Below, piece by piece: positions 1 through 64,000 of a stretch of 64,000 nucleotides of DNA (its first letter is position 1; each line of letters starts with the position of its first letter). The position numbers and the translations under genes are program-made. Source of the DNA: Solirubrobacterales bacterium (lineage in GTDB: Bacteria; Actinomycetota; Thermoleophilia; Solirubrobacterales; Solirubrobacteraceae). The notes under the pieces are model-generated. The model was given only the letters and a program-made list of their open reading frames with translations. It was not told the DNA's origin and did not search any database. The stretch spans positions 1 to 64,000 of the forward strand of contig JAPLCJ010000004.1 of NCBI GenBank assembly GCA_026392255.1, in the 5' to 3' direction.

Positions 1-563
1 TTGACACAGCCGGTTTCTCGATCAGCAACCCTGAGGTTCTGATCGGCCTGCTTATCGGCGGCATGATGGTGAACTTGTTCGCCGCCCTCTCAATGGAAGC
101 CGTTGGCCGCGCAGGCGGTGCGGTTGTCGAGGAAGTGCGTCGACAGTTCCGTGAGAAGCCAGGCATCATGGACGGCTCTGAGCGTCCGGACTATGCGGCT
201 TGTGTAGACCTTGTAACTAAGGCAGCGCAGCGCGAGATGATCATTCCGTCCCTGATTCCGATCGTGGTGACTGCCGTTGTCGCTCTCGTCAGCGTCAAGG
301 CACTTGGTGGACTCCTCATGGGTGTCATCGTTGTGGGCGTCTTCGTGGCCATCTCAATGACCGCCGGTGGTGGTGCTTGGGATAACGCCAAGAAGCTGAT
401 CGAGGATGGTGCTTTCGGTGGCAAGGGAACCCTTGCTCATGAGGCATCGATCACAGGCGACACGGTTGGAGATCCCTACAAGGACACAGCTGGTCCAGCG
501 ATCAACCCAATGATCAAGGTAGCCAACATTGTTGCGATCCTCCTGATTCCAGTAATCAGCTAG
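1..563 (+). CDS. hppA: Membrane-bound ion-pumping pyrophosphatase, C-terminal part (5' truncated)
   Basis: The frame is open from base 3 and encodes the last ~186 residues of a membrane pyrophosphatase, which couples hydrolysis of cytoplasmic PPi to export of H+ or Na+. Visible family hallmarks are [22 protein letters not shown] and the C-terminal signature [15 protein letters not shown] followed by a final hydrophobic helix ending in the stop codon. At least four hydrophobic helices can be seen. The residues that distinguish K+-dependent from K+-independent and H+ from Na+ pumps lie upstream of the window, so the subtype cannot be read. A strong intrinsic terminator follows 16 bases after the stop. 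Family assignment is secure. Confidence 0.95.
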
Positions 564-578
564 ATCAACTGAATTCGA

Positions 579-619
579 CCCGCTCTCTGCTGAGAAGTTC
601 GGCAGAGGGCGGGTTTTTT
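579..619 (+). terminator. Intrinsic terminator of hppA
   Basis: A 12-bp stem (579-590 with 602-613, one T-G pair), a loop of about 11 bases and a run of six T follow the pyrophosphatase stop codon. It is the only classical hairpin-plus-U-tract that I see in the window. Confidence 0.9.
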
Positions 620-695
620 CATGCCCTAAGTCCGCCAAGGCTGATAGGCCACGACGCGAATGGCGGTCGTAGGGCGGGCTTGAGAGAAGGGGCGG

Positions 696-1790
696 CTAGC
701 TGACTGGCTTGAGGCCAGCTGCAGCGCATCCAGCGGCAAGGGCATCGAGCCCGAATGCCTTCACCGGCCCGAGGGAGCCCGTGTTGGCAGGCCCGACCGT
801 TGCCAGGGTCCTGCCTGCGAAGGCAAGGAACTCCGCCGTCAGGTCATAGCCATTGGGGCCGTTGAGTTCTACGAAGGAAACTTGGGTGCCATCAGCGGCT
901 AAGGCCTCAGCAACGGCTACCGATCCTGACTTCGCGCGTTCGGCTGTGCTTGGGCCACCAGTTGACCCCGGGAGGGCCTTCTTCAGGCCCGCTCCGAGAA
1001 GAGCCTTTGCGCCAGGAATCTTGGTGATGCCTGCAACAGCGGCGGCTCCATAGCGAGCTGGAGCGGTCCTAGGTCCGAACCAGCCCAGATATGCGTTCAC
1101 ATCGGTGATGGCATCGGAGATCTGAGGAATCGCGAAGTGTTCTGACGAGCCAATTGAAAGCCCTACGCGGGGACCGCCTTGAGTGGCGAAGGTGTGTTCA
1201 GCCTTGGCACCGCGGACGGTTCTGATCGCTCCATCGCGATACTCGAAGCCAGGCGTCAATAAGGCGCCCGCCAGGGAGGCGAGGGTGCCGCCGCTCGCAC
1301 CGAAGCCGCCTTGGAAGAAGTAACCAACGTTGACGCTTACTGCATCAGCGCCGGCTAGGTCAAGTGCCATGCCTGCGGCAAGGTTGCCCGGTACGTAGTC
1401 ATAGCCAAACGCTGTAAGAGCAGCGATACCGGCGTTCTTCGCTTGCGCGTCGGCCTCAAACACTCTACGGATCCAAGATGGCTCACCGGTTGAGTCCACG
1501 TAGTGGGCGCCGGCATCTAGAGCAGCTTGGAAAGCAGGCTCACCTAGGCGAGCAAATGGCCCAACGGTGGTAACGATCACATCACCCTTGTCGACGAGCG
1601 AGCGGACAGAGGCAGGGTCTGTCACATCGGCCACGACTGTGTCCAGGCCGCCAAGTTCGTCAGCGAGAGCTTGGACGCGCTCTGGGCTACGGGCGGCAAG
1701 GATTGGTGTCGACCCGGCCTTCACCATTGCGCGCGCTGTGAGCTCGCCTGTGTAACCAGTTGCTCCAAAGAGAATTATCCGCGCGGCCAT
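696..1790 (-). CDS. Saccharopine dehydrogenase-like NAD(P)-binding oxidoreductase
   Basis: A 364-residue protein starting with a Rossmann fold (ARIILFGATGYTG near residues 3-15), followed by SPERVQALADELGG, TTVGPFARLGEPAF and AHYVDSTGEPSWI, the pattern of the saccharopine-dehydrogenase-like/trans-acting enoyl reductase family. The substrate is unknown; relatives include reductases acting on lipids in mycobacteria. I choose ATG 1790 over a TTG nine bases further upstream because a TAGTCT -10 box sits 8 bases upstream of 1790 and would overlap the TTG start. The gene stands alone, convergent with hppA and divergent from the permease operon. Confidence 0.8.
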   Translation of the reverse strand: MAARIILFGATGYTGELTARAMVKAGSTPILAARSPERVQALADELGGLDTVVADVTDPASVRSLVDKGDVIVTTVGPFARLGEPAFQAALDAGAHYVDSTGEPSWIRRVFEADAQAKNAGIAALTAFGYDYVPGNLAAGMALDLAGADAVSVNVGYFFQGGFGASGGTLASLAGALLTPGFEYRDGAIRTVRGAKAEHTFATQGGPRVGLSIGSSEHFAIPQISDAITDVNAYLGWFGPRTAPARYGAAAVAGITKIPGAKALLGAGLKKALPGSTGGPSTAERAKSGSVAVAEALAADGTQVSFVELNGPNGYDLTAEFLAFAGRTLATVGPANTGSLGPVKAFGLDALAAGCAAAGLKPVS

Positions 1791-1798
1791 CGAGGGCA

Positions 1799-1804
1799 AG
1801 ACTA
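1799..1804 (-). promoter_or_regulatory. -10 box for the saccharopine dehydrogenase-like gene
   Basis: TAGTCT on the minus strand, 8 bases before ATG 1790, with no Shine-Dalgarno between. It fits a leaderless start and decides the start codon. Confidence 0.6.
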
Positions 1805-1850
1805 GAGAGATCGTCTGGCGGATGCACGGGTGGGCTGTCGGCTGGACGCG

Positions 1851-1856
1851 TAGGAT
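1851..1856 (+). promoter_or_regulatory. -10 box for the first APC permease
   Basis: TAGGAT located 8 bases upstream of ATG 1865, no convincing ribosome-binding site; it supports 1865 as a leaderless start instead of an upstream in-frame codon that would overlap the divergent gene. Confidence 0.55.
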
Positions 1857-1864
1857 CAGGGCCT

Positions 1865-3865
1865 ATGGCTCGCAGGCTTCTACCCGGACTCGAACGCGTA
1901 CTTGGTGTCAACGCTCTCTTTGCGACTGCGTACGGCAATGTCGGGTCCTCTATCTATTACGCACTTGGTCTAGTTGCCAGCTACGCCCTCGGCCTCACAC
2001 CGATCGTCTTTCTGATCAGTGGCGTGCTCTTCTATCTGACGGCGGCTACCTATTCAGAAGCCACTGCGATGTACCCGGAGGCCGGAGGGTCGTCGAGCCC
2101 GATCGTCTTTCTGATCAGTGGCGTGCTCTTCTATCTGACGGCGGCTACCTATTCAGAAGCCACTGCGATGTACCCGGAGGCCGGAGGGTCGTCGAGCTTC
2201 GCACGGCACGCCTTCAATGAGTTCTGGTCCTTCTTTGCAGCCTGGGGCCAGATGCTCAACTACACGATCACCATCGCGATCAGCGCATTCTTCGTTCCCC
2301 ACTACATCGGGGGATTGTTTTGGGAGCCACTGAGGCACTCACCTGGGGACATCATCGCCGCCATCGGTGTGATCGTTCTTCTTAGTGTGGTCAATGTGGT
2401 TGGTGTCAAGGAGGCCGCTGGGCTGAACATCTTCCTTGCAGTGATCGACTTCGCGACGCAGCTGCTACTCGTCCTGGTCGGTCTCTTCCTGGTGTTTTCA
2501 CCGGAGACCCTCGCGAACAACGTCCAGTGGGGCGTTGCTCCAACGTGGACCAACTTTGTGATCGCGATCCCCGTGGGAATGATCGCCTACACCGGCATCG
2601 AGACGATCTCCAACATGGCGGAGGAGGCCAAGTCCCCGGGCAAGACAGTGCCAAAGGCAATCAACCGAGTTGTCATTGCTGTGTTTGCCATCTACGCGGT
2701 ACTGCCTGCTGTAGCACTCTCGGCACTGCCTGTGACCTGCGTTGACGGGAAGTGCCAAACGCAGCTCGGTATATCTAGCGACAAGGGTGGGTATGCCGGG
2801 GATCCCGTGCTCGGGGTGGTCAAGCAACTTTCCCTCGGACCGCTCCAGAGTGCTACGGAGATTTACGTGGGAATCCTGGCGGCCACGATTCTCTTCATCG
2901 CCACCAACGCTGGCATCATCGGGGTGTCGCGCTTGGTCTACTCAATGGGACTCCACCGACAGGTGCCCGACAGTATGCGTCAGCTACATCCCAAGTACCG
3001 CACTCCTTGGCTAGGCATCCTGCTCTTCGGGGCTATCGCCTGCGTGGCGGTAATACCAGGCAAAGCAGAGTTTCTTGGCAATCTCTACGCGTTTGGAGCA
3101 ATGTTGTCGTTCACGATTGCTCACGCAGCCGTTATCCGGCTGCGAATCACTCAGCCAGACGCCAAACGCCCTTACAGCGGTCCTGGGCGCCTCCGGTTCC
3201 GCGGAATGGATATTCCGGTGTTTGCGTCCGTTGGCGGCGCAGGGACTCTTTTTGCATGGGTCACCGTGACCTTTCTCCATCTGGATGTTGCGATCACGGG
3301 TATTGGTTGGCTACTCACGGGAGTTCTGGTCTACGCGGTGTACCGAAAGACTCAGGGCTTGGATTTGACGACGACTGTCACTGCTGATGTGTCCAAACCG
3401 GTCCTTCCTCACGAGGCTGAATATCAATCAGTTCTGGTGGCGGTTGAGGGCGGTGTGTTTGATCCCGAGCTGATCTCCACCGCGAAGGGTCTCGCGGGCG
3501 AGGCTCAGGGAGCAATCCATGTCATCGTGACCATTCCGGTGCCTGCGGAGAGTCCAATCGATGCCGAGATGCCCGTACAGGAGGCGCGAGCCAAGGCAAT
3601 CATTGAGGAAGCCCGTGTAGCTGGTGGGCGCAGAGTTACGGGGAGTGTCGTCAACGTCAGGTCAGGACAGGCCGGCCGGGTGATCGTCGATTTAGCGAAA
3701 GAGATCGGGTCTAGGGCCATCGTGTTGCCAGCCAGAGCGAAACCCGGTGGTGGGCCTTTCAGTAGAACCCTTGACACCGTTCTCGCTGAACGGCCTTGCC
3801 GCGTAATCGTGCAGTCGATACCCGACGCTTCGGGTAACCGAGGGTTCATCGGGGGACGGGCATGA
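1865..3865 (+). CDS. APC-family permease with C-terminal universal stress domain (KimA-like), carrying an internal 33-residue duplication
   Basis: A 666-residue membrane transporter of the amino acid-polyamine-cation superfamily. The N-terminal helix 1 region (ATAYGNVGSSIYYALG), the YPEAGGSSSFARHAFNEF segment after helix 2 and about a dozen hydrophobic helices are visible. From about residue 515 it carries a soluble UspA-like domain (YQSVLVAVEGG ... RAIVLPARAKPGGG ... ERPCRVIVQS). APC proteins with this tail include the potassium importer KimA, so K+ uptake is possible, but the residue aligned by eye with a KimA potassium-binding Asp is Asn here, so an amino acid substrate remains open. The segment from PIVFLISG to EAGGSSS occurs twice in tandem; the paralogue downstream has one copy. 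First gene of a tightly packed operon (ATGA overlap with the next). Confidence 0.85.
   Translation: MARRLLPGLERVLGVNALFATAYGNVGSSIYYALGLVASYALGLTPIVFLISGVLFYLTAATYSEATAMYPEAGGSSSPIVFLISGVLFYLTAATYSEATAMYPEAGGSSSFARHAFNEFWSFFAAWGQMLNYTITIAISAFFVPHYIGGLFWEPLRHSPGDIIAAIGVIVLLSVVNVVGVKEAAGLNIFLAVIDFATQLLLVLVGLFLVFSPETLANNVQWGVAPTWTNFVIAIPVGMIAYTGIETISNMAEEAKSPGKTVPKAINRVVIAVFAIYAVLPAVALSALPVTCVDGKCQTQLGISSDKGGYAGDPVLGVVKQLSLGPLQSATEIYVGILAATILFIATNAGIIGVSRLVYSMGLHRQVPDSMRQLHPKYRTPWLGILLFGAIACVAVIPGKAEFLGNLYAFGAMLSFTIAHAAVIRLRITQPDAKRPYSGPGRLRFRGMDIPVFASVGGAGTLFAWVTVTFLHLDVAITGIGWLLTGVLVYAVYRKTQGLDLTTTVTADVSKPVLPHEAEYQSVLVAVEGGVFDPELISTAKGLAGEAQGAIHVIVTIPVPAESPIDAEMPVQEARAKAIIEEARVAGGRRVTGSVVNVRSGQAGRVIVDLAKEIGSRAIVLPARAKPGGGPFSRTLDTVLAERPCRVIVQSIPDASGNRGFIGGRA
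2000..2197 (+). repeat. Exact 99-bp tandem duplication
   Basis: Bases 2000-2098 and 2099-2197 are identical over all 99 positions. The unit is in frame (33 codons) and covers transmembrane helix 2 and the following loop of the permease, so the encoded helix is doubled. There is no divergence between copies, so it is either a very recent event or an assembly artefact. Confidence 0.97.
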
Positions 3866-4050
3866 GTCAGCCGGGCGTCCACCGCTCAACTATCCGGTTT
3901 CTTGCCGCTGCGATGGTTGTCGTTGGCATCGCACTAGTTGTTCGCGCCATCTCTGCTGGAGGTGGAGTGCTCTCTATCGGAGTCCTCATGGGTCTTCTCT
4001 TCGTAGCAGCAGGAGTCGGGCGCTATTGGCTGACTGTGAGGGGCGAATGA
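3862..4050 (+). CDS. Small two-helix membrane protein between the two APC permeases
   Basis: A 62-residue protein with two hydrophobic segments (about residues 12-30 and 34-52) and a charged C-terminal end (YWLTVRGE). It overlaps the upstream permease by ATGA at 3862 and the downstream permease by ATGA at 4047, so the three genes are translationally coupled. I do not recognise a family. The position between two paralogous transporters suggests a small accessory subunit, but nothing in the sequence proves it. Confidence 0.7.
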   Translation: MSQPGVHRSTIRFLAAAMVVVGIALVVRAISAGGGVLSIGVLMGLLFVAAGVGRYWLTVRGE

Positions 4051-6005
4051 CGGCGAGAGATGAAGTCCAGGCACAACGGGTTGGCCCACTTGGGCTCTTC
4101 GCCCTCGTCTATACAACTAGTGCGGCCGGGCTCTATTTTGCGCTGGGTCTGATTGCTGACAAGGCCTTGGGGCTGACTCCACTGGTCTTCCTCGCAGGCG
4201 GTTTATTCCTTGGTCTCGCGGCCATGAGTTACACGGAGGGAGCGCTTGGGCATCCCGAGCCCGGCGGCTCTAGCTCACTTGCGCGGCATGCTTTCAATGA
4301 ACTGGTGTCCTTCGCTGCTGGGTGGGTAGTTGTGCTGGATTTCTTGGTCGTGATGGCACTGGCCGCCACCACAGCCGCCGGCTATCTGGGAACCATCTGG
4401 CCGCCACTAGGACACGGCTGGGGCAGGGCACTGACGGCAGGCTTGGTCGTCCTTTACGCCGTGGTTGCCAATGTCCGAGGGGCTAATCCGTCAGCAACGC
4501 GGAATCGCATTGTCATCGCGGTCGCGGATATTGGGATTCAGGGAATCGTGCTGGTCGTTGGGCTTGTTTTCTTGTTCGGCAAGAGCGGGCTTATTACCGC
4601 AGGGCTTGACATCGGCGTGTCACCTACCTGGCCACACGTCATTTACGCGTTGACCTTAGTAACGGTGGCCTTCACTGGCCTCGAAGCCGCCGCAAGCCTT
4701 GCCCCTGAGTTCCGAATGGACGGGTCAGGGGTCAAGCGGATGCTGTTGGGAGGCGTCGGCGTCATCGTGGTTTTGCATGTTGGTATTGCGTGCGTTGCGC
4801 TGGCGGCCGTGCCGGTAAGGGGCGGGGCCACCGACCTCGGTTCCCAATGGCTAAACGCGCCACTGGTTGGAGTGGCGCAAGGACTCGACTCAGGCACGTT
4901 CGGAGACTTTCTCGCCAAGGTTGTTGCAATCAGCGGGTTCATTGGCCTCACCGCAGCTGTTCGTTCGGCCATGCTCGGGCTTTCGCGCTTGTCGTACTCC
5001 TTGGCGCGCCACAGGCAAATCCCACGAGTGGTTGCCCGTGTCAGCGCACGGTATGGCACGCCTTGGCTGATCATCATTCTTTCGGGGCTAGCCGCCACAG
5101 GACTAGCTGCATCGGGCGACATTCGCATGCTCGCTGGGATCTACGCCTTCGGAGCCATGCTGGCCATCACGATTGCGCATCTTTCTGTACTTAAGCTCCG
5201 CTGGACTGGTGGTATGTCCACGGGGAGTTGGCGGATGCCGCTGTCGCTGGGGACCGAGAGCAGGTCGGTTCCGATTCCTGCTCTTGTCGGAGCAGTCGCC
5301 TCCGCAGCCGCGTTTGTTGCCGTACTGATTCTGCATCCTGCTGCGCGGATTGTGGGTTCGGCATGGCTGATCGGAGGCATCGTCCTCTATGTGGCTTACC
5401 GCCTGCTGACTGGGAACAGCATTGTCGGTGAGGTTGAGGTGTCAGAGCGAGCCCTCACGTATTCGGATGAGGCGGCGTCCTACGGGTCCATTCTTGTCCC
5501 CATTCTGGGCACTGATCTTGACGACGACATCGTCCAGACGGCCGGCCGCCTCGCGGGGAGCCGACATGATGACCTTCAGGAAACTGGAGCGGTCATTGAG
5601 GCGATCTGGTTCCACGAGATCCCACTGGCACTTCCACTCGATGCCTCGATTAGTCGTGAGCAGACTGAGTTAGCGTTGAGCTCTCTCAGGCACGCAAAGG
5701 CAGTGGGAGAGGAGTATCAAGGCGTGACGGTTTCCACTGCTCAGGTGAGAATCCGCAAGCTCGGTGATGGCATCGTCCGTGAAGCGAAGCGGCGTGGGGT
5801 TGATGTGATCATTCTCTCTGCCGAGGAGCCATCCAGGGCGGCAAGGACGGCACCCGCGGGTATTGGTCGTCAGGTTGGACTTGGTGAAATGACGAGGTTT
5901 GTTCTGCGGAAGGCGGCGTGCAGAGTGCTCGTGACCGTGCCGTCTACAAACGTTGACGGGACTCGTAGCCGCGACGACGATGATGAAGCCGGCGAAGCGG
6001 AGTAG
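4047..6005 (+). CDS. APC-family permease with C-terminal universal stress domain, paralogue of the preceding permease
   Basis: 652 residues with the same architecture as the gene upstream: about twelve hydrophobic helices, a GHPEPGGSSSLARHAFNE segment matching the paralogue, and a UspA-like cytoplasmic tail (ASYGSILVPILGTDLDDD ... VDVIILSAEEP ... KAACRVLVTVPS). It has a single copy of the helix 2 segment that is doubled in its neighbour. ATG 4047 is chosen because it gives an ATGA overlap and a family-like N terminus; an ATG seven codons upstream only adds residues overlapping the small gene. The tail of such proteins binds nucleotides or c-di-AMP in some relatives. Substrate unknown; potassium is favoured by the adjacent RCK genes. 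Confidence 0.82.
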   Translation: MTARDEVQAQRVGPLGLFALVYTTSAAGLYFALGLIADKALGLTPLVFLAGGLFLGLAAMSYTEGALGHPEPGGSSSLARHAFNELVSFAAGWVVVLDFLVVMALAATTAAGYLGTIWPPLGHGWGRALTAGLVVLYAVVANVRGANPSATRNRIVIAVADIGIQGIVLVVGLVFLFGKSGLITAGLDIGVSPTWPHVIYALTLVTVAFTGLEAAASLAPEFRMDGSGVKRMLLGGVGVIVVLHVGIACVALAAVPVRGGATDLGSQWLNAPLVGVAQGLDSGTFGDFLAKVVAISGFIGLTAAVRSAMLGLSRLSYSLARHRQIPRVVARVSARYGTPWLIIILSGLAATGLAASGDIRMLAGIYAFGAMLAITIAHLSVLKLRWTGGMSTGSWRMPLSLGTESRSVPIPALVGAVASAAAFVAVLILHPAARIVGSAWLIGGIVLYVAYRLLTGNSIVGEVEVSERALTYSDEAASYGSILVPILGTDLDDDIVQTAGRLAGSRHDDLQETGAVIEAIWFHEIPLALPLDASISREQTELALSSLRHAKAVGEEYQGVTVSTAQVRIRKLGDGIVREAKRRGVDVIILSAEEPSRAARTAPAGIGRQVGLGEMTRFVLRKAACRVLVTVPSTNVDGTRSRDDDDEAGEAE

Positions 6006-6008
6006 GAT
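6003..6008 (+). promoter_or_regulatory. -10 box for the RCK gene, overlapping the permease stop codon
   Basis: TAGGAT, 6 bases before ATG 6015; its first three bases are the TAG stop of the upstream permease. Suggests an internal leaderless promoter within the transport cluster. Confidence 0.5.
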
Positions 6009-6014
6009 CGGCTC

Positions 6015-6452
6015 ATGTTTGTCCTTGTAGTCGGTGTTGGCCGGGTAGGCGCGAGTGTCGCCAAACGTGCTCTTGAGCGCGGCGACACTGTGTCCGTGCT
6101 CGACCGGGATGCGCTCTCGCATGAGCAACTCGAGCAGGGAATGTCGACCACGTGGGAGGAAGCCGGAGGCCTTTTCACTGTTGGCGCTGCGCTCGAGAGT
6201 GAAGCGCTGATTGCTGCGGGCGTTGAACGTGCAGATGTTTTTGTTGCTGCCACCAACGGTGACAACACAAATCTTGTCGTTGCTCAGATTGCCAAGGAAC
6301 GGTTCCAGGTTGCCAAGGTAATTGCGCGAGTGTTGGACCCTGCGCGAGCCGAGTGGTACGGCCAGCGCGGCGGCATCGAAACGATCTGCGGTACTAGCCG
6401 GGCGATCGAGCTTGTGGATACCACGATTGCTAGCGCAGAGGCAGGGTCTTAG
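6015..6452 (+). CDS. TrkA-N (RCK) NAD-binding regulatory protein
   Basis: 145 residues forming one RCK N-terminal Rossmann domain: VVGVGRVGASVAKRAL at the N terminus binds the dinucleotide, followed by a conserved acidic residue after strand 2 (SVLDRD), VFVAATNGDNTNLVVAQIAK and VIARVLDPARAEWY. Such proteins gate potassium transporters in response to NAD(H) or nucleotides. It lacks the C-terminal RCK-C domain that the next gene has, so the two probably form a pair, as CeoB/CeoC do in mycobacteria. It is 9 bases downstream of the permease and 2 bases upstream of the next RCK gene. Confidence 0.85.
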   Translation: MFVLVVGVGRVGASVAKRALERGDTVSVLDRDALSHEQLEQGMSTTWEEAGGLFTVGAALESEALIAAGVERADVFVAATNGDNTNLVVAQIAKERFQVAKVIARVLDPARAEWYGQRGGIETICGTSRAIELVDTTIASAEAGS

Positions 6453-6454
6453 CG

Positions 6455-7123
6455 ATGTACGTGGTCATCGCAGGCGGAGGCAAAGTTGGGGTCAACCTTG
6501 CCCGCGAGCTTCTTGAGAAGGGTTATGAGGTAACGCTGATAGAGCAGCGACGTGACCGATACACCGTGATTGAGGACGAACTTGAGCATGTAGTGCAATA
6601 CGGCGATGCGACCGAGATGTGGGTTCTTGAGCGTGCTGGAGTCCTTCGCGCCGACCTCTTGGTGGCCGTCACGGGTGACGATGAGGACAACATTCTGATT
6701 TGCCAGATGGCGAAAGAGAAGTACATGTGCGAGAGGATCGTTGCTCGCGTCAACAACCCGCGCAATGTTGAACACTTCAACCTGCTTGGAATACGGCCAG
6801 CCGTGTCCGCAACGAACATGATTCTTCGGCTGATTGAGCATGAGGTGCCAAAAATTGGTCTGGTCCACCTGCTTGAGCTGACCGACGATCAGATCGAGAT
6901 CATTGAGGTAGAGGTCATTGAAGGGGCGCCGGCCGCCAACGCTGCTGTCGCCGACATTCCACTGCCTGATGGCAGCCTCATCATCAGCGTCCTGAGGCCC
7001 GATGGTGGCTTTGTACCCCGCGCTGACACCGTCATTGGAGCCGGGGACGAGGTCCTTGTCGTTCTAGCACCAGGCCTTGAAGAGCAGGTAGCAGCCGTCT
7101 TCAACGTGCCCAGCCCTTCCTGA
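6455..7123 (+). CDS. trkA: TrkA-type potassium uptake regulator (RCK-N plus RCK-C)
   Basis: 222 residues: an RCK-N domain (VVIAGGGKVGVNLAREL; acidic LIEQRRDR after strand 2; LLVAVTGDDEDNILICQMAK; RVNNPRNVEHFNLLGI) and from about residue 140 an RCK-C domain (IEIIEVEVIEGAPAANA ... VIGAGDEVLVVLAPG) that in relatives binds c-di-AMP or other ligands. Predicted to be a cytoplasmic gating subunit of a potassium uptake system. No TrkH/KtrB pore gene is present in the window; the only transporters beside it are the two APC-USP permeases, which makes them the likely partners by context. Confidence 0.88.
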   Translation: MYVVIAGGGKVGVNLARELLEKGYEVTLIEQRRDRYTVIEDELEHVVQYGDATEMWVLERAGVLRADLLVAVTGDDEDNILICQMAKEKYMCERIVARVNNPRNVEHFNLLGIRPAVSATNMILRLIEHEVPKIGLVHLLELTDDQIEIIEVEVIEGAPAANAAVADIPLPDGSLIISVLRPDGGFVPRADTVIGAGDEVLVVLAPGLEEQVAAVFNVPSPS

Positions 7124-7137
7124 GCGGGAGTAGAGGT

Positions 7138-7623
7138 ATGGCAGAGGCCATTCCAAGCCTTGCCGACACGGCCGCCACCCTCATTGGCTGGGCTGAAGGC
7201 ACTGGCGCTTTAGCTGTCGGGGTGCTGATCCCGCAGGGCGATGATGTCTCACCCGCGCTTGTCCGCTACGACCACCTTGAGGGGGTCCTCTCCGTTGCTG
7301 AGGGAGAAGAGATGCGAACTGTTCCCGCCATCGATGGGCTCGGAGGGACACCGTTGGGTGAACTTCATCTGCACAAGTTTCCCGATTTTGATGTTGATGA
7401 CGACGAGGGGAAGATCGTAGGGGCAATCGGTGGGCTTGAGAATTTGGCGCGGTCTCTGGGAGCGCTTGCAGGGTTCTTTGGAACCGAGGCCTTGGCGGCG
7501 GCTGAGTTCAGAACTGCGGATGGCGGCGCACCGTTGGAGATAGGTTCTGGAGCCGCCGGTGGTTACGCCATCTCCCGCGGGGATATCGAGTTTGAGATTC
7601 CCGACGGATGGCCTGACAGCTGA
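7138..7623 (+). CDS. Protein of unknown function downstream of trkA
   Basis: 161 residues, soluble, acidic, no signal peptide and no membrane segment. A glycine- and alanine-rich middle (residues ~100-125) and an acidic DFDVDDDEGK stretch are the only notable features. I do not recognise a family. It lies 14 bases after trkA with the same strand, so it is probably the last gene of the transport operon, before tRNA-Gln. Confidence 0.7.
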   Translation: MAEAIPSLADTAATLIGWAEGTGALAVGVLIPQGDDVSPALVRYDHLEGVLSVAEGEEMRTVPAIDGLGGTPLGELHLHKFPDFDVDDDEGKIVGAIGGLENLARSLGALAGFFGTEALAAAEFRTADGGAPLEIGSGAAGGYAISRGDIEFEIPDGWPDS

Positions 7624-7630
7624 GCATCGC

Positions 7631-7636
7631 TATTAT
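7631..7636 (+). promoter_or_regulatory. Probable -10 box of tRNA-Gln
   Basis: TATTAT 14 bases upstream of the mature tRNA 5' end, in the short gap after the preceding stop codon. No convincing -35 at normal spacing. Confidence 0.4.
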
Positions 7637-7650
7637 CAGCGCCTGATCCA

Positions 7651-7721
7651 TGCGGGATCGTCTAACGGCAAGACGTCCGGTTCTGGTCCGGGTAATCGGG
7701 GTTCGAATCCCTGTCCCGCAG
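7651..7721 (+). tRNA. tRNA-Gln (CTG)
   Basis: A 71-nt cloverleaf: acceptor TGCGGGA/TCCCGCA, anticodon loop TTCTGGT giving anticodon CTG, T-arm GGTTCGAAT, discriminator G. The U1-A72 pair and G73 are typical glutamine identity elements. CCA is not encoded. Confidence 0.93.
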
Positions 7722-7725
7722 CTTC

Positions 7726-9546
7726 CTACTTAGATAGCGGTCCGGCGTGGTCCATCCAGTCCCTGTGAAGGGCACTGAAATGTCCACCAGCAGCAATTAG
7801 CTCGTCGTGGTTCCCGCTCTCGACCACGCGACCGTGCTCTAGCACCACTATCAAGTCTGCTGTCCGGATAGTGGAGAGCCGGTGAGCGATGATGACCGCG
7901 GTGCGTCCAACGAGAAGCTTTTCGAGAGCTTCCTCGATCCGCTCCTCTGTGTGGACATCAACATTGGCGGTGGCTTCATCGAGGACCAGAATTCGGGGAT
8001 CTGAAACGAGCGCCCGCGCGAACGCAACGAGCTGGCGCTGTCCGGATGACAGTTGAACGCCTCGTTCGCCGACAGGGGCATCCCAGCCCTCGTGGAAGGA
8101 CTCCACAACGGCGTCCAGACCCACAAGCGTCCCTGCGTCGATGATCTGCTGACGGGTCGCTCCCTGAAGACCAAACCCGATGTTGTCGGCGAGGGTCCCG
8201 CTGAAAAGGAACGGCTCTTGAGGGACGATCCCCATCTGTGAGCGAAGGGATCGGGCCGTTACCTCGCGGAGGTCATGGCCATCCACCAGCATTCGACCAG
8301 CGGTTGGGTCGTGGAAACGAGCCACCAGCTTCGCCAGCGTGCTTTTTCCGGCACCAGTTTCGCCCACCAGAGCGACGCTCGTTCCGGCCGGGACTTCGAA
8401 GGTGATCCCGTTGAGGGCCATTGCTCCGTCGGGACCTGCATATCCGAAGTGGATCGCATCGAAGGAGAGGCGTCCGTCGATGTGAGGCAGGTCCACTGCA
8501 GAGGGCTGGTCCACGATGTCGGCCTCGGTGTCAAGCAGCTCAAAGATCTTGTCGAGCGCCGCCATGCCTGACTGATAGGTCGTATAGAGCTGGCTGAGTT
8601 GGGAGATCGGATCGAAGAAGTTGTTTAGAGCCGCGACAAATGCGAAGACCACTCCCACCGTGAGGCGGCCAGAGACCGCTGCGGCGCCTCCGACCAAGAG
8701 GATTCCGGCAGTTACAGCTGCGCTGAGCATCTCGACGGCCGGGAAGTAGCTGGCATTGAGATAGACGGTCTTCATGTTTTCCGCACGGTTGGCCTCATTC
8801 AGTCCTGCGAACTCAGTCATGTGTCGTGGCTCTTGGCCAAATGACCGGACAACACGGATTCCAGAGAGAGTTTCCTGAAGGTAGGAGGTGATCGCGGCGA
8901 TTCTTTCGCGAGTGCGGCGATAAATGTCGGCGGAAGCTATGCGATACAACAGCCCGCCAATCCAGAGAACTGGGACAACGGCAAAGGTGGCAAGGGCAAG
9001 CTGGCTGTCTAGATAGAGCAAGACTGCAGCTGTCCCAAAGAGAGTCAGGGTCCCTTGGAAGAGTGAGACGATTCCATCGCTTACCAATGAGTCCAATGCC
9101 TCTACGTCGTTCGTGAGCCGGGAGATAATGACTCCAGAACGGTTTTTGGAATAAAAGTCAACCGAGAGGGTCTGAAGATGCTGGAATAGCTCCATCCGCA
9201 GGTCGGCGAGAGCCCGCTGACCGACCCAGCCAGTTAGCCAGGTTTGGGCGGCTGTGGCTAGGAGATACACCACCGCGCTTGCCACAAACAGAGCGACAGT
9301 CTGGTCAAGTGCTCCCACATCCTTCGGGGTGATGCCCTTGTCTATCGCCATCTTGGCTAGGGGGGCCGGTGCGATCGCCGCAGCAGTCGCCGCGAACAAG
9401 GTCAGGAACATCAGAGCTACTCGCCCTCTGTAAGGCCGTAATAGACGGACCAGTCCTTTCAGCTTCCTCCCGCGGTCGCCGGTTCCACGCATTCGGCGAC
9501 GAATATCGGCAGATCTGCTCAGTTGAGGTGCGCCGGCAGTGCTCAT
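7726..9546 (-). CDS. ABC exporter half-transporter, subunit with consensus Walker B
   Basis: 606 residues: an N-terminal six-helix ABC membrane domain (about 35-335) and a nucleotide-binding domain with Walker A GETGAGKST (395), Q-loop IVPQEPF, signature LSSGQ (499-503), Walker B LVLDE with catalytic Glu524 and H-loop His555. The signature departs from LSGGQ. This fits a heterodimeric multidrug/lipid exporter in which this subunit supplies the catalytic Glu of the active site and the altered signature to the degenerate site. It is the second gene of the pair, overlapping the upstream subunit by four bases. Substrate unknown. Confidence 0.9.
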   Translation of the reverse strand: MSTAGAPQLSRSADIRRRMRGTGDRGRKLKGLVRLLRPYRGRVALMFLTLFAATAAAIAPAPLAKMAIDKGITPKDVGALDQTVALFVASAVVYLLATAAQTWLTGWVGQRALADLRMELFQHLQTLSVDFYSKNRSGVIISRLTNDVEALDSLVSDGIVSLFQGTLTLFGTAAVLLYLDSQLALATFAVVPVLWIGGLLYRIASADIYRRTRERIAAITSYLQETLSGIRVVRSFGQEPRHMTEFAGLNEANRAENMKTVYLNASYFPAVEMLSAAVTAGILLVGGAAAVSGRLTVGVVFAFVAALNNFFDPISQLSQLYTTYQSGMAALDKIFELLDTEADIVDQPSAVDLPHIDGRLSFDAIHFGYAGPDGAMALNGITFEVPAGTSVALVGETGAGKSTLAKLVARFHDPTAGRMLVDGHDLREVTARSLRSQMGIVPQEPFLFSGTLADNIGFGLQGATRQQIIDAGTLVGLDAVVESFHEGWDAPVGERGVQLSSGQRQLVAFARALVSDPRILVLDEATANVDVHTEERIEEALEKLLVGRTAVIIAHRLSTIRTADLIVVLEHGRVVESGNHDELIAAGGHFSALHRDWMDHAGPLSK

Positions 9547-11315
9547 AGTCCGCCTGCCTCCGATTCGGCCGGCTTCCGGTTGAGAAAGACATTGTCGGGT
9601 AGGCCCTTCTCGACAATTCGTCGGTAGAGGTCTGAGCGGTCCAGCAGCTCAGAGTGCGTGCCATGGTCGATGAGCTTCCCTGCGTCAAGAACGGCTATTT
9701 CGTCCGCGAGTGCAATTGTCGAGAGCCGGTGGGCGACGATCAGAGTGGTCCTTCCCTCCATGACTGACTGGAGGGCTCGCTTTATTTCCCGTTCGGTGGT
9801 TGCATCAACTGATGATGTGGCGTCGTCGAGAATCAGGACCCGGGGATCGGCAACAATTGCTCTGGCGATGGCGATGCGCTGACGCTGACCGCCAGAGAGA
9901 GTCAGTCCGCGCTCTCCAATTCGCGTGTCATAGCCATCCGGCAAAGAGTCGATGAATCGCGACGCCTGGGCCTGTTCGGCAGCGCGTACGACAACCTCTC
10001 GAGTGGCGTTGGGCTGGCCGTAAGCGATGTTGTCGTGAACGGTGGCAGAGAACAGGAAGGGATCGTCGCCAACGATGGCAACTGACTGCCTCAGGCTTGG
10101 AAGGTCCAGGGTCTTTACGTCAGCGCCGTCAAGACTGACCGTTCCCGACTGCGGGTCATAAAGGCGGGGAACTAAAGACGCAAGGCTGCTCTTGCCCGAT
10201 CCGCTCGGCCCGACTATCGCAACGGTACGGCCCGCGTCCACGGTCAGGTTGATCCCCGAGAGGGCTGGGCGGTTGGACCCCGAGTATGAGAGGGAAACCG
10301 ACTTAAACTCGAGGCGCCCGCCGCCCTGAGGGGGAGGGGGAGCGCCTTCTGGCGATGTCAGGGCTGGCTCTCTGTCGAGAATTTCAAAGATTCGAGCCCC
10401 TGAGGCGGTTGCTCGCTGAGCCATGCCCAACATGACTCCGAGGGTCCTCATCGGTCCGATCAGCATCAGCAGGTAGGCGTAGAACGCCACGAAGGCACCG
10501 ATAGTGAGCCTTCCCGCGATGACATCCCGCCCGCCGATCAGCAGAATCGCAGCGAGACCCATATTCGGGAGGAAGGCAATCAAGGGGTTGAACATCGCCT
10601 GGAGTTTGGTCGCGAACATTGCCTGTGAAAAGACGCGAGTTGTTGCGTGGCGGAACCGCTCAAGCTGCCTCTCCTCAGCCGCAAATGCCTTGACTACTCG
10701 CACCCCAGAGATGTTTTCCTCTGCCTCTGCGGTCAGCTCAGCAATACGCTGCTGGACTTCTTGGAGGGCTGGTCGTGATCGCCGACCGTAGGCACGCGCC
10801 ACGTAGACCACGATTGGGACTGGGAGGAGCGAGATGGCTGCCAGCTTGGGCTGAAGAATGCCCATTGCAATCGCTGAAAGCAGAATTGTTAGTGCGGACT
10901 GGACAACGAACACCAATCCGTATCCGAGGAAAAATCGCACGGATTGAAGATCCACTGTGGCCCTTGACATCAGCTGGCCCGTCTGTTGACCTTCGAAGAA
11001 GCCGAGTTCTAGTTTCTGCAGATGTCCATACAGGCGCTGCCGTAGATCATATTCGATGCCCAGCGAAACCTTGCCTGCCACCACCCGTCGGGCGACCGAG
11101 AGGCCAAGGCGAATGAGGCCCGCTCCCACCACAGCCAGGGCAAGCAGCCTTAGTGAGTTCTCGCCATCGCGGTCACTGATCGCGTTGACAGCTTGCCCTG
11201 TTAGGAGAGGTAGGGCAACAGTCATTGCCATTGCGCCAAGGGCAAGGAGCAGTGACCAAATCACTGAGCGGCGATAGGGCCTGAGGAAGCCGAGAAGTCG
11301 AAGGAATGTGCTCAT
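9543..11315 (-). CDS. ABC exporter half-transporter, degenerate-site subunit
   Basis: 590 residues with the same layout as its partner: six-helix membrane domain (about 15-310), Walker A GPSGSGKSS, signature LSGGQ and H-loop VAHRLST. Two positions are non-canonical: the Q-loop Gln is Asp417 (IVGDDPF) and the catalytic Glu after Walker B is Asp498 (LILDD). In known heterodimeric exporters (TM287/288, BmrCD type) one nucleotide site is degenerate in this way. Transcribed first; the stop overlaps the start of the partner gene. The C-terminal tail (NRKPAESEAGGL) is polar. Confidence 0.9.
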   Translation of the reverse strand: MSTFLRLLGFLRPYRRSVIWSLLLALGAMAMTVALPLLTGQAVNAISDRDGENSLRLLALAVVGAGLIRLGLSVARRVVAGKVSLGIEYDLRQRLYGHLQKLELGFFEGQQTGQLMSRATVDLQSVRFFLGYGLVFVVQSALTILLSAIAMGILQPKLAAISLLPVPIVVYVARAYGRRSRPALQEVQQRIAELTAEAEENISGVRVVKAFAAEERQLERFRHATTRVFSQAMFATKLQAMFNPLIAFLPNMGLAAILLIGGRDVIAGRLTIGAFVAFYAYLLMLIGPMRTLGVMLGMAQRATASGARIFEILDREPALTSPEGAPPPPQGGGRLEFKSVSLSYSGSNRPALSGINLTVDAGRTVAIVGPSGSGKSSLASLVPRLYDPQSGTVSLDGADVKTLDLPSLRQSVAIVGDDPFLFSATVHDNIAYGQPNATREVVVRAAEQAQASRFIDSLPDGYDTRIGERGLTLSGGQRQRIAIARAIVADPRVLILDDATSSVDATTEREIKRALQSVMEGRTTLIVAHRLSTIALADEIAVLDAGKLIDHGTHSELLDRSDLYRRIVEKGLPDNVFLNRKPAESEAGGL

Positions 11316-11385
11316 GATGTGTTTAGGACCACCTTAGAGGCGAGGTGACTGGACCGATGTTCCGCTGGGCGCGATACTTGGGGGG

Positions 11386-11589
11386 ATGACGGGACCCAAC
11401 CCATATGGAATCTGTTCAGCATGCGCACACCAGCAGGTGATCCGTTCGGGCAGAGGTGGAGAGTTCTCAATGTGTGGGGTTGGAAAGGACGATCCGGATT
11501 GGCCAAAATACCCGCGGATGCCTGTCTTTAGATGTACGCGCTTCGAGGCTCGTGGCGACCAGCCCACGCGGCACGGGCACCGTTCCTGA
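11386..11589 (+). CDS. Small four-cysteine (zinc-ribbon-like) protein
   Basis: 67 residues with a CSAC pair at the N terminus, RSGRGGEFSMC in the middle and YPRMPVFRC towards the end, giving four spaced cysteines likely to bind zinc. I recall short actinobacterial proteins with the same C-x2-C-x-H...RG..F..C...YP..PV..C pattern, so I think it is real although uncharacterised. The start is preceded by GGGGG, and GATACT 7 bases upstream could be a weak -10. It occupies the otherwise empty 340-base gap between the divergent ABC exporter and YfhO genes; the rest of the gap holds nothing that I recognise except promoters. Confidence 0.65.
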   Translation: MTGPNPYGICSACAHQQVIRSGRGGEFSMCGVGKDDPDWPKYPRMPVFRCTRFEARGDQPTRHGHRS

Positions 11590-11642
11590 AATTTGGCGGT
11601 CTTCGATCGGGGCAATCTGCGGTCGTCCCCCGTCGGTTGCTC

Positions 11643-11648
11643 TAGGTT
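11643..11648 (+). promoter_or_regulatory. -10 box for the YfhO-type gene
   Basis: TAGGTT, 9 bases before ATG 11658, no Shine-Dalgarno; consistent with leaderless transcription. Confidence 0.5.
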
Positions 11649-11657
11649 AATTGGCTT

Positions 11658-14264
11658 ATGGAACCTGTTCAGGTACCCCGCTGGGGCCGAGTCAGTGCAC
11701 GTTGGCGTTCGCTGACCGCTTGGTCTGACCGCCGACCTTTCTTGTCTGCTGCATTGGTGTTCGCGTTCATCTTGCTGGTGTTCTTCAATTCGGTGCTGTT
11801 CGGAAAGCAAATGTCGCAGCAGCACATTCTTTGGGCAGAGTGGCCTTGGCATGGCTTTGAGCCAGCAACGCTGAGTCAACCGATTCTCGCCAACGAGGGA
11901 GACGAAGCTCATACCTTCTATCCGCTCCGTCTGGCGGCCGGGCGGGATATTCGGGCCGGTGAGATCCCCCTTTGGAACCGCTACACGTACGGCGGTCACG
12001 TAATGCTGGGAGACCAGCAGACCGCCTTGCTCTACCCGCTGACTTGGATTGGGATTCTGCTGCCCCTAGCTTGGGCGTGGGGACCGATGTGTCTTCTGAA
12101 TCTGCTGATTGCGGCAATGGGCATATTTGCGTTTGCGAGGGGGGTAGGGATCAAACGCTCCGGCGGCCTCGTGGCCGGAACGGTGTTCATGCTCTCGGCC
12201 CCAATGCTTGGTTGGCTGCAATGGCCCCATTCGCTGGTGTTCGCGCTGTTTGGCTGGTTGCTTTGGGCGACAGACCGGCTGACGAAGAGCGGCCGCTGGC
12301 GCGATGTTGGCTGGGTGAGTGTTGTCATTGGTCTAGAGATCCTTGCTGGACATCCTGAGTCGGCAATTCTGAATTCTCTGGCGGCCTTCACATATGCAAC
12401 GGTCGTTATCCTTGCCGACCGAGAGCGGCGGGCAACTTGGTTGGTGGGTATCCGAAAGCTAGGAATGTGGGCCCTGAGCAACGCCCTGGGTCTAGCTGCC
12501 GCGGGGGCTGCGGTCATACCTTTCTATACGTCCTATGACCTTTCCATCGAGAGGATTAGCCACAAGTATCAGAGCCGTTCACCACTAGATCTGTCTGACG
12601 CCTTGCTCTATCTAATGCCCGATCTTTACGGGCGAGCGGACAGCTGGCCCAATGTGTCGAGGCTCGACTTTCTGTTCACGTCAACCCTTGTGGACTTCGG
12701 AGTGGGAGCGCTAATTCTCGCCCTAATTGCGCTGTGGCGTTTTAGAGCGGCAGCACAGGCAAAGGCCCTCGCGGCCGTAGCTGGCATGTCGGCCTTGCTC
12801 ATGTTCGGGGTCTGGCCAGCACAACTGCTCCTGAAGATTCCCCCTCTGAATACAGTCATTGTGCAAAGGGTCTACGTCTACATTGCTGCTGCGGGGGCCA
12901 TTGGCGCGGGTGCGGCAGTAGCAAGTCTGATTCGAAGGCCCCTGGCCATCCGGTCAGTCCTCCGTTGGACTGCGCTCCCGCTTGTGATTGGGGTAGCGGT
13001 GCTGGAGCTTGAGCTTGCTTTCAAGACCACCTATGGGCCAGAACGGACTGTCCACTACTCAGCTGTCGGTCGTCTTGCAGCCATTCTTATCCTGACGGCG
13101 ATTGTTCTCTGGATGCTAGGGCGTGTCAAGGAGCGCTGGGCCGTGGCGGCTGCGTTAGTGCTCTGCGTAAGCCAAGTTGCCTATCTGACCAACATGAATG
13201 TCTGGCTATCACCAAGCCTTGCGCATCCGGCCACGCCGCCATCAATCCAGTACCTACAAAAGCAGCCGGGAACCTTCCGAATTGGAACGATCAGAATTGG
13301 TGTTGAGTCAACGCTGATGCAATCGAACGCGTCTGCCATGTACGGGCTGGAGTCGCTCGAAGGCCATGATCCGCCAATCAGCCGCAGGTGGGTCTCGTTT
13401 GCCACGAAGGCCCTTGCGCAGCCGGGATACTTGGAGCGCCTACCCGGCGGGCCCGACCCGCGCGATCCAAAGGCTCTTGAGCTGCTCCGGATGATGAACG
13501 TCCGTTACTACCTTTCGCGGCCTTATGCGCGGTATTCCATTCCGGGGTTGAAGGAGGTCTACCGAGGGCCCGACGCCGTGATCTATCGAGACGCATACGC
13601 GATGCCACGTTCGTTCATTGTTCCCAAGGTGCGCCGCACGGGTGCCCTGTTCACCCTGACGCAGATGAAGAACGGCAAGCTGAAGCCACGACAGTTCGCT
13701 TATGTCCCAGTCGGCAGTCCCGGCATTCTTGGCGGTGGCGATGCCTACCGTTCCGCAGTGTCCAAGTGGACAAGCAATCGCGAAATGCGCGTTGATGTTC
13801 CTACTGGTCCGGGTGGTTGGCTTGTCGTTGGCAATCCTTGGACGCCTGATTGGAAGGCGACTGTTGACGGTAAGGAAGCGGTTGTTGTACCGACTAACTT
13901 CGCGATTCAGGGGATTTCGATTCCACCCGGGAAACACACGGTTGTCTTCACCTACAGCTCAACACCGTTTTGGCAAGGAGTACTACTAAGCCTGTTCACG
14001 TTCTCGTTGTTGGCTCTTTTCATCATTGGTGGAAGACGAGGGTGGAGGCCACGGAGGGCAATCGAGCAGAGGCTTGGCCGAGACCTGCCTATCCCAGCTT
14101 GGGCGGTTGGTCCTGGCGAGGCACCTCTTATGAAGCCTGAACCAAACAGGGTGCAGGTAGCGGTCGCTCGAGCAAAGAACAATCTCCTGGCGCGCCTCAG
14201 GCCGAAGTTGTCACAGCTCAAGCAGCACCTTCCGAAGCTGGAGAATCCCTTCAGTAAGAAGTGA
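11658..14264 (+). CDS. YfhO-family membrane protein (GT-C-like glycosyltransferase candidate)
   Basis: 868 residues. A cytoplasmic N-terminal segment, a first helix at about 30-50, many hydrophobic helices up to about residue 510, then a large extracytoplasmic domain, one last helix (about 775-795) and a basic C-terminal tail. The WLVVGNPWTPDWKATVDG and ISIPPGKHTVVFTY motifs before the last helix are typical of the YfhO family, whose members are thought to transfer sugars onto cell-wall polymers or lipids on the outer face of the membrane. The acidic loop after helix 1 would hold the catalytic residues of a GT-C fold. Monocistronic; tRNA follows on the other strand. Confidence 0.82.
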   Translation: MEPVQVPRWGRVSARWRSLTAWSDRRPFLSAALVFAFILLVFFNSVLFGKQMSQQHILWAEWPWHGFEPATLSQPILANEGDEAHTFYPLRLAAGRDIRAGEIPLWNRYTYGGHVMLGDQQTALLYPLTWIGILLPLAWAWGPMCLLNLLIAAMGIFAFARGVGIKRSGGLVAGTVFMLSAPMLGWLQWPHSLVFALFGWLLWATDRLTKSGRWRDVGWVSVVIGLEILAGHPESAILNSLAAFTYATVVILADRERRATWLVGIRKLGMWALSNALGLAAAGAAVIPFYTSYDLSIERISHKYQSRSPLDLSDALLYLMPDLYGRADSWPNVSRLDFLFTSTLVDFGVGALILALIALWRFRAAAQAKALAAVAGMSALLMFGVWPAQLLLKIPPLNTVIVQRVYVYIAAAGAIGAGAAVASLIRRPLAIRSVLRWTALPLVIGVAVLELELAFKTTYGPERTVHYSAVGRLAAILILTAIVLWMLGRVKERWAVAAALVLCVSQVAYLTNMNVWLSPSLAHPATPPSIQYLQKQPGTFRIGTIRIGVESTLMQSNASAMYGLESLEGHDPPISRRWVSFATKALAQPGYLERLPGGPDPRDPKALELLRMMNVRYYLSRPYARYSIPGLKEVYRGPDAVIYRDAYAMPRSFIVPKVRRTGALFTLTQMKNGKLKPRQFAYVPVGSPGILGGGDAYRSAVSKWTSNREMRVDVPTGPGGWLVVGNPWTPDWKATVDGKEAVVVPTNFAIQGISIPPGKHTVVFTYSSTPFWQGVLLSLFTFSLLALFIIGGRRGWRPRRAIEQRLGRDLPIPAWAVGPGEAPLMKPEPNRVQVAVARAKNNLLARLRPKLSQLKQHLPKLENPFSKK

Positions 14265-14284
14265 TTCGCAGGTGGTGCTGGGAA

Positions 14285-14358
14285 TGCCGGAGGAGGGACT
14301 CGAACCCCCGACACGCGGATTATGATTCCGCTGCTCTAACCAACTGAGCTACTCCGGC
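14285..14358 (-). tRNA. tRNA with CAT anticodon, probably elongator tRNA-Met
   Basis: A 74-nt cloverleaf on the minus strand: acceptor GCCGGAG/CTCCGGC, D-arm AGCTCAGTTGGTTAGAGC, anticodon loop ATCATAA (CAT), T-arm GGGGGTTCGAGTCCC, discriminator A. CAT can be Met, initiator or Ile2. The D-loop with TTGG resembles elongator Met; the other CAT tRNA of the window has the shorter loop seen in Ile2. Confidence 0.88.
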
Positions 14359-14369
14359 GAGGGGGTCGC

Positions 14370-14375
14370 AGTCTA
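14370..14375 (-). promoter_or_regulatory. -10 box of the minus-strand CAT tRNA
   Basis: TAGACT on the minus strand, 11 bases upstream of the tRNA 5' end; the same hexamer that precedes several protein genes here. Confidence 0.5.
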
Positions 14376-14453
14376 GCCCGAGAGCGGTCCGGGCTGCGGC
14401 ATGGGGAGAACGACCCTTGGGCTGGGAGCGTGGGGAGAGCTGGAGGCCTTGGG

Positions 14454-14741
14454 CTACTTAGCTGGTGACGGGTGAGCTTTAGCCCAGCTCACGATGTTCG
14501 TTGAGCCTTGGACGACTTCGCCGTCATCCGCAACCAGAACTGGGACCCACTGCTGACCAGTGAGCGCTCTTACCTCACGGCGCCCCTTAGCGAAGTTCAG
14601 CCATTTTGGTAGCGGCCCAAAGCCATATGACCGAATCACTTCCGGTGAGTAGCCAGCCTCAACCAGAGCCTCGTGAGCGTTTCTGCAGACATGGCCCTTG
14701 CCTTTGATCGGAAATGTTCCGTAACACACGTAGATTTTCAT
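14454..14741 (-). CDS. Glutaredoxin/GST N-terminal-like thioredoxin-fold protein
   Basis: 95 residues starting MKIYVCYGTFP, with GHVCRNAHEALVEAGY, a WVPVLVADDGEVVQGS segment that supplies the cis-Pro loop (VPVL) and a final helix (IVSWAKAHP). This is a thioredoxin-fold domain like the N-terminal part of glutathione transferases. The usual CxxC is absent: the two cysteines are Cys6 and Cys19. ATG 14741 is chosen over upstream codons because homologous-looking sequence begins there and a -10 box lies 6 bases upstream. It is divergently transcribed from the formimidoyltransferase gene. Confidence 0.75.
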   Translation of the reverse strand: MKIYVCYGTFPIKGKGHVCRNAHEALVEAGYSPEVIRSYGFGPLPKWLNFAKGRREVRALTGQQWVPVLVADDGEVVQGSTNIVSWAKAHPSPAK

Positions 14742-14747
14742 TCCGCA

Positions 14748-14757
14748 AGAGTACTCT
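14748..14757. promoter_or_regulatory. Palindromic bidirectional -10 element
   Basis: AGAGTACTCT reads the same on both strands and contains a TACTCT -10 hexamer in each direction (14748-14753 minus, 14752-14757 plus). Each hexamer is exactly 6 bases from a start codon (ATG 14741 minus, ATG 14764 plus), so one symmetric element can drive two divergent leaderless genes. Confidence 0.7.
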
Positions 14758-14763
14758 CCACTA

Positions 14764-15651
14764 ATGACGGAGATCCTTCTAGCTGTTCCCAATGTTTCGG
14801 TCGGATCCGACCCCTCTGTGGTTGCAGCGATCACTCTGGCCTACGAGTCTGGCGGTGTCACGGTGCTTGACGTCCACACAGATAACGATCACGGGCGCAC
14901 AGTTCATACGCTGGCGGGGTCATCTGAGACCCTTCCCGGTGCCTTGGTGGCCGGGTATGAGGCGGTCAAGGGGTTGGTCACGCTTGAGCCCAATCAAGGC
15001 GTGCATCCGCGTGCAGGGCTGCTTGATGTGGCCCCGATCGTTTTCCGAGGCAGTGAGCAGCGGGGACCGGCTTGCGCGGCGGCTCTAGCGACAGCGGGCG
15101 GGCTTGGGCGTGCCGGGGCGCCAGTGTTTCTGTATGGATTGCTCGGCGATGGCAGGACACGCGCCGAGATTCGCAGAGGCGGCCCGGAGGAGCTGGCTGC
15201 CCGCGTCAGCCAGGGGGAGCTTGTCCCCGACTTTGGTCCCAGTTGCGTTGATCCGAGTGTCGGAGCGGTGATGGTTGCGGCTCGAGCACCCCTTGTCGCC
15301 TTCAACCTTCGGCTGGCTGATGGAGAGTCGCTCGAGGCTGCTAGGCAGACAGCAGCGATCATTAGAGAGGGTGGGAGCGCCGGTCTCGTTGGAGTTAGGG
15401 CACTCGGTCTTGATCTCGTGTCACAGGGCTATATCCAGCTTTCGATGAACCTCGAAAACCCAGATTCTGTGGGCATCCCAGAGGTGGTTGAGGCTGTCGC
15501 CGCTCGACACGCGATTGTTAGCGGCGAGCTGATCGGGTTGGCAGAACAATCGGTTATCGATTCGATTTCGGCTGAACTCCCAATGCCGGGGCTTGATCCT
15601 GATCTGCACTCAATCGAAGGTTCTCTAATGTTTCACGGGGTGACTAACTGA
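14764..15651 (+). CDS. ftcD: Glutamate formimidoyltransferase (monofunctional)
   Basis: 295 residues matching the formiminotransferase part of FTCD: AVPNVSVGSDP at the N terminus, LDVHTDNDHGRTVHTLAG, NQGVHPRAGLLDVAPIVF and a C-terminal subdomain with QLSMNLENPDSVGIPEVVE. It transfers the formimino group from N-formiminoglutamate, the histidine-degradation product, to tetrahydrofolate. The cyclodeaminase domain of the bifunctional enzyme is absent, as usual in many bacteria. No other histidine-utilisation gene is in the window. The stop codon overlaps the next start (TGATG). Confidence 0.87.
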   Translation: MTEILLAVPNVSVGSDPSVVAAITLAYESGGVTVLDVHTDNDHGRTVHTLAGSSETLPGALVAGYEAVKGLVTLEPNQGVHPRAGLLDVAPIVFRGSEQRGPACAAALATAGGLGRAGAPVFLYGLLGDGRTRAEIRRGGPEELAARVSQGELVPDFGPSCVDPSVGAVMVAARAPLVAFNLRLADGESLEAARQTAAIIREGGSAGLVGVRALGLDLVSQGYIQLSMNLENPDSVGIPEVVEAVAARHAIVSGELIGLAEQSVIDSISAELPMPGLDPDLHSIEGSLMFHGVTN

Positions 15652-16022
15652 TGTCAAAGACAAAAAAGAAGCGCAAGACTAAGCACCGGGGTAATGCACT
15701 AGGGATGGTTGAGACGCGCGGCAGAACGGGACGCAAGCCGACAGCCTCTGAGAAGACGACGAAGGGTAAGGCGGGAGCAGCTGCTTCAAACGGCCCTCGG
15801 CCCAACCGTCTCGACAACCGGCCTACGTGGAGAAATGCGCTTGTGCGTGCGGTCTTTGCTTCGATTGCCTTCTTTGGAATTCTCGTACTGCTGCTGAAGC
15901 GCCCGATGGCCGCCTCGGGAATGGTGGCGGTAGCGATGGTGGGGTTCTACACCCCCTTGGGCTACTTCACGGACCTGTGGATTTACCGACGTCGGATGAA
16001 GCGCAAGGCTGACTCCAAGTGA
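15651..16022 (+). CDS. Small membrane protein with a basic N-terminal tail
   Basis: 123 residues: a strongly basic tail (SKTKKKRKTKHRG and further Lys/Arg to about residue 60), two hydrophobic segments (about 65-82 and 87-107) and a basic end (RRRMKRKADSK). Both termini are probably cytoplasmic. I recognise no family. It is fused by one-base and four-base overlaps into the ftcD-metallohydrolase-hisS operon. Confidence 0.72.
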   Translation: MSKTKKKRKTKHRGNALGMVETRGRTGRKPTASEKTTKGKAGAAASNGPRPNRLDNRPTWRNALVRAVFASIAFFGILVLLLKRPMAASGMVAVAMVGFYTPLGYFTDLWIYRRRMKRKADSK

Positions 16023-16666
16023 GCGGCATTTCGGTCGCCTCAATAACGGTTGGCCCTGTGGCGGAGAACTGCCATGTCCTCTTTCGTGAGGGCTCGACGG
16101 ACGCTGTAGTAGTCGACCCCGGCGATCAGATTGACCTCCTAACTGAGTTTCTGCTCGGTTTGGGAGTTAGCTGCAAGGCGATCATCCTCACGCACACCCA
16201 CTTCGATCACGTCGGCGCGGTTGCTCCACTCGCTGCTGCGTCGGGAGCCCAGGTGTGGTGCCCGGAAATTGAGCGAGAGGTGCTTGCCAACATCATGGAC
16301 TTCGTACCGTGGCCGGGGTTTGGTCCGTTTGAGAGCTACGAGGCTGATCATCTACTTTCGGGTGGGGAGACGCTCCAGCTGGCGGGTCTTGACATTGAGG
16401 TTGTTCACACGCCTGGCCACAGCCCCGGGCATATGACCTTCGTTCTGGACGAGGGCGAGATCTTGGTTTCGGGGGACGTGCTGTTCCAGGGCTCGATCGG
16501 ACGGACTGATCTCCCTGGAGGCGATGGTCCTACTCTCCTGCGCTCTATAGAGGGGCTGTTGATTGCTTATCCCGATAGTGCATCTGTTTATCCTGGCCAC
16601 GGGGGCGTCACCACGCTCGGGGCTGAGCGGGCAACGAATCCGTTTCTCGGAGGGCTGACGGCATGA
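16019..16666 (+). CDS. Metallo-beta-lactamase-fold hydrolase (glyoxalase II-like)
   Basis: 215 residues of the MBL fold: metal-binding THTHFDHVG (about 60-68), HTPGHSPGH, a later conserved Asp in LVSGDVLF and YPGHGGVTT near the end. This pattern is that of small hydroxyacylglutathione-hydrolase-like enzymes, thought to hydrolyse thioesters such as those formed in methylglyoxal detoxification. The start is GTG 16019, overlapping the upstream stop by four bases; the end overlaps hisS by four bases. Enzyme class is sure, substrate is not. Confidence 0.85.
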   Translation: MSGISVASITVGPVAENCHVLFREGSTDAVVVDPGDQIDLLTEFLLGLGVSCKAIILTHTHFDHVGAVAPLAAASGAQVWCPEIEREVLANIMDFVPWPGFGPFESYEADHLLSGGETLQLAGLDIEVVHTPGHSPGHMTFVLDEGEILVSGDVLFQGSIGRTDLPGGDGPTLLRSIEGLLIAYPDSASVYPGHGGVTTLGAERATNPFLGGLTA

Positions 16667-17884
16667 GTGATCTTCAGGCACCGAAGGGCACCTTTGATGT
16701 GTTGCCGGCAAGCGCGAACGATTACTCGGCGGTGGAGGCAGCAGCATCGCGGGTGCTGGGTCGAGCTGGATACCTTCGCATCCAGACCCCAATCTTTGAA
16801 TCAACTGAGCTTTTTGCTCGTGGAGTTGGCGAGTCCACAGACATCGTTGCGAAAGAGATGTATTCCTTCGATGACGGAGGTGGTCGGTCAGTAACCCTAA
16901 GGCCTGAAGGCACGGCTTCTATCTGCCGGTCCTACATAGAGAACGGGATGCACAAGCTTCCTCAGCCCATTCGTGTCTGGTACTCGGGTCCGTTCTTTCG
17001 GCACGAAGCCCCCCAAGCCGGCAGATTTAGGCAGTTCCACCAGATCGGCGCGGAGGCGCTTGGCAGCGATCGACCTGAGATTGACGCTGAGATGGTTGGA
17101 GCTCTCGGTCGGGGACCTCAGGCTGAGACTGGGATCGCTCGGTTCTACCGAGACACGACTCAGGTACCGCGATCTCTTGCAAACCCACCTAAGGGCTAAT
17201 CAGGACAAGCTGTCAGCCGAAGTGAAGGGTCGGATTGACATCAATCCACTCAGGGCTTTCGATAGCGCTGATCCGTCGACACAAGAGGTAATGGCTACCG
17301 CACCCGTCTTGCTGGATTCCCTCGACCCCCAAGATGCCGAGCACTTTCAGGTTGTCCGTGATCTGCTCGATGCGGCCGGTGTGGCGTATGAGGTTGACCC
17401 GCGCTTGGTGAGGGGCCTGGACTACTACGGTCGGACGGTCTTTGAATTCAGCTCCGACCGCTTGGGTGCACAGAGCGGGGTAGGCGGCGGTGGCCGCTAC
17501 GACGGTCTCATGGAGCTACTGGGAGGTCAGGCGACGCCCGGTATCGGCTGGGCGGCCGGCGTGGAACGGATACTGCTCGCGCGTGAGCCACAGGATGAGG
17601 CTCAGCCTAAGTGTGATCTGCTCGTCGTGGCTCTCGAATCAGACCGGCTTACCGACGCGTTCGTTCTGGCCAAGCTTGCTCGCGGTCAAGGGATTGAGGC
17701 GCGGCTTGAGGTGACTGGAAGATCAGTCAAGGCCGCTCTCAAGCATGCCAACAAGATTGGTGCGCTAGCCGTCGCACTATTGGACTCTGCTGGTGATCAG
17801 CTCAAGAACATGGACACCGGGGAGCAGGTAGTTCAGGAATCCGCCACGACGCTTCTCGAGTCGCTTCGCGGCATGATGGTCTAG
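16663..17884 (+). pseudogene. hisS: Histidyl-tRNA synthetase with a frame break
   Basis: The first ~144 codons read as class II HisRS (GTFDVLPASANDY, LRPEGTASICRSYIE, FRHEAPQAGRFRQFHQIG, EIDAEM). The frame then breaks within about 17092-17110; the remainder continues one base later in the next frame (LSVGDLRLRLGSLGST ... LVRGLDYYGRTVFEF ... GVGGGGRYDGLM ... anticodon-binding domain) to the stop at 17884. Compared with the family as I remember it, about 5-8 residues are also missing at the junction, so a deletion of 2 modulo 3 bases fits better than a single inserted base. hisS is normally essential, so a sequence or assembly error is as likely as a true mutation. The stop overlaps aspS by one base. 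Confidence 0.85.
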
Positions 17885-19683
17885 TGCCCGAACTCAAACC
17901 CAACTCCTTCCGTACACGCTGGGCTGGGGATCTGCGTGAATCTGACGTCGATTCCGGGGAGCAAGTGACGGTTTCTGGCTGGGTGCATCGCCGCCGCGAC
18001 CACGGCGGACTTGTGTTTGTTGATCTGCGTGATCGAACTGGCCTGCTCCAGCTTGTCTTCCATCCAGAGGAGGGCTCAGAGGCGCACGATGTTGCTCACG
18101 CACTCCGATCCGAAGATGTCATCACCGCCACTGGGGACTTAGTCCGGCGCGGTGAGGGCCAAGTCAATGCTGACGCGCCCACAGGTGCGGTTGAGCTCTC
18201 TGTAAACAGCCTGGTGCTGATCTCCTCAGCCGAGACACCTCCGTTCCCTGTCGATGAGGACGGTCATGTTGATGAGTTGATTCGCCTAAAGAACCGCGCA
18301 GTTGACATTCGCCGTCCCGCTCTGTCGCGCGCTCTGCGGCTGCGCCATGACGTCACCCGCGCAATCCGTCAAGTTCTCGACACTGCTGGTTTCACCGATG
18401 TTGAAACACCCGTGCTGACGCGCTCCACCCCGGAGGGTGCTCGTGACTTCCTCGTTCCGGCGAGGACCTCGCCAGGCGAGTTTTTTGCCCTTCCACAGTC
18501 ACCGCAGCTCTTTAAGCAGCTGCTCATGGTTGGCGGGATCGAGCGGTACTACCAAATCGCCCGCTGCTTCCGTGATGAGGACCTCCGCGCTGATAGGCAG
18601 CCTGAGTTCACACAGATGGATTTGGAGATGTCGTTTGTGGAGGAGGACGATGTTCTTGAGATCACCGAGCGGGTCCTTACTAGTGTCTTCGAGGTAGCTG
18701 GTCTTGAGGTCACCTCAGCCCCATGGCCGAGGATGACTTACGCGGAGTCAATGTCCAGATTTGGCAATGACCGTCCCGATACTCGGTTTGGGCTGGAGCT
18801 CTCTGACGTAGGGGACGCGCTGGGGGCCACTGAGTTCAAAGTCTTCAGAGGCGCACTTGACTCGGGTGGTGTGGTTTGGGGCCTGAATGCTGGCAATGCT
18901 GAAGTCCCAAGATCCGAGCTTGACGCTCTCACTGACCTCGCTAAGCGGCACGGTGCCGGTGGCCTTGTTTGGGCCTTCGTGGAGGCAGATGGCGGATGGC
19001 GGTCGCCCGTTGGCAAATTCCTCAGCGACGACGAGCGAGCGGGAGTGATCGGCTCACTTGGTGCGGTTGAGGGTGACCTGATGCTCCTCGTTGCTGATAC
19101 TCAGGGGACAGCCGCGGCTGCGTTGAGTGCGGTGCGGCTTGATCTAGGTCATCGCCGGGGGCTCGTGCCGGAGAGTGTTCATCACGCACTTTGGGTTACC
19201 GAGTTCCCAATGTTTGAGCCTGACTCCGCCTCGGGTGGCTGGACGGCACTGCATCACCCATTCACTGCGCCATCTGGGGACCTTGGAGATCCGCGGGGCT
19301 TGAAGTCACGGGCGTACGACATCATCTTGGACGGGGTTGAAATTGGCGGTGGATCCATTCGTATTCATGACCCTGAAACCCAGGCGAAGGTTCTAGAGAT
19401 CATCGGCATGTCCCCAGCGGACTCGGAGGAGCGGTTTGGCTTCCTGCTGAGGGCTTTGCGTCAAGGCGCACCACCGCATGGCGGTATCGCGCTCGGCGTT
19501 GACCGACTGGTAGCTCTCTGTGCCGGACACGATTCGATCCGGGATGTCATCGCGTTCCCCAAGAGCGCTTCCTCCCAGGATCCACTCACGGGTGCGCCAG
19601 GAGAGGTTGATCCCGCGCAGCTCAAGGAAATTGGACTCCAGCGCTTGCCGGTTGATCGGGTCCAGCGAACACCCGAGGACTGA
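17884..19683 (+). CDS. aspS: Aspartyl-tRNA synthetase
   Basis: 599 residues, the length of bacterial-type AspRS. N-terminal OB-fold anticodon-binding domain (VSGWVHRRRDHGGLVFVD), class II motif 2 (RCFRDEDLRADRQPEFTQ), the bacterial GAD insertion (about 300-415) and motif 3 (GGIALGVDRLVALCAG) are all present. It charges tRNA-Asp; whether it is discriminating or also charges tRNA-Asn cannot be read from the sequence alone. GTG start at 17884 overlaps the last base of hisS. It lies in the translation block hisS-aspS-mnmA. Confidence 0.95.
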   Translation: MPELKPNSFRTRWAGDLRESDVDSGEQVTVSGWVHRRRDHGGLVFVDLRDRTGLLQLVFHPEEGSEAHDVAHALRSEDVITATGDLVRRGEGQVNADAPTGAVELSVNSLVLISSAETPPFPVDEDGHVDELIRLKNRAVDIRRPALSRALRLRHDVTRAIRQVLDTAGFTDVETPVLTRSTPEGARDFLVPARTSPGEFFALPQSPQLFKQLLMVGGIERYYQIARCFRDEDLRADRQPEFTQMDLEMSFVEEDDVLEITERVLTSVFEVAGLEVTSAPWPRMTYAESMSRFGNDRPDTRFGLELSDVGDALGATEFKVFRGALDSGGVVWGLNAGNAEVPRSELDALTDLAKRHGAGGLVWAFVEADGGWRSPVGKFLSDDERAGVIGSLGAVEGDLMLLVADTQGTAAAALSAVRLDLGHRRGLVPESVHHALWVTEFPMFEPDSASGGWTALHHPFTAPSGDLGDPRGLKSRAYDIILDGVEIGGGSIRIHDPETQAKVLEIIGMSPADSEERFGFLLRALRQGAPPHGGIALGVDRLVALCAGHDSIRDVIAFPKSASSQDPLTGAPGEVDPAQLKEIGLQRLPVDRVQRTPED

Positions 19684-19688
19684 GCAGG

Positions 19689-21134
19689 GTGGATGGTCTT
19701 GCCTTTGAACACCACCTTCTGACGCCAGAAGGTCTCGGAGCGGTCCCAGAAGCAAAGCATCAGGGTTCCGCTGGTGGTGTCGCCTGCGGTGACTTGATTC
19801 AGTTCCGTGTTGACCTCGCCAGTGGAAATGTCTCCGTCGGGTTCGATGCGGAAGGCTGCGGGGCTTTGACTGCTTGCGGCTCTGCGATTGTGTCGCGGGC
19901 CAGCGGACTGAGTCTGCTGGACGCAGCCAAGGTAGGGCTCGTGGAGGTGGACGAGGAGCTCGGAGGTCTGTCGGCCTCCAAGGTTCACGCAAGCGAGTTG
20001 GCCGTGGATGCCTTCCACCGTGCGCTGGGCGCGGCCGCTAGAGATGCCGATCCGCTTCCGCAGTCTGACCGCAGACTGGTTGCGATGAGCGGGGGAGTCG
20101 ACAGCGCTGTTGCGGCTTGGTTGGCCTCCGCTGAGGGGACTCGAGACGTAGCGGCCGTGACACTTGAGCTCTGGCGGGATGAGAAGTCGGACGCAGAGGC
20201 GTCTTGTTGCTCTCACATCGCTGTGAGGCGTGCCCGCGACATGGCTCACGGTCTGGGGCTGCCGCATCTGACACTCGACCTGCGGGAGGAGTTCCGAGCC
20301 GGGGTCGTCGATCCGTGGATAGACGGGTATCGCAACGGCGCTACTCCAAATCCGTGCGTGCGGTGCAACGGCAATGTTCGAATTGCCCCGATGGTTGACC
20401 TTGCAGACAGCATTGGTGCGAAGGCGCTTGTTACAGGGCACTACGCCCGCTTTGCCGAAGAGGGATTGGATGGGGCTGGTCCGCTGCTGCGTGAAGGGGT
20501 GGATCCGAACAAGGATCAGTCCTACGCGCTGGCCCGCGTTCCTAAAGATGTGCTTGCCCGGATGGAGTTCCCACTTGGTGCCATGCATAAGCCTGAGGTT
20601 CGCGACATCGCCCGCGAGGCTGGCCTGGAGGCCGCTGACACTGCTGACAGCCAAGACCTCTGCTTTTTAGCTGGAGTTGGCCGGGAGGCATTTCTGGCCC
20701 GTCACGGTGGAGTTGTTGAAAATGAGGGTCCGGTTGTCGACCAAGATGGGCGCCGAGTTGGCAGTCACCGAGGTATTCACAACCACACCGTCGGCCAGCG
20801 GAAAGGCTTAGGAATTGGGGGTGGCGAGCCGCTCTATGTGCTTCGCACTGATTCGAAGACGAACACTGTCACTGTGGCCCCGAAGGCTGCTATCTCCACT
20901 CTGCGTGTCGAGCTTGTCGACATTGATTTACGCGCTGAGCCCAGCCGGGTTACTTCGGCGCGACTTCGCCATCACGGAGCTATTGGGGACGCGTCCCTGG
21001 CAGTGGCTGAGGATGGGACGGCCATACTGACGTTCGCTAAGCCGGCCGTGGCCGTCGCGCCGGGGCAAATGGCTTGCCTGCTGGAGGGGGACCTGATTGT
21101 CGGCTGCGCCACGATCGCGGGTGCCGGGGCTTAG
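19689..21134 (+). CDS. mnmA: Fusion of an IscU/NifU-like scaffold domain with tRNA 2-thiouridylase MnmA
   Basis: 481 residues. Residues ~130-481 are MnmA, which puts sulfur on U34 of tRNAs for Lys, Glu and Gln: P-loop AMSGGVDSAVAAW (132), actinobacterial CCS motif (173-174), catalytic Cys226 in NPCVRCN, GHYARF and second catalytic Cys325 in SQDLCFLAG. The first ~115 residues resemble an IscU scaffold: GGVACGD (Cys33), EGCGALTACGSA (Cys57, Cys63) and KVHASELAVDA, which corresponds to the IscU KxHCSxLA motif with the third ligand Cys changed to Ala101. The GTG start follows AGG five bases after the aspS stop. A built-in sulfur or cluster acceptor for the thiolase is the natural inference. Confidence 0.85.
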   Translation: MDGLAFEHHLLTPEGLGAVPEAKHQGSAGGVACGDLIQFRVDLASGNVSVGFDAEGCGALTACGSAIVSRASGLSLLDAAKVGLVEVDEELGGLSASKVHASELAVDAFHRALGAAARDADPLPQSDRRLVAMSGGVDSAVAAWLASAEGTRDVAAVTLELWRDEKSDAEASCCSHIAVRRARDMAHGLGLPHLTLDLREEFRAGVVDPWIDGYRNGATPNPCVRCNGNVRIAPMVDLADSIGAKALVTGHYARFAEEGLDGAGPLLREGVDPNKDQSYALARVPKDVLARMEFPLGAMHKPEVRDIAREAGLEAADTADSQDLCFLAGVGREAFLARHGGVVENEGPVVDQDGRRVGSHRGIHNHTVGQRKGLGIGGGEPLYVLRTDSKTNTVTVAPKAAISTLRVELVDIDLRAEPSRVTSARLRHHGAIGDASLAVAEDGTAILTFAKPAVAVAPGQMACLLEGDLIVGCATIAGAGA

Positions 21135-21137
21135 ACT
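21132..21137 (+). promoter_or_regulatory. -10 box of alaS, overlapping the mnmA stop codon
   Basis: TAGACT, 9 bases before GTG 21147; TAG is also the mnmA stop. No Shine-Dalgarno, so a leaderless alaS transcript is likely. Confidence 0.55.
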
Positions 21138-21146
21138 GAACTGTCC

Positions 21147-23771
21147 GTGGCTACTACCGACGAGATCCGAAGCACCTTCATTGACCATTTCGAGCGGGAG
21201 GGACACCTACTGCTTGGGTCAGCGCCGCTCGTGCCCGCAACACATGACGCGAGCGTGCTTCTCACGACCGCAGGGATGCATCCCCTTAAGCCCTACTTTT
21301 TGGGTCAGGACACACCGCCTAACTCTGTTCTCACGTCATGTCAGAAGTGCTTCAGGACCACAGATATTGAGAATGTCGGAAGCACCGCTAGGCACCTCAC
21401 ATTCTTCGAGATGCTCGGTAATTTCTCAATCGGCGGTTACTTCAAGGAGGGGGCAATAGCTCACGCTTGGAAGGTGGCAACCGAAGGTTTCGGCTTTGCT
21501 CCAGATCAGATTTGGATCACAGTCTTTGCCGGCGACCCAGAGCTGGGCTTGGGGCCGGACCAGGAGGCGATTGATGCTTGGGTTGCCGTCGGCGTTGATC
21601 CAGCGCGCATCACGCAGCTTGGCCGTAAGGACAATTTCTGGCAAGCCGGCCCAACCGGGCCGTGCGGGCCGTGTTCGGAGCTCTATTTTGATCGGGGACC
21701 GGAATTTGGTCCCGACAGCGAGCGACCCGGCGATGATGGCGAACGGCACCTTGAGTTCTGGAACTTGGTCTTTATGGAGTACGAGCAGTCGGAGAAGGGC
21801 GAGCTGACGCCGCTGCCGTCAAAGAACATCGACACCGGCATGGGTCTAAACCGCATGGCGGCCATCCTGCAAGGTGTCGGTTCCGTGTTTGACACGGATC
21901 AGTTTGTTCCACTGATGGCCCTAGGCCGGGAACTTGCCACGGATGAGGTGAGCGAGCGTTCTCTGAGGATCCTTGCGGACCACTCGCGAGCAATGTGCTT
22001 TTTGATCGCCGATGGGGTCGTTCCATCCAACGAGGAACGGGGTTACATTCTTCGTCGTCTGATGCGGCGGGCCATTCTGCACGGACGCAAGCTTGGAATG
22101 GAGACCGGTTTCCTAGTGACTTATGCAGAGGCCGTTGAGAAGATCATGGCTGAGAATTATCCAGAGCTGATTGAGCAGCGCGATGTGATCAGGACATGGG
22201 TAGCCGCTGAGGAAGAGGGCTTTGGCCGCACGCTCGTTGCTGGCTCGGAGTCCCTTGACGAGCTGATCGCGGCAGCGCGGACAGCAGGCTTGGAAGGAAT
22301 CTCAGCAGCGGACGCGTTCCTTCTTCACGACACGCACGGTTTTCCGATTGACCTCACGCTCGAGCTCGTTGCCGAGCACGGCCTCGGGGTTGATGAAGCT
22401 GGGTTCGAACTTCTGATGGATGAGCAGAGGGAGCGGGCCCGAGGCGGGTCCGCCACCGCGACTCCTAACGGCGAAGTTTCGGCCTTGGATTTGGCCGCTA
22501 CCCAGCTCGCCAATGTAGGTAGCCCGGCTAACTTCGTTGGTTACAGCGATATAGAGGTCGCAACTACCGTCACCGCAACGGAGCCCATTGAGGACGGTGC
22601 TTTCCTTCTTAAGCTCGCGGAGTCTCCGTTCTACGCCGCTGGAGGCGGTCAGGTGGGGGATGTTGGCCTAGTGATCACAGATAATGGCCAGAATGGAGAT
22701 GTCGCCTCGGTCTTGCGAGTAGGGGCTGACCAAGTGATTCTCGTGACAGGGCTGACAGCTGCGCCGGCGGCTGGGAGCGCGGTAACTGCCGTTGTCGATC
22801 GGGGCAAACGCTTCGCTACCCAGGCCAACCACACGGCCACGCACCTGTTGCACGCTGCTTTGAGGGAACGCCTTGGGAGTCATGTTCGGCAAGCAGGTTC
22901 CTATGTCGGGCCCGACAAGTTGCGCTTTGACTTCACCCATGGCGAAGGTCTCACGCCGGCAGACATTGGGGCGATTGAGGATCAAGTCAATGCTCAGATC
23001 CTCGCCAATGACAATGTGAGCTCTTCCCAGACGACGCTTGATGCAGCAAAGGCGAAGGGTGCGATGGCTCTGTTCGGCGAAAAGTACGGCGATGTTGTGC
23101 GCCTAGTAGAGATTGGCGATGGGGGTTTTTCCCGTGAGCTCTGCGGTGGTACGCACGTCCGTTCAACAGCAGAAATTGGCTGCTTCAAGATCACCTCGGA
23201 AGGTTCAAGCGCTGCGAACGTGAGGAGGGTGGAGGCCGTGACAGGACCGGTAGCCATTGATCTTCTGCGCGTGCATGATCAGACCCTCTCCGAGATTGCA
23301 AGTCAGCTGAAGACGACACCGGACGCTGCAGCCAGCTCCGTCAGGAAGCGGCTTGAGCGCCTTAAGGAACTTGAGAAGGTCGCTGAATCGGGGGCTGCGC
23401 TCGACCCTGCAGGTATCGCGGGGGAGGCCATTGAGGTCGGGGGACTTATGTGTGTCTTTGCTGAGGTTTCTGATGTTGGAGGGAAGGCTCTTCCTGACCT
23501 AGCTGACCGAGTGTTGGGGCTCCTTGGAGAGGGCTCAGTTGTTGTTCTCGCTGCCAGAGGCGTCGACAAGGTCGATCTAGTTGCAGCCGTTGGACCCGGC
23601 GCGATTGCCCAAGGTGTGAAGGCAGGCGAGATAGTCGCCAAGGCTGCTGCAGCTGTCGGCGGTGGAGGCGGTGGGAAGGATTCAATGGCTCGCGCTGGCG
23701 GCAAGGACCCCGAGCTCACTCCAGACGCTCTTCTCGCTGCGCGGAATGTGGTTGAGGCCGCTACGCGATGA
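21147..23771 (+). CDS. alaS: Alanyl-tRNA synthetase
   Basis: 874 residues, full length. Class II catalytic domain (STFIDHFEREGH, TTAGMHPLKPYFLG, CGPCSELYFDRG), the editing domain with zinc ligands HTATHLLH and RELCGGTHV, and a C-terminal DHHA1/C-Ala domain ending in the glycine-rich AVGGGGGGKDSMARAGGK. It charges tRNA-Ala and clears mischarged serine and glycine. GTG start just after the mnmA stop; the 3' end overlaps ruvX by ATGA. Confidence 0.97.
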   Translation: MATTDEIRSTFIDHFEREGHLLLGSAPLVPATHDASVLLTTAGMHPLKPYFLGQDTPPNSVLTSCQKCFRTTDIENVGSTARHLTFFEMLGNFSIGGYFKEGAIAHAWKVATEGFGFAPDQIWITVFAGDPELGLGPDQEAIDAWVAVGVDPARITQLGRKDNFWQAGPTGPCGPCSELYFDRGPEFGPDSERPGDDGERHLEFWNLVFMEYEQSEKGELTPLPSKNIDTGMGLNRMAAILQGVGSVFDTDQFVPLMALGRELATDEVSERSLRILADHSRAMCFLIADGVVPSNEERGYILRRLMRRAILHGRKLGMETGFLVTYAEAVEKIMAENYPELIEQRDVIRTWVAAEEEGFGRTLVAGSESLDELIAAARTAGLEGISAADAFLLHDTHGFPIDLTLELVAEHGLGVDEAGFELLMDEQRERARGGSATATPNGEVSALDLAATQLANVGSPANFVGYSDIEVATTVTATEPIEDGAFLLKLAESPFYAAGGGQVGDVGLVITDNGQNGDVASVLRVGADQVILVTGLTAAPAAGSAVTAVVDRGKRFATQANHTATHLLHAALRERLGSHVRQAGSYVGPDKLRFDFTHGEGLTPADIGAIEDQVNAQILANDNVSSSQTTLDAAKAKGAMALFGEKYGDVVRLVEIGDGGFSRELCGGTHVRSTAEIGCFKITSEGSSAANVRRVEAVTGPVAIDLLRVHDQTLSEIASQLKTTPDAAASSVRKRLERLKELEKVAESGAALDPAGIAGEAIEVGGLMCVFAEVSDVGGKALPDLADRVLGLLGEGSVVVLAARGVDKVDLVAAVGPGAIAQGVKAGEIVAKAAAAVGGGGGGKDSMARAGGKDPELTPDALLAARNVVEAATR

Positions 23772-24163
23772 GCCGGGTGGTCGCCCTGGATCACGGCTCG
23801 GCCCGCTGCGGGGTGGCCAGCTGTGACCCGTCCGGCACGATTGTCACCCCGCTTGAAGCAATTGCCAAGCCGGATACTCCAATTGGTCTGGAGGCGATTG
23901 GGGAGGTGATTCGGGAACGTGAAGCGGACCTCGTGGTCGTCGGTCTGCCACTCGGTATGGACGGCGCTACCACTGACCAGACCAACAAGGTCAAGCACTT
24001 CGCTGCACAACTGAGGAAGGTCATAGCACCTGTCGAGGTTGAGGTGTTCGACGAGCGGTTGACCACCAAGGCGGCACAGGAGATAGGAGGGAGTGCTAGT
24101 GAGGACTCCCGTGCAGCTGCGGTCTTGTTGGAGAGATGGCTGGCAGTAGCGGAGCAACGGTGA
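23768..24163 (+). CDS. ruvX: Putative Holliday junction resolvase YqgF/RuvX
   Basis: 131 residues with the RNase H-like pattern of the family: VVALDHGSARCGVA at the N terminus (first acidic residue), DLVVVGLPLGMDG, FDERLTTKAA (second acidic residue) and a C-terminal D-S-x-A-A-A helix (EDSRAAAVLLERWL). Proposed to process rRNA ends or resolve junctions. It sits between alaS and mltG, a widespread arrangement, overlapping both by four bases. Confidence 0.9.
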   Translation: MSRVVALDHGSARCGVASCDPSGTIVTPLEAIAKPDTPIGLEAIGEVIREREADLVVVGLPLGMDGATTDQTNKVKHFAAQLRKVIAPVEVEVFDERLTTKAAQEIGGSASEDSRAAAVLLERWLAVAEQR

Positions 24164-25209
24164 GCATCCGGGGGAGAAGGCTAGTAGCCGGGACCGCCTT
24201 GATCGTCGTAGTAGCTGTCTCAGTGGGAGGGATCTTGGTCTTCCAGCCCTTTCATGGACCGTCTTCTCAGGCCACCGTGACCGTGACCGTGCCTAAGGGC
24301 GAGAGCGTGTCAGCGATTGGTCAGAGGCTCGAACAGGCCGGCGTGATTGATCAAGGCTCAATATTCGCGCTCCGAGTCCGGCTAGCCGGGGACGCGGCAA
24401 AGATTCACGCCGGAAGCTTCGTGCTCCATCTGGGAATGTCGTATGCAGAGGCGCTCGCGGTCCTCACGGGCGCAGAGATCTCCAAGGGCAGGTCATTCAC
24501 CATTGCTGAAGGTTTGTCGCGGGTGGAGGTCAACCGGCTAGCGGCAAAGAACGGACTTGTTGGCTCCTATCTAGATGCGTCACGGTCGTCTCCATTGCTG
24601 AACCCCCGTGCTTACGGAGCCCCAGCCGGATCGAGTCTCGAGGGATTCCTCTTTCCATCGACCTATGACCTCAGGCTCCCTCCGCGTAGCCCGGAGCTTG
24701 TGACCTCCCAGATCAACGCGTTCCTCAGGGAGTTCCAGAGCGTTGATATGTCTTACGCGAAGTCAAAGAACCTGACGGTGTTTGATGTGCTCACAATCGC
24801 TGCCATGGTTGAACGCGAGACCGCGGTGTCGAAGGAGCGACCGCTTGTGGCAGCTGTCATCTGGAACAGACTCCGCCAACACATTCCGCTCGGGATCGAT
24901 GCCACAACGCGCTATCAGTACGGGAACTGGCTCAGGCCGCTGCGGCAGTCGGAGCTGGCCAGCACGTCGCCATGGAATACCCGCAACAGACAAGGCTTAC
25001 CACCTGGTCCAATAGGCAACCCAGGTCTCGCGTCGATCCAAGCAGCAGCCCGTCCAGCGAAAACTCCCTTCCTCTACTACGTGGTCAAGCCATGGACATG
25101 TGGGGAGCACACCTTCGCCGTAACGGAGGCTGCTTTCAACGATGCCGTCGCAGCGTATAACCGAGCGCGCCAATCCAATGGCGGACAGGCACCCACAAAA
25201 TGCCCCTGA
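24160..25209 (+). CDS. mltG: Endolytic peptidoglycan transglycosylase MltG
   Basis: 349 residues with one N-terminal membrane helix (about 6-27), a LysM-like subdomain (VTVPKGESVSAIGQRL) and the YceG domain with AAMVERET, whose first Glu falls at residue 218, the same number as the catalytic Glu of the E. coli enzyme. NPGLASIQAAARP and FLYYVVKP complete the signature. It cleaves nascent glycan strands at the membrane. GTG 24160 is chosen since it gives the GTGA overlap usual here; an ATG eight codons earlier is possible. It overlaps aroE by ten bases. Confidence 0.92.
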   Translation: MSIRGRRLVAGTALIVVVAVSVGGILVFQPFHGPSSQATVTVTVPKGESVSAIGQRLEQAGVIDQGSIFALRVRLAGDAAKIHAGSFVLHLGMSYAEALAVLTGAEISKGRSFTIAEGLSRVEVNRLAAKNGLVGSYLDASRSSPLLNPRAYGAPAGSSLEGFLFPSTYDLRLPPRSPELVTSQINAFLREFQSVDMSYAKSKNLTVFDVLTIAAMVERETAVSKERPLVAAVIWNRLRQHIPLGIDATTRYQYGNWLRPLRQSELASTSPWNTRNRQGLPPGPIGNPGLASIQAAARPAKTPFLYYVVKPWTCGEHTFAVTEAAFNDAVAAYNRARQSNGGQAPTKCP

Positions 25210-26000
25210 CCGGAGTAGCCGGCTGGCCTGTGGGGCATAGCCGCAGTCCCGCGCTCCACGCAGCGGCGTTCATCGACCTTGGTCTCGAGGGTTGGGAGTC
25301 GCAACTGCTGCCAATTCCACCCGGAGTCTTTGCTGAGACAGCAATGGCCCTTCCCGATGCTGGGTTTGCGGGAATCAACGTGACGATTCCCCACAAGGAA
25401 GCCGCGCTTGCCTTGGCTGGGGTGCAAAGCGCCGACGCGGCCGCGATAGGAGCTGCAAACACTTTGTCCTTCCATGATGGTGTTGTTCATGCCTCGAATA
25501 CGGACGCTCCGGCGATCCGCGACGCTCTGCTGGAGAGCCTTGGCACACCATCTCTAGAGGGCCTGAGGGTCTTGGTGATGGGAGCCGGGGGAAGCGCACG
25601 CGCAGCTGCCTACGCCGCGGTTTCGGCGGGAGCAGATGGGGTGAGTGTTTGGAATAGGACTCCGGAGAGAGCTGTTGCTCTTGCTGACAGCATCAACGGG
25701 GTGGAACACGTCGTTGAGGCTGGGAGGCCCGATGTTGTTATCAATGCCACATCCGTTGGGCTCAATGCGGAAGACGTGATGGCGGGGTTACCTCTAGATG
25801 AAGCAACTACTTCTGATTGCCGGCTGCTGCTTGATCTTGTCTACGGAGAGCACCAGACGGCCGTGTCCTCGTTCGGAGGAGAGCTTGGTATCACCGTCGT
25901 TGACGGTTTAGAGGTTCTTGTCAGGCAGGGAGCTCTCTCGATTGAGATTTGGACCGGTCAGGCGCCTTCGCTTCAGGCCCTTCGCGACGCAGTGAGCTGA
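25200..26000 (+). CDS. aroE: Shikimate dehydrogenase
   Basis: 266 residues. Substrate domain with GWPVGHSRSPALHAAAF and INVTIPHKEAA (catalytic Lys), NTDAPAIRDAL (catalytic Asp), then the NADP-binding domain VLVMGAGGSARAAAYA with WNRTPERA selecting NADP, and INATSVGL. Reduces 3-dehydroshikimate to shikimate. The other pathway genes aroC, aroK-aroB and aroQ are 2.3 kb downstream. Convergent with the wall hydrolase, five bases between the stops. Confidence 0.93.
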   Translation: MPLTGVAGWPVGHSRSPALHAAAFIDLGLEGWESQLLPIPPGVFAETAMALPDAGFAGINVTIPHKEAALALAGVQSADAAAIGAANTLSFHDGVVHASNTDAPAIRDALLESLGTPSLEGLRVLVMGAGGSARAAAYAAVSAGADGVSVWNRTPERAVALADSINGVEHVVEAGRPDVVINATSVGLNAEDVMAGLPLDEATTSDCRLLLDLVYGEHQTAVSSFGGELGITVVDGLEVLVRQGALSIEIWTGQAPSLQALRDAVS

Positions 26001-26005
26001 CGGTT

Positions 26006-27481
26006 CTAGTGAGGTCGTCGGGTGCGGAATTCGTGCCGAGCTGGCGGCGCGGTAGCTGCCGAGGCTCTCGCCGCTGAGGCCGCGCTGCGAATTCCACTAG
26101 CCCATGCCGGTACTGGTAGCCGGACACGGAGTAGAGCTTTCCAAGTGACTGTGTCAATAACGCCTGTCTGGGGAATTCCCCTTGACGCTTGGAACTGGGT
26201 TACTGCGGTCACTGTTGTCGAGCCGTAAGTCCCGTCGACTCTGACGGATTGTCCCGCCTGTTTGAGGTGCAACTGCGCCCAGATGGTGAAGTCTCCCCGT
26301 GCTCCTCGCCTGAGCGTGTACCAAGCTGGCGCTGCTGTGGTTGCCGGAGGCCATGACATCTGAGATCCCACGAACGGCCAGAGAGTCAGCGATGCCTCTT
26401 GCCAATCCCACCAAGACACGCCAGGGGATCCCCAGACAGCTGCTAGTGATCGGAATCGCAAGATCTCGCGGCTGGTGGGCTTTTGCCAAAGCTGGCCCAA
26501 TGGAAATATCGTTCTCCCGTAGAGCAAGTTGGTCCGATATGTGTGTGTCATGACGTTGTCCACTCCTGAGCCAATGTCTCGCCAGTAGACCTGCGGTTGG
26601 CTGTACTGAGCTCCGCCGGGGCCGAGGAATACTGAGTAAGGGAAGCTCTGGTGGTAGTCGGCCCAGGGATAGCCGGCGAGGGAGATTGGGAACCAGCGGC
26701 CGGCTCCCTTTCTGACTTTCGAGATGTATGTGAGGGCTTGGGTGTAGCGGCCCTCATACTCAGTTTCGGCATCGATAGCCAGACAGTCAGCCCCTAACTT
26801 GATCGCGTTGATGGCCACGGCGGCCTCTGCGGAGGGTGATTTTCCATAGACATAAGGCCAGGCGCAGACTTGGATGCCAGCGGCGTGAAAGGTCCTGATC
26901 AGCGGAGTGTTGAACTGAGGCCAGCTGTGGGTGCCATCACCCGCCTTGAGGAAAACTGTCGTCACATCATGTGCTCTTGCGCGAGCAATGATCTGGGTTA
27001 GGTTCCCTCTCTCTGTTTTTGCTAACTGCCAGATCCACATTGCGTTTCCGTCAAACGCCGAGCCGGTCGGGGTCGGCGGCTTCAGAGTAGGTGCGGCTAT
27101 GGGTGTGAGGCGCCCGAATGGAGCGGACCAGCGTGAGCCAATGGCACTCACCCTGATGGATCCAGTCTTGGCGCCTATTGGGACCTGAACCAGCAGCCTG
27201 TTGGCTCGAATGCGACGAGCGGGGACGCGCAGGCCTCCGGTGAATCGGACCTTGGGGCCAGCTTTGGAGGAATCAAGTTGGATCAGGATCCAGGACCCGA
27301 CGGGCACGCGCAGATTTGACCCACATGTGACGGACGGCCAGCATCGGATCGCGGTTACCTTCGGAGACTTGATCACTGGTGTGGGGGTCGCTGCCTTTGC
27401 TTGGGGTAGGCAGGACAGTCCGATGCTGAGGACGGTGAGTAGGAGGGGTGTTGCTCGGGCGGCTCTCAGCATGAGGGGCAT
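26006..27481 (-). CDS. Secreted TIM-barrel glycosidase-like protein with peptidoglycan-binding domain
   Basis: 491 residues. Signal peptide (about 1-30, ending SCLPQAKA), a beta-rich domain to about 145, a TIM-barrel-like domain (MWIWQLAKTERGN, VFLKAGDGTHSWPQF, GADCLAIDAETEYEGR, VSWWDWQEAS) and a C-terminal PG_binding_1 domain (LRRGARGDFTIWAQLHLK ... FQASRGIPQTGVIDTVTW) followed by a basic tail. The DAETE acidic cluster at a barrel strand end is compatible with a glycoside hydrolase active site. Probably acts on the cell wall outside the membrane. ATG 27481 is chosen as it gives a clean signal peptide; longer starts add an implausible leader. Confidence 0.78.
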   Translation of the reverse strand: MPLMLRAARATPLLLTVLSIGLSCLPQAKAATPTPVIKSPKVTAIRCWPSVTCGSNLRVPVGSWILIQLDSSKAGPKVRFTGGLRVPARRIRANRLLVQVPIGAKTGSIRVSAIGSRWSAPFGRLTPIAAPTLKPPTPTGSAFDGNAMWIWQLAKTERGNLTQIIARARAHDVTTVFLKAGDGTHSWPQFNTPLIRTFHAAGIQVCAWPYVYGKSPSAEAAVAINAIKLGADCLAIDAETEYEGRYTQALTYISKVRKGAGRWFPISLAGYPWADYHQSFPYSVFLGPGGAQYSQPQVYWRDIGSGVDNVMTHTYRTNLLYGRTIFPLGQLWQKPTSREILRFRSLAAVWGSPGVSWWDWQEASLTLWPFVGSQMSWPPATTAAPAWYTLRRGARGDFTIWAQLHLKQAGQSVRVDGTYGSTTVTAVTQFQASRGIPQTGVIDTVTWKALLRVRLPVPAWASGIRSAASAARASAATAPPARHEFRTRRPH

Positions 27482-27562
27482 CCTCGTCTCTTTCGAGGTT
27501 AGGGCACCCATTCCCTTTGGGTCGCGGTTAGGTATCGGCCTGCAAAGTCTTGTGCGAGCCGC

Positions 27563-27568
27563 TAGCGT
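27563..27568 (+). promoter_or_regulatory. -10 box for the small CxxCxGxG protein
   Basis: TAGCGT, 7 bases before ATG 27576; no Shine-Dalgarno. Confidence 0.45.
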
Positions 27569-27575
27569 CGCATAA

Positions 27576-27791
27576 ATGGAAGAGACTCCAGAACGCAAAG
27601 AGGAAGCCACCGATGTGGACGAGCTCAAGTGCGGCCCCTGCTCAGGCAAGGGGCGTCTCCAGAGCAACGCGGGAGGCGAGCCACACGACGTCGTCTGCCC
27701 CTGGTGTGAGGGGTCCGGCAAGCGGATTCCCGAACATGACTCCCAAGAAGCCGGCGAGCGTCTGCGTGAGCAGCCGCCGGTCAGCGACTAA
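27576..27791 (+). CDS. Small DnaJ-type zinc-finger protein
   Basis: 71 residues with two CxxCxGxG units (CGPCSGKG and CPWCEGSG) separated by about 20 residues, the pattern of the DnaJ cysteine-rich zinc centre, with acidic, charged ends. No J domain. The Cys pairs should bind one zinc ion. Function unknown; similar short proteins occur in related actinobacteria as far as I recall. It is alone between the wall hydrolase (divergent) and the prepilin peptidase gene. Confidence 0.75.
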   Translation: MEETPERKEEATDVDELKCGPCSGKGRLQSNAGGEPHDVVCPWCEGSGKRIPEHDSQEAGERLREQPPVSD

Positions 27792-27889
27792 AACCGCGGG
27801 CGTGTCCTAAATAGGAGCGACTGGTTCCTTAAGTAGCTGGACTTCCTGTAAGAGGGGCTAAGTAAGCCGAGTTTACGGCTAAGCCTTTT

Positions 27890-28297
27890 GTGGAAAAGGC
27901 GGTCGTCATAGCAGTCTGTCTCGGGGCATCTCTGACTGATCTCAGATCAAGGAGGATTCCCAACTGGCTCAATGGGTCGGGGTTGGTGTTGGTGCTGGGT
28001 GCTCGCTACGGATCAGCAGGCCCGTCAGGAGTGTTGGACGCATTCGCGTGCCTGCTGATGGCTCTACCCCTTGTGGCAATGTCGCTTGTGCGCCCACTTG
28101 GGTTCGGCATGGGGGACTCCAAGCTGATGATTGTTGTGTTCGTCGGACTTGGCTTGTCTGGGCTGTTGGCACTACTGATTGCTTGCGCCGGAGGCACTCT
28201 TTGGGCTCTGGTCTCTGGGGGACCCAGAGCCAGCGTTCCCATCGCGCTTGCCCCGTTCATCGCTGCAGGAGCCGTCGCGGCCAGCTTTCCATGGTGA
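27890..28297 (+). CDS. Prepilin peptidase, A24 family (CpaA/TadV type)
   Basis: 135 residues, almost entirely hydrophobic with about four or five helices. The two catalytic Asp motifs are present: SLTDLRSRRIPNWLN (Asp17) and GFGMGDSKLM. The N-terminal methyltransferase domain of PilD is absent, as in CpaA/TadV enzymes that process Flp-type pilins. GTG start at 27890. No pilin or pilus assembly gene is in the window. The stop is 20 bases before aroC. Confidence 0.85.
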   Translation: MEKAVVIAVCLGASLTDLRSRRIPNWLNGSGLVLVLGARYGSAGPSGVLDAFACLLMALPLVAMSLVRPLGFGMGDSKLMIVVFVGLGLSGLLALLIACAGGTLWALVSGGPRASVPIALAPFIAAGAVAASFPW

Positions 28298-28305
28298 GCG
28301 CCGCG

Positions 28306-28311
28306 TAGACT
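28306..28311 (+). promoter_or_regulatory. -10 box of aroC
   Basis: TAGACT, 6 bases before ATG 28318, no Shine-Dalgarno; probably the promoter of the aroC-aroKB-aroQ-pepQ operon. Confidence 0.55.
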
Positions 28312-28317
28312 GGGGCC

Positions 28318-29487
28318 ATGAACTTCAGGTTGATCACAGCTGGCGAGAGCCACGGGCCCGGTTTGACCTGCATTGTTGAGGGTATTCCGGCAGGCCTCGA
28401 GCTCACTCAAGACGCCATAAACGGAGATCTGGCCCGACGGCAGCTGGGTCACGGACGCGGCGGTCGGATGAAGATTGAGACGGACAAGGCTGATGTGACC
28501 GCCGGAGTTCGACACGGATTGACGTTAGGTGGCCCGATCTGCCTGAGCGTGACCAATGCTGACTTTGCTAACTGGGAGGATCGTATGAATCCTTGGCCAG
28601 TTGAACCTGTGATTGATGAAGTCCACCTTCCTCGGCCCGGTCATGCGGATCTTCCTGGTGCGTGGAAGTACGACTTCACCGACATTCGAAATGTCCTTGA
28701 GCGGGCCAGCGCCCGCGAGACAGCTGCCCGGGTCGCTGGTGGAGCCGTTGCCAAGGCCATGTTGGCGGCGGTTGGGGTTCAGGTTAGATCTCACGTGATC
28801 CAAATCGGCAGCGTGATGGGACCAGAGGTTGATAACCCAGCCCTCTCAGATTTTGATGCAGTTGACGCGTCACCTGTTCGGTGTCTCGACCCCGACGCCA
28901 GCGTCGCCATGGTTGAGGAGATCAACGTTCTGCGTAAGAAGAATGAGTCGATCGGGGGAACATTTGAGGTTCGCGTTTGGGGTCTAGTCCCCGGTCTCGG
29001 CTCGCATGTCTCGTGGGAAGATCGCCTCGACGGCCGGCTGGCTCAGGCTGTCATGTCTGTACAGGCCATCAAGGGTGTTGGCATTGGTGATGGCTTCGAC
29101 CTTGCTGGGCGCCCTGGCAGCGAGGCTCACGACGAGATCTTCCACACCGAGGAACGTGGCTGGTTCCGCGAAACGAATAGAGCCGGTGGGCTGGAGGGCG
29201 GCATGACTAACGGAGAGGCACTCGTTGTCCGTGCGGCTATGAAGCCGCTACCTACTCTCACAAAGCCACTGCGATCAGTTGATATTTCCACTCTTGAGCC
29301 CGCGGCAGCACTGAGGGAGCGGACCGATTCGTGCACGGTTCCTGCGGCTGGAGTTGTTGCCGAGGCAATGGTTGCTTTCGTCTTGGCAGAGGCATACTCA
29401 GACAAGTTCGGCGGGGACAGCATGACTGACCTCGCTGCCGCCGTTGCGTCTTACCGCGAGCGGATCGGCTGGAAGCAGCAGCCGTGA
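28318..29487 (+). CDS. aroC: Chorismate synthase
   Basis: 389 residues beginning MNFRLITAGESHGPGL, with RRQLGHGRGGRMKIE, PGHADLPGAWKY, RASARETAARVAGGA and GMTNGEALVVRAAMKP, the family's conserved flavin and substrate segments. Converts EPSP to chorismate with reduced FMN. First gene of an operon with the aroK-aroB fusion (four-base overlap), aroQ and pepQ. Confidence 0.97.
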   Translation: MNFRLITAGESHGPGLTCIVEGIPAGLELTQDAINGDLARRQLGHGRGGRMKIETDKADVTAGVRHGLTLGGPICLSVTNADFANWEDRMNPWPVEPVIDEVHLPRPGHADLPGAWKYDFTDIRNVLERASARETAARVAGGAVAKAMLAAVGVQVRSHVIQIGSVMGPEVDNPALSDFDAVDASPVRCLDPDASVAMVEEINVLRKKNESIGGTFEVRVWGLVPGLGSHVSWEDRLDGRLAQAVMSVQAIKGVGIGDGFDLAGRPGSEAHDEIFHTEERGWFRETNRAGGLEGGMTNGEALVVRAAMKPLPTLTKPLRSVDISTLEPAAALRERTDSCTVPAAGVVAEAMVAFVLAEAYSDKFGGDSMTDLAAAVASYRERIGWKQQP

Positions 29488-31016
29488 AAGGCGTCGCCGG
29501 GAGGGCCCTCGTGCTCGTCGGCTTCATGGGGTCCGGTAAGAGCACGGCCGCGCGATCGATTGCGCCCGATGCGCTAGATACTGATGTGCTGATTGAAGCC
29601 CAGCTCGGTGCGTCAGTGGAGGCCATCTTTCGCCGCGACGGGGAGGCATCCTTTCGCGAGGCAGAGGAGCGGATCACACTCGCGGGCCTCGACCAAGCTG
29701 CTTCGGGTGCAGGCGGCGGGCTTATTTCGCTTGGTGGAGGCGCGCTGGGCTCACAGAGAGTCCGCGAGGCGCTTAAGCATCACACGGTGGTTTTCTTGGA
29801 CGCCGATGCCGACACTCTCTGGAAGCGGGTTAGTCGATCTAAGCGGCCTTTAGCTGCGGATAGAGATGCGTTTGATGCACTCTTTATTGAACGGGAGGAG
29901 GCTTATCTCGCGGCTGCTGACGCAGTTGTTCCGGCTCTACGGCGAGACACGCTCGGTTCGGCACTGCCGGATATTCACCGACTTGCCGCGCTGGGGAAGG
30001 GACCCAAGCTGCTCTGGGCTGAATCGGACTCAGGCAACTACCCGGTGTGGATTGGCTCAGGTATTGCGGGACGTGTGCCGCTTCCGGTCGGCCGGCGCTG
30101 GGCAGTCATCAGCGACGGAAACGTTGCAGGTCTGCATGGCGACCTTCTAGACCCGGTTATGGCAAGGCTCGTCATTGAACCTGGAGAGCAACACAAGACA
30201 CTTACTACCTGCGAGCGTCTGTGGAGCGAGCTGGCCGATGCTGGTGTCACGCGAGATGATGGAATCGTGGCGCTTGGCGGTGGAGTTGTCGGTGACGTTG
30301 CCGGATTTGTGGCTTCCAGTTTCCAACGCGGCATCCCAATCGTTCAGATTCCGACGACTCTTGTTGCTCAGGTGGACTCGGCCTATGGCGGCAAAACTGG
30401 AGTGGACCTCCCTTCGGCCAAGAACTACGTGGGTTCCTATCACCAGCCGGCGGCTGTCATCGCTGACGTTGATTTTCTAGAAACGCTGCCTGCCGTCGAG
30501 GTTGCCGCGGGCATGGCTGAGGTGGTTAAGACCGGGTTGATTGCCGGAGGGTTGCTGTGGGAGAGAATCGCTGCGGGCAACGCGGTGGACGATGCCATGG
30601 TGCTGGCCTGCGCTCGAACGAAACTTGCTGTGGTGCGTGAGGACGAGCGTGACGGCGGCAGGCGTCAAGTTCTCAACTTTGGTCACACCATCGGCCACGC
30701 CATTGAGACAGCGACTGACTACCGCCAGTTCCGCCATGGGGAGGCAGTGTCCATCGGCTTGATGGCCGCCCTACGGCTCTCTGGACACGCGGATCTTCAT
30801 GTCCAGACCGGTCAGTTGCTCGCGGCTGCGGGACTGCCATTGAGCGCGCCCGGCGTGGATGCTGAGCTCGTGATCAACGCCCTGCAATCAGACAAGAAAC
30901 GAAAGGGAGACGGAACGGTCCCGTTCGTCCTCTGCGAAGCTCCCGGCATGGTCAGCCACGGGCATGTGATTCCCGCTTCAGCGGTTCGAGCCGCGGTTGA
31001 GGAGGTCTGCTCATGA
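29484..31016 (+). CDS. aroKB: Bifunctional shikimate kinase / 3-dehydroquinate synthase
   Basis: 510 residues, two enzymes in one chain. Residues ~1-170: shikimate kinase with P-loop GFMGSGKST, DTDVLIE, FREAEERITL and LGGGALGS. Residues ~180-510: 3-dehydroquinate synthase with EPGEQHKT, ALGGGVVGDVAGF, QIPTTLVAQVDSAYGGKTGV, KNYVGSYHQP, and zinc ligands in NFGHTIGHAIE and RHGEAVSIG. Both active sites look intact. The fusion joins steps 2 and 5 of the shikimate pathway. GTG start overlaps aroC by four bases, and the end overlaps aroQ by four. Confidence 0.95.
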   Translation: MKGVAGRALVLVGFMGSGKSTAARSIAPDALDTDVLIEAQLGASVEAIFRRDGEASFREAEERITLAGLDQAASGAGGGLISLGGGALGSQRVREALKHHTVVFLDADADTLWKRVSRSKRPLAADRDAFDALFIEREEAYLAAADAVVPALRRDTLGSALPDIHRLAALGKGPKLLWAESDSGNYPVWIGSGIAGRVPLPVGRRWAVISDGNVAGLHGDLLDPVMARLVIEPGEQHKTLTTCERLWSELADAGVTRDDGIVALGGGVVGDVAGFVASSFQRGIPIVQIPTTLVAQVDSAYGGKTGVDLPSAKNYVGSYHQPAAVIADVDFLETLPAVEVAAGMAEVVKTGLIAGGLLWERIAAGNAVDDAMVLACARTKLAVVREDERDGGRRQVLNFGHTIGHAIETATDYRQFRHGEAVSIGLMAALRLSGHADLHVQTGQLLAAAGLPLSAPGVDAELVINALQSDKKRKGDGTVPFVLCEAPGMVSHGHVIPASAVRAAVEEVCS

Positions 31017-31456
31017 ACAGTCGCAATCGGATTGAGATCATGCACGGGGTTAACCTTGATCAGTTGGGTAGGCGTCCAGCGGAGCATTACGGGGCTCTCA
31101 CCCTCGACCAGCTCGAACAGAAGATTGAGGGTTGGAGTCACGAGCTTGGGCTAACGGTCCGTTTCTTCAGAAGCAATAGTGAGGGGTCGTTCGTCGAACA
31201 CCTCCATCGACTTGCGGATGTGGCGGATGCCGTGATTCTTAACCCGGGCGCTTGGACTCACTACGCATGGGCGATTAGGGACGCTCTGGAAATCGCTGAC
31301 CTTCCATCAGTTGAGGTGCATCTGTCTGATGTGTCGGCACGCGAGTCGTGGCGTCAGGTCAGCGTTTTAGAGGGAGTGGTTTCTGATGTGGTTTCCGGAC
31401 AAGGACCTGAGGGCTACAACGCAGCTCTCCAACTCCTTGCGGCCAAACTGAAGTGA
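31013..31456 (+). CDS. aroQ: 3-dehydroquinate dehydratase, type II
   Basis: 147 residues, the length of the dodecameric type II enzyme. IMHGVNLDQLGRRPAEHYG carries the catalytic Tyr and Arg, FRSNSEGSFVEHLH follows, NPGAWTHYAWAIRDAL holds the catalytic His, and VEVHLSDVSARESWR the substrate-binding part. The N-terminal motif differs slightly from the usual GPNLNLLG. Supplies 3-dehydroshikimate to AroE. Confidence 0.93.
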   Translation: MNSRNRIEIMHGVNLDQLGRRPAEHYGALTLDQLEQKIEGWSHELGLTVRFFRSNSEGSFVEHLHRLADVADAVILNPGAWTHYAWAIRDALEIADLPSVEVHLSDVSARESWRQVSVLEGVVSDVVSGQGPEGYNAALQLLAAKLK

Positions 31457-32538
31457 CCGGCGCCAGCCTCAGGATCGGGCGTGTGCGCGCCCTCTTGGAG
31501 GACAATCAGCTCGATGCGCTGCTGTTGGCCGGTGGTCCGAATGTCCGTTGGCTAACGGGCTTCACTGGGAGTAGCGGCGCTGTTCTCGTTGGGCCCGAAT
31601 CCGCCTCGTTCATTACGGACTTTCGGTATGTCGAGCAAGCGGGCGAAGAGATCAGTTCGGAGTTCGAAACGCTGATCTCGGACGGGCCGCTTCGCAAGTC
31701 AATTGCTGAGAAGGTTTCGTCGAGCCCGGTCCACATGCTCGGGTTTGACTCCGAGGACCTCACTGTCGACTCCAGGGATCAGCTTGACGATGTCCTTCCT
31801 GAGGGGGTTGAGCTGATCGCGCTGAAGGGTGTTTCCTCGGTGCTCCGTTCTGTAAAAAATGCCGCTGAGATATCAGCCATCCAGACGGCGGCAGCAGTCG
31901 CCGATCAAGTGTTGATGGCCGTTCTCGAAACAGGTCTCATAGGGCGGACTGAGGTTGAAGTCGCCAATGATCTGGAGCGGAGGGCGCGTGACCTCGGCGC
32001 TGAAGCAATGTCATTCCCATCGATTGTCGCTGCTGGTTCCCATGGTGCCCTCCCTCACGCTCAGCCGCGACAGGAGGTCATCTCCTCAGGACAGCTGGTT
32101 GTCATCGATTGGGGAGTTGTTGTCAGCGGGTATTGCTCCGATTGCACGCGGACCGTTGCCGCCGGGCCTGTCTCAGATAGAGCGAAGGAGATCTATGAGG
32201 TAGTCCAGTCAGCGCAGCAAGCTGGTGTGCGCGCGCTGCGTCCTGGGCCGACCGGGAGAGAGATCGACGCCGTCTCTAGAGGATTGATTGAGGAAGCGGG
32301 CTTCGGCGAGAACTTCGGCCACGGATTGGGGCATGGGGTGGGCCTCGAGATTCACGAGTCTCCGACACTCGGCAAGACTGGTGATGCGGCGCTTGAGGAG
32401 GGCATGGTTGTGACCGTCGAGCCGGGCATTTACCTGGCCGGCGAGCTCGGCGTCCGCATTGAAGATTTGCTCGTGGTGACGGCGGATGGGGCTGATGCGA
32501 TGACGCATCTGCCTCTCGCTCTGATCGAAGTTGGCTGA
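31453..32538 (+). CDS. pepQ: M24 family metallopeptidase (Xaa-Pro aminopeptidase)
   Basis: 361 residues: creatinase-like N-terminal domain (NVRWLTGFTGSSG) and pita-bread catalytic domain with metal ligands in VIDWGVVVSGYCSDCTRT (two Asp), GHGLGHGVGLEIHESP (His), VTVEPGIYL (Glu) and VRIEDLLVV (Glu). Removes an N-terminal residue before proline or splits X-Pro dipeptides. GTG start gives a GTGA overlap with aroQ. It is directly upstream of efp, a common arrangement. Confidence 0.9.
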   Translation: MTGASLRIGRVRALLEDNQLDALLLAGGPNVRWLTGFTGSSGAVLVGPESASFITDFRYVEQAGEEISSEFETLISDGPLRKSIAEKVSSSPVHMLGFDSEDLTVDSRDQLDDVLPEGVELIALKGVSSVLRSVKNAAEISAIQTAAAVADQVLMAVLETGLIGRTEVEVANDLERRARDLGAEAMSFPSIVAAGSHGALPHAQPRQEVISSGQLVVIDWGVVVSGYCSDCTRTVAAGPVSDRAKEIYEVVQSAQQAGVRALRPGPTGREIDAVSRGLIEEAGFGENFGHGLGHGVGLEIHESPTLGKTGDAALEEGMVVTVEPGIYLAGELGVRIEDLLVVTADGADAMTHLPLALIEVG

Positions 32539-32545
32539 GCCCGGC

Positions 32546-32551
32546 TACTCT
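32546..32551 (+). promoter_or_regulatory. -10 box of efp
   Basis: TACTCT, 9 bases before ATG 32561; supports 32561 as the start rather than an ATG overlapping the end of pepQ. Confidence 0.45.
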
Positions 32552-32560
32552 CTGTCAACA

Positions 32561-33121
32561 ATGATCTCTACCAACCAATTCAAGAACGGCAACCACATCG
32601 AGGTTGACGGCGTGATCTTCAAGATCATGGACTTTCAGCACGTCAAGCCAGGCAAGGGTGCGGCCTTCGTCCGCACCAAGCTCAAGCGCGTGAACGATGG
32701 CGCTGCGATTGACAAAACTTTCAGAGCTGGAGAGAAGTTCAGGTCCGTTAGATCAGAGATGCGGAAGATGCAGTACCTCTATCGCGACGGGACCGATGCT
32801 CATTTCATGGACGTCGAGACATTCGAGCAGATGGGTATCCCTGAAGGGCTTCTTACAGAGCGTCTTCAGTGGATGAGGGAGAACGATGAGGTTGACGTCC
32901 TTTCCATTGATGAGAAGCCAAGTGACATCCAGCTTCCTACTGCAGTCGATCTGACCGTCGCAGAGACTGAGCCTGGCGTTAAAGGGGACACTGCTTCTGG
33001 CGGCGGAACCAAGCCGGCTGTCCTTGAGACTGGAGCGCGCGTGATGGTGCCGCTGTTCGTAGACATCGGCGACAAAGTGCGCGTCGATACTCGTACCGGC
33101 GAGTACCTTTCGCGTGCGTAG
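32561..33121 (+). CDS. efp: Translation elongation factor P
   Basis: 186 residues, the normal length, starting MISTNQFKNGNHIEVDG. The KOW-like domain I has the loop HVKPGKGAAFVRTK with Lys at the tip, the position modified in other bacteria; the PGKGxAFVR form is the one seen in actinobacteria, where the lysine is often reported unmodified. The OB domains follow (VMVPLFVDIGDKVRVDTRTGEYLSRA at the end, read in two halves). Relieves ribosome stalling at polyproline. An ATG ten codons earlier was set aside because it would overlap pepQ and break the family start. Confidence 0.95.
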   Translation: MISTNQFKNGNHIEVDGVIFKIMDFQHVKPGKGAAFVRTKLKRVNDGAAIDKTFRAGEKFRSVRSEMRKMQYLYRDGTDAHFMDVETFEQMGIPEGLLTERLQWMRENDEVDVLSIDEKPSDIQLPTAVDLTVAETEPGVKGDTASGGGTKPAVLETGARVMVPLFVDIGDKVRVDTRTGEYLSRA

Positions 33122-33512
33122 GCGGGACCAGCGGCGCGCGGCTGTGTTTGCGGTCTACCAGCACGACGTCACAGGCAGTCCTGTGGAGGATCTTCTTGAT
33201 GAAGATGCGACTCCTTGGACACTCGCGCTTGCTCAGGCAACTCAGCTGCGGACAGAGACACTTGACAAGTTGATTGACCTGCATGCCAACGGGTGGGCCG
33301 TGGAGAGAATTGCCCCGCTCGAGAGGGCTATTCTGCGGGTAGCGATTCTGGAAATTACTGACCCAACTGCTGTTGAGTACGGCACTCCAATTCCCCCTGA
33401 GGGCGCTATCAACGAGGCTGTCGAGACGGCCAAGGGGTTCTGCGGTTCGGAGGCTCCCGGTTTCGTTAACGGCATACTTGGCGCGGTCATCGAAGAGGAG
33501 AGGGCTAAATGA
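33114..33512 (+). CDS. nusB: Transcription antitermination factor NusB
   Basis: 132 residues, all-helical, with the N-terminal Arg-rich RRRDQRRAAVFAVYQHD RNA-binding part and the C-terminal PEGAINEAVETAKGFC ... GFVNGILGAV signature. Acts with NusE/S10 on rRNA operon leaders. GTG start overlaps efp by eight bases; the 3' end overlaps the next small gene by four. The efp-nusB order is widespread. Confidence 0.92.
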   Translation: MRRRDQRRAAVFAVYQHDVTGSPVEDLLDEDATPWTLALAQATQLRTETLDKLIDLHANGWAVERIAPLERAILRVAILEITDPTAVEYGTPIPPEGAINEAVETAKGFCGSEAPGFVNGILGAVIEEERAK

Positions 33513-33739
33513 GCGAGGATCTAGATCGACTTGTAAAGCGCATAGAGGAGGAGGCCCGGCGTCTGAGTGCGGGTGACCTCGATCAGGACGCTGCGGCAGA
33601 TGCAGCAAGTGAGCTCGCACGGCTTGCAAGTGAAGCTGCGTCCATTGTCGATGGCTTTGCACGCGCAACGAGGCCGGTGCCAGCAGCTCCGGGCCAGTCT
33701 CGGCTCCCGGTTGATCGTGGCGCACAAACTTCCGACTAA
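33509..33739 (+). CDS. Small helical (coiled-coil) protein of unknown function
   Basis: 76 residues. The first ~55 form a continuous amphipathic helix rich in Glu, Ala, Leu and Asp (LVKRIEEEARRLSAGDLDQD), followed by a Pro-rich tail. It resembles the small subunit of exonuclease VII in size and composition but lacks a clear signature and has no xseA neighbour, so I leave it unnamed. ATGA overlap with nusB argues for a real gene. Confidence 0.6.
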   Translation: MSEDLDRLVKRIEEEARRLSAGDLDQDAAADAASELARLASEAASIVDGFARATRPVPAAPGQSRLPVDRGAQTSD

Positions 33740-33754
33740 CGCTGCCTGATCTTC

Positions 33755-33760
33755 TAAGCT
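33755..33760 (+). promoter_or_regulatory. -10 box of the BI-1 family gene
   Basis: TAAGCT, 7 bases before ATG 33768; this favours 33768 over the GTG at 33762, which is too close. Confidence 0.45.
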
Positions 33761-33767
33761 TGTGGAC

Positions 33768-34478
33768 ATGAGCTTCTTACGAACAAGAAACGCAGTTCCG
33801 ACCGTCGCCCTTGATCCAGCCGTTGAGCGAGTCTTCATGAGGACAGTGTTCTCATGGATGCTGCTCGGCCTTGGGCTTACTGCTGCTATCGCCTACTGGT
33901 TTGGAAGTAATGACCAGTTGATGGCTGATCTAACGGCTAAGCCAGCGTGGGTCTTTGGAGCCATGTTTGTTCAGATTGGGCTTGTACTCGCGCTTTCGTT
34001 CGGGATCAACAAGATCAGCGCGGCTACGGCCAGCTTTCTCTTCATCCTTTATGCGGGTGTCACAGGGGTCGTGTTCTCGGTCATCGTCTCTGCTTACACA
34101 ACCGGCTCGGTCGCGATGGCGTTTGCCGGGGCAGCAGGTGTCTTTGGTGGCATGGCGGCTTGGGGCTACACAACAGAGCGTGACCTGTCTGGTTTTGGCC
34201 CAGTTCTTTTTGGCGCGCTGATTGGACTGATCGTTGCGTCGGTGGTATTCATGTTCACCGGCGGGAGCACGTTCAATCTCATTCTCGGCTTCGGTGGCGT
34301 GATTATCTTCGCCGGGCTCACTGCCTGGGATATGCAAATGATCAAGTCGTTTGCTGCAGGCGCAACAGATGAGGAAAGCGGGAGGAAGTTGGCCATCTTT
34401 GGAGCGCTCTCGCTCTACCTCAACTTCGTCAACATCTTCCTCAGCCTTCTGCGTATTTTCGGCGGCTCTCGCTCCTAA
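33768..34478 (+). CDS. Bax inhibitor-1/YccA family membrane protein
   Basis: 236 residues with seven hydrophobic helices. The family pattern is seen in VERVFMRTVFSWMLLGLGLT at the start (split: residues ~20-40), AAWGYTTERDLSGFG, and the C-terminal FAGLTAWDMQMIKSF and ALSLYLNFVNIFLSLLRI. Bacterial relatives (YetJ, YccA, YbhL) are calcium leak channels or FtsH modulators. The role here is unknown. Its stop overlaps ispA by one base. Confidence 0.88.
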   Translation: MSFLRTRNAVPTVALDPAVERVFMRTVFSWMLLGLGLTAAIAYWFGSNDQLMADLTAKPAWVFGAMFVQIGLVLALSFGINKISAATASFLFILYAGVTGVVFSVIVSAYTTGSVAMAFAGAAGVFGGMAAWGYTTERDLSGFGPVLFGALIGLIVASVVFMFTGGSTFNLILGFGGVIIFAGLTAWDMQMIKSFAAGATDEESGRKLAIFGALSLYLNFVNIFLSLLRIFGGSRS

Positions 34479-35368
34479 TGAGCGCAGAGGGCGCGGCAGC
34501 GCCCGCGGGGTACCCGGACGAGCTCAAGCGGCTTGTTGACGCCTACCTAGAAGAGTTGAAGTTCCCCGGCCACGAGGTCGTTCCGGGACTGGTTGAAGCC
34601 ATGAGGTATTCGCTGTTGGCTGGTGGAAAGCGGATTCGCCCCGTGCTTGCGATGGCGACAGCGAGAGCGCTCGGTCACGATGCGGAACGAGTCCTTCCTC
34701 TGGCGGCTGCCCTAGAGATGATCCACACCTACTCGCTGATCCATGACGATCTTCCGGCAATGGATGACGATGACCTGCGCAGAGGCCAGAAGACGCTTCA
34801 TAAGAAGAGTGGCGAGGCGGTTGCGATCCTTGCTGGCGACTGCCTCTATGCAGAGGCGTTTGCTCTGGTCCTCTCAACTGACGCCCACGATCCCACGGCG
34901 CTTGTTAAGGCGGCGAGCATTCTCGCCAGAGCAACTGGGGTTGATGGGATGGTGGGAGGACAGTTCATTGATGTCCAAGAGACAGCAACTGAGGGCATCG
35001 AGGGACTTGAGGTACTGCACGGGCTCAAGACTGGGAGGCTTATCAGTGCCAGTACGGACTGTGTCACGGCTCTTCTCGACGCACCCAAGCAGGAAGGTGA
35101 GTCCATCGGCGCCTATGCTCGCGAGCTCGGTCTGCTCTTCCAGATAGTTGACGACATTCTTGACGTGACGGGAACCGATGAGAGTCTTGGGAAGAAGCCG
35201 GGGGCGGACCAAGACAAGAGGACGTTTGTGTCCGAGCTTGGCCTCGACGGCGCTAGGGAGATGGCACACTTGCACCATGGCTTGGCGATCGCTGCCATCG
35301 AGCAAATGGGTGACGAGGCGACGGAGCTGCGCGTCATTGCGGATCATGTACTGACAAGGACCTCATGA
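34478..35368 (+). CDS. ispA: Polyprenyl diphosphate synthase (farnesyl/geranylgeranyl type)
   Basis: 296 residues of the trans-isoprenyl synthase family: AGGKRIRPVLAMA, first Asp-rich motif IHDDLPAMDDDDLRRG, GLKTGRLI and second Asp-rich motif QIVDDILD. Short-chain class (FPP or GGPP) by length; the exact chain length cannot be told with confidence. It makes the precursor of undecaprenyl phosphate and quinones and lies directly upstream of dxs (four-base overlap), which supplies its IPP/DMAPP. Confidence 0.92.
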   Translation: MSAEGAAAPAGYPDELKRLVDAYLEELKFPGHEVVPGLVEAMRYSLLAGGKRIRPVLAMATARALGHDAERVLPLAAALEMIHTYSLIHDDLPAMDDDDLRRGQKTLHKKSGEAVAILAGDCLYAEAFALVLSTDAHDPTALVKAASILARATGVDGMVGGQFIDVQETATEGIEGLEVLHGLKTGRLISASTDCVTALLDAPKQEGESIGAYARELGLLFQIVDDILDVTGTDESLGKKPGADQDKRTFVSELGLDGAREMAHLHHGLAIAAIEQMGDEATELRVIADHVLTRTS

Positions 35369-37329
35369 CTGACACCAAGCGCCTACTCGACTCCATAAAT
35401 GGACCACGCGACCTTCACGGTCTCGATGACTCTCAGCTGCAGCAAGTTGCTCAAGAGGTCCGTGAACACATCATTGACACAGTCGGTGAGATTGGCGGTC
35501 ACTTCGGAGCAAACCTCGGCACCTGCGAGATCGCGGTTGCGATTCATTCGGTGCTGGACAGTCCTCGCGACAAGGTTCTTTGGGACGTCGGCCATCAGGC
35601 CTATCCGCACAAGATCCTCACCGGGCGGCGCGATCAGCTCGCCACCATTCGCTCGTATGGGGGTTTGAGTCCGTTCTGCTCGATAGAAGAGTCGGAGCAC
35701 GACGCGATGGGGGCAGGACATGCATCTACTTCGATTGGTTATGGAGTAGGCATCAAGGAGGGCATGAAGCGCGCCCAGACTGAAGGGATTCCTGTCGCCG
35801 ATGGACGAGTAGTTGCCGTCATTGGCGATGGAGCAATGACCGGCGGTGTTGCGTTCGAGGCGATCCATCAGGCCGGGGGTCTGGGCACTCCGTTGGTCGT
35901 CGTACTCAATGACAACGGCATGTCAATCTCGCCAAATGTGGGTGCCATGTCCCGCTACTTCAACCGCATTCGCCTAAATCCAAAGCTCTGGCACGCCCGC
36001 GAAGGGCTCGAAGGTGGGCTCACCAAGCTCCCCGCAGGGATTGGCGCAAGATTTGAACGCCTCGGACCGCATCTGAAGGAATCGATCAAGGCCTTTGCTG
36101 CGCCGGGACTCTGGTGGGAAGAACTTGACTGGGCTTATGTCGGAGTGGTTGATGGCCACGATGTTCACACCCTGAGGCTTGCACTGAAGGAAGCTCTCGA
36201 CGCAGGTAGGCCAGTTGTGGTGCATTGCGCGACTGTTAAGGGCAAGGGTTTTGCGCCAGCAGAAGACGGAGGTCTTGAAGGTATGGAGAAATGGCATGCC
36301 GCCAAGCCAAATTCGATTGTTGACCGCGCACCTGCTGCCAAGAAGGCGTCAAGTAGTCCAGCGCCGACGCCTGTCCCTACCTGGACTGAGGTCTTTGGTA
36401 ACGCGGTGGTCGATGAGTGTCGGCGCGACTCACGCGTTGTCGGTGTTACGGCCGCGATGAACTCCGGGACTGGACTGAACATCTTGCAGGAGGAGATGCC
36501 GGAGCGGTACTTCGATGTCGGTATCGCCGAACAGCAGGCCCTTCTGTTCGCTGCGGGCCTGTCTCTGGAAGGCACCCGCCCAGTGGTCGCCATCTACTCA
36601 ACGTTCCTGCAGCGAGGCTTTGATCAGATTGTTCATGACCTCTGCCTCCAGTCGCTACCGGTTGTTATTGCAATGGATCGCGCCGGACTCGTTGGCGACG
36701 ACGGTCCAACGCATCACGGCGTGTTTGATATCGCCTATCTGCGTGCGCTTCCCAACATCACACTGATGGCACCCCGTGACGAGGCAATGCTCGTCAACAT
36801 GCTCCACACCGCGATTAACCATGACGGCGGTCCCGTTGGGATCCGCTATCCACGCGGTGCGGCCGCCGGCGTCGCCACACCCGCCAAGCCCGAGGCGATC
36901 GAGATCGGTACTGGTGAGATCCTTATTCAGGGCGAGCGGGTTGCCCTTGTCGGCTATGGCAGCGGTGTTGAGAAGTCGCTCGCTGCAGCATCGATACTCC
37001 GAGACGGTGGATTGAACCCAACGGTCGTAGACGCGCGGTTCGCTAAACCAATTGATGCTGGGCTGATGGCCCAGATAGCCGCGGAGCACGATCTTGTGGT
37101 GACCGTTGAAGAGGGCGTGCTTCAGGGCGGGTTCGGCAGCGCTGTGCTCGAGACCCTGAATGACGCGGGCGTATTGTCACGTGTGCTCCGAGTCGGCCTT
37201 CCCGATCGCTTCGTCACGCACGGCGCTCCTGCGCTCCTGCATCAAGAAGTGGGCTATACGCCTGAGCGCATTGCTGAACGTGTCGAGGCCGCGGTGCTGG
37301 ACTCCCGTGGCTCTCTAGCCGGCAGCTAA
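35365..37329 (+). CDS. dxs: 1-deoxy-D-xylulose-5-phosphate synthase
   Basis: 654 residues. Thiamine diphosphate domain with LWDVGHQAYPHKILTGRR, GAGHASTSIGYG and GDGAMTGGVAFEA (Mg/TPP motif), pyrimidine domain (FDVGIAEQQALLFAAGL), and C-terminal transketolase domain with VVTVEEGVLQGGFG. First enzyme of the MEP isoprenoid pathway, condensing pyruvate with glyceraldehyde 3-phosphate. ispA-dxs is a classical pair. A strong hairpin follows the stop. Confidence 0.96.
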   Translation: MTDTKRLLDSINGPRDLHGLDDSQLQQVAQEVREHIIDTVGEIGGHFGANLGTCEIAVAIHSVLDSPRDKVLWDVGHQAYPHKILTGRRDQLATIRSYGGLSPFCSIEESEHDAMGAGHASTSIGYGVGIKEGMKRAQTEGIPVADGRVVAVIGDGAMTGGVAFEAIHQAGGLGTPLVVVLNDNGMSISPNVGAMSRYFNRIRLNPKLWHAREGLEGGLTKLPAGIGARFERLGPHLKESIKAFAAPGLWWEELDWAYVGVVDGHDVHTLRLALKEALDAGRPVVVHCATVKGKGFAPAEDGGLEGMEKWHAAKPNSIVDRAPAAKKASSSPAPTPVPTWTEVFGNAVVDECRRDSRVVGVTAAMNSGTGLNILQEEMPERYFDVGIAEQQALLFAAGLSLEGTRPVVAIYSTFLQRGFDQIVHDLCLQSLPVVIAMDRAGLVGDDGPTHHGVFDIAYLRALPNITLMAPRDEAMLVNMLHTAINHDGGPVGIRYPRGAAAGVATPAKPEAIEIGTGEILIQGERVALVGYGSGVEKSLAAASILRDGGLNPTVVDARFAKPIDAGLMAQIAAEHDLVVTVEEGVLQGGFGSAVLETLNDAGVLSRVLRVGLPDRFVTHGAPALLHQEVGYTPERIAERVEAAVLDSRGSLAGS

Positions 37330-37334
37330 AGCCC

Positions 37335-37384
37335 CTCCTCCAAGAGGAAGGGCCTCTTTTAAGGGAGGCCCTTCCGGGGAGGAG
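37335..37384 (+). terminator. Large hairpin after dxs, terminator-like
   Basis: An inner perfect 11-bp stem (37346-37356 with 37365-37375, loop TTTTAAGG) is extended by an outer 7-bp stem (CTCCTCC 37335-37341 with GGAGGAG 37378-37384) across a small internal loop. No T-run follows, so it may be a U-less terminator or a structured 3' end. The remaining bases to tlyA (37385-37577) contain no gene that I can support. Confidence 0.5.
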
Positions 37385-37577
37385 AGATACATATGTTTTG
37401 CTGCTCGTATCTGGCGCAGGGCGGGCCTTTTGGGGCGGGTGCCCTACGCAGGAGCGATGGTGACACAGTGTCGTGTCGGGCGATGTGAGTTGCCGCACAT
37501 AGGCAAGGATGGCTATCTGGGAGGCCATTTGATCCTCATTTTCCCGAGTAGGTAAGCGAGGTGCCATCATTCTCCGC

Positions 37578-38402
37578 ATGGACGCTACGGGCATCATTGG
37601 GGTCAAGGGCTCCGCCAAGCAACGGCTTGACGTTGTGCTCACTGCGCGCGGTCTCTTTGACTCGCGTGCAAAGGCGTCAGCCTCAGTCATTGCCGGGGAG
37701 GTGTTGTTGGGCAAGGATCGCGAACGTGCCCGTAAGCCAGGGCAGATGGTTGCCGACGATGTTGAGGTGTCTGTTGAGGGCGGGATAGCGTTCGTGTCGC
37801 GTGGGGGAATCAAGATGACCAACGCGCTCGACCAGCTTGGGTTGGATGTTGAGGGAGTGTCGGCCCTTGATGTCGGCGCGTCCACTGGGGGTTTCACAGA
37901 CTGTCTGCTGCAGCGGGGTGCTCGCAGAGTCATTGCTCTGGACGTCGCCTATGGCGAACTGGCCTGGAAGCTGCGCCAGGACGATCGCGTTCATGTGATG
38001 GAGCGCGTCAACGCACGCCACCTAGAACCAGCCCAGCTTCCCTGGGTTGCCGACTTCGTCGTTTGTGACGTCTCCTTCATCGCCTTGGAGAAGGTCCTGG
38101 GAGCAATCAGTGGATGCTGTACCCAAGACGCAGAGGTTGTGGCACTCGTCAAGCCTCAGTTCGAAGTTGGGAAGGAGCGCTTGGGTAAGGGAGGTGTGGT
38201 TAGGGATGCAGACGACCGCAGAGACGCTCTTCGTCAAGTCGGTATCGCGGCCGCTCGTTTCGGGTTCGTGCCGCAGGCCTTCGTGTCGTCCGGACTGCCC
38301 GGGCCTAAGGGCAACCTCGAAAGCTTTGTGCACCTGCGTCCCGGCAGTGAGGTCATCTCGGACTCTTCACTTGAGGCCATGCTGATGAGGGCTGAGCCAT
38401 GA
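37578..38402 (+). CDS. tlyA: TlyA family rRNA (cytidine-2'-O)-methyltransferase
   Basis: 274 residues: an N-terminal S4 RNA-binding domain (QRLDVVLTARGLFDSRAKAS) and an FtsJ-like SAM-dependent methyltransferase domain with ALDVGASTGGFTDCLLQRG, VCDVSFIALEKV and LVKPQFEVG. TlyA methylates 16S and 23S rRNA at cytidines in relatives such as mycobacteria and influences capreomycin sensitivity. The old name hemolysin is misleading. Overlaps nadK by four bases. Confidence 0.93.
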   Translation: MDATGIIGVKGSAKQRLDVVLTARGLFDSRAKASASVIAGEVLLGKDRERARKPGQMVADDVEVSVEGGIAFVSRGGIKMTNALDQLGLDVEGVSALDVGASTGGFTDCLLQRGARRVIALDVAYGELAWKLRQDDRVHVMERVNARHLEPAQLPWVADFVVCDVSFIALEKVLGAISGCCTQDAEVVALVKPQFEVGKERLGKGGVVRDADDRRDALRQVGIAAARFGFVPQAFVSSGLPGPKGNLESFVHLRPGSEVISDSSLEAMLMRAEP

Positions 38403-39250
38403 GCCGGGTCTGTGCGCTAGTAACTCACAACGACCCACTGGTCACCAGTGAAGCCGTTGCCAAGGTCTTGGAGCTCGCTAACGGTGAGGGTGTGGGAATC
38501 TGGGCATCGGATGACGAGATTGCTCGTCACGGTTTAGATCCTGCCCTCCTTGCCGCAGCATCGGCACCGGAAGGGCCGGATGTATGGCTTTGCCTAGGAG
38601 GCGACGGGACCATCCTTCGAGGACTGAGAGCCTCTACCGCTTGGGCGGCTCCCTCTCCGGCTTACGGGATTAACTTCGGCGAAGTCGGCTTTCTTGCAGC
38701 CACCGATCCCGATGATGGCTTCGAGGAGTCGGTCATCCGGGCGCTAAAGGGGGACTTTGATGTGCTCGACCTGCCAGCGCTGACCTCCAGCCTGTCCGGT
38801 GGAATGCCGGCGTTCAATGACCTTGCCTTGCAGCGCCGGCCAGGTCTGCGTGTTGCCGACATTGGTTACCTAGTCGGCGGTGAGGAGGTCGGCCGTGTTC
38901 GCTGCGACGGAATGGTGCTTTCTACACCGGCTGGCTCAACCGGTTACAACCTTGCTAATGGGGGCCCCGTTGTCGCTTGGGGCGTTAGTGGCTATGTCGT
39001 GTCATTCATTGCGCCGCACTCTCTTACGGCCCGAGCGCTGATTGTTGCTCCAGATGACACCGTGACCTTGGTCAACCGCTCAAGCCGCGAACCAGTTGAT
39101 GTAGCTGTTGATGGTCGGCCGGTTGGTGAGCTTGAGCCCGGCGGCCAACTGGAGATCAGCTACATGCACGCGGCTGGCAGATTGGCCCAAGTTCCGGGGT
39201 CAAGCTTCTACCACCGTTTGCGACAGAAGTTCGGACGCTTAGCTTCCTGA
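38399..39250 (+). CDS. nadK: NAD kinase
   Basis: 283 residues with CLGGDGTILRGLR (phosphate-binding GGDGT), YGINFGEVGFLA, FNDLALQR in place of the usual NE motif, and DGMVLSTPAGSTGYNLANGGPVV. Phosphorylates NAD to NADP. The Asn-Asp in FND replaces the common Asn-Glu; function is likely retained, since the rest is canonical. Between tlyA and recN, the widespread order. Confidence 0.94.
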   Translation: MSRVCALVTHNDPLVTSEAVAKVLELANGEGVGIWASDDEIARHGLDPALLAAASAPEGPDVWLCLGGDGTILRGLRASTAWAAPSPAYGINFGEVGFLAATDPDDGFEESVIRALKGDFDVLDLPALTSSLSGGMPAFNDLALQRRPGLRVADIGYLVGGEEVGRVRCDGMVLSTPAGSTGYNLANGGPVVAWGVSGYVVSFIAPHSLTARALIVAPDDTVTLVNRSSREPVDVAVDGRPVGELEPGGQLEISYMHAAGRLAQVPGSSFYHRLRQKFGRLAS

Positions 39251-39297
39251 GAGTGTCAACTGGGGGCTCCGTCCCCGTGCGCTGGTAGACCGGGTCT

Positions 39298-40968
39298 GTG
39301 CTTACCGACCTCAAGATTGAGAATCTGCTGCTGATCCAGACGGCTGAGATGCGTCTTGGGCCGGGTCTGAACGTCCTCACGGGTGAGACAGGCGCCGGCA
39401 AAACACTTCTAGCCACAGCTCTTGGTCTTCTTTTAGGGGAGAGGTCCAGAAGCGGGCTAGTTAGGCCCGGGGCTAGTGAGGCTCTGGTGGAGGGGGCGTT
39501 CTCGCTTCCACCCGGTCTCAGCGACGACCTTGCAGATCTTCTGCCTGAGGGAAGCCAAGAACTGGTCTTAGCTAGGCGCCTTTGGCCGGATGGCCGCAGC
39601 AGGGCTTTGATCAACGGCCGGACGGCTACCGTGGGCGATCTGAGGGAACTTGGCTCGGCTGTCCTCTCATTTCACGGCCAGCACGAGCATCGCAAACTTG
39701 GTCTTGCCACGTTCCAGATGGATGTTCTTGATGGGGCTGTTGGGGGTGGACAGATCGGGCTCAGAGATGACGCAGCACAGGCCCATCAGAAAGTGCGCGA
39801 GGCAGTAGCTCACCTTGAATCTCTGAGCGGAGATGGTGGGGCATATCAGCGCGAGGTGGATCTACTTCGCTACGAGGTTGAGGAGATTGAGCGGATCTCC
39901 CCAACTGCGAGTGAAATTGGTTCGCTACGAGGCGAGCGTGAACGGCTCAGAAGGATGGATGGCTTGCGCGACGCACTCACAGCCTTGTCCGGGCTGAACA
40001 ATTCCGATGGTGGGGACTCGCCGTTGGATGCGCTTGGAGTGGCCGGACGGCTGCTAGAAACGGTTGTCGGCGTTGACGCGTCGGTCGATGGCTTAAGTTC
40101 GCGGCTGTCCGAGGTGGCAATCGAACTAGATGATGTGTCCAGAGAGGCCCGAGGGTTATTAGAGGGCCTGGATGGCTCCCCCGAGCGGCTGGGTGAGGTT
40201 GAGGAACGCTTAGACGAGATCGAACGACTGCTGCTCAAGCATGGTGGAAGTATCGAAGCGGTTCTCTCACATGCTGAGGTTTCCGCCGCGCGACTAGACG
40301 AGATCTCAGATCTAGACCAAGCGGTCTCGCGAGCGAAGAAGGCCTGTGACGAGGCGCTCGAGGCTGCAAATGGGATCGCGGTTAAGTTGCGCGCAGGCCG
40401 TCTGAAGGCTGCAAAGCATCTAGCTCCAGCAGTTGAGGAGGTACTTGGGGATCTCGCTCTCGAAGGAGCGCGGTTCCGTATCGCAGTTGATAGTCGACCT
40501 GAGCCCGGGCCGACTGGGGCCGACACTGTTGAGTTCTTGGTATCCGCTAACGCGGGCATAGACCCTGCTCCAATTAGCGAGTCGGCATCGGGTGGCGAGA
40601 TGAGTCGGATACTGCTGGCGTTGCTCTCCGTTGCCATTGAGGGCGGCGCGGGGAGTCCTGGCAAGCTGGTCGTGTTCGACGAGATTGACGCGGGGATTGG
40701 CGGTCGCACAGCAAAGGCTGTGGGTGAACGCCTTAAGGCACTTGCGTCGCAGCGGCAGGTTCTCTGTATCACCCATCTGCCACAGGTGGCAGCTGGAGCA
40801 GATCGTAATTTCCGGATCAGTAAGGGCGTCAGTGATGGAGAATCAGTCACAACGGTTGACGCACTTGTTGGGGACGAGGTTCTCGAAGAGATGGTGCGAA
40901 TGCTCGGTGCCCCGGACGGTGACGCAGCTGCACTTGCCCACGCGCGAGAGTTGTTGTCGGGGGCGTAA
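39298..40968 (+). CDS. recN: DNA repair protein RecN
   Basis: 556 residues of the SMC-like RecN family. Walker A GETGAGKTLLATALG near the N terminus, a FHGQHEHRKL Q-loop region, a long coiled-coil middle (about 150-390), signature SASGGEMSRILLAL and Walker B VFDEIDAGIGGRTA, then CITHLPQVAAGADRNF. Takes part in double-strand break repair. GTG start, with an imperfect -10 (TAGACC) 6 bases upstream. Confidence 0.95.
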   Translation: MLTDLKIENLLLIQTAEMRLGPGLNVLTGETGAGKTLLATALGLLLGERSRSGLVRPGASEALVEGAFSLPPGLSDDLADLLPEGSQELVLARRLWPDGRSRALINGRTATVGDLRELGSAVLSFHGQHEHRKLGLATFQMDVLDGAVGGGQIGLRDDAAQAHQKVREAVAHLESLSGDGGAYQREVDLLRYEVEEIERISPTASEIGSLRGERERLRRMDGLRDALTALSGLNNSDGGDSPLDALGVAGRLLETVVGVDASVDGLSSRLSEVAIELDDVSREARGLLEGLDGSPERLGEVEERLDEIERLLLKHGGSIEAVLSHAEVSAARLDEISDLDQAVSRAKKACDEALEAANGIAVKLRAGRLKAAKHLAPAVEEVLGDLALEGARFRIAVDSRPEPGPTGADTVEFLVSANAGIDPAPISESASGGEMSRILLALLSVAIEGGAGSPGKLVVFDEIDAGIGGRTAKAVGERLKALASQRQVLCITHLPQVAAGADRNFRISKGVSDGESVTTVDALVGDEVLEEMVRMLGAPDGDAAALAHARELLSGA

Positions 40969-43610
<2,642 letters not shown>

Positions 43611-43662
43611 CGGGCAGGAGGTCGTGTGAAGGTGGAACGCAGCTACCGGCGAAATGCTGTGA

Positions 43663-44583
43663 ATGCCATCTTCCGTCCGAGAGGATCATCTACTTGACTT
43701 CCTCGGGTCGCTCGAGCTTGAACGTGGACTGTCTCGAAACACACTTGAGGCCTATCGGACCGACCTGCTGCAACTTTCGGCGTTCCTTGCGGAGCAGGGA
43801 CGATCCCTCCCCGATGCGACAGAGTCAGATCTTGCTGCCTGGACGGCGGCTCTTGCAACGGGGTCCAGCGACTCAGTTGCTGTTTCGGCTGCAACTCTGA
43901 GACGGAAAGTGGCGTGTCTTCGCACTTATTTCAAGTGGTTGCGTCGTGAGGAACTGATTGCCGGGGATCCAACTCGGCACCTTCGCTCACCAGCTCGCGA
44001 TCGGAGACTGCCAAAGGTCCTTTCGAGAGAGGAAGTTGGCGCGCTTCTTTCGCAGCCAGACACAACCACGGCTGCGGGTATCCGTGACCGAGCAATTCTG
44101 GAAACGATGTATGCATGCGGCCTGAGAGCAAGTGAACTGACTGGACTTGAACTTGCGCGGCTGGACCTTGTAGAGGGCACGCTTCGCGTCATCGGCAAGG
44201 GCGGCAAGGAACGGATGGTCCCAATTGGACGGGACGCCCAAACCTCCCTTACGGAGTGGCTTCAGAAGGGGCGGTCCGTGTTCGTCGGGGTCAAGGAGGA
44301 GCGCCGCGTGTTTGTCAACCAACGCGGGGGAGCGCTCACCAGGCAAGGCCTCCACGGAATTGTCGGTCGACATGCCAAGACCGCCGGATTAGATGGACAC
44401 ATGACCCCTCACACTCTTCGACATAGCTTCGCCACTCATCTACTGGCAGGTGGCTGTGACTTGAGGGCTCTCCAAGAGATGCTCGGCCACGCTGACGCAG
44501 CCACGACTCAGATGTACACGCATCTTTCGAACGAAGATCTAAAAGAGTCTTACTTCGCCGCTCACCCGCGCGCTCGGCTCTGA
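43663..44583 (+). CDS. xerD: Tyrosine recombinase XerD-like
   Basis: 306 residues. N-terminal SAM-like core-binding domain (ERGLSRNTLEAYRTDLLQL) and catalytic domain with ACGLRASELTGL (Arg), GKGGKERMVP (Lys), TPHTLRHSFATHLL (His-x-x-Arg), LGHADAATTQMYTH (His and nucleophile Tyr). Resolves chromosome dimers with a partner at dif. Housekeeping neighbours and lack of phage genes argue against a phage integrase. The 52 bases before the start show no clear promoter. Confidence 0.92.
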   Translation: MPSSVREDHLLDFLGSLELERGLSRNTLEAYRTDLLQLSAFLAEQGRSLPDATESDLAAWTAALATGSSDSVAVSAATLRRKVACLRTYFKWLRREELIAGDPTRHLRSPARDRRLPKVLSREEVGALLSQPDTTTAAGIRDRAILETMYACGLRASELTGLELARLDLVEGTLRVIGKGGKERMVPIGRDAQTSLTEWLQKGRSVFVGVKEERRVFVNQRGGALTRQGLHGIVGRHAKTAGLDGHMTPHTLRHSFATHLLAGGCDLRALQEMLGHADAATTQMYTHLSNEDLKESYFAAHPRARL

Positions 44584-44622
44584 AGCCCGCCGCAGGAGCG
44601 TAAGCCTGCTTGACTTTGCGTG

Positions 44623-45465
44623 GTGCCTGAACTTCCTGAGGTTGAAACCGTTGTAAGGCGTCTACGTCCAACACTGCTGGGACGTGCGATTGAGGCGGTT
44701 GAAGTACTGGACGCGCGGTTCTGTTCACCCGCTTCACCAGAGCGATTTGAAGGCGCCCTAAGGGACGTGACGGTCACTGAGGTCACTAGGCGCGGTAAGT
44801 ACATCGTTGTGGCCCTAAGCAGCGCTCAGACGCTTCTGATGCACCTCCGTATGACGGGAACACTGCTGATCGACCCACTTGTTGAGCAAAAGCACGAAAG
44901 GCTCAGGCTCAGCCTGTCTGGCGGAGTGACGGTGGTTTTCAATGACCCACGCAGGTTCGGCACCGGCCACTTGCTTGAGTCATCTGACGTTGATAGCTAT
45001 TTCCTCCCAAGGTTGGGGTTAGAACCCTTTGATCGGGACTTCACCGCAGACCACTTCTTCGCACTCACCCGAGAGCGAAAGTCACCGCTGAAGAACTTCC
45101 TGCTGGACCAGAAGCTGGTTGCGGGAATCGGGAATATCTACGCTGACGAGGCACTTTTTAGGGCCCGACTTCACCCTCTGAGGATGCCTCGCGGTCTGAC
45201 ACGCGAGCAAGCGTCACAGCTACGGCTTGGGATCATTGATGCTCTCCAGGCTGGAATCGATGCCGGCGGCGCCACGATTGATGACTTCCGGGATCCGGAT
45301 GGAGCATGGGGTGCCTACCAGTCAGAGTTTCTAGTTCATCGACGCGAGGGAAAGGACTGTCCAAAATGCGGAAACGTCATCGTCCGGTTCAAGGTTGGCG
45401 GACGATCGACTTACTGCTGCGAACTTTGCCAGCCCCGTCCTTCGAGGGTGAAGGTCAGCCGATGA
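44623..45465 (+). CDS. mutM: Formamidopyrimidine-DNA glycosylase
   Basis: 280 residues. Two GTG codons stand in tandem; I choose the second (44623) because Pro must be residue 2, where its amino group is the catalytic nucleophile (PELPEVETV). RGKYIVV, LLMHLRMTGTL, FNDPRRFG, GIGNIYADEALFRA and the C-terminal zinc finger CPKCGN ... YCCELCQ are all present. Removes oxidised purines from DNA. Its 3' end overlaps the convergent glutaredoxin gene by eleven bases. Confidence 0.95.
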   Translation: MPELPEVETVVRRLRPTLLGRAIEAVEVLDARFCSPASPERFEGALRDVTVTEVTRRGKYIVVALSSAQTLLMHLRMTGTLLIDPLVEQKHERLRLSLSGGVTVVFNDPRRFGTGHLLESSDVDSYFLPRLGLEPFDRDFTADHFFALTRERKSPLKNFLLDQKLVAGIGNIYADEALFRARLHPLRMPRGLTREQASQLRLGIIDALQAGIDAGGATIDDFRDPDGAWGAYQSEFLVHRREGKDCPKCGNVIVRFKVGGRSTYCCELCQPRPSRVKVSR

Positions 45466-45706
45466 GCTCGGCGAGGCGGCCAGACCGGTCTGCTGCCTCA
45501 AGCTCGGTCCACCCACCCAGCGTTTCGCCATCAACCACGATCTGGGGGAATGTCATCAGACCAGTCTTGTCGGCTAGCTCGGTCCGTCCGTCCGGGTCGC
45601 GCGCCAGATTGATCTCTTCGAACTCAATCGAGCGAGCTTTCAGTAGCGCCTTGGCGCGAGAGCAGTAAGGGCAGGGATCTGTTGTGTATACGGTGAAGGT
45701 AGGCAT
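45455..45706 (-). CDS. Glutaredoxin
   Basis: 83 residues with active site CPYC (TDPCPYCSRAKALL), the cis-Pro loop TFPQIVVDG and the GG motif (LGGWTELEAAD), the complete glutaredoxin 3-type pattern. Cytoplasmic dithiol reductase. Single gene, divergent from recO; TAACGT 10 bases upstream of the start on the minus strand may be its -10. Confidence 0.93.
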   Translation of the reverse strand: MPTFTVYTTDPCPYCSRAKALLKARSIEFEEINLARDPDGRTELADKTGLMTFPQIVVDGETLGGWTELEAADRSGRLAELIG

Positions 45707-45781
45707 GGTGTTAGAGACGTTAGCGGGATTACGTGACAGCGTGATGCCAATGTCTTACTCCGTTGTGGGGCAAGGCTCAGT

Positions 45782-46504
45782 TTGAGCCGCACGCTTGAGA
45801 CAGAGGCAGTGATTCTGAGGTCAATCCGGTACGGCGAGGCAGACAGAATTCTCCACCTCTATTCGCCTGAAGATGGTCGACTTGGCGCAATTGCCAAGGG
45901 TGCTCGCAAGACGAAGAGTCGGTTTGGCGCCCGACTGGAGCCCTTTACGCGAGCAAAGATGATCCTGCGCGTTGGGAAGGGCGACCTGATGGCCGTTTCG
46001 GCGGTAGAAACGATCGAGGCGAACGCCGGACTCCGGTCTAGTGCAGCGTCGCTTGACTGGGCTGCCAGAGCTAGCGACGCTGTGGCTCGGTTGCTCGACG
46101 GCCCCGACCCACACGCCAATGCGTACAACCTGCTCGTCAACGCTCTCGCATCAGTTGCAGCGGACCAAAGTCTTGCGACCAAGGCAACGCAGGTCTCCTT
46201 CCGTCTGAAGCTCTTGGTGGCGATAGGTCTGCAACCACATCTGTCCAGCTGTGCTGGCTGTGGATCGAAGGAGGCCATCACGGCGTTTTCAGGCGAGGCC
46301 GGTGGTGTCATCTGTCGGGAATGTGGAGGAGACGGTTTCCCGTTGGGAGGTGAGGCCCTCGATTGGATGGTGTCAGCGCTGGGTTCCCCGCTTGCTCAAA
46401 CAGGGGCGACGGACGAGCGGGCGCTACGTCAGGCAGAGCGTGCGGTGAACGACACCGTCGAGTTTCACGCGAACATCCGGTTGCGGCCAGCGGCAGCACG
46501 GTAG
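45782..46504 (+). CDS. recO: DNA repair protein RecO
   Basis: 240 residues: N-terminal OB fold (TEAVILRSIRYGEADRILHL, KGARKTKSRFGARLEPF) and helical domain with four cysteines (CAGCGSKEA ... CRECGGDG) that bind zinc. Helps RecR load RecA in gap repair. The start appears to be TTG 45782, since no ATG or GTG lies near the conserved N terminus. Its TAG stop forms the first half of the dgt -10 box. Confidence 0.9.
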   Translation: MSRTLETEAVILRSIRYGEADRILHLYSPEDGRLGAIAKGARKTKSRFGARLEPFTRAKMILRVGKGDLMAVSAVETIEANAGLRSSAASLDWAARASDAVARLLDGPDPHANAYNLLVNALASVAADQSLATKATQVSFRLKLLVAIGLQPHLSSCAGCGSKEAITAFSGEAGGVICRECGGDGFPLGGEALDWMVSALGSPLAQTGATDERALRQAERAVNDTVEFHANIRLRPAAAR

Positions 46505-46507
46505 CCT
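46502..46507 (+). promoter_or_regulatory. -10 box of dgt, overlapping the recO stop codon
   Basis: TAGCCT, 9 bases before ATG 46517; TAG is the recO stop. Confidence 0.45.
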
Positions 46508-46516
46508 CACTAGAAC

Positions 46517-47575
46517 ATGTCCATGTCAGATCAAGGCAAACGAGTTCACCCGCGCGGTCCACTGACCGACGCGTTTGAGGCCCGTGTCACCGAGACGGAG
46601 AGCAGCTTTCTCGCCCCCGAAGCCGTGCGGTCATATCCAGAGGACCGACAACGGCCCGAGGCTGAGTGTGGCTTGCGTACTCCGTTTCAACGCGATCGCG
46701 ACCGCATTGTTCACAGCAAGGCCTTCCGACGCTTGAAGCACAAGACCCAAGTCTTTGTGTCACCGGTCGGGGACCACTACCGCACCCGACTCACCCACAC
46801 GCTGGAAGTCACGCAGATTTCCAGAACGGTCGCCCGCGCGCTGCGGCTTAATGAGGATCTAACCGAGGCGATCGGATTGGGTCACGATCTGGGGCACTCG
46901 CCGTTCGGCCATATCGGCGAGGAGGCTCTGGACCGCCTTTTGATGGCCAAGTATGGCTTCGGGTTTAGGCATTACGAGCACTCGCTCCGAATCGTCGATC
47001 ACATCGAACGGGATGGCCAGGGGCTCAACCTCTCCAACCCGGTACGCGACGGGATCATCCATCACTCAGGGCGAGCTGACATGCCCCAAAGCCTTGAAGG
47101 CCGAATTGTGCGGATTGTTGATCGGGTGGCCTATCTGAACCACGACATCGACGATGCTGTTCGCGCCGGGGTTATTTCGATTGACGACTTGCCTGTTGAG
47201 GCGATGGAGGGGCTGGGGGCAACCGGCGGAGATCGAATTGATCAGCTAGTCCATGACCTTGTTGAGCACAGTGGACTGGCAGGCGACATCGTCCAGGGTG
47301 AGGCAGCTGGCCGTGCGATGAACAACCTCAGGGAGTTCATGTTTGAACGTGTCTACCTCGGTCCCGACGCGCGTCGCGAGCATGCTCGAATAGACATGGT
47401 GATAGGCACGCTCTTCCAGCACTTCACAGACAATCCGGGAGAGATCCCAGAGGGTGTGTCTCCAGAAGGCGCGAATGAGGGCGAGCGCGTCAGGGATTGG
47501 ATAGCAGGCATGACCGACCGATTCTCGGTGCGGATCTTTGAAGACATTGCTGTTCCGGCGGCCTTTTCACCGTGA
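46517..47575 (+). CDS. dgt: dGTP triphosphohydrolase (HD domain)
   Basis: 352 residues of the bacterial dGTPase family: RTPFQRDRDRIVHSKAFRRL, RTRLTHTLEVTQIS (metal His), GLGHDLGHSPFGHIGE (HD pair) and RIVDRVAYLNHDIDDA (second Asp). Removes triphosphate from dGTP, controlling nucleotide pools. A start two codons downstream (ATG 46523) is also possible. Four-base overlap with dnaG; the pair dgt-dnaG is common in actinobacteria. Confidence 0.93.
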   Translation: MSMSDQGKRVHPRGPLTDAFEARVTETESSFLAPEAVRSYPEDRQRPEAECGLRTPFQRDRDRIVHSKAFRRLKHKTQVFVSPVGDHYRTRLTHTLEVTQISRTVARALRLNEDLTEAIGLGHDLGHSPFGHIGEEALDRLLMAKYGFGFRHYEHSLRIVDHIERDGQGLNLSNPVRDGIIHHSGRADMPQSLEGRIVRIVDRVAYLNHDIDDAVRAGVISIDDLPVEAMEGLGATGGDRIDQLVHDLVEHSGLAGDIVQGEAAGRAMNNLREFMFERVYLGPDARREHARIDMVIGTLFQHFTDNPGEIPEGVSPEGANEGERVRDWIAGMTDRFSVRIFEDIAVPAAFSP

Positions 47576-49404
47576 GTCGCTATTCAGATGAGGATCGTGA
47601 GAAGGTCCGCGATGCGATTGACATGGTCGCACTCGTTGAAACTCGAACCGAGCTGAAGCGAGCCGGAGCCAACAGCTACTTCGGTCGGTGTCCATTTCAC
47701 GACGAGCGCTCCGGGTCGTTTCACGTCCGCCCGCTTGAGAAGCACTACCACTGCTTTGGCTGTCAAGCCTCTGGGGATCCATTCAAGTTTGTGATGGAGA
47801 CCGAAGGACTTGACTTCCGCGAATCGATCGAGCATCTAGCTGACCGGTTCGGAGTTCAGGTTGAGCCGATGGAAGAGGATGCTGGGGCGGCCGATAAGCG
47901 CAAGCGACGCGATCGGCTGATCAGCCTTTTGGAACGGACGACCAGCTTCTACGAGAAGGTTCTTCAGGATGCGGGTGAGGCTTCGTCTGCCCGGGAGATG
48001 CTCACCCAACGGGGTCTCAACGCGGAGACATTGGCTGCCTTCCGAGTTGGTTATTCCCCAAGTGCTTGGGATCGAGTGCTGGTTGCCTCTCGTGAGGCTG
48101 GTTTCAGCGAGGAAGAGCTGATGGCCGCTGGTCTCGCACAGAAGCAGCGTGGGAAGGACCAAATCTTCGACCGCTTTCGGGGACGGATCATGTTCCCTCT
48201 CTCAGATCAGCGTGGCCGCGTTCTGGGATTTGGGGCCCGTGCAATGCGGGATGAACAGGGCCCGAAATACCTCAACAGTGCGGAGGGAGAGGTCTACCAC
48301 AAGGGCTCGCAGCTCTTTGGACTGGACCTTGCCCGAGCACCAGCAGCGAAGGCCGGCTCCATTGTGCTTGTTGAGGGCTACGTGGACGCTTTGGCACTCC
48401 ACCAAGCAGGTGTGGAGAATGTCGTTGCCCTGATGGGTACGGCGTTGACTGAGGATCAGGCTGCCCAGCTTGAGCGCACCGCCAACATTTTGCTCCTCGC
48501 GCTCGATGCCGACAAGGCAGGTCAGAAGGCAATGCTTCGGGCTGGTGAGATTGCTGCTGGTCGTAGGTTGGAGCTGCGCGTGGTGGACATGCCGGCTGGC
48601 AAAGATCCAGGCGATCTGTTGAAGGAGGAAGGGGAGGAGCGACTGCGGTCCCGCTTCCAAGTCTCCGAGCCGTTTGTCTCTTTCCGTATCAGGACGATTC
48701 TTGAAGCCGCCGATCTGACGGGGGCTGAAGGCAAGGACGCTGCTCTCGCCCAAATCCGACCAGTCATCTCCGAACAGCCTCCAAGCGTCTTACGTGAGGA
48801 ATTGATTGCGAGGGTTGCGACCGAGCTTGGGCTGTCGGGTGAACTTGCCGCCGGGCTAGTGACTGCCGCGCCTGCCAAGTCAGGCGATGGCCCTCAGCGG
48901 CCTCCGGGCCGCGGCCAACAACGTTCACCTATCCCAGTCGTTGAGTCTCCGAGTCCACACAGCCGTGTCGCGCAAACAGAGCGGGCGTTTCTCGCCACGT
49001 GTCTTGCTGACCGGCACTCTGGCGGGCTGAAGCTGAACGAAGTTGTGCCCGAGTCTCATTTCACAGGCCTCGTCGAACGCAAGGCCGCCGTTCATTTGAG
49101 GGATCATCTGGCTGATCCACTGGCCGGCCTTACTGGTGGAGATGATGACGAGCTTGGCAATGTCATCAGTGAACTTCTCGGCCGGTCGATGGAGCTCGAG
49201 GGCGGCGCCGCGGCAGTTGAGCTTGAGTGGCTTCAGCTCGAGAAGCTCAGAGTCGAACGCGAGATTGACGAAGCACGCCGAACCAATCCTGGTGCCGCGG
49301 GTCCACTCGCACTTGAGCGAGAGGCGATCAGACGGGCGCTTGACATCGCCTCCGAGGCCCTTGAGGACGAGTCCGAAGCACGCGAGGGTTCACGCGGCAT
49401 CTGA
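47572..49404 (+). CDS. dnaG: DNA primase
   Basis: 610 residues. N-terminal CHCC zinc-binding domain (CPFHDERSGSF and HCFGCQASGDPF), RNA polymerase domain with Toprim (VLVEGYVDALALHQAG, LALDADKAGQKA) and a C-terminal DnaB-interacting helical domain. Makes RNA primers at the fork. GTG start overlapping dgt. The linker at about 440-465 (PPGRGQQRSPIP) is proline-rich. tRNA-Asn follows. Confidence 0.96.
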   Translation: MSRYSDEDREKVRDAIDMVALVETRTELKRAGANSYFGRCPFHDERSGSFHVRPLEKHYHCFGCQASGDPFKFVMETEGLDFRESIEHLADRFGVQVEPMEEDAGAADKRKRRDRLISLLERTTSFYEKVLQDAGEASSAREMLTQRGLNAETLAAFRVGYSPSAWDRVLVASREAGFSEEELMAAGLAQKQRGKDQIFDRFRGRIMFPLSDQRGRVLGFGARAMRDEQGPKYLNSAEGEVYHKGSQLFGLDLARAPAAKAGSIVLVEGYVDALALHQAGVENVVALMGTALTEDQAAQLERTANILLLALDADKAGQKAMLRAGEIAAGRRLELRVVDMPAGKDPGDLLKEEGEERLRSRFQVSEPFVSFRIRTILEAADLTGAEGKDAALAQIRPVISEQPPSVLREELIARVATELGLSGELAAGLVTAAPAKSGDGPQRPPGRGQQRSPIPVVESPSPHSRVAQTERAFLATCLADRHSGGLKLNEVVPESHFTGLVERKAAVHLRDHLADPLAGLTGGDDDELGNVISELLGRSMELEGGAAAVELEWLQLEKLRVEREIDEARRTNPGAAGPLALEREAIRRALDIASEALEDESEAREGSRGI

Positions 49405-49433
49405 CGAGGCCGGCGGCGTCGGCCGCTGGTAGG

Positions 49434-49439
49434 TAAAGT
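49434..49439 (+). promoter_or_regulatory. Probable -10 box of tRNA-Asn
   Basis: TAAAGT, 10 bases upstream of the tRNA 5' end in the gap after dnaG. Confidence 0.4.
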
Positions 49440-49449
49440 CACGATTCCT

Positions 49450-49521
49450 TCCGGGGTAGCTCAATGGCAGAGCATTCGACTGTTAATCGAAGGGTTGTGG
49501 GTTCGAGTCCCACCCCCGGAG
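49450..49521 (+). tRNA. tRNA-Asn (GTT)
   Basis: A 72-nt cloverleaf: acceptor TCCGGGG/CCCCGGA, D-arm AGCTCAATGGCAGAGC, anticodon loop CTGTTAA (GTT), T-arm GTGGGTTCGAGTCCCAC, discriminator G. CCA not encoded. Confidence 0.95.
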
Positions 49522-49543
49522 CTTCTTTCCTGCAGATGTTGAT

Positions 49544-50675
49544 CTAGAGGCTGAGGATTAGCTCGGCGGCAGTGGCGGTGCCATCGTGTTCAGCGGCCCA
49601 AGCACCAGTCTGTTTGCAGCGGGTCCTCATGGAGCTGGAGTCGAGCGCACGCTCGACTGCTAGGCGGAGAGTCTGTGGGGACATTAGGCGCGCTGGTAGG
49701 CGAATCCCTAGACCAGCCGAGTCGACCCTGGCTGCGTTCTCGTATTGATCACCGGCGAAGGGGATGATGACGGGGACTGCGCCGGCTTGGAGTGTGCGTG
49801 CAACAGTTCCATGTCCTCCCTGAGAGACCACCACGGCGCACATCGGCATTGTGCGTGAGTAGGAAAGCCATTCGACAAGTCGGGTGTTGTCCGGGACGGC
49901 CGGAGCGAAGTTGAGCGGTCGGCGGTTCCAGGTACTGATGATGCGCGCGTCGAGACCGCCCAATCCTTCGAGGGAGGCTCGCAAGAGCGAATGGTCAGGA
50001 TCCTGAGCGGTTGAAGGGGCAACCATCACCAAGGGGCCATCACCCTCGGGAAGTTCAACGTCTGGGAAATCCGGTTCCCAGAAGATCGGGCCAGTCACAT
50101 GGAAGCGGTCGTCGAATGGTTCGCCGCGTTCAAGCTGAGGGAGCGTGGCGACAATCACAAGCTGTTGAGATAGGGCTGAGTGGTGCCCCAGACGTGGGGG
50201 CAGTCCAACAAGGCAACGGAGGTCGTTGTACTCACGGGCTCCTTGATCAAGGCCCAGACCGATTGGCTTTGACAGTCCCCACCAGAGCAGACTCCCGAGT
50301 GGTGTTTTTGGTGTTGAGGCGCCCAGACCGTAGGGCGGCACGCCCTTCGGGGTGACCGGGGAAACGTGGGGGATCGAGAGTCAGGATGTCGTGCGCGACT
50401 ACGTCGGGAGCAAACGCCTTTACGCGAGGTCTGGTGGTCTCCATGGCGGCGGCGACTGCGCCGTACGGGGAGAGGGGAGCCTGCCGGTCGCCAACGGGGG
50501 GAAACTCTGGTGCCGGAAAAAACTCAACACCGGAATTGGACACTGAGCTGCGCCACGACTCGGCTGTTTCCAACGCTACTTTGTGGCCCATGGCATCGAG
50601 CTCGAGTGCCAGCGCGATTGACGGGAACGCGTGACCTGGGTCGCCAAAGGCGCTAACGAACACGCGGCTGGTCAC
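49544..50675 (-). pseudogene. UGT/MGT-like glycosyltransferase with a frame break
   Basis: The 5' part (from GTG 50675) reads FVSAFGDPGHAFPSIALALE ... FAPDVVAHDILTLDP and then loses frame at about 50365-50375; the rest continues one base later as PHVSPVTPKGVPPYGLG ... VMVAPSTAQDP ... VVSQGGHGTVARTLQAGA (nucleotide-sugar site) ... DQYENAARV to the stop at 49544. Together they make one GT-B glycosyltransferase of the MGT/UGT family. Relative to relatives as I recall them, about 15 residues between DILTLxP and PHV are missing, so a deletion of about 47 bases would explain both the gap and the frame shift. Last gene of an operon with the SDR and LLM genes. Substrate unknown. Confidence 0.8.
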
Positions 50676-50684
50676 CGCGGGCGC

Positions 50685-51725
50685 TCAGATCTCGTCGCGG
50701 ATCTCCGCAAGGAGACGGAGCTGCTCAATCCGCTCCTCCCGAGTGAAGGTCATAGGTGTGATGGAAAGTGTTCCGACTCCCGCATCCTTGTAAGCCTTCA
50801 TCCGGTCCTTGACGAAATCTCGCGGGCCAGTCAATGAGACGAGGTCGATCAGTTCATCAGGAATCGCCGCGGCCGCCTCAACCTTCTTTCCGGACAGGTA
50901 GAGATCTTGGATCTCGTTGGCTGCGTCTTCGAAGCCGTAGCGGCTGACAAGCTTGGTGTAGAAGTTGTTGTCCTTCGGTCCCATCCCGCCGATGTAGAGC
51001 GAAATGAACGGACGAGCGAGATCCCGGGCTGCTTCCAGATCATCAGTTATGAACGCGTTCACGCTTGGGGCAATATCGATCTTCGAAGCGTCGCGCCCAG
51101 AACGAGCCGCACCTTCCTCAAGGAGCGGACGGAACTGGTCGACATGCTCTGGCGCGAAAAACAGTGGAAGCCAGCCGTCGGCGATCTCTCCGACGAGCTT
51201 TACATTGTTAGGCCCGATGGCTGCAATGTAGATCGGGATCTCTTCCTGCACGGGTCCGATGGTCAGCTTGAGGGCCTTTCCTGGGCCATCGGGGAGAGGA
51301 AGTTCGATGGTCTCACCTTGATATTCAAGGCGTTCGCGCCGCAAGGCCATTCGGACGACATCCACATACTCGCGAGTTCGCTGGAGCTGTTTTCCGAAAC
51401 GCACACCATGCCAACCCTCACTTACCTGAGGTCCTGAAGGCCCCAATCCAAGTCGGAAGCGTCCACCACTGATCTGATCAAGGGTTGCGGCTGTCATTGC
51501 TGTCATCGCTGCGCTGCGGCCAGGCATTTGGAAAATCGCTGAGCCCAAACCAATCTTTGAGGTGTGGCCAGCAAGCCATCCCAACACCGTGGCAGCATCT
51601 GACCCATAGGCCTCTGCCGTCCAGACGACCGAATAATCCTGCTGCTCTGCCTCTTTAACGATTGCAAGCTGGTCCTCGGCGCCAAGGCCAAGACCCCAAT
51701 AACCGAGATTTACACCGAGATCCAT
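50685..51725 (-). CDS. LLM-class F420-dependent oxidoreductase
   Basis: 346 residues, a luciferase-like monooxygenase TIM barrel: MDLGVNLGYWGLG, YSVVWTAEAYGSDAATVLGW, GSAIFQMPGRSAAMTAM, LDQISGGRFRLGLGPSGPQ and IYIAAIGPNNVKL. This pattern is that of actinobacterial F420-dependent enzymes rather than FMN-only monooxygenases. Substrate unknown. A perfect AAGGAG six bases before ATG 51725 marks one of the few clear Shine-Dalgarno starts here. It lies between the SDR and glycosyltransferase genes, nine bases from the latter. Confidence 0.87.
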   Translation of the reverse strand: MDLGVNLGYWGLGLGAEDQLAIVKEAEQQDYSVVWTAEAYGSDAATVLGWLAGHTSKIGLGSAIFQMPGRSAAMTAMTAATLDQISGGRFRLGLGPSGPQVSEGWHGVRFGKQLQRTREYVDVVRMALRRERLEYQGETIELPLPDGPGKALKLTIGPVQEEIPIYIAAIGPNNVKLVGEIADGWLPLFFAPEHVDQFRPLLEEGAARSGRDASKIDIAPSVNAFITDDLEAARDLARPFISLYIGGMGPKDNNFYTKLVSRYGFEDAANEIQDLYLSGKKVEAAAAIPDELIDLVSLTGPRDFVKDRMKAYKDAGVGTLSITPMTFTREERIEQLRLLAEIRDEI

Positions 51726-51742
51726 TACTGACTCCTTGTTGT

Positions 51743-52465
51743 TTAGAGGTCTTCGCCTGGACGCTGGAAGATGATTTCAGGAACGATGCATGCCGGCGAC
51801 TGGTGGATCAGCATTCTGACGCCTTCGGCGATGTCATCCGGAGTGATCATCTCGTTAGCAGGAACCTGTCCCTTTGCAAAATCGGTCATTGGCGTATCTA
51901 CAAATGCAGGGCAGAGAGCAGTTGACTTGATGCCTTCGCCCGAGAGCTCCTTGTTCATTGCCTGGGTAAAGCCGACAACCGCATGCTTCGTGGCTGAATA
52001 TACAGAAAGCCAGCCCTGACCAAACTTGCCGCTGATGGACGAGGTGTTGACAACTAGGGCTGTCTTGTTCTCCGCGGCCGCTGCCCGCAGGAGGTCGACG
52101 GTCTCGCGGTAGAAGAGAACGATTGCTCGGAAGTTCACGTCCATCTGCATGTCGATGGACTTCGTCGTGTAATCGCCTACTGGGGCTCCAACACCGACGC
52201 CAGCGTTGTTGATCAGTACATCAAGGCGACCGTACTCTGCTCGGTGAGCCTCGACTACACGCTTGATGTCGTCCTCACTCTGCATGTCTGCTGCGACGGC
52301 GAGCACTTCGTAGCCTGCGTGTCGGAGGCCGGCTGCGGCCTTCTCGAGCTTCTCTGGCCGACGGGCGGCAACAGTCAGGGAGTAACCCTCGCTGCCGAGC
52401 ATGTTGGCAATCGCGAGTCCGATGCCGCTCGATGCGCCTGTTATGAGTGCTGTCTTCTTGGCCAT
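51743..52465 (-). CDS. Short-chain dehydrogenase/reductase
   Basis: 240 residues of classical SDR: TALITGASSGIGLAIA (cofactor), LINNAGVGVG, catalytic Ser in NTSSISGK, YSATKHAVVGF (Tyr-x-x-x-Lys) and ALCPAFVDTPM. VAARRPEK after strand 2 suggests NADP preference. First gene of the SDR-LLM-glycosyltransferase operon; GGGGAG six bases before the ATG is its ribosome-binding site. Substrate unknown. Confidence 0.9.
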   Translation of the reverse strand: MAKKTALITGASSGIGLAIANMLGSEGYSLTVAARRPEKLEKAAAGLRHAGYEVLAVAADMQSEDDIKRVVEAHRAEYGRLDVLINNAGVGVGAPVGDYTTKSIDMQMDVNFRAIVLFYRETVDLLRAAAAENKTALVVNTSSISGKFGQGWLSVYSATKHAVVGFTQAMNKELSGEGIKSTALCPAFVDTPMTDFAKGQVPANEMITPDDIAEGVRMLIHQSPACIVPEIIFQRPGEDL

Positions 52466-52548
52466 TTGTGTCTCCCCGATGGATGGTTGAGAGGGGCATT
52501 GCGCACCCCGAGATGACGTAATCCAAGCAGGCGCGCAACAATCACGCT

Positions 52549-52621
52549 GCCCCGGTAGCTCAGCGGTTAGAGCAACGGACTCATAATCCGGAGTGCGCCG
52601 GTTCGAATCCGGCCCGGGGCA
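52549..52621 (+). tRNA. tRNA with CAT anticodon, probably tRNA-Ile2
   Basis: A 73-nt cloverleaf: acceptor GCCCCGG/CCGGGGC, D-arm AGCTCAGCGGTTAGAGC, anticodon loop CTCATAA (CAT), T-arm GCCGGTTCGAATCCGGC, discriminator A. The short D-loop (CGG) is like tRNA-Ile2, whose C34 is changed to lysidine by TilS; elongator Met is the alternative. Confidence 0.88.
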
Positions 52622-52636
52622 TTCAAGCGCCTAGTA

Positions 52637-53197
52637 CTAGCTAGGGAAGGTGAACGGCAGAGAATCGGCGATGTCGGCGAGGCTCGGTGCCTCCCGATCG
52701 CGGTCTGACACGAGAATGTCAATGTCTGAAGGCCAGTCAATGGCTACTTCGGGGTCGTCCCAAGCGATACCGGCTTCCGTCGCGCCGTCGTAGTAGTTAG
52801 AGCAGCGATATGTGAAGTCGGCTTCGTCGGACAGCACTAGGAATCCGTGGGCGAATCCAACTGGAATGTAGAACTGACGCATGTTCGCGTCACTTAGCTC
52901 GTGTGCTTCCCACTCGCCCCAAGTTGGGGAGCCCTTACGGAGGTCAACGGCCACATCAAGAACGCTTCCGTTAGCGCAACGCACGAGCTTGGCCTGTCCG
53001 GGGCTGGTCTGGAAGTGCATGCCCCGCAGGGTGCCCTTGCGCGAGCGTGAGTGGTTGTCCTGAACGAACTCGGCATCCACTCCAGCGGCCGGCCAGGAGT
53101 CCGCGCGCCAAGTCTCGGCAAAGAATCCGCGGTCATCGCCGTGTACGGACGGCTGCACGAGAACTAGTCCAGCAAGGCGTGTGGGGAGGACTTCCAT
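52637..53197 (-). CDS. rfbC: dTDP-4-dehydrorhamnose 3,5-epimerase family protein
   Basis: 186 residues of the RmlC cupin: DDRGFFAETWRADSW, FVQDNHSRSRKGTLRGMHFQ (catalytic His), VLDVAVDLRKGSPTWGEW, FYIPVGFAHGFLVLSDEADFTYRCSNYY (read in two parts) and IAWDDPEVAIDWP. Epimerises a 4-keto-6-deoxy sugar nucleotide. Neither rfbA, rfbB nor rfbD is next to it; the CDP-sugar genes are 6 kb away, so action on a CDP-linked keto sugar is conceivable but unproven. Convergent with the tRNA. Confidence 0.93.
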   Translation of the reverse strand: MEVLPTRLAGLVLVQPSVHGDDRGFFAETWRADSWPAAGVDAEFVQDNHSRSRKGTLRGMHFQTSPGQAKLVRCANGSVLDVAVDLRKGSPTWGEWEAHELSDANMRQFYIPVGFAHGFLVLSDEADFTYRCSNYYDGATEAGIAWDDPEVAIDWPSDIDILVSDRDREAPSLADIADSLPFTFPS

Positions 53198-53205
53198 GAA
53201 TTCAG

Positions 53206-53211
53206 ATGGTA
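53206..53211 (-). promoter_or_regulatory. -10 box of rfbC
   Basis: TACCAT on the minus strand, 8 bases before ATG 53197. Confidence 0.45.
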
Positions 53212-53266
53212 CCCACTTGAGTCTCTGGGGAGGAGGTGGGGCATCGGCGTGGAATAAGGGGAACCT

Positions 53267-54121
53267 ATGGCGAACTCAAACACAACTCAAGAGCGCGGTA
53301 CGCGCACCCTGTCGTCTTTCATTGCAGATCAGATTGACGACCTGTCCCGTTCACAGCGGGATGTAGCTCAGTACATCGTTGATCACCTCGACGAAGCAGC
53401 ATTTTCAACCGCCGAGGAGCTTGCCCGCAGGGCTAGTACCTCGTCGAGCACCGTTGTTCGCTTCTCCCAGGCCCTCGGTTTCGACGGCTTTCCAGAACTT
53501 CAACAGGCTGCGCGTGAGGAATACAGGCGCCGTCCATCCGAATCAGGCGTTGACGACTCAGGCCCGCTCTTTGACCTTGATCAGTCACCCGCCGAATCTG
53601 TAATAGCAGCAGACCACTCAAATGTTGCTGAGACAGCGTCAAAACTCGATCGTGGCGCACTTGAGGATGCGACAGCCGCAATTGCTTCTGCAGAGCGCGT
53701 TGTTGTCATCGGTATTGACCAGATGGCATTCTTTGCTTCGTATCTACGGCACCTCCTTCTGCTGCTCGACCTTCGGGTCGATGTCATCGCTGGGACGTCG
53801 CAGGAGGCTCTCAGCCGGATCGCCCGTATTGATGAGAACACGCTTGTGATCGCGCTCTCAGCAGGGCGGGCCCATCCGCTTGTCAGTCGCACGCTGAAGC
53901 TTGCTGCTCACCGTGGGGCCTCAACGATGGCAATCAGTGATGCCACGCTGTCTGACATTGGAAAGCTCACCCAGCATCGTCTGTGGTGGTCGTCAAGCAG
54001 CCCAGCCTATGTCAGGTCTCATGTAGGCCTGCTTAGCCTGATTCAAGGTTTGGCCCATGGCGTCTATTCGCTTGATAGCGACACTTTTGACGACCGAATT
54101 AAGGCTTACCGCCTCAAATAA
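53267..54121 (+). CDS. MurR/RpiR family transcriptional regulator
   Basis: 284 residues: N-terminal HTH_6 domain (QRDVAQYIVDHLDEAAF, STAEELARRASTSSSTVVRF, LGFDGFPELQ) and C-terminal SIS sugar-phosphate-binding domain (VVVIGIDQMAFFASYLRH, LVIALSAGRAHPLV). RpiR regulators sense phosphosugars. It directly precedes pdxS-pdxT on the same strand with 81 bases between, so regulation of PLP synthesis or of a pentose-phosphate supply is a reasonable guess. AAGGGG five bases before ATG may be a ribosome-binding site. Confidence 0.9.
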   Translation: MANSNTTQERGTRTLSSFIADQIDDLSRSQRDVAQYIVDHLDEAAFSTAEELARRASTSSSTVVRFSQALGFDGFPELQQAAREEYRRRPSESGVDDSGPLFDLDQSPAESVIAADHSNVAETASKLDRGALEDATAAIASAERVVVIGIDQMAFFASYLRHLLLLLDLRVDVIAGTSQEALSRIARIDENTLVIALSAGRAHPLVSRTLKLAAHRGASTMAISDATLSDIGKLTQHRLWWSSSSPAYVRSHVGLLSLIQGLAHGVYSLDSDTFDDRIKAYRLK

Positions 54122-54189
54122 GTACTCGGGTTGCTGTGGGCGGCTTATTTCCTCCGGGGAGTGAGCCGTCCACGTTTCGCTTCCGTAAG

Positions 54190-54195
54190 TAAGAT
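54190..54195 (+). promoter_or_regulatory. -10 box of pdxS
   Basis: TAAGAT, 7 bases before ATG 54203. It supports 54203 over upstream ATGs at 54194 and 54197 that would overlap or abut the box. Confidence 0.45.
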
Positions 54196-54202
54196 GATGT
54201 CA

Positions 54203-55087
54203 ATGCACGACGAGAGCACATTTAGAGTCAAGGTCGGCCTCGCTGAGATGCTCAGCGGCGGCGTGATCATGGACGTTATTGACGCAGAGCAGGCCAAGAT
54301 CGCCGAGGAGGCCGGGGCCTGCGCGGTGATGGCACTCGAACGCGTACCTTCTGACATTCGGCGTGATGGCGGCGTAGCCCGTATGAGTGACCCCCTGATG
54401 ATTCGGGAGATTCAGGCAACGGTGTCCATTCCCGTAATGGCCAAGGCCCGTATCGGTCACTTCGCTGAAGCCCAGATCCTTGAGTCTCTTGAGGTTGACT
54501 TCATTGACGAGTCGGAGGTTCTAACGCCTGCTGATGAGGCACACCACATTGACAAGTGGGCCTTTAAGTCACCGTTCGTTTGTGGGGCCACCAACCTCGG
54601 TGAGGCTCTCCGTCGTGTCGGCGAGGGCGCCTCAATGATCCGGTCTAAGGGCGAGGCTGGAACTGGCGACATTGTTGAGGCAGTCCGCCACCTCAGGACA
54701 ATCTTTGGCGAGATTCGCCGCTTGGGGACGCTCGACGAAATGGAGCTTGCCGTTGCTGCCAAGAACCTTCAGGCGCCTGCCGACCTTGTCCGTCAGGTTG
54801 CCAAGGAGGGACGCCTCCCAGTTCCACTGTTCTGCGCAGGCGGCATCGCCACACCTGCAGACGCGTCCCTGGTGATGCAGCTCGGCGCTCAGGCAGTGTT
54901 CGTTGGCTCGGGGATCTTCAAGAGCTCAGATCCAGCGCCACGGGCGAGGGCCATCGTTGAAGCAACAACTAACTTCCGTGACGCTGCAAAGGTCTGTGCT
55001 GCCTCAGAAGGTCTCGGTGCAGCAATGAACTCCATCGAGACATCGAAGCTCCCTGAGGGCGAGCTTCTCTCCCAGCGCGGCTGGTGA
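54203..55087 (+). CDS. pdxS: Pyridoxal 5'-phosphate synthase, PdxS subunit
   Basis: 294 residues, exactly the usual length when started at ATG 54203. [20 protein letters not shown] (catalytic Asp), [14 protein letters not shown] (Lys of the ribose 5-phosphate adduct), [12 protein letters not shown] (second Lys) and [19 protein letters not shown] phosphate loop are present. Builds PLP from ribose 5-phosphate, glyceraldehyde 3-phosphate and ammonia from PdxT. GTGA overlap with pdxT. Confidence 0.97.
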
Positions 55088-55668
55088 GCCCCGTGCAGGG
55101 CCCGGTTGGGCTTCTTGCGCTCCAAGGCGACTTCGCGCTTCACGCTCAGCTTCTTGCCGACGTTGGCGTGGATACGGTCGAGGTGAGATGCGCTGACGAC
55201 CTGACTGGGGTTTCAGGCCTACTGCTCCCCGGCGGGGAATCGACCACGATTGCCATGGGGATTGAGCGTGAGAACCTCAAGAAGCCAATTCGCGACCTGG
55301 CCGCAGCTGGGATTCCCATTTTCGGAACTTGTGCGGGAATGGTGCTGATGAGCTCCTCGCATCTGGGGCTGATTGATATGGAGGTTGAGCGCAATGCGTT
55401 CGGCCGACAGATTCATTCCTTTGAGGCAGACCTCGACATAGAGGGGCTAGATGGTGCTGGAGTTAGAGGGCTTTTCATCCGAGCACCTATCGTCGCGTCT
55501 GTGGGGCCTGCAGTGAGCGTGTTAGCAGAGATAGATGGATCGATCGTCGGCGTGAAACAAGGCAACTGCACCGCCATCAGTTTTCACCCGGAGCTGGTTG
55601 GTGACCCTCGTCTGCATCTACAAGCACTCGGCCGGGCCGGTGTGCCTAGCGGAGAGAGTGGTACCTAG
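55084..55668 (+). CDS. pdxT: Pyridoxal 5'-phosphate synthase glutaminase, PdxT subunit
   Basis: 194 residues of class I glutaminase: [41 protein letters not shown] (nucleophile Cys), [13 protein letters not shown] and [11 protein letters not shown] (catalytic His and Glu). Supplies ammonia to PdxS. GTG start; its stop overlaps the convergent membrane-protein gene by four bases. Confidence 0.96.
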
Positions 55669-56081
55669 TCGTCAGACTTGGGTGGTCCCTTGCTGGCCCC
55701 TTCGCGAGACCAGGACTTTCGGAAGTTTTCAAAGGCACTCCAATCCAGCTGCGAGCCGCCGCTGCCGCTAGGGCTTGAATCCCTCGGTCGCCTCGGCTCA
55801 CCGCCGTCGCTTTCATCGTCGGTTCCCGCGACAACTGCTCGACCAAGCCAAGCAGCACCACACATGCCCTCCGAGGCGACAACGAGCAGAACCGCACCGA
55901 TGTTGCCCTTGCCCTGACTCAAAAAGAGGATCGCCACGCCATACAAAACAAGACTACCTCCGAGGACTATCCCGGTGACGCCTGGCCGCACTTCTCTTGG
56001 AGGTCGGGCCGCAGCAGCGGCAGATACCGAAACGGCTATAACTACCGCGAACAAGACCTTTATTACGAATGGAAGAGTCAA
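55665..56081 (-). CDS. Small membrane protein with a disordered acidic tail
   Basis: 138 residues with three hydrophobic segments (about 5-24, 36-54, 60-80) and a polar C-terminal tail rich in Ser, Gly, Arg and Asp (DDESDGGEPRRPRD, PSGSGGSQ). The start seems to be TTG 56081, directly before the first helix; no better codon is near. I recognise no family. It is convergent with pdxT, overlapping by four bases. Confidence 0.65.
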   Translation of the reverse strand: MTLPFVIKVLFAVVIAVSVSAAAAARPPREVRPGVTGIVLGGSLVLYGVAILFLSQGKGNIGAVLLVVASEGMCGAAWLGRAVVAGTDDESDGGEPRRPRDSSPSGSGGSQLDWSAFENFRKSWSREGASKGPPKSDD

Positions 56082-56169
56082 AGTGATATCCGTTCCAACT
56101 CCGATGGAATGCTACACACAGTGAGTGACCTTACAGCTCGGATCGCTTAAAAGCGAACTTTTTGGTGAG

Positions 56170-57186
56170 TCAAGGAGCCGATTCGAAACGCTGAAGACCG
56201 TCTGCGTCTAGGGGAGAGGCTGCGACCTGAGCCGCGTCCATCAGAACATCCATGTGCCCGATGACCTCAGAGAACGTTAGGAAAGGCTGAGAACGAGCGG
56301 TCTCACCCCAGATAGACACAGCTATCTCAAGCGCGGTCTTAGGTCCGTCAGACAGAGTTGCCAGCATCTTGTCGGCTCTGTCTTCATGCATCGCGAGGCG
56401 TTCTTGAATTAGTTTGGCGTGGCCCTCAAATACGGGGCCATGGCCAGGCAGTATTCGGCCAAGATTCATCTTCTCGGTAGCTCTGAGGCTCTTCACATAG
56501 GCAGGGAGAGACCTAAATCGTTCCAGTGTGTCCGCAGGTGCATCCACGTCCACTCTTCGGCTGAGGACTGGGTTTGAGCTGACCTTCGGGAGCAAGTGGT
56601 CACCGCCAATCATCAAGCCAGTTGATTCCTCAACAAAGATCATGTCGGTCGGCGAGTGGCCAGGGCGTCGGTGTGCCTTGAAGTCTCGGCCTGCGATCGA
56701 TATTGAATCCCCATCTCCAACGGAGTGGTCACATGGTGCGCTGTCTCCAAAGGCGCGATAAGCACGAGCAACTTGTTTGACGGCTTGGGTCACACCCGAG
56801 CCCAACCCGTTGGTCTGCATAACCGCGGCAGCAAGCTCGTCGTCAAGCTCTGCACTTGTCTTCCAGTCAGCGAGGTAGGGCCCTAGCGCGGCAGGCATGA
56901 TGACCTCGGCTCCGGCTCGTTCGGACACGATTCGCGCAAGACCGACATGGTCAACGTGCTGATGAGTGAGGACAACAACCTCAATGTCTTCCATCTCATG
57001 TCCGACCTCTCTGAGGGAAAGCTGAAGCGCGTCGAGTGAGGTGCCCGAGTTAGGACCTGTGTCGATCAGAGTGAGCGGCGGGCCCTCAAGGAGGTAGACG
57101 TTGACCCGCCCTACAAGGAATGGCGTTGGAATCGCCAGACGGTGGATTCCGTTGCCCAGCGACTCAACTTCAAGGGCGTGGCTCAA
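56170..57186 (-). CDS. Metallo-beta-lactamase-fold hydrolase (LACTB2-like)
   Basis: 338 residues: MBL domain with LIDTGPNSGTSLDA, metal motif LTHQHVDHVGLA, HRRPGHSPTDMIF, IGGDHLLP and LPGHGPVFEGH, then a C-terminal helical/winged-helix-like part (ERLAMHEDRADKML ... GETARSQPF) as in the LACTB2/RNase-like group. The natural substrate is unknown (thioester, or RNA in LACTB2). ATG 57186 overlaps the end of the phosphohexomutase gene upstream, so they are co-transcribed. Confidence 0.85.
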   Translation of the reverse strand: MSHALEVESLGNGIHRLAIPTPFLVGRVNVYLLEGPPLTLIDTGPNSGTSLDALQLSLREVGHEMEDIEVVVLTHQHVDHVGLARIVSERAGAEVIMPAALGPYLADWKTSAELDDELAAAVMQTNGLGSGVTQAVKQVARAYRAFGDSAPCDHSVGDGDSISIAGRDFKAHRRPGHSPTDMIFVEESTGLMIGGDHLLPKVSSNPVLSRRVDVDAPADTLERFRSLPAYVKSLRATEKMNLGRILPGHGPVFEGHAKLIQERLAMHEDRADKMLATLSDGPKTALEIAVSIWGETARSQPFLTFSEVIGHMDVLMDAAQVAASPLDADGLQRFESAP

Positions 57187-58562
57187 CCCTCGCCGCGGAT
57201 CTGCTCAAGGATTGAATCTCTCTTGGTCTCCATATCTTCTTGGGAGACAAGCGACTCAAGGCACAGGCGCAGCAGGGGCTCTGTGTTCGATGATCGAAGA
57301 CTGAAGTGCCAGTCCTCGTAATCAACTGTGACGCCATCAAGGTGGCCAAGCTTGGCGTCCGAGAAGCGGTCTTCGATCTCGGCGATACGCGCTTTCGGGT
57401 CGCTCACCTCGGAATTGACCTCACCCGAGATGAAGTAGGAGTCTCTGAATTGGTCAATCATCTGTGAAAGCCGTCGCGGGTTGCCTGATAGGAGGCTGAG
57501 CATCAGAAGGGCCGGAATGGTCCCACTGTCTGCGCACCAGAAGTCACGGAAGTAGTAGTGGCCGGATACTTCACCACCAAAGACGGCCTCGGGGATCTCT
57601 CTCATCCTCGCCTTGAAGAAGGCATGCCCAACCCGGTTTTCTATAGCGGAACCACCATTGGTGTGAACTGTGTCGGCGACGGCTCGACTGGCACGGATGT
57701 CATAGAGAATGGTTGCCCCAGGGCTGGTCTCGAGCATTCGGCGTGCCATCAAGGCTGTGAGGAAGTCACCGTCAACAAACGAGCCCGTGTCGTCGATGAA
57801 GAAGCAGCGGTCGGCATCCCCATCCCAGGCGATCCCCAGATCGGCCCCTTCGCGCTTGACGGCCTCCATGATGAACTGGCGATTCTCCTCCAAGAGTGGA
57901 TTCGGCTCGTGATCTGGAAAGTCACCGTTGGGTTCCCAATATGCCGTCACTACCTCAACATCGAGAGATTCAAGGATGGGTCCGATCATCGGGCCTGCCA
58001 TCCCGTTACCCCCGTCGACGACGATTTTCAATCCTGTAATTGAGGAGGGGTCGACGAACCCGAGGACTTTGTCGCGGAATGTCTCGGTGACGTTCACGGC
58101 TTCGATTGAGCCGCCGCCCGGAGCCACGTCCAATCCGGCAAAGACCAAATCCTTGATCTCGCCGATTCCGCTGTCACCAGAGAGAGGGAGGGCCCCGCGC
58201 CCGACCAGCTTGGCTCCGGTGTAGCGGGCTGGGTTATGAGAGGCGGTACACATCAGTCCGCCGTCCAAGTCCAGTGATCCGACCAAGTGATAGAGCTGCT
58301 CGGTGGCCACCATGCCCGAATCGAGCACAGCCGCGCCCTGATCTGACATCCCAGCGGCATAGCGAGCGGCGAGCTCTGGGGCTTCGTTGCGCATATCGCG
58401 ACCGAGGCCAAGGCGCAGATCGCTTGCGTCCTTGCCTTCCCTGTCCGCAATAACGAGGGCAAAAGCTCGTCCGATTAGGTAGGCGAGCTCGCTGTCAATT
58501 TCCTCTCCTGCGAGTCCGCGAATGTCATATGCCTTGAAGATTCCTGCTGGGGGTGTGCTCAT
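57183..58562 (-). CDS. manB: Phosphomannomutase/phosphoglucomutase
   Basis: 459 residues of the alpha-D-phosphohexomutase family: GIFKAYDIRGLAG, catalytic phosphoserine in MCTASHNPARYTG, metal loop AWDGDADRCFFID, sugar loop FGGEVSGHYYF and phosphate-binding loop RSSNTEPLLRL. Interconverts hexose 6- and 1-phosphates and could make the glucose 1-phosphate used by the adjacent cytidylyltransferase. ATG 58562 is preferred over a start 25 codons upstream because a -10 box lies 6 bases before it and the family start fits. Confidence 0.93.
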   Translation of the reverse strand: MSTPPAGIFKAYDIRGLAGEEIDSELAYLIGRAFALVIADREGKDASDLRLGLGRDMRNEAPELAARYAAGMSDQGAAVLDSGMVATEQLYHLVGSLDLDGGLMCTASHNPARYTGAKLVGRGALPLSGDSGIGEIKDLVFAGLDVAPGGGSIEAVNVTETFRDKVLGFVDPSSITGLKIVVDGGNGMAGPMIGPILESLDVEVVTAYWEPNGDFPDHEPNPLLEENRQFIMEAVKREGADLGIAWDGDADRCFFIDDTGSFVDGDFLTALMARRMLETSPGATILYDIRASRAVADTVHTNGGSAIENRVGHAFFKARMREIPEAVFGGEVSGHYYFRDFWCADSGTIPALLMLSLLSGNPRRLSQMIDQFRDSYFISGEVNSEVSDPKARIAEIEDRFSDAKLGHLDGVTVDYEDWHFSLRSSNTEPLLRLCLESLVSQEDMETKRDSILEQIRGEG

Positions 58563-58568
58563 TGGCCG

Positions 58569-58574
58569 ATCGTA
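58569..58574 (-). promoter_or_regulatory. -10 box of the phosphohexomutase gene
   Basis: TACGAT on the minus strand, 6 bases before ATG 58562. On the other strand CATCAT (58611-58616), 6 bases before ATG 58623, is a weaker match for the divergent gene. Confidence 0.45.
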
Positions 58575-58622
58575 TCCGTTGCACCCTGCGGCAGACCGGC
58601 CGCCCCCTGCCATCATCGCGGT

Positions 58623-59345
58623 ATGAGCCCGACCCAAAAGCCACCCGTGCTGATTCTTTGCGGCGGTAGGGGCACACGGCTGCGCACCAGCTCTGCGTCG
58701 TTACCCAAGCCGCTTGTTGAGATTGGTGGGTTCCCTGTTGTTTGGCATGTGATCCGGCTCTACGCCTCGCAAGGCTTTCAGGACTTCCATCTGCTGACTG
58801 GACACCGTGGAGACGAGGTTGCAGCGTTCGCGGATTCTGCTGACTGGCCTGAGGGCGTCACCGTCAGCTGCCTTGAGACAGGAGAGGACACGCCGACCGG
58901 GGGACGAGTTCATCAGGCGGTGAAAGTGCTCGGACCCGTTCCAATCTGCGTTACATACGCAGACGGAGTCGCAGACGTTGACCTTGACCGGGCGCTGGCC
59001 GCCTTGGATGAACCGGGTGTTGAGGCGGTCGTGACGGTTGTCCGCCCCGAACTTCCCTTTGGCGTGGCCCATCTGGAGAACGAGATGATCGTTGGGTTTG
59101 AGGAGAAGCCAAAGTCATCTGAGTGGATTAACGGCGGATTTATGGCTTTCAGTCCCGCGGGAACAGCACTAATAGGCGCCGACGACGTCCTTGAGCGGGC
59201 CCCGCTGGAGGCCCTTGCGACCCAAGGCCTGCTCGCGGCGCATCGACATGACGGTTTCTGGTTCTGCATGGACACTTACAAAGATCAAGTGGCGCTTAAC
59301 GACCTGTGGGAAGATGGAACGGCACCATGGCGCACTTGGACCTAA
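58623..59345 (+). CDS. rfbF: Glucose-1-phosphate cytidylyltransferase-like nucleotidyltransferase
   Basis: 240 residues with ILCGGRGTRLRTSSASLPKP (NTP-binding signature and Lys), HVIRLYASQGFQDF, YADGVADVDL (metal Asp) and INGGFMAFSPAG. The gap after the signature and the YADG motif are those of RfbF-type cytidylyltransferases forming CDP-glucose; a glucose-1-phosphate thymidylyltransferase is less likely. The next gene is a CDP-glucose 4,6-dehydratase-like enzyme, overlapping by nineteen bases, which supports this reading. Confidence 0.85.
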   Translation: MSPTQKPPVLILCGGRGTRLRTSSASLPKPLVEIGGFPVVWHVIRLYASQGFQDFHLLTGHRGDEVAAFADSADWPEGVTVSCLETGEDTPTGGRVHQAVKVLGPVPICVTYADGVADVDLDRALAALDEPGVEAVVTVVRPELPFGVAHLENEMIVGFEEKPKSSEWINGGFMAFSPAGTALIGADDVLERAPLEALATQGLLAAHRHDGFWFCMDTYKDQVALNDLWEDGTAPWRTWT

Positions 59346-60334
59346 CAGGTAAATCAGTCTTTGTAACCGGCGGCTACGGCCTGCTCGGGTCGTGGCTCGT
59401 TCGCTCACTCCTAGATCAGGGGGCTGACGTCACGGTGCTGCGTCGCGACATTACCTCGCGTTCTGCGTTGGTTGTCTCGGGCGACGAGGTCCGCTGCTCC
59501 GTTGTCAGCGGCGATCTGTGCGAGCCGGGCCTGGTTGAGCGCGCGCTTGGTGAATACGAATGCGAGCTGGTGTTCCACCTAGCAGCCCAGACAATTGTGC
59601 CCGTTGCGAATAAGAGTCCCTTGGGAACATTTGAAACGAATGTCCGTGGCACTTGGACCTTGCTTGAAGCCTGCCGCCTGCAGGAAGTTTCAGGGGTTGT
59701 CGTTGCTGCGTCCGACAAGGCCTATGGCAATAGCGACACGCTTCCCTATACGGAGGACATGGCACTCCGGCCTCTGTATCCGTACGACGCCAGCAAGGCA
59801 GCGGCGGATCTGATCACGCGCTCTTACTTCCACACGTGGGGACTTCCCGTTGCGGTTACTCGCTTTGCGAACCTCTATGGCGGTGGGGACTTGAACCGCT
59901 CGCGCTTGGTCCCAGAGGCCATCTCGGCTGCCCTCAGCGGCCGCAGTCCGGTGATTCGGTCCGATGGTTCACCTGAGCGTGACTATCTCCACGTAGACGA
60001 TGCTGTCGAGGCCTATCTCGCAATCGCCGCTGCGGTTGTTGATGGCAAGGCCGCCGGATTGGCTATTAACGCCGGCCACGGAGAGCCAGTCAGCGTCCTG
60101 AAGGTTGTTTCAACCATCTGCGAGCAGATCGGTTCAGATCTCGTGCCAGACGTCCGTGGTGATGGGCCTCCCAAGGGCGAGATTCCTCGCCAGTGGGTTG
60201 ACCCAACTCTCATCCGTGAGCTAACGGGCTGGCAGGCATCCATTTCGCTCGAAGAGGGAATCGCCCGCACAATCGCGTGGTACCGGGACCATCCAGGTTC
60301 GCTCCCCGTTGGCCCGCCTCCTCGATCCAGTTAG
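59327..60334 (+). CDS. rfbG: NAD-dependent sugar-nucleotide dehydratase (CDP-glucose 4,6-dehydratase-like)
   Basis: 335 residues of extended SDR: VFVTGGYGLLGSWLVRSL (NAD), FHLAAQTIVPVANKSPL, VVVAASDKAYGNS, catalytic YPYDASKAAADL (Tyr-x-x-x-Lys) and VTRFANLYGGGDLN. SDKAYG and NLYGGGD are typical of CDP-glucose 4,6-dehydratase, which makes CDP-4-keto-6-deoxyglucose for dideoxy sugars or related surface glycans. ATG 59327 is chosen since it precedes the conserved fold; a GTG/ATG further upstream would only extend into rfbF. No aminotransferase or dideoxy reductase follows. Confidence 0.85.
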   Translation: MAHLDLTGKSVFVTGGYGLLGSWLVRSLLDQGADVTVLRRDITSRSALVVSGDEVRCSVVSGDLCEPGLVERALGEYECELVFHLAAQTIVPVANKSPLGTFETNVRGTWTLLEACRLQEVSGVVVAASDKAYGNSDTLPYTEDMALRPLYPYDASKAAADLITRSYFHTWGLPVAVTRFANLYGGGDLNRSRLVPEAISAALSGRSPVIRSDGSPERDYLHVDDAVEAYLAIAAAVVDGKAAGLAINAGHGEPVSVLKVVSTICEQIGSDLVPDVRGDGPPKGEIPRQWVDPTLIRELTGWQASISLEEGIARTIAWYRDHPGSLPVGPPPRSS

Positions 60335-60337
60335 ACT
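60332..60337 (+). promoter_or_regulatory. -10 box of yebC, overlapping the rfbG stop codon
   Basis: TAGACT, 9 bases before ATG 60347; TAG is the stop of the upstream gene. No Shine-Dalgarno. Confidence 0.55.
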
Positions 60338-60346
60338 CGTCAGACC

Positions 60347-61099
60347 ATGGCTGGTCACTCCAAATGGGCTTCCATCAAGCACAAGAAGGCGATCGTTGAC
60401 AGCCGTCGCGGCGCTCACTTCACCAAGCTTGCTCGCGCGATAACAGTTGCGGCGAAGGAAGGCGGGGGAGACCCAGTTGGAAACGCCGCGCTCGCGACGG
60501 CCATTCAGAAGGCCAAGGATGCGTCGATGCCAAAGGACAACATCGAGCGGGCAGTTGCCAAGGGCGCTGGCACGGGTTCCGATGCAGATTCAATTGAGCG
60601 CGTCCTTTACGAGGGCTACGGGCCGGGCGGAGTTGCCGTTCTGGTTGACGCAATGACTGAGAACCGCAATCGGACAGGTTCGGATATTCGCCACATCTTC
60701 AGCAAGCACGGTGGGAGCCTCGGCGAGCCTGGGTCCGTGGCCTATCTGTTCGACAAGATGGGTGTTATTCGGGTTGATGGCACTCGGTGGAATGAGGATG
60801 ACCTGCTCGGGGCGATCGATGCCGGCGCTAAGGACATCGAGCGGGATGATGATTTGCTGGAAGTGCTTTGCGAGCCTCAGCTGACGACCCAGGTGAGAGC
60901 TGCGATCGAGGCGGAGGGGATTGAGGTGTCCGGGTCAGAGCTCGTCTTTAGACCGTCCACGACGGTTGAGATTGATGAGGAGCGCGCCCGGACTCTGATG
61001 CGTCTGATGGACGCGCTTGAGGAGAACGATGATGTTGATGCGGTCCACGCTAATTTCGACGTTGACCCCGAAGTTCTCGAGCGAATTACAGCTGACTGA
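60347..61099 (+). CDS. yebC: YebC/PmpR family protein
   Basis: 250 residues starting AGHSKWASIKHKKAIVD, with ARAITVAAKEGGGDP, MPKDNIERAVAKGAG, YEGYGPGGVAVLVD and TENRNRTGSDIRHIFSKHGG, the full conserved core. Members act as DNA-binding regulators or as translation factors that ease ribosome stalling (TACO1/YebC). It precedes ruvCAB, a conserved order. Confidence 0.96.
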   Translation: MAGHSKWASIKHKKAIVDSRRGAHFTKLARAITVAAKEGGGDPVGNAALATAIQKAKDASMPKDNIERAVAKGAGTGSDADSIERVLYEGYGPGGVAVLVDAMTENRNRTGSDIRHIFSKHGGSLGEPGSVAYLFDKMGVIRVDGTRWNEDDLLGAIDAGAKDIERDDDLLEVLCEPQLTTQVRAAIEAEGIEVSGSELVFRPSTTVEIDEERARTLMRLMDALEENDDVDAVHANFDVDPEVLERITAD

Positions 61100-61149
61100 G
61101 CTTTCCCAGCCTGCGCTGGGGCGTCCGATGCGCCCCGCACAATGGCGCG

Positions 61150-61638
61150 GTGAAGGTTCTCGGGATTGATCCAGGCACTGCCAACACCGGCTTCGGCGTG
61201 GTTGGTACTCGTGGTGTTCGACTCGTGGCGCTCGATGGCGGAGTTGTCACCACATCAAGCGAGCTTCCGCTTGAACAGCGGCTCCTAACTATCTCTAAGC
61301 GGATAGAGGCTCTGATCGCTGAACACGCACCAGATGCTGTCTCGATTGAGGATCTCTACTTCGGGAAGAACGTTGGGTCAGCACTGGCAGTTGGTCATGC
61401 TCGAGGCGTTGTGATGCTTGCAGCTGCCAGTGCAGGCATCAGCTGCTTCTCCTACACACCGCAGCAGATCAAATCCGCGGTATGCGGACAGGGGCGCGCG
61501 GACAAGGAGCAGGTGACAACAATGGTTCAGCAACTGCTCTCGCTCCCAGAACCACCAAAGCCGGACCACGCAGCTGATGCACTTGCCGCAGCTATCTGCC
61601 ACGCCAGCCACGCTCCGCTCTTGGCGGCCTCCCAATGA
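61150..61638 (+). CDS. ruvC: Holliday junction endonuclease RuvC
   Basis: 162 residues: VLGIDPGTANTGFGV (first Asp), SIEDLYFGKN (Glu), QIKSAVCGQGRADKEQV and DHAADALAAAICHA (last two Asp), the four catalytic acidic residues. Cuts Holliday junctions held by RuvAB. GTG start; four-base overlap with ruvA. Confidence 0.96.
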   Translation: MKVLGIDPGTANTGFGVVGTRGVRLVALDGGVVTTSSELPLEQRLLTISKRIEALIAEHAPDAVSIEDLYFGKNVGSALAVGHARGVVMLAAASAGISCFSYTPQQIKSAVCGQGRADKEQVTTMVQQLLSLPEPPKPDHAADALAAAICHASHAPLLAASQ

Positions 61639-62207
61639 TTGCCAGAGTTCGAGGCACAGTTGCCGTCGCGGCCACAGACCATGCGGTTGTTGACTGCGCC
61701 GGTGTCGGCTACTACTTGAGTGTGTCGGCGCAAACTGCCTCGGTTCTTCCTTCTTTAGGAGAGGAGGTTGTGCTGCATTCACACTTGGTCGTGAGAGATG
61801 ACGCGATGAATCTGTATGGGTTTATAGATCAGGATGAGCGCTCTCTCTTCCAGCTTCTTTTGGGTGTCTCCTCAGTTGGTCCCAAGGTCGCCCTGGCCAT
61901 TCTGAGCAGCGCTCCTCCAGGTCCGCTGCGGACCGCAATCGCAACCGGCGACGCTCCGCGGCTCCAAGCGGTTCCAGGTGTTGGAAAGCGCACTGCTGAA
62001 CGGATTTGTGTTGACCTACGGGACTCGGTGGGTCTTGTCGCGGGGATGGTGGGTGGCGGCGAACTTGAATCACCACGTCAGATGGCGCGTGAGGGCCTGC
62101 TCAGCCTCGGGATTGATGAGCGCGCGGTAGATGCCCTGCTAGATAAGGCATTAGGAGACAGCGTCGAAGAGCTGATCCAGTCCGCTCTGAGGGAGTCCCG
62201 CAAGTGA
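61635..62207 (+). CDS. ruvA: Holliday junction helicase subunit RuvA
   Basis: 190 residues: OB-fold domain I ([18 protein letters not shown]), helix-hairpin-helix pair ([36 protein letters not shown]) and the C-terminal RuvB-binding domain III ([19 protein letters not shown]). Binds the junction as a tetramer. Four-base overlaps on both sides. Confidence 0.96.
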
Positions 62208-63229
62208 GTGAGGATCGGATTCAGACGCCCGATGAGCTCCCTGAGGACGACGTTGAGGTCTCGTTACGACCTAGAAGCCTGTCTGAGTTTCTGGGGCAAG
62301 AGGGGCTTAAGGGGCAGCTGTCAGTCGCCATAGAGGCTGCGCTAGGCAGAGGCGAGTCACTAGACCACGTCCTGTTCTCGGGCCCACCTGGCCTTGGTAA
62401 AACCTCACTTGCTCGCATCGTCTCGGATGAGATGAAAGTGTCGTTCGTGCCCACAGCGGGTCCGGCATTAGAGAAGAAGGCTGATGTAGCAGCGATCCTG
62501 ACGGCGCTAGAACCTGGCTCGGTGCTTTTCGTTGATGAGATCCACCGGCTTCCGAAGGCCATAGAGGAGACGCTCTATCCAGCGATGGAGGACCACCGGC
62601 TTCCGATCACAGTCGGCCAAGGTGCGGGTGCCCGCATAGTCACGCTCGAGCTGCCCGCCTTCACGATGATTGGAGCGACTACACGAGCCGGGCTTCTGAG
62701 TAGACCTCTGCGGGATCGCTTCGGTTTGCAATTCCGACTTGAGCACTACGACCCAGCTGAGTTGGCGGGAATCGTTCGGCGGTCGGCTCAAATACTTGGT
62801 CTGGCCATCAGCGAAGAGGGGGCCGTAACCATTGCTTCACGGAGCCGAGGGACGCCAAGAGTCGCCAACCGCTTGCTTCGCCGAGTGAGGGACCATGCCC
62901 AAGTAGCCGGCGCCGCCGAAATAACCGGAGCTGTGGCGGTGGACGCCCTGACCGCACTTGATGTGGACACGCTCGGACTTGACCGATTGGACCGGGAGAT
63001 CCTCCGCTCGATCTGCACGACCTTCAGTGGGGGGCCCGTTGGCCTCTCCACACTTGCCGCGGCAGTCTCAGAGGAGACGGACACCATCGAGGACGTCTAC
63101 GAGCCGTTTCTACTAAAGCTCGGGCTAATTGACCGGACCCCGAGGGGACGCATTGCAACGCTGCGAGCATTTGAACATCTCGGTCTGCCACCCAACTCGG
63201 GTGGTCAGCTTGTGCTCGACGAGAGCTGA
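62204..63229 (+). CDS. ruvB: Holliday junction branch migration ATPase RuvB
   Basis: 341 residues of AAA+ ATPase: [19 protein letters not shown], Walker [17 protein letters not shown], Walker [17 protein letters not shown], sensor [19 protein letters not shown], and winged-helix DNA-binding domain with [17 protein letters not shown]. Drives branch migration with RuvA. GTG start 62204 overlaps the ruvA stop. Confidence 0.97.
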
Positions 63230-63259
63230 CTATCTGCGGTTGGGGGTGACCCCACCCGC

Positions 63260-63265
63260 TAGCAT
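63260..63265 (+). promoter_or_regulatory. -10 box of the zinc-ribbon/PAS gene
   Basis: TAGCAT, 9 bases before GTG 63275, no Shine-Dalgarno. Confidence 0.45.
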
Positions 63266-63274
63266 CGCGCAACC

Positions 63275-63727
63275 GTGGCGTATCCATTCATCTGCCCCAA
63301 CTGTGGTCACCGAACCGCCCGCACCGATCGTCACGCTGGCTTCAGGCGCGAGGCGCCAGGATGCGCGTCATGTGGAAATGGATTTCTCTTTGAGCTTTTG
63401 GATGACTACTACCCAGCTCCGAACGCCGCTTTCTTCGTGTGTGATGGAGCAGGTCGGATCATTGGCTGTGGCAACGGCTCGTTTGAGCTCACCGGCTTAA
63501 AGGACGAAGCCGTGGTTGGGCGCGAGGCCAAAGAGGTGCTTGGGCTTGTGTTTGACGGCGACGAGGACGTAGTTGCGACCGTGATCGAGTGGGGCGTAAG
63601 GGCACTGGATAAACCGGTAGGAGTGAACGCCGAGGGTGACCTACCAGCACGCGCAAAGGCCGATCTTTTTCCGGCATACGATGAGGACGGTGGCCTCTTA
63701 CTCGTCCTTACTCCGGAAACTGGGTAG
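63275..63727 (+). CDS. Zinc-ribbon and PAS-like domain protein
   Basis: 150 residues. N-terminal zinc ribbon with CPNCGHRTARTDRH and CASCGNG (four Cys), then a PAS-like fold from about residue 43 (PNAAFFVCDGAGRIIGCGNG, SFELTGLKDEAVVGREAKEVLGL in two parts, and LFPAYDEDGGLLLVLTPE). PAS domains sense small ligands, light or redox state. It has no output domain. It stands between ruvB and secD, where many bacteria have yajC. Function unknown. Confidence 0.78.
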   Translation: MAYPFICPNCGHRTARTDRHAGFRREAPGCASCGNGFLFELLDDYYPAPNAAFFVCDGAGRIIGCGNGSFELTGLKDEAVVGREAKEVLGLVFDGDEDVVATVIEWGVRALDKPVGVNAEGDLPARAKADLFPAYDEDGGLLLVLTPETG

Positions 63728-63730
63728 GCT
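63725..63730 (+). promoter_or_regulatory. Possible -10 box of secD, overlapping the upstream stop codon
   Basis: TAGGCT, 11 bases before ATG 63742; TAG ends the upstream gene. The spacing is longer than at the other sites. Confidence 0.35.
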
Positions 63731-63741
63731 CGCCCACTCAC

Positions 63742-64000
63742 ATGAGTACGCGTCAACGCAACGGACTGATCCTGCTTCTGATCCTCGGCTTCCTAGCCGG
63801 CTCGGGCATCGTCATCGCCTCACAGCCCACGAAGCTGGGTCTCGACCTTCAAGGCGGCGTCGAGCTGGTCTACCAGGCGCAGCCAACCCCGCAGTCCAAA
63901 GTTGACTCCAACTCCATCAACCGAGCAATCGAGATCATGCGTGATCGTGTTGATGCCTTGGGTGTCTCCGAGCCTGAGATCCAGCGCTCTGGGGCGGACC
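63742..64000 (+). CDS. secD: Protein translocase subunit SecD, N-terminal part (3' truncated)
   Basis: The first 86 residues are visible: a basic start (STRQRNGLI), one transmembrane helix (about 8-26), KLGLDLQGGVELVYQA, the hallmark of SecD, and INRAIEIMRDRVDALGVSEPEIQRSG, the start of the periplasmic P1 region. SecD with SecF uses the proton motive force to help release preproteins outside the membrane. The rest lies beyond the window. Confidence 0.95.
   Translation, partial: MSTRQRNGLILLLILGFLAGSGIVIASQPTKLGLDLQGGVELVYQAQPTPQSKVDSNSINRAIEIMRDRVDALGVSEPEIQRSGAD

Follow-up and report, generated by a model that had tools for sequence, protein, structure and literature searches.

In the structure of the E. 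coli IscS-IscU complex, the cysteines of IscU that probably accept sulfur from the desulfurase first are Cys37 and next Cys63, and Cys106 is buried; Asp39 destabilises a cluster carried on IscU (PMC2854127). For human ISCU2 it is described that C138, the equivalent of Cys106, can receive the persulfide directly; the known ligands of [2Fe-2S]-IscU are three cysteines and one histidine, and zinc binding stabilises IscU folds (PMC8199681). Concerning the thiolation of tRNA, TusA occupies another site on IscS than IscU does (PMC2854127). The signature CC-CxxC-C characterises the C-type of the tRNA thiolase MnmA (PMC11784392), and the C-type enzyme of Thermus thermophilus is, according to Shigi (2020) as cited in PMC8584467 and PMC11784392, oxygen-sensitive and dependent on a [4Fe-4S] cluster. 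Three points are disputed (PMC11784392): the role of a cluster in the E. coli enzyme, the way in which MnmA obtains its sulfur, and whether the reaction proceeds through a [4Fe-4S] cluster or a persulfide.

In the window, i.e., the whole stretch of 64,000 nucleotides analysed here, the open reading frame at 19689-21134 (+) encodes a single unbroken protein of 481 amino acids with a GTG start, in which a NifU_N/IscU domain is joined to a complete MnmA. The IscU-like N-terminal domain (residues 1-118; 19689..20042, +) is matched by Pfam NifU_N (PF01592) at residues 9-114 (E 4.2e-15 and 56.5 bits in the full protein, E 2.5e-16 and 60.4 bits for the domain by itself; cut-off 22), and a PDB sequence search of this domain against NifU/IscU gave a best E of 2e-14. 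The AlphaFold model of the fusion is confident along its whole length (pLDDT 94.1, pTM 0.92). Its N-terminal part finds as best Foldseek match in PDB the A. fulgidus IscU chain 4eb5_C (E 5e-10, prob 1.00; rmsd 1.3 Å over 110 columns), which in this entry is part of an IscS-IscU complex, and its C-terminal part matches the MnmA/TrmU structures 2hma and 2det. Between the two halves lies a variable linker (residues 119-127; 20043..20069, +), the mean pairwise identity among the fusions of family f1 being 32% for residues 117-127 versus 60% for the domain and 64% for MnmA.

The MnmA half (residues 128-481 plus stop; 20070..21134, +) matches the HUP, PRC-barrel and C-terminal domains of MnmA in Pfam at residues 130-476 and exceeds the NCBIfam equivalog cut-off for MnmA over the same residues (NF001138; 323.8 bits vs 284). 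The PP-loop SGGVDS (residues 134-139; 20088..20105, +) is invariant at S134, G135, G136, D138 and S139 among 79 fusions. Concerning the cysteines of the signature, C173-C174 (20205..20210, +) are both Cys in 70 of 70 class fusions, and C223 and C226, the cysteines of the CxxC at the putative [4Fe-4S] site (C223-V-R-C226; 20355..20366, +), as well as the final C325 (20661..20663, +) are invariant in 79 sequences. By this signature the MnmA half belongs to the C-type. It thus shares with the T. thermophilus enzyme the PP-loop, the CC-CxxC-C set and the complete three-domain build above the equivalog cut-off, whereas it has in addition an IscU-like domain, roughly 118 residues long, at its N-terminus. 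Fused or nifU-adjacent MnmA was exclusively of C-type among the loci inspected, and a nifU or nifS neighbour was detected at 0 of 62 D-type MnmA loci, both comparisons being confounded by ancestry.

The first-pass annotation of this locus had recognised the IscU-like domain and the complete MnmA behind it, and both assignments are borne out by the profile and structure matches. It had also pointed to Cys33, Cys57 and Cys63 as the relevant cysteines and to Ala101 in place of the last IscU cysteine. All four residues are present, but only the first two cysteines are equivalents of site residues. C33-G34-D35 (19785..19793, +) align with Cys37 and Asp39 of IscU (C33 in 65 and D35 in 67 of 71 alignment rows) and C57 (19857..19859, +) with Cys63 (64 of 71 rows), C33, D35 and C57 being invariant in all 29 f1 fusions. 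The extra cysteine C63 (19875..19877, +) is lineage-specific: it is Cys in 8 of the 71 aligned rows, where Ala predominates, and was ruled out as a ligand, being unconserved and outside the ligand positions. At the position of the KxHC motif of IscU, K98-V-H100-A101 (19980..19991, +) retains the lysine and the histidine (H100 = His105; both in 29/29 f1 fusions), and Ala stands for Cys106 (A101 in 28/29; E. coli IscU numbering).

Compared with IscU of E. coli and A. fulgidus, the fused domain therefore has the fold and the equivalents of Cys37, Asp39, Cys63 and His105 in common, whereas it lacks Cys106, has LPPVK reduced to GGLSASK and is joined to a client enzyme. None of the family models is reached: the best NCBIfam model for the domain is NifU_clost (TIGR03419), with 55.2 bits against a cut-off of 187.9, followed by IscU (TIGR01999) with 40.6 bits against 192.4 and, within the common NifU_N superfamily, SufU (TIGR01994) with 18.6 bits against 92.5. 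The NifU encoded in operons with mnmA has the same fold as the fused domain and differs from it at the HCS cysteine, which in the fusion is Ala or Gly.

The whole protein was used as a query across 299 genomes of the same class, and the open fusion was found class-wide in more than 100 genomes of the families f1-f5 and f8-f11, covering many genera and including single-contig genomes such as G017; 70 class fusions were extracted and aligned (71 rows). Further fusions recur in other families of Actinomycetota (f23 and, more distant, f16, f55 and f73); the phylum was recognised from a sample around a Corynebacterium genome, which gave contig positions identical to those of the sample around the own genome. 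The neighbourhood is equally stable: aspS lies 5 bp upstream (17884..19683, +; Pfam) and also precedes the fusion in most class loci, and alaS (21147..23771, +; an ORF that served as query) and then ruvX (23768..24163, +; Pfam RuvX, E 5e-30) follow it across the class. That two neighbouring genes might have been merged by a sequence or assembly error could appeal to a frame break of hisS in the window, by which the assembly is imperfect, and to G359 and other genomes, in which nifU and mnmA are adjacent in frame with one stop. The identical open fusion in many independent assemblies, G017 among them, and elsewhere in the phylum refutes this reading, and its occurrence throughout the class excludes chance or sequencing error; as an explanation, an artefact is left with practically no weight. 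The two objections raised beforehand, a frame error and an N-terminal region of other than IscU fold, have thus both failed, and the search for the same architecture within the class, suggested at the same time, was successful.

Concerning the site as a whole, all five residues (Cys37, Asp39, Cys63, His105, Cys106) occur together in 0 of 92 fused domains, whereas 13 of 14 distinct stand-alone NifU/IscU proteins possess the complete set, only the nifU of G359, which abuts mnmA, departing from this (SufU and E. coli IscU were left out of this count, one duplicate locus was counted once, and L167/L168 plus near-identical copies were entered separately). To judge from these residues, the fused domain is an incomplete scaffold in every one of the 92 fusions examined, in agreement with the earlier view that the altered ligand set no longer makes a normal Fe-S scaffold. 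The loss followed two routes: in f1-f5 and f23 the Cys106 position is Ala or Gly and the His is kept, whereas in f8, f10 and f11 the Cys is kept and the His is missing, such that four of the five residues are left by each route. In the fusions of f9, f16 and f73 other members of the site are missing. The most advanced state is found in f7 (L126-L129, L151, L190, L191), where MnmA carries an eroded IscU-like N-terminal domain: the whole site is gone, the cysteines and the helix of the second Cys being absent, whereas a three-stranded beta-sheet and the C-terminal helix are still confidently predicted. MnmA of f7 looks intact, and these genomes are mostly without TusA or NifS.

Within f1, dN/dS of the IscU-like domain (0.03-0.29) is similar to that of MnmA (0.04-0.19), by which measure the domain is under purifying selection. 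These ratios and the invariance of the face residues in 29 sequences indicate that the old working face is constrained in this lineage.

The arrangement from which the fusion is derived is preserved in relatives. In f29, f51 and f67, nifS, nifU and mnmA are adjacent separate genes with nifU intact; in f23, the fused nifU-mnmA gene has nifS directly 5' of it, with the exception of G359, in which a stop codon separates abutting nifU and mnmA genes; and in f10 and f11 of the own class, nifS adjoins the fusion. A nifS beside the fusion is absent in f1-f5, f7, f8 and f9 as well as at the gene in the window. The source of the fused domain is nifU of this ancestral-looking nifS-nifU-mnmA operon, with the order nifU then mnmA unchanged and the two covalently joined. 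A sample of 149 phylum genomes around L047 (a Candidatus Aphodomonas record) showed no open fusion, but in about 20 of them nifU and mnmA share a frame that is interrupted by at least one stop, between the two or inside the match.

In a tree of MnmA the fusions are scattered over more than one group, and a common origin of those in the class and those in f23 is rejected (p-AU 0.00014 for uniting them to the exclusion of the split genes), the group having been chosen post hoc from the tree. The scatter and this rejection indicate that fusion, or fusion plus re-splitting, occurred repeatedly; going by the tree, the fusion probably arose at least two times. Distant NifU-MnmA-like fusions with different ligand losses are seen in L170-L177 (f16, f55, f34); those aligned show 27-31% identity, and in L171, L175 and L177 the N-terminal domain is scarcely recognisable.

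Concerning the sulfur supply of the host, its genome (1.66 Mb, 93% complete) contains one convincing cysteine desulfurase, SufS, within a SufS-SufU-Rieske-SufB cluster. The remaining class V aminotransferase matches are weaker than SufS; the strongest of them (C41) was rejected as a desulfurase, since its sequence on inspection resembles a serine-type aminotransferase and its gene is situated between ilvC-like and serA-like genes. The genome lacks canonical IscU and, by family search, NifS/IscS, and neither there nor in any of the 11 genomes sampled from the own order was a NifS-type desulfurase detected, the only matches being SufS-like (at most 34% identity). TusA, the absence of which had been anticipated, is indeed without a match over the cut-off in the own genome (best E 0.09) and was found in 0 of the 11 order genomes. 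As all 11 lack both TusA and a NifS-type desulfurase, incompleteness of the genome is not the cause. A stand-alone U-type protein had likewise been expected to be missing; this expectation was mistaken, since an intact SufU adjoins SufS. In f5 genomes with the fusion, a NifS-like gene is immediately followed by a TusA-like stretch (e.g., G007:C1:2209431-2210797), possibly a separate sulfur relay.

The fused domain is probably a built-in feeder of sulfur or metal. Tentatively, and with somewhat less than even confidence, the protein is best read as a C-type MnmA with an IscU-derived domain delivering sulfur in cis. Its IscU-like face would dock on a cysteine desulfurase, i.e., on NifS where this is still adjacent and on SufS, the only desulfurase detected, in the own lineage; C33 and C57 would accept the sulfur, which would pass intramolecularly to the CxxC-C site of MnmA, and MnmA, once fed in this way, would thiolate U34. 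The domain would thereby do the job of TusA-TusBCD-TusE in E. coli, with the proposed role of carrying desulfurase sulfur to MnmA in common, whereas the Tus proteins are of unrelated fold and act in trans. Loss at the Cys106 position would stop the build-up of clusters on the domain and spare the two cysteines that in the IscS-IscU structure come closest to the desulfurase. The retention of C33, C57, D35 and H100 with Cys106 dropped fits desulfurase docking and the passing of sulfur rather than cluster building, and the class-wide fusion, found again in f23 and f16/f55/f73, also speaks for sulfur handover. Counted in its favour are likewise the rejected common origin with f23, the nifS and nifU neighbourhoods of relatives, the incomplete site of all 92 fusions, the low dN/dS of the domain, the lack of TusA and of NifS-type desulfurases in the order, the association with C-type MnmA and the order in which Cys37 and Cys63 probably accept sulfur in IscS-IscU. 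Against it, the persulfide on C138 of ISCU2 suggests by analogy that loss of Cys106 may abolish sulfur acceptance; in f7 the site is lost although MnmA still looks intact and TusA and NifS are mostly missing as well, so that the site can be dispensed with; carrier proteins are not needed by other MnmAs (PMC8584467); and the partner in the own lineage could only be SufS, the usual partner of which, SufU, is only a distant relative of the domain.

Second in rank, and unlikely though deserving attention, is the loading of clusters: the IscU-like site would transiently hold an Fe-S cluster or iron and load or repair the [4Fe-4S] cluster of MnmA in cis, the clusters coming from SUF and none being built on the domain. 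The CxxC-C set of MnmA agrees with this, the Thermus enzyme being cited as [4Fe-4S]-dependent in PMC8584467 and PMC11784392, as does the outcome of both loss routes, which leave four of five residues, as would be seen if a metal site with four ligands were maintained; the retained equivalent of the cluster-destabilising Asp39 would suit a transfer site (PMC2854127). However, two Cys, one Asp and one His are a weak set compared with the three Cys and one His of [2Fe-2S]-IscU (PMC8199681), IscU-type scaffolds carry [2Fe-2S] whereas MnmA needs [4Fe-4S], and the f16 and f9 fusions are short of still more ligands. Rated below this, and rather doubtful, is a structural or allosteric module, which would bind zinc or nothing, stabilise the protein or aid binding of tRNA or a partner, and move no sulfur. 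Zinc does stabilise IscU folds (PMC8199681), the pTM of 0.92 suggests a fixed arrangement of the domains in the predicted model, and a structural role suffices in f7, where the face is gone and the sheet and C-terminal helix are still predicted. Invariance of C33, D35, C57, K98 and H100 in 29 divergent f1 sequences nevertheless goes beyond structural need, and that fusion recurred in nifS-nifU-mnmA surroundings is indicative of sulfur or cluster chemistry. That the domain might be a mere passenger, a harmless remnant of operon read-through or of the loss of a stop codon, is improbable: the site is decayed in all fused lineages and nearly eroded in f7, but purifying selection on it in f1 equals that on MnmA, and the domain is retained class-wide and originated repeatedly.

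The broader proposition, that a degenerate IscU without scaffold function was captured repeatedly as a cis feeder of sulfur or clusters for a [4Fe-4S]-dependent tRNA thiolase and replaces both the Tus relay and the dedicated NifS in the order, is possible and regarded with more reserve than sulfur handover itself. In that case IscU-type docking would serve tRNA thiolation, whereas thiolation in E. coli uses another surface of the desulfurase. As a single-chain system in bacteria without detected TusA or IscS, the fusion would allow sulfur delivery and cluster dependence to be separated by point mutations. It presents a scaffold apparently turned into a feeder devoted to a single client enzyme, the intermediate stages (separate genes, fusion, site loss, erosion) being preserved. 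No paper describing an IscU/NifU-MnmA fusion was found in open-licence PubMed Central. Both component families are known, and it is their fused, site-altered form, kept across a class, that was not encountered in this literature. NifU_N-MnmA architectures are probably present, unremarked, in domain databases.

Some further features of the window may be mentioned. The hisS gene (16663-17884) is split into two frames, 16663-17199 and 16973-17884; compared with the single open frame of the same-genus genome G142 (L207), about 23 bases are absent near 17097, which is either an assembly error or a genuine defect. A single AroK-AroB protein, encoded at 29484-31016, combines shikimate kinase with 3-dehydroquinate synthase, and at 1760-3865 and 4026-6005 two amino acid permeases are situated in tandem, each carrying a universal stress protein domain at its C-terminus.
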